From a virus, in IMG/VR virus record IMGVR_UViG_3300046777_002115, positions 1-27,318 of that record: a stretch of 27,318 bases of DNA. One strand, given 5' to 3'. The notes beneath the pieces are model-generated. The model did not search any database. It saw nothing but the letters and a program-made list of their open reading frames with translations, and was not told where the DNA came from. This document shows, in pieces, positions 1 to 27,318 of the stretch. Numbering within the stretch: position 1 is the stretch's first letter; every line of letters starts with the position of its first letter. The position numbers and the translations under genes were made by a program.

Positions 1-2
1 AT

Positions 3-35
3 CAAAGATAATATATTTATTTTGATATATGCAAA
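3..35 (-). promoter_or_regulatory. Predicted Bacteroidetes-type promoter reading off the left edge
   Basis: On the minus strand TTTG (positions 35-32) is followed after 21 bp by TATCTTTG (10-3). This matches the Bacteroidetes primary sigma promoter (-33 TTTG, -7 TAnnTTTG) in both boxes and in spacing. It lies just beyond the terminator of the lysis genes, so it would start a new transcript for genes outside the window. An inverted repeat overlaps the -33 box. The match is seen directly; activity is inferred. Confidence 0.65.
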
Positions 36-55
36 CAATTATAAACAAATTGTTT
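33..55. repeat. Inverted repeat overlapping the -33 box (possible operator)
   Basis: AAACAATT (33-40) and AATTGTTT (48-55) form a perfect 8-bp inverted repeat with a 7-bp spacer. It covers most of the -33 box of the promoter at 3-35, a position where a bound repressor would block RNA polymerase. It could also be a chance A/T palindrome. No regulator for it is identified. Confidence 0.35.
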
Positions 56-142
56 AAAATTTATTGAAATTTAGAATAAGTCTAAATAAGAAAGCCCCAG
101 ATTTCTCCAGGGCTCTCCATCATATATGGAACGATTTGCTAA
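56..142. other. Short intergenic region at left end
   Basis: Apart from the terminator, this A/T-rich stretch holds no ORF of note. It separates the end of the late/lysis transcription unit from the promoter that reads out of the window. Confidence 0.6.
84..114 (-). terminator. Intrinsic terminator after the lysis region
   Basis: Minus-strand hairpin at 114-93 with about 9 base pairs (two G-T wobbles) closed by a GAAA tetraloop, followed by the T-rich run TTCTTATTT. It lies 29 bp past the stop codon of the last gene of the long minus-strand block and just before the next promoter, which fits a transcription unit boundary. Confidence 0.75.
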
Positions 143-421
143 TTAAAGCCTCTTTCTAAATATCCACTTGACTATCTTGCCAAGTAGATTGCTCTGATCA
201 TTGACATCAACCTTGACATCACCTTTTGTGACCTCAACATCAACCTTCTCAGAATCTATTTTAAGGCTGTTGTTGCCCTTTTCTCTGTGTATATCAACAT
301 CAACCTTTGGTGTGTCAATTTTAATGTCTGTCTTGCCATCTTTTCGCGTCACTTTTACATCAACTTTCTTGGTATCAACATTGATGTTCAAGTTCTTTTT
401 TGGCCTACCTGGTTTTTTCAT
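143..421 (-). CDS. AT-hook-like repeat protein of unknown function
   Basis: The 92-aa product is highly charged. Residues 2-9 contain a Pro-Gly-Arg-Pro-Lys-Lys core like an AT-hook, a DNA minor-groove binding motif. Residues about 12-72 are an imperfect tandem repeat of roughly 18-20 residues in which K-V-D-V or similar alternates with charged links (KVDVKVT, KVDVDIH, KVDVEVT, DVKVDV), as expected for repeated beta strands. The C-terminal 15 residues are basic and amphipathic (WIFRKR). It is the last gene before the terminator, three bases after the endolysin stop. Possible roles are DNA compaction or membrane/envelope association; I do not recognise a family. The Val/Asp alternation could also be a simple low-complexity expansion. 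Confidence 0.7.
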   Translation of the reverse strand: MKKPGRPKKNLNINVDTKKVDVKVTRKDGKTDIKIDTPKVDVDIHREKGNNSLKIDSEKVDVEVTKGDVKVDVNDQSNLLGKIVKWIFRKRL

Positions 422-424
422 ATC

Positions 425-892
425 TTATGCTTTAATTTCAAAATGCATCCAGTCGAAATTTCTCTCAACTCCAAGGCTGATGAATCCATGCTTGTAAAAA
501 ATGTCAATCATTGGCTGATATTCTGGCCTTGCAAAGCGAGCTGTTGCTCTTGTTTCTTTCAATGTATTGCGAGCTGGATCAAGATCAATGGCAATTCCCC
601 AAGAATGTTTGCTCCATGCAGATCCTCCTCTCATCTTTCTGAAATTGAAACACCCTCCAAAGAGATCAATCCCAAGCTCCTTGATGCGAGGCAATCCATA
701 AACCTCAAGCAATTCCTTGAATACTTTGTCAAACTTATCAGCAACCAATTTATGACATCTCAATTTTGATACTGTTGTATCTGTATCCCATGCTAATCTC
801 ATTGGATATGGCAATGCCAAAGTCACAAGATATCCAGCTCCTGTCTCATTAGGTTTACCGTACTTTTTTATTGCCTGTGCTGTTGTTAACAT
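425..892 (-). CDS. Endolysin, M15-family (VanY/CwlK-like) peptidase
   Basis: This 155-aa protein matches zinc-dependent M15 peptidases such as L-alanyl-D-glutamate and D-Ala-D-Ala carboxypeptidase endolysins, which cut peptidoglycan stem peptides. The motif [12 protein letters not shown] at about 95-105 supplies zinc ligands His96 and Asp103, and DWMHFE near the C-terminus supplies the third ligand His150. There is no signal peptide or cell-wall-binding domain, so it would need a holin or other membrane partner. The start codon overlaps the stop of the upstream membrane protein gene by one base (TAATG). Two small membrane protein genes directly upstream complete a lysis cassette. Length is normal for a single-domain M15 endolysin. 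Confidence 0.9.
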
Positions 893-1098
893 TATTTACG
901 TTTTCTTTTTGCTAATTTACTCTTTTTTATTGAATCAACAAGGGCCTCATTCTCATGCTTGAGATCCTCAAGATATTTCTCTGATTCAATTGTGATCTTG
1001 TCCTTTGGCTTCTTTTTATATTTGTCCTCTGGGATCATGGTGAATACCAAGCCACCAGCACCAAGCAATGTTGCAAATATTAAAATTTTACTTTCCAT
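892..1098 (-). CDS. Small membrane protein of the lysis cassette
   Basis: A product of about 68 aa starting at the ATG at 1098, which overlaps the upstream stop by 11 nt; an upstream ATG at 1116 is also in frame. One hydrophobic segment lies at residues about 4-21 ([18 protein letters not shown]). A charged, probably helical region follows, with a very basic end (LAKRKRK). Its place next to the M15 endolysin suggests a holin-like or spanin-like role, but there is no lipobox Cys and only one membrane span. The function is inferred from position. Confidence 0.7.
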
Positions 1099-1345
1099 CT
1101 TTTTTGAGTTTATCATTTAGTTGTTGTTGAAACAGAATTTCTTGCATCAATTTCTTGTCTGCCTTCCTTTCATCATCACAATCCTGTATCCTCAACTCCT
1201 GATTATGCAGCTCATCATCCTTTGCTTTTATGAGCAATCTTGTGCTCCATCCAAGGGCCATCAATACCAATAGCATGATCACTGCCAATGGTGTCTTGAT
1301 GAATTGCTTGGTGTCATTTGTTATTTTATCCCAATTGAATGCCAT
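1088..1345 (-). CDS. Membrane-anchored coiled-coil protein (possible i-spanin or holin)
   Basis: An 85-aa protein from the ATG at 1345, whose A is the last base of the preceding stop (TGATG); the codon before it is TTG and could be read as an alternative start. Residues about 18-35 form one transmembrane helix. The rest is charged with heptad-like character (ELRIQDCDDER, LMQEILFQQQLND). A short N-terminus, one span and a coiled coil is the layout of Rz-type inner-membrane spanins, and also of some type III holins. It overlaps the next membrane protein gene by 11 nt and lies two genes before the endolysin. Confidence 0.72.
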   Translation of the reverse strand: MAFNWDKITNDTKQFIKTPLAVIMLLVLMALGWSTRLLIKAKDDELHNQELRIQDCDDERKADKKLMQEILFQQQLNDKLKKDGK

Positions 1346-1884
1346 CAATATGTTTTATTAAGTGTAAATATATCAGAATAAATTGAATCACTTGCACTGG
1401 CTGTGCCCCATTCAGCTGTGACATTCAATGTGTTGCTCACTGTGGTATCAAAATCAGTGTTATTAATCAACAAAAAGTTGCTACCTTCAAAGGCTGTCCC
1501 AGCATTTTTAACATATGAGAATATCCCTCCTGATGCAATGGATGCCACACCAGCTCCTCCAATGGCTCTGATGGTGAAATACACATTGATTTCCCAGTGT
1601 TTGTTGGTTGATGTTGCCAATGATATCACTCCAGTATCTGCCAAGACAACAGATCCTGTTTTGATTCTCAGTCTCACTGTTGCTGATGAGTTGCAAGATA
1701 TGTGTCCAATCAGCTTGGCATGGAATGAATCACCAACCTCAAAGCCATCAGCTGGTATTGACAGAGATCCCACTCCAGATCCAATCAATGTTGTTTCTGT
1801 TGTTGTATTTGTTATGGCTGTACTGCTTGCTGTCTGAGCAAAGAGCCCATTGATTGCTGTAACATTTATTGTTGTTGTTGCCAT
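1345..1884 (-). CDS. Beta-rich virion protein, probably fibre-, spike- or decoration-like
   Basis: The 179-aa product is rich in Thr, Ser, Ala, Gly and Asn and has alternating hydrophobic residues throughout, typical of all-beta phage surface proteins (LIGSGVGSLSIPADGF, TVRLRIKTGSVVLADTGVISL). It resembles the jelly-roll C-terminal parts of phage fibres or trimeric knobs, but no catalytic motif or repeat is visible. Its start shares one base with the stop of the preceding completion protein (TAATG). It is the last structural gene before the lysis genes, a common place for a receptor-binding or decoration protein. Function is inferred only. Confidence 0.75.
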   Translation of the reverse strand: MATTTINVTAINGLFAQTASSTAITNTTTETTLIGSGVGSLSIPADGFEVGDSFHAKLIGHISCNSSATVRLRIKTGSVVLADTGVISLATSTNKHWEINVYFTIRAIGGAGVASIASGGIFSYVKNAGTAFEGSNFLLINNTDFDTTVSNTLNVTAEWGTASASDSIYSDIFTLNKTY

Positions 1885-2468
1885 TATAAGTTGATATTAA
1901 TTGTATTATTGGTTGTTGTTGACTGTGTGAATGTATTCTCAAGTACACCATTCACATACACCTGGTATGTTGTTGTCAGATCGCCACAATTATCAGCTGG
2001 AGCTCCTCCATTCTCAAAGTCATACTGATCATATGGTATTCCACACCAGTTGCCATCATCAAAGATGCTTGCATTCACAACCATGGTCCATCCAGCTGTC
2101 ACATCAGGACCTCTATTGATGAATGGTTGTGTCTGGATATCTCCATTCACATCCATGAAATCTGTCCATCTGTCTTGCTGGAATGTTAATCTCAAGTCAT
2201 TGCAGATGCTCAAGCAATCTGAATGTATCTCATTGATCTGCCTGTACTCCTGGAGATCATACTTGTCACATATGGTGATGATCATGCTCACATTGACTGA
2301 TCTTGATGACATGGAGCCAGGTTGCAAGGTCACAACCATCAATGGATATTCCACAGCATCTCTGGTCACAGCATCAAGGAAATCTCCTTGAAAGAATTCA
2401 TTTATTTGCCTGTGCTCTGTTGCTATTATTTCCAGCTCTCTCATGAGCTGGTTTAATGTTTTTTCCAT
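1884..2468 (-). CDS. Putative tail completion/terminator-like protein
   Basis: A 194-aa protein with an N-terminal helix, then a mixed alpha/beta part containing PLMVVTLQPGSM and MIITICDKYD (about 42-72) and a helical segment with LSICNDLR. This layout (helix, strands, then a DKYD-type turn) is seen in tail terminator and completion proteins that sit between connector genes and tail genes. The C-terminal third (about 145-194) is Thr/Asn-rich and beta-like, possibly a decoration extension. It lies downstream of the head-tail connector gene. I consider the neck assignment moderately supported. A short ORF (2398-2526) overlaps its first 71 nt in another frame. Confidence 0.65.
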   Translation of the reverse strand: MEKTLNQLMRELEIIATEHRQINEFFQGDFLDAVTRDAVEYPLMVVTLQPGSMSSRSVNVSMIITICDKYDLQEYRQINEIHSDCLSICNDLRLTFQQDRWTDFMDVNGDIQTQPFINRGPDVTAGWTMVVNASIFDDGNWCGIPYDQYDFENGGAPADNCGDLTTTYQVYVNGVLENTFTQSTTTNNTININL

Positions 2469-2526
2469 TCTCCAGATATTTCTTTAATTTCTCAATGTTT
2501 TTCTTGCTGATTCTGATGTCTTTCAT
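2398..2526 (-). CDS. Possible overlooked short gene, 42 aa
   Basis: An ATG at 2526 overlaps the stop of the connector gene as ATGA, the same 4-nt coupling used by neighbouring genes. The ORF encodes 42 residues beginning MKDIRISKKNIEKLKKYLE, a plausible amphipathic helix, and ends inside the 194-aa gene after a 71-nt overlap. It fills the otherwise unexplained gap 2469-2522. The second half may be constrained only by the overlapping gene. No family recognised. Confidence 0.42.
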   Translation of the reverse strand: MKDIRISKKNIEKLKKYLENGKNIKPAHERAGNNSNRAQANK

Positions 2527-3047
2527 ATCTGCCAGTTGATTGGTTTGTATCCAGATCTGTCTTTCTTGACATTCTCATTGCAAGTAAGGTCCTCACATCC
2601 TTCAATGTACTCAGGATATTTCACTCCTTGATCATCCATCAGATATCCAATCAATCTCTCCTTGTAAAAAAATGCATCCTTTCTCAGCTGATCTCTGAAT
2701 GCTGTTTGTTCACTGTCTGAATTTGGCTGGAGATTCTCATCTTGCACTCGGCCAACAGCTTTATTGGTCAACTTCTCATTGAGCAACAAGGCACATCTGT
2801 AATCAACAAAGGCCACAAGGCATGGCACAACATAGTCATTCATCAGATCCAAGTAATCTTGTGTCCAGGTTGATGTCTCAACTCTGTTCAATAGGGCCTT
2901 GTATAATGGTGTTCCTAATGCTGGTTGCACATGCATGTCTTGGCTTCTCTTGATGGCAACTGCCAGGAGCTTTGTATCTGTATTGTTGTGAATCAATCCA
3001 AGTTTCTTGAGATTCTCAACTGATAATAAATAGTTCATTGTGCTCAT
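2523..3047 (-). CDS. Head-tail connector protein (DUF6712-like)
   Basis: A 174-aa, mostly helical protein. The start at 3047 is chosen because its ATG overlaps the portal stop as ATGA; an in-frame start at 3077 would overlap the portal gene by 34 nt. The pattern of an early LSVENLKKLG helix, then IKRSQDMHVQPALG, LYKALLNRV and a central run with YVVPCLVAFVDYRC matches the helical connector proteins encoded next to the portal in Bacteroidetes phages (gp6-like adaptor that docks on the portal). The order portal then connector also supports this. No enzymatic motifs. Confidence 0.72.
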   Translation of the reverse strand: MSTMNYLLSVENLKKLGLIHNNTDTKLLAVAIKRSQDMHVQPALGTPLYKALLNRVETSTWTQDYLDLMNDYVVPCLVAFVDYRCALLLNEKLTNKAVGRVQDENLQPNSDSEQTAFRDQLRKDAFFYKERLIGYLMDDQGVKYPEYIEGCEDLTCNENVKKDRSGYKPINWQI

Positions 3048-5026
3048 CTTTGTCTTATTACTAATTGTTGCACCCACTCATGACGACACCAAGGTGTATT
3101 GGCTCCAGTATCTGGATTGTGATACCATCCTCCTCTGTATCTCCAGACATCTCTGTCCACTCTCATTGAGATGGTGTTGATTTCCTCTCTTGTGTACTTT
3201 CTATTCAAGCCAATCAAGCGTTGACAGAAAGCTCTTGATTGAGTCATCACTGGAGGAATGCCAGGGATCTCTCTGTATGTGTACACAACCTCGAATCTTT
3301 CAGCTGGTACCTCAACCTCCTCAATCAATGTTGATCCTGTCTCAGTTATTTCCATCTTGCTCACAAGTTCCCAGTCAGTGAGCCTCTTGAGACTCTTGGC
3401 AACCTCCTCAACAGTTGTATTCAATGCCTGTGATATTGCAACTCCATCCTCACCTTTCTGAATCAAGGAAAGAACATTCTTGTCAATATCTTTGAGGCCA
3501 ACTTTTATCTCTCCAATGGTTGCAAAAATCTGCTCTTGCTTGCTGAACACTTCCTCTGATGGTGTATTCCACACAATAGGATAGGATGCAAGCACTTTGA
3601 ACTCATGGGATGGTGTACCATATTGAGCAAAGTATCCAATCTCATCATCTGAGAATGACTCCTGATGCTTGCATGATGACATCTGTTGAGCTCCTGATGG
3701 TTGCAATCCCACAATTCTCCTGGCTTGTGCCTCATCAATTGTTGGGAATGATGCAAGCACAATGCTCAATGCACTCTCTGATGTTAACAATCCTTCTTTT
3801 ATCTTGGCAACTACATCAATCAATGATGCAATCTGTGCTCCATTTAGAGCTGACTTGGCAACATCCACTTGTGTCTCATTTGATGGTATATCTCCAGCTG
3901 TTGATGGTGCCTCAACAACAGGTTGCTCTGCTCCAATTGGAGACACATCCTTGAGCTTGACCTTACCAACAAAGCCAGAAAGCTCTGCCATGTAGTTGAT
4001 CATCCACTCAAGTCTCTTTTGCCTTGACTCAACATAAGTCTTTTTAAATATCTCATAAAGATCTCCAGTCTCAGCTGCATTGAATGAGCCATCTGGAGCA
4101 ACTCCAAACAATGATGGAGCAACAACTGAATGAGCAACCAAGATATTCTGTTGCACACTGTTCTCAGTTGTCTCATATCTCTTGTCAAGATCATTGCCAT
4201 TCAAGCTCTGTACAATGGGAGCCTTGTCCTTTGTATCACTGAATGTGATGACAATCTCTCCAGCATCCTCAACAGATTGACTTCGGCCTTTCACTTGTGC
4301 CTTTATATTCTCTGCCTCCTCCTGTGTCTCTGGATAGCCATCAGTGAATGAGATCATTGTACCTCCTTTGAATGAGTTTGCAATCTCATGCATGTGGAAT
4401 CTTGAGATATCAACATCAGTTTGTATGGCTGTGATCCCACCATAATATGGAGGCTTTGGATAAATTCCTTTTTCTTTCTTTGTTTTCTTGACAGGATCTT
4501 TGTAGTATATTATGAACTTGCCTGTCTTATTGGTCATATCAAGGGCTGGAATGGATCTCAGATTCGTTTTCTCAGCACTTTGTTGCATTGCTGTCCAATC
4601 ATCACTGATATAGTACATTCTCTCACTCTCATCAACTCTGATTGAGTCAAGGTCCACATGTTCCCATACGGCCACTCTTGATCCATCTCTATTCCATGTA
4701 CCTATTGCACAGAATCCTCCAAACATTTCATAATCATGAGCCAGCATCTCTGCAATCTCATTCATATCAAACTCTGCATATTTATTCTCAATGAATGGTT
4801 GCATATTACCAGAGACAACCTCAAGGCCTCCTCCAGCAATATAGTATGTTTTGTTCTTGATAATACCTTGATGCCATGCAGATCCATTGTATAGATCAAT
4901 CAAAAAATAAGGATAGTCATTCTTTTTACCCCATTTAATGAATCCAAGCATCCTATCTTTCTCCTCATCAGGCTTGATATAGTCCTTTTTAAATGTGAGG
5001 CTTGTCATTTTTACTGAATCACTCAT
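3044..5026 (-). CDS. Portal protein with C-terminal winged-helix-like and Cys/His domains
   Basis: At 660 aa this is longer than a typical 400-500 aa portal. Residues 1 to about 360 look like a portal core: the early KKNDYPYFLIDLYNGSAWH stretch, then YIAGGG, NGNDLDKRYETTE, and SVVAPSLFGVAPDG (about 305-318), which is conserved in Bacteroidetes phage portals. After a variable linker, a segment with GVAISQALNTTVEEVAKSLKRL (about 540-562) looks like a winged helix-turn-helix. The last 75 residues carry SRAFCQRL, YTREEINTIS, YRGGWYHNPDTG and TPWCRHEW, a Cys/His/Trp-rich module resembling C-termini of head-morphogenesis proteins. It overlaps the upstream gene by 8 nt. Portal assignment is firm; roles of the added domains are unknown. 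Confidence 0.85.
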   Translation of the reverse strand: MSDSVKMTSLTFKKDYIKPDEEKDRMLGFIKWGKKNDYPYFLIDLYNGSAWHQGIIKNKTYYIAGGGLEVVSGNMQPFIENKYAEFDMNEIAEMLAHDYEMFGGFCAIGTWNRDGSRVAVWEHVDLDSIRVDESERMYYISDDWTAMQQSAEKTNLRSIPALDMTNKTGKFIIYYKDPVKKTKKEKGIYPKPPYYGGITAIQTDVDISRFHMHEIANSFKGGTMISFTDGYPETQEEAENIKAQVKGRSQSVEDAGEIVITFSDTKDKAPIVQSLNGNDLDKRYETTENSVQQNILVAHSVVAPSLFGVAPDGSFNAAETGDLYEIFKKTYVESRQKRLEWMINYMAELSGFVGKVKLKDVSPIGAEQPVVEAPSTAGDIPSNETQVDVAKSALNGAQIASLIDVVAKIKEGLLTSESALSIVLASFPTIDEAQARRIVGLQPSGAQQMSSCKHQESFSDDEIGYFAQYGTPSHEFKVLASYPIVWNTPSEEVFSKQEQIFATIGEIKVGLKDIDKNVLSLIQKGEDGVAISQALNTTVEEVAKSLKRLTDWELVSKMEITETGSTLIEEVEVPAERFEVVYTYREIPGIPPVMTQSRAFCQRLIGLNRKYTREEINTISMRVDRDVWRYRGGWYHNPDTGANTPWCRHEWVQQLVIRQR

Positions 5027-5387
5027 ATATGTTGAATGTTATGTTTGTTGAAAATTCTGTACCTGGAGAATCAAGTTGATACACATGAGCTCGGCCCTCC
5101 TCAACAAGTCCATCAGATAACTCTGGATCCAGGTTGCTGGATGATGTTTGCTGATAAACTCTGTATATATAGTATCCATCATATGGAAAGGTAACATCCA
5201 CACCATCCTCAATGGTGAATTCATCATATCTCTCAGTATTTGTTGAGATATTTGGGAGGATGCAATATACCTTCTCAAATGATTGTTGATGTTCAAACTC
5301 AAACAGATAGTAAACTGGAGTCACTGTTGTCAGCTCCGTTACTGTCACTATCATTGTTGATGTTGAATTCCTTTGAATCCTTAGCAT
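5019..5387 (-). CDS. Small beta-rich structural protein, probably neck or head completion
   Basis: The 122-aa product is rich in aromatic and beta-branched residues (YYLFEFEHQQ, FPYDGYYIYRVYQ) and ends in a beta-like tail (TNITFNIYE). It lies between the abundant 176-aa virion protein gene and the portal gene, overlapping the portal by 8 nt and the upstream 78-aa gene by 89 nt. This suggests a virion accessory role. No recognised family motif. An internal ATG 12 codons in (MIVTVTEL) would shorten the overlap to 53 nt and is an alternative start. Confidence 0.68.
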   Translation of the reverse strand: MLRIQRNSTSTMIVTVTELTTVTPVYYLFEFEHQQSFEKVYCILPNISTNTERYDEFTIEDGVDVTFPYDGYYIYRVYQQTSSSNLDPELSDGLVEEGRAHVYQLDSPGTEFSTNITFNIYE

Positions 5388-5535
5388 CTTTTATTAGTTT
5401 TGGTTTTCTCTTTTCAAAGATATCAATAATTCCAGAAGCAAGATATAAATCCTCCTTGCCTCTCTCAATGATCATCCATTTTTTGAACACTGGGCTCCAT
5501 GCCTTTGTGCCAATTAGTTTTGCTTTTATTTCCAT
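5299..5535 (-). CDS. Small basic protein with acidic Ser/Asn/Asp tail, unknown
   Basis: A 78-aa product. Residues 1-50 look folded (AKLIGTKAWSP, KKWMIIERGKEDLYLASG), while residues from about 54 are Asp/Ser/Asn rich and probably disordered (NNDSDSNGADNSDSS). The disordered part is the region that overlaps the next gene by 89 nt, so its composition may be imposed by the other frame. It starts right after a strong terminator hairpin, so its transcription depends on readthrough or on an unseen promoter. Position suggests a virion or head-tail role; I do not recognise it. Confidence 0.6.
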   Translation of the reverse strand: MEIKAKLIGTKAWSPVFKKWMIIERGKEDLYLASGIIDIFEKRKPKLIKDAKDSKEFNINNDSDSNGADNSDSSLLSV

Positions 5536-5549
5536 ACAACTAAGTTATT

Positions 5550-5579
5550 AAAAAAAAGGGAGAGATTGCTCCCTCCCTT
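5550..5579 (-). terminator. Intrinsic terminator, GCAA tetraloop and eight T
   Basis: On the minus strand AAGGGAGGGA pairs with its complement in a 10-bp stem (one G-T wobble) closed by a GCAA loop, followed by eight T. It lies 25 bp past the stop of the 176-aa virion gene. It would reduce transcription of the portal and lysis genes relative to the capsid block. Confidence 0.8.
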
Positions 5580-5603
5580 GACACCTATTTATTAACTCAC
5601 TAA

Positions 5604-6134
5604 TTAAATTGATGGAGATTGTTGTGTCAATAGTGTTGCAACAACAGTTGCATCAACATCTGGCACCTCATCATTTTCCATTCCTGTCAAGACAAGGTCA
5701 TGACCATTACGGTCAGACTTCACTGTTCCTGATCCATATGCTGATCCATCAGCAATCTGCAATCCTTCTCCAAAGCCAAGAGCAACATACTCTCCTGATG
5801 CTTTCTCAACAATACAAACAACCTCATTTTGTGCAAGCAAGTGAATCTCTGATCTCAATTCCTTGGTGTCTGATGCCAAGATCATGGTCAAAGTTTGCGT
5901 ATACCACAATGTGCCGTTGTCTTTGTTTACTTGGATTGGTGCTGTGTAGCTTGACAAGTTGCTTTTTAATTTGTAAACAAACACCTCACCAGTCACTGTC
6001 AATGATGTAACTTCATTGTTAGTGATGGTTGATGCACTTACATTGCCAAGAGGAAAGAGAATGACACTCTTGATTCCTCCTTTTCCATTGGTACATGTTC
6101 TGTCATTGTACCCTGTTGTCATATTACAGCTCAC
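5604..6134 (-). CDS. Abundant virion protein, probable major tail (tube) protein
   Basis: A 176-aa beta-rich protein starting MSCNMTTGYNDRTC, then GGIKSVILFPLG; a CxxxxGY...C...GGIK opening is common in structural proteins of Bacteroidetes phages. The body has strands with TVTGEVFVYKL, LWYTQTLTMIL, EVVCIVEKASGEYVALGFGEG and SDRNGHDLVLTG, fitting the tail-tube fold family. It directly follows the major capsid gene and lies between two GNRA-tetraloop hairpins. It uses CGT for Arg, as the capsid gene does and unlike most of the window, consistent with strong expression. Tail tube is favoured over head decoration but not proven, since the other tail genes lie upstream. Confidence 0.7.
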   Translation of the reverse strand: MSCNMTTGYNDRTCTNGKGGIKSVILFPLGNVSASTITNNEVTSLTVTGEVFVYKLKSNLSSYTAPIQVNKDNGTLWYTQTLTMILASDTKELRSEIHLLAQNEVVCIVEKASGEYVALGFGEGLQIADGSAYGSGTVKSDRNGHDLVLTGMENDEVPDVDATVVATLLTQQSPSI

Positions 6135-6161
6135 TGTTCTAAGTATTAAATGTTATACAAT

Positions 6162-6183
6162 AGGGAGGAGTTGCCCCCTCCCT
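6162..6183 (-). promoter_or_regulatory. GC-rich hairpin without T-tract after the capsid gene
   Basis: On the minus strand AGGGAGGGG pairs with its partner in a 9-bp stem (one G-T) closed by a GCAA tetraloop, 9 bp after the capsid stop codon. It is followed by ATTGTATAAC, not a T-tract, so it is a weak terminator at best. A role as mRNA 3' stabiliser or partial attenuator is likely. Its sequence closely resembles the terminator at 5550-5579. Confidence 0.6.
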
Positions 6184-6192
6184 TATTTATTT

Positions 6193-7164
6193 TTAGTTAG
6201 GCGATCCTGTTCCATTCCATACTCCGATCTGATTCAAGAAAGGTACTTGAACACCAGCTCTGAATTTAGAACGTAAATATAGAACATCATCATCTTGAGA
6301 ATACCACAACTCAAAGTTGTCAAAGTCAGAACGTAAATCAGTACCGAATACAAACTCAGATGCACGACCTGTGTATATGTTATCCAATCCATTCAATCCA
6401 TTAACTTTTACAACTCTCATGTTTGTTCCTGGTACAATTACTTCATCCATTGTTGCAATTGCAGCTGGAGAGTAATGGAAGAAATTCTGATCAACTAAGT
6501 CCTTGATCAAGAAATTAAAGTTCTCACGCCCTGTGAAACATACGAAATCAGCTGATTCAGCAATGTTTGCCGGTGTGTTCTCAAAAGACTCATAAAAAAC
6601 ATCATAAGCATTTGATGCTGAGATTGATGCTGTTGATGATGTATTCAAGTTCACACAACCATTTCCAGTTGTTAAGAATTGACGGAATCCATTCATCCAT
6701 TGCAAGTTGCCTGTTCCTGTTGCTTTGTTACCTTTCCAGATTAAAGAATCCAATTCTCTTGAATGTAACTTCAAAAGGTAGTCAATTATCTGTTGCTCGA
6801 ATGGCAAGTTTTTGTCCTCTGCCATTGCACCTGGTCTAAGGCCTAATTGTGTCCAGAATCCAGCAAGATCCTTGTTACAGAAAGACTTCATAAATCCAAG
6901 AGTCTCAACAGCAATTGCTCGATCAGTGAATACTGTATCTCCAGATGGAGTCATTGAACAATCACCAGCTTGGTATACAATTGAGTCATCAAGTAACTTG
7001 ATTTCCTCAGATCCTTTGATACCTTCCTGGATTGTGATATATTGTAATGTTTTTGCCTCTGTTACGGCACGAACAGTCAACTGCTCTCTTTGCTCATCTA
7101 CATAAGCCGCTAAGCCTGACACATCATAGTCAAACTTGTCTTTGATCATTTTTTTTAGTGACAT
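6193..7164 (-). CDS. Major capsid protein
   Basis: A 323-aa protein in the order protease, scaffold, capsid. It begins with a charged amphipathic helix (MSLKKMIKDKFDYDVSGL) and a helical segment (AAYVDEQREQL), followed by the mixed alpha/beta body typical of Bacteroidetes-phage HK97-fold capsid proteins (GLRPGAMAEDKNLPFEQQI, LDSLIWKGN, WMNGFRQFL, VPGTNMRVVKVNG). The C-terminal AGVQVPFLNQIGVW is a typical final-strand segment. By hand count it holds about 15 CpG in 960 bp, with CGT Arg codons, in contrast to the CpG-poor neighbours. This is consistent with codon adaptation of the most abundant virion protein. Confidence 0.88.
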   Translation of the reverse strand: MSLKKMIKDKFDYDVSGLAAYVDEQREQLTVRAVTEAKTLQYITIQEGIKGSEEIKLLDDSIVYQAGDCSMTPSGDTVFTDRAIAVETLGFMKSFCNKDLAGFWTQLGLRPGAMAEDKNLPFEQQIIDYLLKLHSRELDSLIWKGNKATGTGNLQWMNGFRQFLTTGNGCVNLNTSSTASISASNAYDVFYESFENTPANIAESADFVCFTGRENFNFLIKDLVDQNFFHYSPAAIATMDEVIVPGTNMRVVKVNGLNGLDNIYTGRASEFVFGTDLRSDFDNFELWYSQDDDVLYLRSKFRAGVQVPFLNQIGVWNGTGSPN

Positions 7165-7172
7165 TTTTTTAC

Positions 7173-7775
7173 TTATTTATTTTTTAATAGAAATGCTTGT
7201 CTGGTTGTCAAGTTACCAACTTTTGAGAATTTCTCGTTCTCTCTTGTTTCAACTGATGGCTGTGCTTTGAAAGTCTCGAATTCACTTTTCAATAAGCTCA
7301 ACTCATTCACAAGTTGTGCGTTGCTTTCTGCAATGACCTTTGTCATTTCTGCCAAGCCTTCGACAGCTTGAGAGAATGATTGTAATCTTGCATTAATGAT
7401 GTTCTCAACATCATCAGCACTCATTGATTGAGCAACTGGCTCAGTCTCTGGAGTATCAACTTGCTCATCACCTGGATCAGCTGCGGATTGAGCTTCCTCT
7501 CTTGTGTCAATGATCTCTGTGATCATGCCCTCTGCATCAACCACAATTGAAACTCCTTCCATTTCACCAGACAAGGCATGTGTACCCTCTGGAGCTGGAA
7601 TCATCTCACCATCAGCAACAACAAAAACAGGCATCCCAACCTCAAGAGCTTCATACTCAATGACAGTCACACCATCAACCAAAGTTGCTTGCTCAAAATT
7701 TGAGGCCTCTTTTTTGTGGAATGCTCCCTTTATTTCGGATAGCAAGTCCATTACCTTCTTGAAATTTTGATTCAT
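7173..7775 (-). CDS. Scaffold-like protein
   Basis: A 200-aa, acidic protein directly between the prohead protease and major capsid genes, the usual place for a scaffold. Residues about 25-95 form a beta-like domain (TLVDGVTVIEYEALEVG, PVFVVADGEMIP, GVSIVVDAEGMI). An acidic Pro/Glu linker follows (DPGDEQVDTPETEPV). Residues about 118-170 are a predicted coiled coil (ENIINARLQSFSQAVEGL, LVNELSLLKSEFETFKA). The C-terminus is basic (TTRQAFLLKNK), as needed for electrostatic docking on capsid subunits. Scaffolds diverge quickly, so identification rests on context and architecture. Confidence 0.72.
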   Translation of the reverse strand: MNQNFKKVMDLLSEIKGAFHKKEASNFEQATLVDGVTVIEYEALEVGMPVFVVADGEMIPAPEGTHALSGEMEGVSIVVDAEGMITEIIDTREEAQSAADPGDEQVDTPETEPVAQSMSADDVENIINARLQSFSQAVEGLAEMTKVIAESNAQLVNELSLLKSEFETFKAQPSVETRENEKFSKVGNLTTRQAFLLKNK

Positions 7776-7797
7776 TTTATTGTTTATTTATTATGTG

Positions 7798-8703
7798 TTA
7801 TTGTTCTAAAATGCCAGCTTGCTTCAATTTAGACTCTGCCCATCTCTTGCCAGCAAGCCCTCCCCATAATAGATAGGAGATGGTCCCACAAGCATTTGAA
7901 TCCTCTGGATTATAATACTCCTCTGCTCTTGAGAGATAGGAATACATGCGTCTAATTGTTGACAGGCTGAGATTTTTTCTCTGTGACAACTGCCTGGCTC
8001 TGATCTTTCCTGTCTGAGTTGCACACTTGTTACCATTCTTTTCATTCAGCTCAATCCCTCTCCTTGCATTGTTCACAACAGCATCTGGATAGTCATTGAA
8101 AAAAATGATATATTCACTCACCTTCTTGAGCTCTGTGTACAATTGGCCCATGAACTCCTCCTCCATTGTTGTGCCTGTCTCAATTAAGTTGAATACACCC
8201 TCAATGGAGAATCCTTTGAACACTCCATTCTTGGCAGCCTCATAAACCTCCTTATCAGTTACTTTGTAGCTCACCAACCAAGAGCCATTGGTTGCATCCT
8301 TGAATCTCTCTGGAGCTGTGAATCCTTTCTCATTGTCGATCACATAACTCATGACCATATAGATTCCCTCAACAACTCTTGTCTCATCATGCTCAAGATT
8401 CACATTGTTGAAATTGTTTCTCCTGGCATAATCAAAAACAATGTCTTTGATGGCCTTTGGTGTGAACACAACATAATACTCCTCATTTGTATCATCCTCT
8501 CTCCGATATATTGGAGTATCAGCTGAGATGGCAATTCCTGTGATGATCTGCTCATCATCATTGAATTGATATTTCTTTTGCTTTGAGAATGTGTCAAAAA
8601 GTTTCTCATGTGCTGGATGCACAACCAATGAATTGAATGACACTGTTGTATCTGTATCCTGGAGATCAATCATGATCTCATAAACTGGCAATTCTCTCAT
8701 CAT
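7798..8703 (-). CDS. Prohead maturation protease, XkdF-like
   Basis: A 301-aa protein. The first ~180 residues match XkdF-type phage serine proteases: FNSLVVHPAHEK near 23-34, VVFTPKAIKDI, then VNLEHDE (catalytic-type His105) and NGVFKGFSIEG (nucleophile-type Ser167). Residues about 210-295 form a second module (NNARRGIELNEKNG, KIRARQLSQRKNLS, SNACGTISYLLWGG, RWAESK) often fused to phage head proteases, with conserved Cys and Trp. It would cleave scaffold and capsid N-termini in the prohead. It precedes the scaffold and capsid genes. The start is ATG at 8703 or the adjacent ATG at 8700. Only 8 bp separate it from the divergent plus-strand gene. Confidence 0.82.
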   Translation of the reverse strand: MMRELPVYEIMIDLQDTDTTVSFNSLVVHPAHEKLFDTFSKQKKYQFNDDEQIITGIAISADTPIYRREDDTNEEYYVVFTPKAIKDIVFDYARRNNFNNVNLEHDETRVVEGIYMVMSYVIDNEKGFTAPERFKDATNGSWLVSYKVTDKEVYEAAKNGVFKGFSIEGVFNLIETGTTMEEEFMGQLYTELKKVSEYIIFFNDYPDAVVNNARRGIELNEKNGNKCATQTGKIRARQLSQRKNLSLSTIRRMYSYLSRAEEYYNPEDSNACGTISYLLWGGLAGKRWAESKLKQAGILEQ

Positions 8704-8711
8704 ATTATATT

Positions 8712-9380
8712 ATGTATCTTTGTTCAATGGTATTTGTGTATCCATATAAGAGGAGCCCTGATCACTTTGATATCATGCAATCAATTGCCTGGATCAACAG
8801 AGTATATCCAAACGCAACCATTTACACCATTGGTGATGCTGTTCCTGGAGCTCTGAATATACCATGCACTCAATACAACAACATCAGAGGGATTGATGTG
8901 ACCAACAGGATATTGACTTTTTCCAGGACCATTGGAGGAGATTTCATTTATATGAATGATGATTTCTATATCTCAGAGAAATGGAGTCCTGATGTGGTAT
9001 ATTTCAAAGGAATACTTGAGATCAATCCTAATCATCCAGCACATTATCAAGAGGCTGCAAGGAATACAGCTGAATTCTTGATGCACAACAAATTCCCTCT
9101 CAACAATTATGAATGTCATCAGCCTGTCAAGATGAACTCTGCCAAGTTGCTCAAGCTATTTGATCAGATCAATTGGCAAGATGGCAACCATTTTATAAAG
9201 AGCATATATCTCAATGTCTACAAATGCAATGCACAACCAGGTGAGAATGTAAAGTTGCACAGGCCAGATGTGACAAAAGCATCCGAATTCCTGAGAATGT
9301 ATGGATGCTTCAGCACTGGAGAGGCCTTTCTTTCAAAGGCTGGAGTTGATTTCTTAAAAAGAGGTCTTAGCCTCTTGTAA
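8712..9380 (+). CDS. Stealth-like sugar-phosphate transferase homologue, the only plus-strand gene
   Basis: A 222-aa protein. GGDFIYMNDDFYI at about 75-87 matches the Asp-rich active-site block of Stealth-type capsule polysaccharide phosphotransferases, and YECHQPVKM (133-141, His135) resembles their following conserved His/Pro block. The opening FVYPYKRSPDHFDI and YTIGD (about 38-42) fit a Rossmann-like glycosyltransferase fold. It would act in the host cytoplasm on surface polysaccharide or on a sugar attached to a virion component. It lies opposite to all neighbours: it overlaps the tape measure end by 27 bp tail to tail and starts 8 bp from the protease. The second ATG at 8730 is a good alternative start, since a promoter-like TATCTTTG lies between the two. 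Confidence 0.78.
   Translation: MYLCSMVFVYPYKRSPDHFDIMQSIAWINRVYPNATIYTIGDAVPGALNIPCTQYNNIRGIDVTNRILTFSRTIGGDFIYMNDDFYISEKWSPDVVYFKGILEINPNHPAHYQEAARNTAEFLMHNKFPLNNYECHQPVKMNSAKLLKLFDQINWQDGNHFIKSIYLNVYKCNAQPGENVKLHRPDVTKASEFLRMYGCFSTGEAFLSKAGVDFLKRGLSLL
8714..8721 (+). promoter_or_regulatory. Candidate -7 box for the plus-strand gene
   Basis: TATCTTTG matches the Bacteroidetes -7 consensus exactly and lies 8 bp before the second in-frame ATG (8730) of the plus-strand gene. No TTG or TTTG is found at the expected -33 distance, so this is a partial match. If used, it would give a leaderless or near-leaderless mRNA from 8730. Confidence 0.33.
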
Positions 9381-11960
9381 TTTTACTTTGTTCTGTGTGC
9401 CTGTAATATCTGATTCAAGCACAACAACCTGAGAGAGATTCACACCAGGTTGAGCTCCTTGTCCTAATGTTGTCAGATCTGTTGTTTGAGCATTGGTATT
9501 GGCTGTGAATGATGATGCACTGGCTCCTGTCAAGCCTCCTCCTGTTGCTCCAGCCCCAAGTTGAGGAGGAGATGGAGGGCCAGATGCTTGATATTGTTGG
9601 TTGGCAATTGCCAATGCTTGTGTGATTCCAATCAAGGATGCTGATGCAATGGCAGCAATACCAGCTGGTGATGGAGGAGGCCCAAACTGAGCAATCCCTT
9701 TCACAATGGCTGATGCTGTATCAATACCCACCTGTGCCAATCTGAGAGCCTTCTCTCTGTTGAATTGTGCCTTCTTAATTTTCTCCTCTTGCTCATATGC
9801 CTTGAGCTGAACATTGTACTTTTGCTCTGCAAATTTCTGCTCAATGGCTGTTCTCTGATCAGCTGTCAATCCTTCTTGATTGAGCTGAGCCTGGAGATTA
9901 GCATCAAGATTGGCAAGATCCTCATCTCTGTTCTTTTGCAATGAATTGAGTCTTGCTTGATCAATTTCATTGACAAGATCATTCACTTGCTTGAGTCCAT
10001 CCAATCCTTTCTGAGCTCCTTCAATTACACTTGTGATTCCTTTGAGCTGTTCCTCTCTTGCTTTCCTCTCTTGCTCCTTGATATATTCATTTTTCTTGTC
10101 AGTGATTTCTTTCTCCTTATCAGCAATATCATTGGCAAGTTTTATCCTTGCAATATGGGCCTCACCTTCTGTGATGATGCCAGCTTTCAAAGCCTCCTCA
10201 ACATCTTTGAGTTGTTCTTGATTACTTTCAACAGCTTGCAATCTCTCATTCTCAAATTCATCAGCAATCAAAAGATTAAATTTCTTTCTCAATTCAATCT
10301 TTTTAGCTTCTTGCTCTGCCTGTTTTGCAAGCTCCTCCGCTGCAAATTTATCTCTTATCTTTTGTTGCTCTTGCAAGAGAGATGTCTCAGCAACAGTGAC
10401 AATTGCTTTCTCTTGAGCTGTCAATTTATCCAAAGCATTTGTTCTCAGCTTGGCAAGATCATCCTCATATTTTTTACGGGAAATTTTACCATTCTCAAAT
10501 TGCTTATTCAAGGCCTCTGTCTCATCTTTTATCCTCTCATCAAGGAAATCTCTCTTAAACTTTTCAAAGTTCTGTTGAGCTTGTTTCAATTCCTTCTCTT
10601 GACCATCAGCTGAGACTTGTAATACCAAAGCATTGTATTGGTCCTGGAGCTTAATCTGATCCTCGAATCTTGCTCTCAAGATATCAATCAATTCCTTTCT
10701 CTGTTGTTTAGCTTTATCAGCTCTTTCCTTGGCAAGTTTTGCCGCTTGTTCATTTGATTTCCTTTCCTCCTCAAGAGCCTTGTCTCTGTTTGCTTTGGCA
10801 TCATCCTGAGCTTGTTTCTGTATCTGTACATTCAACAAATTCAATTGATGCACAGTCTCATTCTGTTGTTTTTGTAGCTCAACATGCTTGTCATATGCTG
10901 CCTTGGTCTCATCATTTATATCTCCCCAATCATCTCTATATAATTTTTCATAAATTCTGTATTCATTATTTGCTGCATCTGCAAGCTCTTTTGCTTTTTT
11001 CTCCAATCCTTGTCTTTGAATCTCCAGGATCTGTGCTTGACTTTTGCCTTGCAATTCTGCTCTTGCTTGAGCCAGCTCTGATTCTCTTTCAATTCCAAGA
11101 ATTGATGCATCCAATGCTGCTTGTCTTGCCTCTGCCGCTGCCTTCAATTCCTTCTCTGATGAGATCCAATCTCCTAACTTTGACAATAAAGTACCAACAA
11201 CAACAACAAGAGCTCCAATTCCTGTTGCTATAATTGCTCCTTTAAGCAATTTAAAACCAATAGATGTCTGATTAATAGCTCCTCCAAATAACTTTGTCAC
11301 AGCTGTTGCTGCAATTGTTGAGGCGTTGTTAGCTTTCTGAAATACTGAATTCTGGAGAATACTCTTGCCAAGTCCTTTCTCTTGCAAGTTCCTCAATTGT
11401 AGCATTAAAATTGAATCCTTTTGCAATTTGTTTGCAATAGTCTGAACAGCATTAACCAATCCTTGAGCTGCCTGGAGCCTCACCATTGTTTCTGTCAAGG
11501 CTGTTGATTCCACACCTGTCAAGGCAATGGCTGATTGCACTCCCTGGAATGCAGCTGCTCCTGTCTCAATTCCAGCAAGAGCTGTGTCCAGCTTCACTGT
11601 ATCTGATGCAAGGGCCGTTGTTGCTGCTCTCAGATCACCAATGGTGTCCTTTAGCTCACCAGCATTCTGAATGGCTTGTTGACCAACAGGTGATGTCTGA
11701 CCAGCTTGTGCTGCCAAGGTTTGATATTCCTTCATCAACTTTGTCATGTCTCGCATGCTCAAGCCACCAGCCTCAAGTCTCTCATTGAGCTCCTGGAGCT
11801 TGGCCTCGAATTGGTCCATTCCTCCCTGTTGAGAGGCTGTTGTCTGAGTCTCTTTGAGATCTTTGTTCAAAGACTGAACAGCCTGGTCAAAGTTCTGAAC
11901 ATCTTGAACAGAGTTACCTGTATCAACTTTTAACGTGAATACTGCTTGCTTATCTGCCAT
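9354..11960 (-). CDS. Tail tape measure protein
   Basis: An 868-aa protein, the longest in the window. N-terminal residues (VFTLKVDTGNSVQDVQNFDQ) are typical of tape measures. A hydrophobic segment near residues 235-260 (GAIIATGIGALVVVVGTLL) is a likely membrane-inserting part. The middle 280-700 is a long Lys/Glu/Gln/Ala coiled coil (for example KERADKAKQQRKELIDILRA). A second Ala/Ile-rich hydrophobic part lies near 750-790, followed by a Gly/Pro/Ser-rich stretch. At about 1.5 angstrom per residue the tail would be about 130 nm, implying a siphovirus. Its start shares one base with the preceding stop (TAATG). Its last 27 bp overlap the opposite-strand gene. Confidence 0.9.
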   Translation of the reverse strand: MADKQAVFTLKVDTGNSVQDVQNFDQAVQSLNKDLKETQTTASQQGGMDQFEAKLQELNERLEAGGLSMRDMTKLMKEYQTLAAQAGQTSPVGQQAIQNAGELKDTIGDLRAATTALASDTVKLDTALAGIETGAAAFQGVQSAIALTGVESTALTETMVRLQAAQGLVNAVQTIANKLQKDSILMLQLRNLQEKGLGKSILQNSVFQKANNASTIAATAVTKLFGGAINQTSIGFKLLKGAIIATGIGALVVVVGTLLSKLGDWISSEKELKAAAEARQAALDASILGIERESELAQARAELQGKSQAQILEIQRQGLEKKAKELADAANNEYRIYEKLYRDDWGDINDETKAAYDKHVELQKQQNETVHQLNLLNVQIQKQAQDDAKANRDKALEEERKSNEQAAKLAKERADKAKQQRKELIDILRARFEDQIKLQDQYNALVLQVSADGQEKELKQAQQNFEKFKRDFLDERIKDETEALNKQFENGKISRKKYEDDLAKLRTNALDKLTAQEKAIVTVAETSLLQEQQKIRDKFAAEELAKQAEQEAKKIELRKKFNLLIADEFENERLQAVESNQEQLKDVEEALKAGIITEGEAHIARIKLANDIADKEKEITDKKNEYIKEQERKAREEQLKGITSVIEGAQKGLDGLKQVNDLVNEIDQARLNSLQKNRDEDLANLDANLQAQLNQEGLTADQRTAIEQKFAEQKYNVQLKAYEQEEKIKKAQFNREKALRLAQVGIDTASAIVKGIAQFGPPPSPAGIAAIASASLIGITQALAIANQQYQASGPPSPPQLGAGATGGGLTGASASSFTANTNAQTTDLTTLGQGAQPGVNLSQVVVLESDITGTQNKVKLQEAKTSF

Positions 11961-12271
11961 TAAGCCATATCAATTATTACTTCATATCCTTGTTGCTCAT
12001 AAGCTATCTTAGCATATTTGTGAGCTGTCTCCAAAGATTGTACTTCACCTTCTTCAAGATTAGCTTGATAGCTTCCAATAGGAACATCAGTGTAAAGCAT
12101 TTTACCTTCTTCAAATGTTGCTATGTTAGCAAATGTTGCTACTTCACCTTGAATTGTAGTTCCTGTGAAATCACCTACAAAACGGATTCTACCATAAACG
12201 CTTGGTAATTCAATGCCAGTCCCTGAGATTGTAATCTTTTTTTCTTTTGTTGCTTTAATTAAAATTGCCAT
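11960..12271 (-). CDS. Small tail-module protein directly before the tape measure
   Basis: A 103-aa product: a basic beta-like N-terminus (ILIKATKEKKITISGTG), an aromatic/Gly core (VYGRIRFVGDFTG) and a helical C-terminus (ETAHKYAKIAYEQQGYEVII). The position next to the tape measure is where tail assembly chaperones usually lie, but the strand-rich N-terminus also fits a small virion protein. It has CpG-containing codons (CGT Arg, AGC-GTT), like the capsid gene, suggesting strong expression. No second-frame extension or slippery sequence was seen. A possible weak promoter-like TATCTTTA lies upstream. Function unassigned. Confidence 0.68.
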   Translation of the reverse strand: MAILIKATKEKKITISGTGIELPSVYGRIRFVGDFTGTTIQGEVATFANIATFEEGKMLYTDVPIGSYQANLEEGEVQSLETAHKYAKIAYEQQGYEVIIDMA

Positions 12272-12298
12272 AATATTATTTTTTGTAAAGATAATAAT

Positions 12299-13810
12299 TT
12301 ACGCTACTGCTATTGTTGTAATTGTTCCTGAGCCACCTCTGAATTTCAACGCTCCAGCTTCTACATATAAAACACCAGCGTTTGATATTGTTGCTGTTGG
12401 TGCTGTTCCGTTATGAATTGTTAAACAGTTTGTTGCTGCTGCTTCAAAGTGAGTGCCTGATGTTAATGCACTATTTGATTTTAAAACTACATTCGTGTTT
12501 TTGTTAAAAAAGAAAGATTGTAAATCACTTCTAAAATGGAATTGTGCAGCATCATCTACTATTGAAGGAGCAATTGTTCCAGTATTCCCAGATGAGCCTA
12601 ACATAATAGTTCCATTATGTGAACTTCTTAATCTCATTCCTATTGCAGTAATATGAGATTTATTAGTTCCAACTCCTTGGTCAACTGAATATCCTATTTG
12701 TGTATTTGATGACCCTGTTGCATTTTGAGTTCCAGAAAGACTTCCAATACACGTGTTTGTTCCGCCAGTTGTGACTGAATAATTAGATTGATAACCAATT
12801 GATATATTATCGGATGAACTTGATTGAGTAAATCCAGACTCATTTCCAATAGCAATATTTTGGCTCCCTGATGTAACTCTATATAAAGAATTATTGCCAA
12901 TACCAATATTATATTGTCCTGTTGCATTTGTTCCTGAACTTGCCACATCTGCTCCTATATAAACATTTCTTCTTTCAGTAGAGTCTTGATTTTTTCCAGC
13001 ATTAAAACCAATAGAGCAACCAAAAGCAGAACCTTTTGCATCATTACCAATTGCTATTCCAATATACCCTGAATTTCTTTTAATAGATGCATTTAATCCT
13101 AATATAACTCCGCCATCTCCATCAACTTCTACTATGTTTTGTGTATCCGCACTATTCCTAACTCTAAATGCTATGTCAGTTGATAATGCACCTTGGGCTC
13201 TTACGTCTAATCTTACTGATGTTGAAGGTGTTGCTCCTACTCCTAATCTTTTATTTGTATTATCCCAAAATAAAGTTGAATCTTGTTGCAATACATTACC
13301 GCTACCTTCAAACAATATACGCCCAACTGTACCGCTTGTTATTGCCGTAGTGCCTACTGTTAAGCCACCTCCAGCTGTTGCCCAACTTAATGAGCCTGTT
13401 CCATTTGTTGATAGCACTTGACCGCTTGTCCCATCTGCTGTTGGTAGTGTATAGGTAGTGTTGGCTGCTAATGTTGTTGATGCTTTCAATGCAACATAAT
13501 TAGTGCCATTGTCACTATCCTCCATGAATCTGAGCTCTGTTGGTTGTGTTGAGTTACCTCCAATCAAAACTGCTCCAGTGCCATTTGGCTCAATTATAAT
13601 ATTTGCATTTAATGCTGATGTTATCTTATTTCCATTGACATCTAAATTACCTCCTAATTGTGGAGTGATATCTAAACTCAATTCATTAATCTCTGATCCT
13701 GTTACTTTTCTTGATATATAAGATCCTCCAGATACAACAGATACTTCAATTAGATCTGTGCTTGCAATTTTTGAGCCCTTTGCTGTTAAATCTGAAATTT
13801 TAACTCCCAT
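12299..13810 (-). CDS. Tail fibre with YadA-head-like repeats
   Basis: A 503-aa protein rich in Gly, Ser, Thr and Asn. Residues about 45-150 resemble a fibre module common in environmental phages (LGGNLDVNGNKI, ALKASTTLAANTTYTLP, GTSGQVLSTNGTGSLSW). Residues about 245-410 contain repeated IGxxxG/AIGN-type units (YIGIAIGNDA, IGIGNNSL, QNIAIGNESG, DNISIGYQSN, NTQIGYSV), spaced irregularly around 14-24 residues, like the left-handed beta-roll of trimeric YadA-type adhesin heads. No S74 chaperone domain is visible at the C-terminus. It likely binds the host surface as a trimer. Its first 11 nt overlap the short gene at 13800-13940. Base composition is more A/T- and CpG-rich than its neighbours, which may mean separate acquisition. 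Confidence 0.85.
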   Translation of the reverse strand: MGVKISDLTAKGSKIASTDLIEVSVVSGGSYISRKVTGSEINELSLDITPQLGGNLDVNGNKITSALNANIIIEPNGTGAVLIGGNSTQPTELRFMEDSDNGTNYVALKASTTLAANTTYTLPTADGTSGQVLSTNGTGSLSWATAGGGLTVGTTAITSGTVGRILFEGSGNVLQQDSTLFWDNTNKRLGVGATPSTSVRLDVRAQGALSTDIAFRVRNSADTQNIVEVDGDGGVILGLNASIKRNSGYIGIAIGNDAKGSAFGCSIGFNAGKNQDSTERRNVYIGADVASSGTNATGQYNIGIGNNSLYRVTSGSQNIAIGNESGFTQSSSSDNISIGYQSNYSVTTGGTNTCIGSLSGTQNATGSSNTQIGYSVDQGVGTNKSHITAIGMRLRSSHNGTIMLGSSGNTGTIAPSIVDDAAQFHFRSDLQSFFFNKNTNVVLKSNSALTSGTHFEAAATNCLTIHNGTAPTATISNAGVLYVEAGALKFRGGSGTITTIAVA

Positions 13811-13940
13811 GTTCTATGTCTCTATTTTGATTATCCTCTGTTATTCTATTTTCATTATTCTCTGTTTTTCTTTGAAAGATATTTGATATATTTATAATCA
13901 ATCCTCTACACATTGAATAAACAGTTTTAAATACAATCAT
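13800..13940 (-). CDS. Overlooked short gene, 46 aa, membrane-segment plus polar tail
   Basis: The ATG at 13940 overlaps the stop of the 87-aa gene as ATGA, and the TAA at 13802-13800 lies within the first 11 nt of the fibre gene. The ORF exactly spans an otherwise unexplained 126-bp gap. The 46-aa product starts MIVFKTVYSMCRGLIIN, a moderately hydrophobic helix, and ends in an Asn/Glu/Arg-rich tail with a loose repeat (ENNENRITEDNQNRD). It may be a small membrane or fibre-assembly protein. No family recognised. The two-sided coupling is the main support. Confidence 0.6.
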   Translation of the reverse strand: MIVFKTVYSMCRGLIINISNIFQRKTENNENRITEDNQNRDIEHGS

Positions 13941-14200
13941 AATATCAATGAAACTTGCCCATAAGTTAATTGAACAGAACTGAATGAATATCCTCCTTTT
14001 GGAGTAATCATAATGCCAGCCTTTACAGCAATTGAATTATCAGCAATATATTGATTCTTAACATCAACACCATTAATTGTAATCTTTGAAAATATGGTGT
14101 CCTCAGCAATAAAAATTGCTTTGCATTTTATTAATATTTCATCAGTATTGTTAATAACAAATGTACCATTATTTCCAGCCATCTTTCCTATTGCAGTCAT
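13937..14200 (-). CDS. Small beta-rich tail-associated protein, unknown
   Basis: An 87-aa product with alternating hydrophobic pattern (GTFVINNTDEILIKCKAIFIAED, FSKITINGVDV, IMITPKGGYSFSSVQLTYGQ), resembling small one-domain beta-sandwich proteins encoded before fibre genes. It follows the 785-aa tail protein by one base and overlaps the 46-aa gene by 4 nt. It may attach the fibre or cap the baseplate. This is an inference from position; no family motif is recognised. Confidence 0.68.
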   Translation of the reverse strand: MTAIGKMAGNNGTFVINNTDEILIKCKAIFIAEDTIFSKITINGVDVKNQYIADNSIAVKAGIMITPKGGYSFSSVQLTYGQVSLIL

Positions 14201-14201
14201 A

Positions 14202-16559
14202 TTATGAATTTATTTCTCTAATCACACCATCCTCTGTAATCCTAATATCAGATAACTCTGTGAATCTCACAAGAGGATCTGTGAATGGATCATAAGGAGG
14301 CACAACCGATGTTGTTTGTATTCCCTCTCCTTGTATTATGCGAATCAGTTCTATTTGTGTGCTTGTGTTTTTTCCAGAGTCATAATCACTAACTTTCTGC
14401 AATCTGTACACAACACCATCAATGTTGATTAGATTTCTGAAATCAAGAGAATTGATGTGCTCTGGTGCCAACATGGCTGAGCATGTCAATTGCTTTCCAA
14501 ATCTGCTCACAAGCTCCTTGATGAATCTCTCATGATACATATACAGATTATTGGTTGTATATGTTGATGTGGCCCAGAATACATAATCAGGCACACCAAA
14601 ATTGAAATCAAAGGAAGGAGAATCCAATGAGTCAAGATGGCCCACATAAGGATATGAACTTTCTGAACTTGGTGATCCATCCTCTGATCTATGTATCCAA
14701 TCTCCAGCTCTCAATCCACCAAGTTGCACAATGAATGGCTTTCCTTTTTTCTTTTCAATCAAGCTGGTGCCATCCTCATTAAATTTCACCTGGAATGTTC
14801 TTGGTACAATCAGATCAGTATATGATGAAGGAGAATCCTCTGGAATCCTTGCCAATAACTTTTGGCTGAATGGCAATTTGAATTCTGTATCATCCACAGC
14901 AAATTGACTCTGAGATTGCACCAAAAATTGTCCATATTGTTTCTGAACATCATCAGTATATCTTGTGTTCCAATAATCATCATCCTCCTCAAAATTGAAC
15001 TTGTAATTCTTTGAACTAAAATTGATGGTTGGTGTTACTGTGATCTCTTTGCTCCTGTCAATCAATTGACTCCAATCAAGAGCATCTCCAGACGCATTGT
15101 AAAAATCAGCCAATGGCTCAATCTCCAAATATGAAGGAGAGGCTGTTGCTGGCTTGATATATAAGTTGAATGCTGTGATCAATCCCTTGAGGAATACATC
15201 ACAAGGCATATCTGGAAGGAATGCACCCAGTTGCACTGTGCCTCCAGCACTCAATGTTTGAGTATCTCTGGTGATGTTCAGATCAGCTGTGTTGCTCACA
15301 ATATCTGTTGTGATTCCTTGCAATCCTGTTGCTCCTCCAATCACTTGTGGCTCAATCAACTGATATGCAAGTCTGAATGTCAATGTATCATTTATCAGCA
15401 TGTTGATCTGCCTTGAGTAATCAAAAGTATATGTCAAAGAATATCCTGATGAGTTGCCCTCCAAAACTCCCTCATAAATCAAATCAGCTGATATAGCAAT
15501 ATTATTCTTGAATATTATCAATTGTACTTTATAATTGCCATACATCACTGTGCCTCCTGTTGTCCAGGTGATGTCATGATCACCAACATAATTGACTGTG
15601 AACAATCCCTCTGTGGCTGAAACAAATTGCAATGGAGCTGTTGTCTGAATCTGTCCAAGATTATCCTGGTTGACTGATCCATCATAATCATCAAATAAAG
15701 TGAGATCATTTAGAAACCAAACTCCAGAGCCATAGTTCTGTGTTGTTCCTGTGATCACTGTTCCTCCAGCATTATTCTGCTCTGTTGTGAATGAGCTGTC
15801 ATTGTTGCTCTGTGATGCATCAATGGTTGGGAGATCCCCTCCAGGATATGCCAGCAATAATCTCTTGAATCTTTGACTCTCAAGAAATTCACTTGACCAT
15901 TTAATCCCAGCATATGCAAAGGCCTTCTCAAGGATCTCATAAACAAATACCTGAGGAGGAATATGCTCAACGCCAAACGTGGATGGCGTTGGCCTTGTGT
16001 ACCCGTAATCAATCAAGCCGTAGTAATAACCTCGGCCATCCCAGTCTGGTGAATTGTACACATATGCTGGAGAGCCATTGATCTCAATCAATCCACTCCA
16101 TGAATTCTGTTGATTGGCCAATGTCATTGCATGGTTGTATTCACTCCATCCAAGCTCATTCACTTTGATCTTGGCAAGCCTGGAGATGTAGTCAATGGTG
16201 TCACTCACAAGAGTCACATCAAAAGTCCAGACTCCATTGTTGAGCTTGCACTCCATCAACTGAGCAACTCCATTGAACTCAAGCAAGCCATTCTGATAAT
16301 ATCTTGCTGTGGCCTTGATGCTTGGATCAAAGTCAATGAAATCACTCTGATCATCAGAGATCTTGTCAATGGTTGATAAGGTGAATACAGAGAGCATCAG
16401 CTCATAGTTTCTCCTTGTGCCAGGCAAGGTGATTGTCTTTGACTTATTGCCCTTCCTTGCACTCAGATCTTTGATGTCACTGATATTGAATGTCAATGGA
16501 AAAGGAATGTTCTGATCTAAGTCAACAAGCCTATCATTTATGTATAATTCTCCAGCCAT
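14202..16559 (-). CDS. Large tail/baseplate protein, probable hub
   Basis: A 785-aa protein. The N-terminus (LYINDRLVDLDQNIPFPLTF, then KGNKSKTITLPGTRRN at about 37-52) is typical of the large baseplate or tail-tip protein in Bacteroidetes phages and prophages. The middle contains repeated Ser/Thr-rich beta segments (GTTQNYGSGVWFLNDLTLF, LSAGGTVQLGAFLPDMPC). Residues about 440-700 read like a hub domain (FNLYIKPATASPSYLEIEPL, RTFQVKFNEDG, NSLDFRNLINIDGVVYRLQKV). The C-terminal ~40 residues are a Pro-rich linker. It starts in the stop of the preceding gene (TGATG). It would form part of the tail tip beneath the tube. Confidence 0.72.
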   Translation of the reverse strand: MAGELYINDRLVDLDQNIPFPLTFNISDIKDLSARKGNKSKTITLPGTRRNYELMLSVFTLSTIDKISDDQSDFIDFDPSIKATARYYQNGLLEFNGVAQLMECKLNNGVWTFDVTLVSDTIDYISRLAKIKVNELGWSEYNHAMTLANQQNSWSGLIEINGSPAYVYNSPDWDGRGYYYGLIDYGYTRPTPSTFGVEHIPPQVFVYEILEKAFAYAGIKWSSEFLESQRFKRLLLAYPGGDLPTIDASQSNNDSSFTTEQNNAGGTVITGTTQNYGSGVWFLNDLTLFDDYDGSVNQDNLGQIQTTAPLQFVSATEGLFTVNYVGDHDITWTTGGTVMYGNYKVQLIIFKNNIAISADLIYEGVLEGNSSGYSLTYTFDYSRQINMLINDTLTFRLAYQLIEPQVIGGATGLQGITTDIVSNTADLNITRDTQTLSAGGTVQLGAFLPDMPCDVFLKGLITAFNLYIKPATASPSYLEIEPLADFYNASGDALDWSQLIDRSKEITVTPTINFSSKNYKFNFEEDDDYWNTRYTDDVQKQYGQFLVQSQSQFAVDDTEFKLPFSQKLLARIPEDSPSSYTDLIVPRTFQVKFNEDGTSLIEKKKGKPFIVQLGGLRAGDWIHRSEDGSPSSESSYPYVGHLDSLDSPSFDFNFGVPDYVFWATSTYTTNNLYMYHERFIKELVSRFGKQLTCSAMLAPEHINSLDFRNLINIDGVVYRLQKVSDYDSGKNTSTQIELIRIIQGEGIQTTSVVPPYDPFTDPLVRFTELSDIRITEDGVIREINS

Positions 16560-17758
16560 CAGTTCAGTTGTGATGTGTATGAATATGTCCTCTCAATGGT
16601 GATCTGCTCTTGAATCAAACCATCTCTCCTCCTTGTCTTGAATTGATATGAGCTGTTTGTGATGTTCACTGGCTCGAATTCTGTACCATTCTCTTGCTCA
16701 AGATACACAACAGGTGATTCATACAAGTTCCTGACAAGCCATTGCTGTACCTCTTGACTGATCCAATCACTGTTGAGAATCAGCTGATCTGTTGCCCTCT
16801 TGGCAAAGGTAACTCTCTCACCTTGATATGTGGGATAAATATATGATGTATTGTCCCAGACTCCTCTTTCTCTCTGATATCCAAAGCTCTCAATATTGGT
16901 TGAATCAACAGATACCAAGGTGAATGTGAATGAATCCCACATGCCGAACTTGTTCAGCCAGTGTAATCTCTTGGTATCATATCTGTGACATTCAAGATCA
17001 ATATCAATTCTGAATGCCTCTGATGCTCCAGAATATGCACCCCCTCCTGTTGGCCTTGCCTCAATTGTGTAATATGCAGCCGCATCAAAGTTGCCCTGTG
17101 TTATGCTTGTGTTGGCAATGATGGTTGATGGTGATGCATCAAATACAATGAAATTGCTCAAGGTAACTGAGACAAGATCTGTTGCAATCTGAGATCCTGA
17201 GCTGTTGTATATTCTGACTCTGAGATTCATCCCTGTGTCATCACAGATGATTCCCAAGAATATTCTCTCAGCAAGGCCACAATAATATCTCTTGGCTCTT
17301 GGCCATGATGTCATGAACAATATTGGAGAGACATTGCTGTTGGTATCTGCATTATAATTCAGATAATCAAAGTCAATCCATTCTTGATTCCTAAATGCTC
17401 CATTGAATGCATACAATGTTGCACTTGTATCACTGGCTTGAGTTGTCGGAGTTGCTCCATATTTCTCATATACAATGATGTAATATTCATTTATGGCTGA
17501 ATCATAGAATGTTGTCAATGTGCCATCCACAATCAAAGGGCTTGACAATGTTGATGACAAGATACCAGAACAATCAAACTTGCTCAAGGTGTTGAATTGT
17601 CTGAACACCTGGTGTGTTGAATGCAATGATCCATTCACATATACCTCAATAATGAATGAGAAATTAGGTTGACCTGTCTCATCTGATGAGAATGTGAACA
17701 TCAAAGGATTGCCAGCTGAGCTGTATTTCTGTGGCTCATCATATATTGTTACTGCCAT
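16559..17758 (-). CDS. Tail protein, possibly distal tail or baseplate component
   Basis: A 399-aa beta-rich protein beginning MAVTIYDEPQKYSSAGNP, followed by LMFTFSSDETGQPNFSF and VYVNGSLHSTHQVF. The C-terminal half contains FGMWDSFTFTLVSVD (about 270-284), FGYQRERGVWD and IYPTYQGERVTF, and then a segment LVRNLYESPVVYLEQ. The pair of this gene with the following 785-aa gene is typical of tail-tip operons in Bacteroidetes phages. It overlaps the upstream gp10-like gene by 10 nt. A distal-tail-like adaptor between tube and hub is plausible from size and order. No enzymatic motif is visible. Confidence 0.68.
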   Translation of the reverse strand: MAVTIYDEPQKYSSAGNPLMFTFSSDETGQPNFSFIIEVYVNGSLHSTHQVFRQFNTLSKFDCSGILSSTLSSPLIVDGTLTTFYDSAINEYYIIVYEKYGATPTTQASDTSATLYAFNGAFRNQEWIDFDYLNYNADTNSNVSPILFMTSWPRAKRYYCGLAERIFLGIICDDTGMNLRVRIYNSSGSQIATDLVSVTLSNFIVFDASPSTIIANTSITQGNFDAAAYYTIEARPTGGGAYSGASEAFRIDIDLECHRYDTKRLHWLNKFGMWDSFTFTLVSVDSTNIESFGYQRERGVWDNTSYIYPTYQGERVTFAKRATDQLILNSDWISQEVQQWLVRNLYESPVVYLEQENGTEFEPVNITNSSYQFKTRRRDGLIQEQITIERTYSYTSQLN

Positions 17759-18279
17759 GTTTTTGTGTTTTTAGTGAATGTGATATCAAAGAGCAATCCT
17801 GTCACTGTTGCCAGATCAGAGGCAATTCTCTCAAGATAATCATCAGTGATTGTGCTTGTTGTTATGTTCCTTGGTCTGAGCCCTGATGTTGTTTTCATAT
17901 GGCTTGCTATTGCATAGGCCTGTGACATCTCCATGCCCTTCCATTGCTGGATGGCTCTTGCATGATTCGAGCTCACTCCAGGATATTGGAATGAATATGG
18001 AGTATCATATAAACTCTTGCCAACAGGATTGACACCCTCATCAATGAACTTGTAATAATCATCAGCCTGAATCTCAAAGCTCAACTGACCTGTTGGAAAG
18101 TAAACAACTGACTGAGCCAATGCCCCTGTGTTTCTTGCCTTGCTGGAGATTGTCTCTCTCAGATCCTCTGTGACCTTGTTGGCAAGATCAAGAATGAATC
18201 TCTCATATGCATTTGCTGGCTGAGATCCATCACTCTCAGAGACACCAAACTGGTCAAGAAAGTCAAATTCATCAGCCAT
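17749..18279 (-). CDS. HK97-gp10-like neck/tail completion protein
   Basis: A 176-aa protein. The pattern of an N-terminal helix (YERFILDLANKVTEDLRETI), then ARNTGALAQSVVYFPTGQLSFEIQADDYYKFIDEGVNPVG spread over about 48-87, with the Gly-x-Leu-x-x-Ser strand start and the YxxFIDEG turn, is characteristic of HK97 gp10-type proteins, which join head and tail or coat the tail end. A C-terminal amphipathic helix follows (YLERIASDLATV). It lies two coding frames after TerL. It overlaps the short ORF at 18272-18349 by 8 nt and the next tail gene by 10 nt. Confidence 0.78.
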   Translation of the reverse strand: MADEFDFLDQFGVSESDGSQPANAYERFILDLANKVTEDLRETISSKARNTGALAQSVVYFPTGQLSFEIQADDYYKFIDEGVNPVGKSLYDTPYSFQYPGVSSNHARAIQQWKGMEMSQAYAIASHMKTTSGLRPRNITTSTITDDYLERIASDLATVTGLLFDITFTKNTKTWQ

Positions 18280-18349
18280 GCTCTTTGTTTAATATGCGTT
18301 TTTGTTCATCAGCAATTTTAAAGTAATTCATCCAGAACAATGTTTTCAC
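18272..18349 (-). CDS. Possible overlooked short gene, 25 aa, GTG start
   Basis: A GTG at 18349 overlaps the preceding stop as GTGA, and the TGA at 18274-18272 overlaps the next ATG by 8 nt. The ORF fills the 66-bp gap between two genes exactly. The peptide (MKTLFWMNYFKIADEQKRI plus six residues) has an aromatic start and an amphipathic helix. It could be a very small tail-assembly factor or a translation-coupling peptide. A frameshift product of the preceding gene was considered, but no slippery heptamer was seen. Confidence 0.45.
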   Translation of the reverse strand: MKTLFWMNYFKIADEQKRILNKEHG

Positions 18350-19059
18350 ATATGGCTGTTTTGTAATTCCTTCCACACTGCATCCCATCTCTCTTGATAA
18401 TCTATGGATGATTCCTGTCCAGAGATACCATTCTGAATCCTGTACTCTTGCTCCAGAATCATCCTCTCCATCATCATCCTCGCTGTCTGTATTCCCAAAA
18501 TAGCGAGCCTCCGCTTGTCTAAGCTGTCCAAAAAAAAAGCGTAGAAATTCAAGAACTCATCACCAGGGAAATGCTCTCTGAATATCAGATACCTCTTTTC
18601 ATTAGGATTGAGCACTCTGCCTCTCTCATCCTCCTGGCAATACTCCATGCCATCCTCAACATACATGATTGACAATGGAGCCCATGGATCAGCACTGATA
18701 TCCTCAATCAGTTTCAAGTCAATGATCTGACCTGTTGTGACATGGGCAAAGTTTTTCTCAAGCCTGTACTTTTGGCCCTGGATCTCAATGACCTCCTCTG
18801 GCTCTTTCTGTTGGTATTGGCTGATGATTGTGAATATATGCTTGCTGGCCTCCATGATTGAATCAGGAACAGCCTTCTTGACTTTGTTCACTGGCAACCT
18901 TGAGAATATGCTCACAACTTGACAATGGAATTCAAGTATCTCTGTAAGTGACCTCTCGTTAATGGTTGATAGTGTGTCACTTACCATGAGCCACTTGTAC
19001 ATCATATCAGCCCCACATTCCTTGATGCTTGCTGGTAGTTTTATGTTGAAATCTTTCAT
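18346..19059 (-). CDS. Conserved-looking phage protein of unknown function between TerL and tail genes
   Basis: A 237-aa mostly helical protein. The start at 19059 is chosen because its ATG overlaps the TerL stop as ATGA; an in-frame ATG at 19113 would overlap TerL by 58 nt. Features include KLPASIKECGADMMYKWL at the N-terminus, EEVIEIQGQKYRLEKNF in the middle, and the block DPWAPLSIMYVEDGMEYCQ followed by REHFPGDEFLNFYAFFLDSL (about 145-200). This block is similar to small proteins found in tail modules of Bacteroidetes phages, for which I do not know a demonstrated function. A tail assembly chaperone is possible, since none is obvious beside the tape measure. Confidence 0.72.
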   Translation of the reverse strand: MKDFNIKLPASIKECGADMMYKWLMVSDTLSTINERSLTEILEFHCQVVSIFSRLPVNKVKKAVPDSIMEASKHIFTIISQYQQKEPEEVIEIQGQKYRLEKNFAHVTTGQIIDLKLIEDISADPWAPLSIMYVEDGMEYCQEDERGRVLNPNEKRYLIFREHFPGDEFLNFYAFFLDSLDKRRLAILGIQTARMMMERMILEQEYRIQNGISGQESSIDYQERWDAVWKELQNSHM

Positions 19060-20258
19060 GCTCTGATCACTTGATATCTGCCTTTGTTTTGTTGTGTTTT
19101 GCGACAATGCCATGCAAGAGCCAAGCTCATTACACCATCATCATGCAATCCAATTGGAGCTGAGTATTGCACAGCCCTTGTATTCACGTTGTAAATATAG
19201 GTAAAATTCTCAAGCTCGTCAACCAACCAATCAACATCTTGCAATGAGATCTCTCTCTGCTCAAATGCCATGGCAAGATCCTCAATGATGATTGGCTTGC
19301 TCTTGGATGTTGTTGTGAATGGCACAATCAGATTGCGACATTTGTCTCTGAGCATCTCATGGAATACATCTCCTTGGTTGTTGATCTCAATCAGTGTTGT
19401 TGCTCTGTGCCTATTGATGACATCAGCAACTGAGTCAATGATCTTGGTCCACTCCTGGTGCCTCCATCTGTTGACATAGACCTGTTGACCATCCTCATCC
19501 AATATATTGAGCACAGTGTAGTCATCAGCTCGGCCAATGTCCAAGCCAGCATATGCCTTGGCTCCTGGAGATATTGGCTTGATGCAATCTCTGATGTTCT
19601 TGAATAAACCAGAGCCATTGTCCAGGAACTCTGCCAGATACTCCTGTCTGAATATGTGATCAGGAAGGGATCTCTTTCTCTCATCCAATTCTCTTGGATC
19701 AATCATGGGATTGTCATATGAGGAGTAATGGAAATACGCATACCTCTCATCATAGTTGTGTTGCATGCAGATCCTGTGGAAATGATTCTTGCCCTTTGGT
19801 GTTGAGATGAATATTACCTTCTTGCCCTTGACCATAACTGTTGCACTGAGCACCTCATCCCACAGCTCTTGCCTGGTGAATGCCATCTCATCCACAACCA
19901 TGTAATCAAAGGTATTACCTCTGATGTTGTCTGGTCTCTCTCCAGAAAAGAACTCAATGGATGATCCAAAGCCTGTGACAATCAGATCAGACTTGTTGAA
20001 TGTGAACAGGCCACTCCTTGTGACTGCTCTCTCCAGCTCTGAGAATACTTTCTTGCCTTGCTTGTAAACTGGTGTGATCCAGGCAATCTTGCATCCTTTG
20101 TCATTTATGGCCCAGTACAAAAGCTGGTTGATTCCAAGCAAGGTCTTGCCGAACTGCCTGCCAATGTTCAGAGCATAGTATTTCTCATGCCCATGGTTGA
20201 TGGCATCATGGATCTCTCTCTGTGTTTTGTGAGGCTTGTACCCTTTGACTGTTGTCAT
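19056..20258 (-). CDS. terL: Terminase large subunit
   Basis: A 400-aa protein with both expected parts. ATPase: Walker A-like GRQFGKT (33-39), a TP-containing motif in KIAWITPVYKQGKK (about 57-70), Walker B VVDE (121-124) and coupling motif FISTPKGKNHF (150-160). Nuclease, RNase H-like: LDIGRADD with Asp240, LIEINNQGD with Glu291 region, and LHDDGVMSLALA with Asp373/374. It packages DNA into the prohead through the portal. It follows a structured leader at 20259-20391 and is the first gene of the late operon; a TAACTTTG box lies only 4 nt before its ATG. Length is slightly short but all motifs are present. Confidence 0.95.
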   Translation of the reverse strand: MTTVKGYKPHKTQREIHDAINHGHEKYYALNIGRQFGKTLLGINQLLYWAINDKGCKIAWITPVYKQGKKVFSELERAVTRSGLFTFNKSDLIVTGFGSSIEFFSGERPDNIRGNTFDYMVVDEMAFTRQELWDEVLSATVMVKGKKVIFISTPKGKNHFHRICMQHNYDERYAYFHYSSYDNPMIDPRELDERKRSLPDHIFRQEYLAEFLDNGSGLFKNIRDCIKPISPGAKAYAGLDIGRADDYTVLNILDEDGQQVYVNRWRHQEWTKIIDSVADVINRHRATTLIEINNQGDVFHEMLRDKCRNLIVPFTTTSKSKPIIIEDLAMAFEQREISLQDVDWLVDELENFTYIYNVNTRAVQYSAPIGLHDDGVMSLALAWHCRKTQQNKGRYQVIRA

Positions 20259-20262
20259 TAAA

Positions 20263-20270
20263 CAAAGTTA
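20263..20270 (-). promoter_or_regulatory. Candidate -7 box immediately before terL
   Basis: Minus-strand TAACTTTG matches TAnnTTTG and ends four bases before the terL ATG. No -33 TTTG is found at the proper distance. If functional the terL transcript would be leaderless. The same box-to-ATG spacing (four bases) is seen before the second ATG of the plus-strand gene. Confidence 0.33.
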
Positions 20271-20324
20271 AGAAAAAAACCCGCTAAGTGTGGGCGACCA
20301 GGGATTCCCTAATCCATTAACCAT
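20268..20324 (-). CDS. Possible 18-codon leader peptide ORF
   Basis: An ORF from ATG at 20324 (inside the hairpin base) to TAA at 20270-20268 encodes MVNGLGNPWSPTLSGFFS. It crosses the whole stem-loop and the T-tract, so a translating ribosome would prevent the hairpin from forming. It is short and may be fortuitous. No Shine-Dalgarno sequence is visible. Confidence 0.25.
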   Translation of the reverse strand: MVNGLGNPWSPTLSGFFS

Positions 20325-20331
20325 AGCGGGT
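20273..20331 (-). terminator. Terminator-like hairpin before terL (possible attenuator)
   Basis: ACCCGCTA and TAGCGGGT (minus 20331-20324 and 20286-20279) form a perfect 8-bp stem followed by six more T. The 37-nt loop holds its own hairpin, GGATT-AGGG-AATCC (20315-20302). Because the apical part is long it is not a classical terminator. It lies between a predicted promoter and terL, where an attenuator would act. Confidence 0.5.
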
Positions 20332-20376
20332 GTATTAAATCGAATCACTCGATTCATTGAAAGTCGGATTTCAAAT
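20332..20376 (-). promoter_or_regulatory. Two stem-loops in the terL leader
   Basis: Between the predicted transcription start and the terminator-like hairpin are TTGAAA-TCCGAC-TTTCAA (minus 20374-20357) and AATCGA-GTGAT-TCGATT (minus 20354-20338), each with a perfect 6-bp stem. Together with the hairpin at 20273-20331 they make three tandem structures in about 100 nt. This stretch also has several CpG in a genome that almost lacks them. Function inferred as a regulatory leader or packaging site. Confidence 0.45.
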
Positions 20377-20406
20377 CAAAGATAAGTAATTTTATTCAAA
20401 ATCAAA
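20377..20406 (-). promoter_or_regulatory. Predicted Bacteroidetes-type promoter for the late operon
   Basis: On the minus strand TTTG (20406-20403) is followed after 18 bp by TATCTTTG (20384-20377). The spacing is slightly shorter than the preferred 19-21 but within the reported range for Flavobacteriia. The upstream part overlaps the end of the small terminase gene. The start of transcription would be near 20370, giving a leader of about 110 nt before terL. Confidence 0.55.
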
Positions 20407-20790
20407 CTTCTCAACATTCCTGGTCTCAACTTGTTGCCTGTCATGCATACCAAGAGCATTCTTTGCGTAGAAAATTCCCTTGCCCTCATTGGCAACAATG
20501 TCCTTTGCTAATCCTTTAAAGAGCTCATCAATTGTTTTTATAGTGTTCGATAATGGATGACTTTCATCATTCATTGCATCATACCAGTTTGTTCTTTTGT
20601 AAAAATCAAAATGTTCTCTTCTCAGGTAGTGATTCAAAAAGTATGATATTGTTGGGATATGTCTCTCAGCAACTTTTTTCACTCCAGAATTTGTTGCAAC
20701 TTCTTTTGTTGATGCAATACAAAAATCACAATAGCCAAAAGCCTTGGATAATAGATCATCCTTATCAATATTTCTATATTGATTAGACAT
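20392..20790 (-). CDS. terS: Probable terminase small subunit
   Basis: A 132-aa helical protein directly before terL. NSGVKKVAERHIPTISYFLN, then NHYLRREHFDFYKRTNWYDAM, the block SNTIKTIDELFKGLAKDIVA and finally GKGIFYAKNALGMHDRQQVE match the small DNA-packaging proteins encoded upstream of terL in Bacteroidetes phages. The last block, with YAKNALGM-D, is the most characteristic. It would recognise the packaging site, possibly in the adjacent structured non-coding region, and load TerL. It lacks an obvious N-terminal HTH, so assignment leans on context and the C-terminal signature. Confidence 0.68.
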   Translation of the reverse strand: MSNQYRNIDKDDLLSKAFGYCDFCIASTKEVATNSGVKKVAERHIPTISYFLNHYLRREHFDFYKRTNWYDAMNDESHPLSNTIKTIDELFKGLAKDIVANEGKGIFYAKNALGMHDRQQVETRNVEKFDFE

Positions 20791-20817
20791 AATTATTTAT
20801 TATTATATAAGTGTGTT

Positions 20818-21888
20818 CTATTTGCAATATTTAATGTAAAACGTATATGGCACAACTTTGAGCTTTGCAAGTATCCAGATCAATGCTCTGTATTTCTTGA
20901 AATCGTATTTATCAAAGTTCTTTCTGTCCAGCTTTCTGATGGAGATCAGTTTCATGACTCTCTGCTCAATGGCTCCGAGTTTGGTTGTGTCGAATGTTGA
21001 TGGCTGATTGAATATGGCAAGAGCCTCCTCTTTCTTGAGTTTGCCACTTCTCACCTGTGCTGAGAGATACACAATTCTTTTATCAATTCCGAACTTTACA
21101 GGCAATAGATATGATCCAACAAACTCAGTGTAAACATTCTCACAATGCTTGCCTCCATAATCTTGCCAGTTGATGAATCTTTTCATCTCCTCCTCCATTG
21201 ACTCACGATCCCACTTGTAATGGAATGGCCTCACATTTTTGATGCCCATCAGAGCATAGAACAATTGGTCCTTGAATGTGAATAATGGATAGTTATGAAG
21301 CTCAAGGCCACTGTACTTGTTGTAAACTGATCGGATGTATTTTGCATCCATGTATGTCCATCCCTTTGGAGTTGATCCCTCTGTTCTGAAATCATGGCCA
21401 TTGAGAATGTACTTGATGCCATATTTGTGAGCTGTGTCATACATCAGCTTAGTCATGGCAATGTCATTTGGTATATCTGCATCAGGAAGGCCAGCCCACA
21501 GGAATGCATCATTGAGTCGGTCATATTCACTCTTGTTGACTTGGTATGTGATGCAATCAACTCCGAGCTTTTGGACCAGCTGTGTCATATTGTGGACAGC
21601 CTCTGGAGCATTCCAGTTGTTGTCAAAGTGAATGACTAAGGGCTTTAGATTCCAATATCTCACCGCTGCATATAGCAAGGTTGATGAGTCCACTCCTCCA
21701 GAGATCCCCATGATACAGTTGTACTTGTTCTTTCTGCCTGTCCATCTGATGGATTCCAGGAGATTATCAAGGGCACCAGGTCCTGATGCTTGTCTCTCCA
21801 GCTCGTCATGGAGATCACAGTATTCACATTGATGCTCTCCTATCTCTGCAAAAGAGTCATTAAATAAACAGCGTTGACATTCTTTCAT
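20818..21888 (-). CDS. N-acetyl sugar amidotransferase, WbpG/PseA-like
   Basis: A 356-aa protein. Cys4, Cys7, Cys21 and Cys24 form a zinc-ribbon-like pair (ECQRC and CEYC). The ATP-pyrophosphatase PP-loop is NCIMGISGGVDSS (57-69), followed by LVIHFDNNWNAPEAV and KLGVDCITYQVN. This is the signature of the sugar amidotransferase family (WbpG, PseA) that converts an acetamido group on a sugar to an acetamidino group in LPS O-antigen or glycan synthesis. No glutaminase (HisH-like) subunit is in the window, so ammonia would come from a host partner. It overlaps the upstream glycosyltransferase gene by 29 nt. A phage location is unusual. Confidence 0.85.
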   Translation of the reverse strand: MKECQRCLFNDSFAEIGEHQCEYCDLHDELERQASGPGALDNLLESIRWTGRKNKYNCIMGISGGVDSSTLLYAAVRYWNLKPLVIHFDNNWNAPEAVHNMTQLVQKLGVDCITYQVNKSEYDRLNDAFLWAGLPDADIPNDIAMTKLMYDTAHKYGIKYILNGHDFRTEGSTPKGWTYMDAKYIRSVYNKYSGLELHNYPLFTFKDQLFYALMGIKNVRPFHYKWDRESMEEEMKRFINWQDYGGKHCENVYTEFVGSYLLPVKFGIDKRIVYLSAQVRSGKLKKEEALAIFNQPSTFDTTKLGAIEQRVMKLISIRKLDRKNFDKYDFKKYRALIWILAKLKVVPYTFYIKYCK

Positions 21889-22600
21889 AGTTCACAAATG
21901 TATGATAAATTTTTGATACTTCTTTATTACTAAATTCTCTCAGTGAATATTCCAGCATTATGTTGTCACATATATCATCCACTGAATGCCAGGGAATTGA
22001 TGCTGGCAGATCACCATTGTATATTGACCTCCTCCCCATTAGGCCCATCTCAATGTTGGTATTTGGGCAACCATCATGGGGTGTCAATCTGAGATTGAGA
22101 AAGCATTGAGAATACACACTGACCAGCTCCTCTCTTGAGAATGTGTCATGACCAGCTCTGATGATTGGAATGTCAATCCTCTCCTTGATCTCATTGATTA
22201 TCTCCTGTCCATAGAACTCTGGGCTGTTGCCAGAATACCAGAATATCTTGTCACCATTCGGCACACATGGCCACATCTCAGCCTCAACAGCATTGAATGG
22301 ATAAACCATGGCATCCACTCCCTTGCTCTCCAGTGTATCAGCCACTCGTTGAGATACTGCAATGTTCACAGCTGAGTTGAGAGTATCAACCCACTCCTCT
22401 CTGAGATCCATGGCATCTGATCCAAACCAGATGACTGTTGCTCCTCCGATATGTTTTGAGAATAGGTTGAAATCCTCCTCTCTGTACATGCCCATGAATA
22501 TTGCTGGAAAAATGAAATTGCTGTACGGCACCAGGTTGTATTTCTTGATGAGCCCTTGATCAAGGCCAGCAAGAGATTCTGAGATGTGTGCCTGATTCAT
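21860..22600 (-). CDS. GT-B-like glycosyltransferase
   Basis: A 246-aa protein resembling short GT-B glycosyltransferases. The N-terminal half has Rossmann-type elements (GGATVIWFGSDAMD and NIAVSQRVADTLESKGV). The C-terminal domain has KIFWYSGNSPEFYG, a DIPIIRAGHDTFSREELVSVYSQ segment in pieces, and then LRLTPHDGCPNTNIEMG (about 192-208), a typical donor-nucleotide-binding Gly/Glu loop, here with NIEMGLMGR. It would transfer a sugar from a nucleotide-sugar onto an unknown acceptor. It overlaps its upstream and downstream neighbours by 4 and 29 nt, so the three sugar genes form one translational unit. Confidence 0.75.
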   Translation of the reverse strand: MNQAHISESLAGLDQGLIKKYNLVPYSNFIFPAIFMGMYREEDFNLFSKHIGGATVIWFGSDAMDLREEWVDTLNSAVNIAVSQRVADTLESKGVDAMVYPFNAVEAEMWPCVPNGDKIFWYSGNSPEFYGQEIINEIKERIDIPIIRAGHDTFSREELVSVYSQCFLNLRLTPHDGCPNTNIEMGLMGRRSIYNGDLPASIPWHSVDDICDNIMLEYSLREFSNKEVSKIYHTFVNYERMSTLFI

Positions 22601-23295
22601 AGTGTGAATATCTCGTTAAAATTATTTTTCAACAGCTCATTGTTCATATGTGTTGACTTGAGAGCTCCTGACCAGTGATCTGAGAATTTATGCTTGTTGG
22701 TCCATTTATCTGTACTGATTGACAAGAGTCTGACATCTTTCTCCTCATCCTTGATCACAGCAATCTCATCAACGAGTCTGATGGTCTTGAGATACATTGA
22801 CCAGTCGAGCCCTGATGATAGTCTTGGATCAAATGGTTGCCAGTTTATTTTTTGAAGGAGATCAGCTCTGAGCACTCTGCCAATGCCTATTGGCTCATAT
22901 TGCCGTTGGCCTTTAGCATATCCTGGCCAATGAACCAGCCTCACCTCATCAGAGACATCAGCAAAATGACAGCCAAGCATTCCAATGAATGCAAAGTCAT
23001 TGAGAGCATCACTGACTGATTGAATGTAATCATCAGAGGCCCAGTCAGAGGAGCCCATGAATATCACTCCATCAGGAGAATAATTCTGGCAAGCCATGAA
23101 TCCAGCATTCCACTTGTTGCCAAGAGGATCATTGCTAACTGAAACAAAGTGAACATTCAATTCTTGAGCAATTTCAAGAGCTTCTCTCTCATGGCCCATA
23201 ATTATCGGAATGACTCCTTGTCTCTTTAACCTGGAGATTGTTAGTCTGACAAGAGGAAAACGGCCAAAAACAGGCACTGGAGCACAGAGTTTCAT
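22597..23295 (-). CDS. GT-A-like (family 2 type) glycosyltransferase
   Basis: A 232-aa protein starting with the GT-A pattern VPVFGRFPLVRLTISRLKR (about 7-25), then IPIIMGHE, NDPLGNKWNAGF (55-66, typical start of the nucleotide-sugar part) and GVIFMGSSDWASDD, in which Ser-Ser-Asp (82-84) takes the DxD-like metal-binding position. SGLDWSMYLKT near 161-171 supplies a catalytic-type Asp. No membrane anchor. The start overlaps the preceding stop by 4 nt, and the stop overlaps the next start by 4 nt. The acceptor is unknown; surface polysaccharide, virion protein or modified DNA are possible. Confidence 0.78.
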   Translation of the reverse strand: MKLCAPVPVFGRFPLVRLTISRLKRQGVIPIIMGHEREALEIAQELNVHFVSVSNDPLGNKWNAGFMACQNYSPDGVIFMGSSDWASDDYIQSVSDALNDFAFIGMLGCHFADVSDEVRLVHWPGYAKGQRQYEPIGIGRVLRADLLQKINWQPFDPRLSSGLDWSMYLKTIRLVDEIAVIKDEEKDVRLLSISTDKWTNKHKFSDHWSGALKSTHMNNELLKNNFNEIFTL

Positions 23296-23639
23296 GATAG
23301 GGCTTGTATTAAGTCTTGTTTTGTTGATGTATTTGGCATGCTGATGCCTCTCCTCTTGGCCTCTGCCTTGAGTTGATTGAAGGTCATTGATGTGATTGAC
23401 TCTTGCTTGATGCCAATGAAATGGATCTTTGGGCTCTTTGGTGCCATCTCAGTCAGATAGTGGTTGCTGAGTTTCTGCATAGCATTACGGATGCAAGTAC
23501 CACAACCAATGTTTAGTGTACCATATCCAGCATATTTATACCATTGAGCCAGCTCTCTCTTGAGAGGAGCATCAAGAGCAAAGGATCTTGTCTTGACATA
23601 TCTGTCCACTTGTGTCTGGAGCTCATTACTTATTTTCAT
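23292..23639 (-). CDS. Small protein with CxxC and SAP/HeH-like C-terminal segment
   Basis: A 115-aa protein. The first part is helical with LKRELAQWYKYAG, then NIGCGTCIRNAMQKL, a CGxC pair that may be structural or metal-binding. The last ~33 residues (MTFNQLKAEAKRRGI plus a TKQDLIQALS end) match the helix-extended-helix pattern of SAP, LEM or HeH domains that bind DNA. It overlaps the upstream membrane protein by 14 nt and the downstream glycosyltransferase by 4 nt. The protein may bind phage DNA; I do not recognise a characterised homologue. Confidence 0.7.
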   Translation of the reverse strand: MKISNELQTQVDRYVKTRSFALDAPLKRELAQWYKYAGYGTLNIGCGTCIRNAMQKLSNHYLTEMAPKSPKIHFIGIKQESITSMTFNQLKAEAKRRGISMPNTSTKQDLIQALS

Positions 23640-23835
23640 AGATCAAGATTAAGTCACTGATTAGATATGAGATGAAACCAAGAGCACAGAGCCTCCATTC
23701 ATACATGGCAAATATTGCCACTGTTGTCCAGAATGACATGCAGCTCTGGCAATTAAATGGCTTGATGTCTGGCATCTGAAAAGTGAGGAGAGCTCTGGCA
23801 ATCCCCACTGATAAAAGAGGAATGATGTATATCAT
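23626..23835 (-). CDS. Small membrane protein with a CxxC motif
   Basis: A 69-aa product with hydrophobic segments at residues about 2-20 (IYIIPLLSVGIARALLTF), 33-45 (FWTTVAIFAMYEW) and 48-65 (LCALGFISYLISDLILIY). Between the first two is KPFNCQSCMSFW (25-36), a CxxC plus Trp pattern resembling small DUF1360-like membrane proteins. The full-length start is favoured because it supplies the first membrane helix, but this makes an 83-nt overlap with the sigma-like gene. The next gene overlaps by 14 nt. Role unknown; superinfection exclusion or membrane targeting are possibilities only. Confidence 0.65.
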   Translation of the reverse strand: MIYIIPLLSVGIARALLTFQMPDIKPFNCQSCMSFWTTVAIFAMYEWRLCALGFISYLISDLILIYENK

Positions 23836-24271
23836 ATTTGAATTTATTAATTGCTTTGTTTATAGTATCCAGGTTGATTCCTGTGAGGCCTTTGATTTCT
23901 CTGTAAGTCATGCCCATGAGTCTCATCTTGGTGATCTCTTTGCAGAACAACTCCTCATCATTGTCAGGAGATTGCTCAAGGTAAGCATCCAGGATCTGTT
24001 GGTATTGAGTCTCATTGTACACATCCTCCTCTGCTATTTTGTCGAATCCATCTGGGATGGGCACAGATCCTCTGTACAATTGGTTAAACTTTGATTCTTT
24101 CCAGTTGTATTGGTTGTATGCCCATCTGGCAAATACACGAGGGAGATCTTGCTCTTTGATGTTGAGCTTTGCCAATAGCAAAAAGACATGTGGCACCAGG
24201 TCATGATGAAGGTTATTTCCTCCAGTGATCTTGTAAGCGATATCATATGCCTCTCTTTTCCAGAATTCCAC
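23753..24271 (-). CDS. Sigma-70-like protein
   Basis: A 172-aa protein. The N-terminal WKREAYDIAYKITGGNNLHHDLVPHVFLLL (about 4-33, in pieces) resembles the start of an ECF-type sigma region 2. The middle lacks conserved promoter-melting residues. Near 113-145, KEITKMRLMGMTYREIKGLTG and INLDTINKAINKFK form a region-4-like helix-turn-helix. The C-terminal ~27 residues are non-helical and lie in the 83-nt overlap with the membrane protein gene. It may direct host RNA polymerase to a phage promoter or act as a degenerate anti-host factor. The predicted promoters use the host-type sequence, so a role there is uncertain. Confidence 0.68.
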   Translation of the reverse strand: MEFWKREAYDIAYKITGGNNLHHDLVPHVFLLLAKLNIKEQDLPRVFARWAYNQYNWKESKFNQLYRGSVPIPDGFDKIAEEDVYNETQYQQILDAYLEQSPDNDEELFCKEITKMRLMGMTYREIKGLTGINLDTINKAINKFKYDIHHSSFISGDCQSSPHFSDARHQAI

Positions 24272-24280
24272 ATCACTAAG

Positions 24281-24505
24281 TTATTGCTTTTTAACATACC
24301 AAGAAAACCATCTTTGATAAAAGTCATCATTGACATTCTTTCCTGTGAGAAATCTGTGGATCTTGGATGGATTGACATCTAGGTCCTCTGCCAGGTGAAC
24401 AGCCTTGTATCTCCTGGAAAGTCTGGAGAGAGTTTCTCGGATCATCCAGTCCTTGATACTCTCTCCATCTTTTAGGGCAATTAAAAAATGCCTTGTACCT
24501 TCCAT
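24281..24505 (-). CDS. Small helix-turn-helix-like protein
   Basis: A 74-aa product. RRYKAVHLAEDLDVNPSKIHRFL at about 31-53 (in two pieces) is a plausible HTH: a basic helix, the turn DLDVNPS and a recognition-type helix, followed by TGKNVNDDFYQRWF. Similar small HTH proteins occur in early regions of Bacteroidetes phages. The start at 24505 overlaps the DUF3127 gene by 25 nt; an ATG at 24445 is an alternative that removes the overlap but shortens the N-terminus to lie near the HTH. It could be the regulator of the operator-like site at 33-55, but nothing here shows that. Confidence 0.6.
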   Translation of the reverse strand: MEGTRHFLIALKDGESIKDWMIRETLSRLSRRYKAVHLAEDLDVNPSKIHRFLTGKNVNDDFYQRWFSWYVKKQ

Positions 24506-24765
24506 GCTTCCAATGTGTTAAAATATTTGACCTCTCCTTGTGGGCTTTTCCATTCTCTGCCTTTGAGATTGAATGACACTGTAATCTCCTCACCAACTCC
24601 AAATGGATCAATTATATCTGTTCTGTCATTGAGTAGCTCAAATGTGATGAACTGCTCATACTTGTCCTCATTTGTTTTGATTGTGAATGATCTTGTTGAG
24701 AATTTCTCAGATCTCTGTTGTGTTTGTCCTTTGACATGCAAGATGCCTTTTACTTCGTTGTTCAT
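24481..24765 (-). CDS. DUF3127-family OB-fold-like protein
   Basis: A 94-aa protein. GILHVKGQTQQRSEKFSTRSF (split over 7-27), then FITFELLNDRTDII (about 39-52), FGVGEEITVSFNLKGREW (55-72) and KYFNTLEAWKVQ (80-91) match the DUF3127 family, which is found mainly in Bacteroidetes and is thought to be OB-fold and single-strand-DNA-binding-like. It directly follows the YqaJ-like exonuclease gene, five bases away, in the place often taken by an SSB in recombination cassettes. It may coat single strands produced by the exonuclease before annealing by ERF. Confidence 0.82.
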   Translation of the reverse strand: MNNEVKGILHVKGQTQQRSEKFSTRSFTIKTNEDKYEQFITFELLNDRTDIIDPFGVGEEITVSFNLKGREWKSPQGEVKYFNTLEAWKVQGIF

Positions 24766-24770
24766 ATTAC

Positions 24771-25388
24771 TTACTTATTATTTAATTGTTGCATATATTG
24801 TGAATAATACTCTGATGCATCTCTCAATCTGGAGAGCATCAACTCCTCAAGAACACCATCTCTCTCATATTGCACCACAGTGATTCTCTTGGTTGGATCA
24901 ATGTGAGACACCTTGTGAATATCTCTATTGTCCCAGTCACTCAAGAGCTCATCATCTGTGTCAATCATGCAAAAGATCACAAATGCTCTTGGCTTGTTGA
25001 ACAGGTGCATATATCCTCTCACTTGCCATTCATAGGAATCAGCATCCTCTGGCAAGGCTGGAAAGGTCTCAAGGCTCCAGGATGTTTTGATGTCAATGAT
25101 GGAATCATCAGTGATGATATCTGGATGTCCTGAGAGATATCCTTGATTCTCTCTCAATTGATTCTTGACAAAGTTGCTACCAAACCAAACTGAATTGACC
25201 AGAGAAATGGATTCCATTTCATACTCTGTGCCCTTTCTCATTTGCTTGGTCTCAACCTTGCTGGTATATCCATAGAAATTCTCTTTTGCCAATTGCTTGA
25301 TGTAGCTCTTGGCTGTCTCTGATAAACTCTCTGACTTGTTCCTTGGATTGGTCATGAGCTTTGCTAATGATGAACATCTGAATATCAT
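24771..25388 (-). CDS. YqaJ-like phage exonuclease (PD-(D/E)xK)
   Basis: A 205-aa protein with PD-(D/E)xK nuclease layout: MRKGTEYEMESIS with Glu55/57 (50-62), GHPDIITDDSIIDIKTSW (87-104) with Asp90 and the DxK pair Asp99 and Lys101, then EWQVRGYMHLF with Gln122 (120-130). These are the hallmarks of lambda-exonuclease/YqaJ-like recombinases that degrade one strand from DNA ends. The start overlaps the ERF gene stop as ATGA. Together with ERF it forms the exonuclease/annealing pair used for phage recombination. Confidence 0.85.
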   Translation of the reverse strand: MIFRCSSLAKLMTNPRNKSESLSETAKSYIKQLAKENFYGYTSKVETKQMRKGTEYEMESISLVNSVWFGSNFVKNQLRENQGYLSGHPDIITDDSIIDIKTSWSLETFPALPEDADSYEWQVRGYMHLFNKPRAFVIFCMIDTDDELLSDWDNRDIHKVSHIDPTKRITVVQYERDGVLEELMLSRLRDASEYYSQYMQQLNNK

Positions 25389-25951
25389 AACTGAGCCTCC
25401 TGTTCTGGTGTTAATTGGTACGTTTCTTTCAATGACTCAACAGTGTATGTGCCTTTTTTAATGGCAGCAAGAGCACTTGAGAATCTCTCATCAGTGATTG
25501 CTGGGAGCTCTTTCTTGCTATTTGACACCTCTTTGCCATCATCATCCACAGCTTGCAATGCCAGGATTGCCTGTAATGTTGCCCTCCGATAGTAAGTTGT
25601 TGCACTGATCATCTTTTGTGGATCTGTAATCAATGGCAATGACAACCATGATTCAATCATCTGACCAGAATCAATGTCAATAATCTGAGTCACAAGCACT
25701 GTGTCATGGATTGGTTGCAATAACAACAGGCCATTCTCATGCAAGATTGGCTCAACAGTCTCCAGGAGAGCATTGATATCTGCATATGATTTCTTAAAAT
25801 GAGGATTGGTTGCATTCTTGATGACTTTTCCAATGCTCATCTTTGCTCTGTGGAGCTTCATGTACAAACTGATTCCAATCACAGGATCAGCTTTCTTTTG
25901 CCTCAACTTCTCTGATGTTGATGGCATGTCAAAATTTAATTGATTTTCCAT
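25385..25951 (-). CDS. ERF-family single-strand annealing protein
   Basis: A 188-aa protein. MSIGKVIKNATNPHFKKSYAD (split over about 38-58), INALLETVEPILHENGL (59-75), and then DPQKMISATTYYRRATLQAI (109-128) followed by LALQAVDDDGKE match the ERF superfamily. These proteins form rings on single strands and anneal complementary DNA. The SATTYYRR-like block is the most characteristic. The C-terminal ~40 residues are a flexible linker and a short helix. A TAAATTTG box occurs 21 nt before the start but lies in the coding end of the nuclease gene, so it may be chance. Confidence 0.88.
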   Translation of the reverse strand: MENQLNFDMPSTSEKLRQKKADPVIGISLYMKLHRAKMSIGKVIKNATNPHFKKSYADINALLETVEPILHENGLLLLQPIHDTVLVTQIIDIDSGQMIESWLSLPLITDPQKMISATTYYRRATLQAILALQAVDDDGKEVSNSKKELPAITDERFSSALAAIKKGTYTVESLKETYQLTPEQEAQL

Positions 25952-25969
25952 ATATGTTTGTTTTAATTT

Positions 25970-26449
25970 TTACAAATTTAGTGAAAATTTTTCATACCAT
26001 AATACAAAGGAGTCAAAATCTCTTGCAATTATGTATGTACCTCCAGCTCTTTCAACATCTTGTTGATATGCTTTCTGAGCATCTGATTGTCTGTCCTTTC
26101 CATATTTCACCTCAATCTTAACTGATCGGCCTCTGATTGTTGCTGAGATATCAGCTGTTCCTTTGGTGCCTGTTCCTGGAGTCCACTTGCCAGGGAGTTG
26201 CTTGGTGTATGCAATCTCACCTGTACCAACTTGAATCTTGTTGCCAGCTCTGTATTGTCCTTGATTGGAGATTCTTTCAGCTTGTCCTCCCATTGCCTTG
26301 ATCCAAAAGATGATGCACTTTGTTAGGTTGTTTGCTGAGTTGTCTTTCCAGTCAGTCAATGGAATCATCTCCTCTCTCATGGATGGATATCTCTCTTTTA
26401 GTTGCTCAAGCTCCAGGGCCTTGAGTTTATCTCTGTTGGCTTTATTCAT
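25970..26449 (-). CDS. VRR-NUC-type nuclease
   Basis: A 159-aa protein. The start at 26449 overlaps the preceding stop by 8 nt (ATGAATAA). The C-terminal part holds PGTGTKGTADISATIRG (Asp100), KIEVKYGKDRQS (Glu113, Lys115) and AQKAYQQDVERAGGTYIIAR (Gln125/129). This D...ExK...Q pattern with a Tyr/Ile strand is that of VRR-NUC/Holliday-junction-resolvase-like restriction-fold nucleases. The N-terminal ~50 residues are helical and basic. It lies before the ERF-exonuclease genes and may resolve recombination or replication intermediates, or process ends before packaging. Confidence 0.82.
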   Translation of the reverse strand: MNKANRDKLKALELEQLKERYPSMREEMIPLTDWKDNSANNLTKCIIFWIKAMGGQAERISNQGQYRAGNKIQVGTGEIAYTKQLPGKWTPGTGTKGTADISATIRGRSVKIEVKYGKDRQSDAQKAYQQDVERAGGTYIIARDFDSFVLWYEKFSLNL

Positions 26450-26615
26450 AATCAAGTACAATTGTTTCACCATCTGTTAATTTATCAACAGCTGTCTGAA
26501 TAAAATCAGAGAGCCTTTGCCAATCCTCTGGAGATAATTTCTTGTATGTCACTGTTTTGAAATATTGCTCATAATATATCATCCCATTTTCAAGATTCAT
26601 GTTCTCAGATTGCAT
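26442..26615 (-). CDS. Small unknown early protein
   Basis: A product of about 57 aa from the ATG at 26615, five bases past the upstream stop (TAAACAAATG). Upstream in-frame ATGs at 26639 and 26633 would overlap the upstream gene and are less likely. The sequence has YYEQYFKTVTYKKLSPEDWQ (in two parts) and ends in LTDGETIVLDYE. It is acidic at the C-terminus. No family recognised. It overlaps the nuclease start by 8 nt. Confidence 0.6.
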   Translation of the reverse strand: MQSENMNLENGMIYYEQYFKTVTYKKLSPEDWQRLSDFIQTAVDKLTDGETIVLDYE

Positions 26616-26619
26616 TTGT

Positions 26620-26811
26620 TTACTTGCTCTCATATCCATTGAATTTATTGAATTCATCCTCTGTGACTCTCTTGACATCAAATTGATTTGGATTTGATGT
26701 GCAATTAGCAACAAAATAGTGACCTTCCTCTTTTAGCTTATCCATAATATCAAAGAGAATTGTCTTGTGCATATCCTCACCAACCTCAATAATAAAGTAT
26801 TTTTTCTCCAT
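26620..26811 (-). CDS. Small unknown early protein
   Basis: A product of 63 aa beginning MEKKYFIIEVGEDMHKTI. The start at 26811 is chosen because it lies just past the stop of the upstream gene at 26813; a longer frame exists upstream but would overlap that gene for 95 nt. The sequence has an alpha/beta look (FIIEVGED, LFDIMDKLKEEGHYFVAN, DVKRVTEDEF) and an acidic end. No family recognised. Confidence 0.6.
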   Translation of the reverse strand: MEKKYFIIEVGEDMHKTILFDIMDKLKEEGHYFVANCTSNPNQFDVKRVTEDEFNKFNGYESK

Positions 26812-26812
26812 C

Positions 26813-27046
26813 TTATTCTGATTTAAAGGTTTCGTTGTAAACATCTTCAAATATTTGTTTTGAATTAATTTCTTTACCTTGTTCTCCATAATCAAGTATT
26901 CTATCAATTACATTTACACAAATACATTCACTTTGCTCTTTCTCCATTTCTTTGGCTTGTTCAAACAATTCTTTTTTATATCTTTCAGATATATCTAAAT
27001 GACCAATAAGTTTTTCTTTAAGCCATTGTACTACTGTCTGATTCAT
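26813..27046 (-). CDS. Small helical early protein, unknown
   Basis: A 77-aa, charged, mainly helical product: VVQWLKEKLIGHLD, then KKELFEQAKEMEKEQS and IDRILDYGEQGKE. The WLKEKL...QAKEMEKEQ arrangement recalls small proteins seen in early regions of Flavobacterium phages and in Bacteroidetes prophages, whose function I do not know. Stop and next start nearly touch. It is A/T-rich at the third codon position. Confidence 0.65.
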   Translation of the reverse strand: MNQTVVQWLKEKLIGHLDISERYKKELFEQAKEMEKEQSECICVNVIDRILDYGEQGKEINSKQIFEDVYNETFKSE

Positions 27047-27048
27047 AA

Positions 27049-27309
27049 TTAATAGTATTTATTTAAGTTATCAAATGTTAATCCAGATTCAGTCATGATA
27101 TAATTATGCTGAGTTTTATATAAAGGCAAAACTCCAGTTGAATCTCCAGTAATAAAACCAAAAACATTTTCATCATTTTCTAATCCAGTCATTTCTGCAC
27201 ATTGATTAAATTCTACTTCACTTTCCATTGTTGTTAAAGTGTAACCATCTCCTAAGCAAATATTCATTTGATACTTACTTTTTTTACTAATTTTTCTTAA
27301 TGTATACAT
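27049..27309 (-). CDS. Unknown protein at the right edge
   Basis: An 86-aa product starting MYTLRKISKKSKYQMNICLG. It contains a Phe-Gly-Phe turn (ENVFGFITGDSTGVLPLY) and ends in DNLNKYY. Mixed charge, probably a small alpha/beta domain. The start is nine bases from the window end, so a longer N-terminus or an upstream promoter cannot be seen. No family recognised. Confidence 0.6.
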   Translation of the reverse strand: MYTLRKISKKSKYQMNICLGDGYTLTTMESEVEFNQCAEMTGLENDENVFGFITGDSTGVLPLYKTQHNYIMTESGLTFDNLNKYY

Positions 27310-27318
27310 ATATTTATT

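Follow-up and report, generated by a model that had tools for sequence, protein, structure and literature searches.

The segment at positions 20259-20391 of the window (the whole 27,318-nt stretch of viral DNA analysed) is an inserted cassette, absent from most close relatives of the phage and therefore no standard leader. Its terminal stem-loop, here called motif A, is well supported by sequence comparison as a divergent relative of abiF RNA. The RNA of this terminator-promoter cassette is probably an orphan antitoxin decoy directed against host Abi_2 toxins (estimated probability about 0.6).

Anatomy of the cassette and its insertion upstream of terL

The segment forms a 133-nt gap between two packaging genes. 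All elements lie on the minus strand, as do the genes:

19056..20258, minus strand: terL, large terminase subunit, 400 aa (phrog_2, E = 1e-44; PF03237, E = 2e-16)
20263..20270, minus strand: -7-like box TAACTTTG between T-run and terL, 4 nt from the start codon; candidate new terL promoter (TAnnTTTG pattern of the inserts)
20272..20278, minus strand: U-tract (T7) of the intrinsic terminator (sequence, fold)
20274..20336, minus strand: motif A, abiF-like RNA with an intrinsic-terminator end (covariance models and covariation)
20279..20286, minus strand: 3' arm of motif A stem P1, TAGCGGGT (fold, covariation)
20287..20299, minus strand: 3' box of motif A, GGTCGCCCACACT, with the end of P2, upper stem CCA and bulge CACU; invariant in 20 distinct copies
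20300..20310, minus strand: variable part of motif A hairpin P2 (AGGGAATCCCT); three pairs with compensatory changes
20311..20323, minus strand: 5' box of motif A, TGGTTAATGGATT, with upper stem UGG, internal loop and the start of P2; near-invariant in 20 distinct copies
20324..20331, minus strand: 5' arm of motif A stem P1, ACCCGCTA, pairing with 20279-20286 (fold, covariation)
20336..20356, minus strand: 5' stem-loop 2, 8 bp, ATCGAGTGATTCGAT (fold)
20357..20374, minus strand: 5' stem-loop 1, 6 bp (fold); among terL relatives only in the closest ones
20377..20406, minus strand: Bacteroidota-type promoter, TTTG-N18-TATCTTTG (sequence pattern); shares positions with the last part of the upstream ORF
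20392..20790, minus strand: upstream ORF, 132 aa, in the small terminase subunit slot directly upstream of terL; named terS by position only

The upstream ORF had no family match in PHROGs or Pfam. A further ORF near the terminase genes (20818-21888, minus strand, 356 aa) showed weak PP-loop/QueC-like similarity (phrog_1550, E = 9e-4) and a PAPS_reduct match just under the cut-off.

The promoter, the three stem-loops and the T-run before terL, all described in an earlier sequence-only reading, were confirmed. The gap folds at -34 kcal/mol (z = -2.97), and 2 of 200 shuffles folded as well. Its plus strand also folds (z = -2.38), because inverted repeats must fold on either strand. The promoter fits the Bacteroidota -33/-7 type, not sigma-70; two sites of this pattern were found on the minus strand of the window, where 0.44 were expected, the second (TTTG-N-TAnnTTTG type) lying at positions 3-35, at the window edge. 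The pattern of 5' stem-loop 2 was limited to 4 viral contigs, of which 3 are near-identical relatives. The third stem-loop (20331-20279) consists of an 8-bp base and an inner 8-bp hairpin and is followed by T7, which ends 13 nt ahead of terL; a standard terminator scan misses this terminator because its loop is too long.

A TAnnTTTG box was present 4-6 nt before terL in 19 of 19 A- or B-type inserts counted. In the window no -33 element was found for the corresponding -7-like box, so that its role as a terL promoter is a suggestion. A terminator before terL would be a cost to the phage, and such a box would restore terL transcription.

The CpG enrichment of the gap reported earlier held up as well: the 133 nt contain 6 CpG (observed/expected 1.33 versus 0.14 for the whole window), and no 90-nt stretch of the window exceeds 6, which makes the gap its CpG-densest stretch. 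The window (1-27318) is strongly CpG-poor throughout, with values of 0.08-0.26 for terL, terS and other genes. The contrast is attributed to the foreign origin and high stem content of the insert, set in a genome poor in CpG.

Relatives were collected by a terL protein search in IMG/VR (243 found, best 80 kept), and the terS-terL gap was scored in 77 entries (76 relatives and the window). In 41 of these 77, drawn from the best 80 of 243, terS and terL share an ATGA overlap and leave no gap. Motif A was found in 15 entries including the window, module B (see below) without A in 4, another stem-loop type (F) in 15, and other inserts in 2; occupied entries are partly near-identical contigs, so that these counts are records and not insertion events. 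L005 provides a clean empty site, with 95.8% (terL) and 96% (terS end) nucleotide identity to the window and no insert. Promoter/stem-loop (PeSL) cassettes of T4-type phages are mobile intergenic cassettes and resemble the window cassette in this respect; they are not known to have a conserved antitoxin-like RNA core.

Several other structures were observed upstream of terL. F-type inserts (L027, L029, L035, L044 and others) lie just upstream of the gene, where other relatives carry motif A, and comprise a conserved TAGGTATCCGG and then a stem with loop CGCA, whose arms covary (GCGCAG/CTGCGC, CCACAG/CTGTGG, GCAGAG/CTCTGC). In L204 and L166, GGATTGTGATGTTCACGGTCG resembles a lone motif A P2 hairpin without lower stem, a decayed or rearranged copy. 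L175 carries a different terminal stem-loop, CCGTTAAGTCCCTGAGCAATTAAACTTAACGGGTTTTTT, after module B, possibly another antitoxin-type module.

Motif A and its kinship with abiF RNA

Motif A recurs at various loci of 53 viral contigs, and the loci compared include 25 distinct cores. The exact pattern of the motif occurred in 0 of 84,980 bacterial and archaeal GTDB genomes, and neither the locus nor motif A had a BLAST match among 50,697 cultured phages. Two 13-nt boxes flank a variable hairpin, and the whole is closed by a variable stem. Across 20 distinct copies only one box position varies (T or A, in the 5' box); the T-to-A variant was found through motif B. Relaxed motif A patterns gave only chance matches in viral contigs, with no closing stem.

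In an alignment of the 20 distinct sequences 99.2% of cells pair, and 7 of 18 pairs are changed on both sides (34 cells in all), a covariation score reached by 0 of 500 shuffles. The check for covariation among relatives proposed with the sequence-only reading thus bears out its view that the segment is constrained as RNA.

Motif A is co-directional with its upstream gene in nearly all loci. It often lies downstream of endolysin-like genes, in the kin of the window between terS and terL, and in L083, L122 and L124 between convergent genes. In L097 (approximately 3590-3700) it closely follows the apparent 3' end of a tRNA gene. In L087, L092 and L120 modules B and A are separated by a further conserved hairpin, AAGTCCCTTTACTCACAAGCTGAGTAGGTGGACT. 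Kissing of the B and A loops (CCAUUAG/UUAAUGG) was considered and dropped, because an AUGG-to-AAGG variant breaks the pairing.

Motif A was compared with abiF RNA (RF03085; PbAbiF ncRNA 8VZ6, C. difficile RCd22). Both have a P1 stem ending in a U-tract, a 3-bp upper stem, a 3'-side bulge (CACU in one abiF subclass), an upstream promoter and compact size; the apex differs. The lower stem of abiF RNAs is a covarying helix of 6-8 bp, and P1 of motif A has 8 pairs, of which 4 are changed on both sides, with 98.1% paired. Upper stem and bulge are UGG/CCA with CACU in the window and UGC/GCA with CACU in cellular RNAs, so that CCA-CACU corresponds to GCA-CACU. The frame of the cellular CACACTT abiF subclass is the same as that of the window RNA (GATACACCCGCTATG-loop-CACACTTTAGCGGGTTTTTT in cellular L249 versus TAATACACCCGCTATG-loop-CACACTTAGCGGGTTTTTTT in the window). 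The most conserved part of the abiF family, apical GCCUCUCAACGAUGC, is replaced in motif A: the apical consensus GCCUMUCAAYGAUGC is absent from the window, which has GGUUAAUGGAUU-P2-GGUCGCC instead, an apical loop of the form UUAAUG-P2-GC with a variable hairpin. In abiF loci an Abi_2 (PF07751) gene follows, whereas terL follows motif A in the window. The Rfam abiF model (gathering threshold 37 bits) gave no match in the window, and no meaningful Rfam family was found there at E up to 10.

Covariance models were trained in both directions. Model R1, trained on phage motif A only, scored the window copy at 79 bits; its best matches other than motif A in 450 kb were cellular abiF RNAs (L249, L227 and L265, E 0.002-0.005). 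Model R2, trained on eight cellular abiF RNAs only, gave 26.6 bits for window motif A (E = 1.5e-6 within the window). Many phage copies of A reached E 2e-5 to 1e-3 in 410 kb, and all other places had E >= 0.065. Much of the R2 score is attributed to lower stem and U-tract, because the opposite strand, which offers the stem alone, still scored 15.7 bits; copies with other lower stems (L090, L094, L097, L099, L113, L121) were missed by R2.

Several lines agree on the family link, and the strongest is a shared slot and frame. Sister phages have a compact abiF form in place of motif A, in the slot that follows module B and has the same flanks (TAATACACC...CACACTTAG..GGTTTTT). Copies in two sister phages (L162, L191) contain the abiF apical consensus. 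The compact phage copy is identical to cellular abiF RNA L323 at 43 of 47 nt and scored 32.3 bits with the Rfam abiF model, below gathering. Its cellular relatives by pattern number at least 119 stretches, mostly in Bacteroidota, some of them chance matches in genes. ORFs downstream of cellular abiF RNAs were Abi_2 in 10 of 10 cases tested (E 1e-27 to 1e-60), and the one tested further, that of L323, matched the solved AbiF structure 8VZ6 (E = 3.9e-46).

Module B and the search for a toxin gene

Module B was found in 71 viral contigs and is absent from the window. Near terL it stands before motif A in most of the other carriers, and it does so in many lysis regions as well. Its stem covaries at 6 of 9 pairs, and in most phages it has no U-tract, yet loop and compensated stem are kept. 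The same motif is an RNA directly upstream of many Bacteroidota Abi_2 genes; 16 of the loci examined show module B. These class-B RNAs (cellular L346, L345, L343, L334 and others) form a stem-loop with loop CCCRTNNGAAC, typically 100-200 nt upstream of Abi_2 on the same strand. The L083 copy is identical to cellular L346 at 44 of 49 nt. Model R3, built from cellular B copies, detected L083 at 3e-16 and L187 at 2e-8, and the commonest phage form weakly (E 5e-4 to 0.4). Class-B RNA was present in 47 of 395 sampled Bacteroidota genomes versus 21 of 29 of those in which Abi_2 was found. The Rfam abiF model gave at best 25.7 bits on class-B sequence, below threshold, and class-B RNA upstream of Abi_2 is a candidate new RNA family. 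Abi_2-associated RNAs of two or more classes are therefore present in phages.

No Abi_2 gene was found in 30 phage records or in the window (31 in all, several records being fragments). The window RNA is phage-borne, related to a host antitoxin RNA and unaccompanied by a toxin gene, as expected of a decoy, with the caveat of the motif A apex. Searches of 84,980 genomes (exact pattern) and of Bacteroidota samples (R1) revealed no cellular Abi_2 gene associated with an A-type apex. R1 searches of two overlapping samples of 395 Bacteroidota genomes each gave two weak matches, both rejected as chance: L330 lies inside a coding frame, and L329 is an intergenic hairpin between convergent genes with no Abi_2 nearby. 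In the class of Oligella, A-type RNA was found in 0 of 369 genomes, a result of little weight because the strict filters also missed a known weak match. No abiF RNA was found in lactococcal phage sk1, from which, by the title of the respective paper, a DNA region that protects phage 712 against AbiF derives.

Proposed role and alternatives

We infer transcription of the RNA, its binding to a toxin, the kind of toxin targeted and the anti-defence effect. The cassette would encode a small RNA of about 95-105 nt, starting at the Bacteroidota-type promoter and ending at the intrinsic terminator, and terL would probably be transcribed from the new promoter box just before its start codon. During infection the 3' half of the RNA (motif A) may bind an Abi_2-family toxin of the host and keep it inactive. 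With an antidote and no toxin gene in view, the phage would use the RNA as a decoy antitoxin, and abortive infection would fail. Such silencing is proposed by analogy with a phage mimic of the ToxIN type and with AbiF RNA acting in trans. AbiF, a HEPN RNase that its own RNA keeps inactive, is related to the origin of Cas13 (PMC12737573). The RNA of C. difficile AbiF (RCd22) acts in cis via termination and in trans on the protein, neutralising the toxin in trans (PMC12373285).

An RNA mimic of the ToxI antitoxin in phage PhiTE suppresses abortive infection (PMC3475682). Like motif A, this pseudo-ToxI (a type III TA mimic) is a phage-borne antitoxin-like RNA without toxin gene; unlike it, pseudo-ToxI has ToxI pseudoknot repeats for ToxN and no AbiF stem-loop, and its function was shown, whereas that of the window RNA is proposed. 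RNA anti-CRISPRs (Racrs) are likewise solitary phage-encoded mimics of a host defence RNA, but mimic CRISPR repeats and not an antitoxin (PMC10651486). Besides phage-borne antitoxin mimics, an abiF RNA in a phage is already known: one was predicted in the lytic cyanophage S-CREM1 (PMC9964418). That RNA differs in scoring 51.6 bits with the standard Rfam model and in host group, and the available part of that report proposes no decoy role. The literature searched contained no orphan AbiF-type RNA array whose apex is restricted to viruses.

The cassette could instead be a terminator-promoter unit without anti-defence role that separates terS and terL transcription, its abiF kinship reflecting origin only. 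The terminal U-tract of motif A, the box before terL in all 19 inserts, the unrelated terminator stem-loops (F type, L054 type) in the same place in other relatives and the position of A between convergent genes in three loci would all agree with this. A terminator does not need two near-invariant 13-nt boxes, however; module B keeps its loop and compensated stem mostly without a U-tract, and some copies of A (L090, L094, L099) are followed by a separate terminator, and we regard this explanation as unlikely. Lower still is the probability that the RNA is a cis-acting attenuator or riboswitch of terL, setting read-through from the upstream promoter into the late genes according to whether a protein or metabolite occupies the conserved boxes. 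The order promoter, RNA, terminator, gene is that of the cellular abiF locus, whose RNA acts in cis as an attenuator of the gene that follows (PMC12373285). The attenuator part of the leader interpretation in the sequence-only reading may stand. A standard leader it is not, as most relatives express terL without the RNA (the 41 of 77 overlaps, from the best 80 of 243), and at other loci no particular gene follows motif A, which can also lie between convergent ones.

That the RNA is a remnant of an AbiF toxin-antitoxin pair once present in the phage lineage appears very improbable. AbiF genes do occur in prophages, often beside lysis genes (PMC12373285), and endolysin-like genes directly precede many A/B arrays; against this, strong covariation and near-invariant boxes in unrelated positions indicate current selection, and the 31 records contained no Abi_2 match. 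The sequence-only reading had also offered a packaging (pac/cos) site or a put-like antitermination RNA, for which only the position next to terL speaks. These proposals are not supported and are regarded as extremely improbable: the segment is absent from most relatives, including L005 with about 96% identical terS and terL, and the motif occurs away from terminase genes in other phages, after endolysin-like or between convergent genes. Furthermore, a U-tract terminates motif A, and the RNAs most closely related to the motif are those associated with AbiF; neither finding favours a put-like element, whose RNA would let polymerase read through later terminators.

For the decoy reading, the rebuilt apex of motif A possibly reflects a different toxin subfamily and possibly a phage-adapted form. 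With a chance somewhat below even, uncultured Bacteroidota phages may carry swappable arrays of orphan RNA antitoxins (A, B, compact abiF) against several Abi_2/AbiF classes, the virus-only motif A being a phage-evolved form whose rebuilt apex (P2 and the two near-invariant boxes) gives broader toxin inhibition or resistance to cutting by the toxin. Class-B RNA, below the Rfam threshold, merits a family of its own. AbiF, from which Cas13 is proposed to descend, is a common toxin of phage defence that is restrained by an RNA. If the decoy reading is true, RNA-only counter-defence, so far known from single cases such as PhiTE and ToxIN, would be widespread, and the conservation of such short stem-loops and their exchange among phage loci would be explained. 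The RNAs would then be natural inhibitors for the study of how AbiF-type RNases are switched off, with sequences that can be tested at once.
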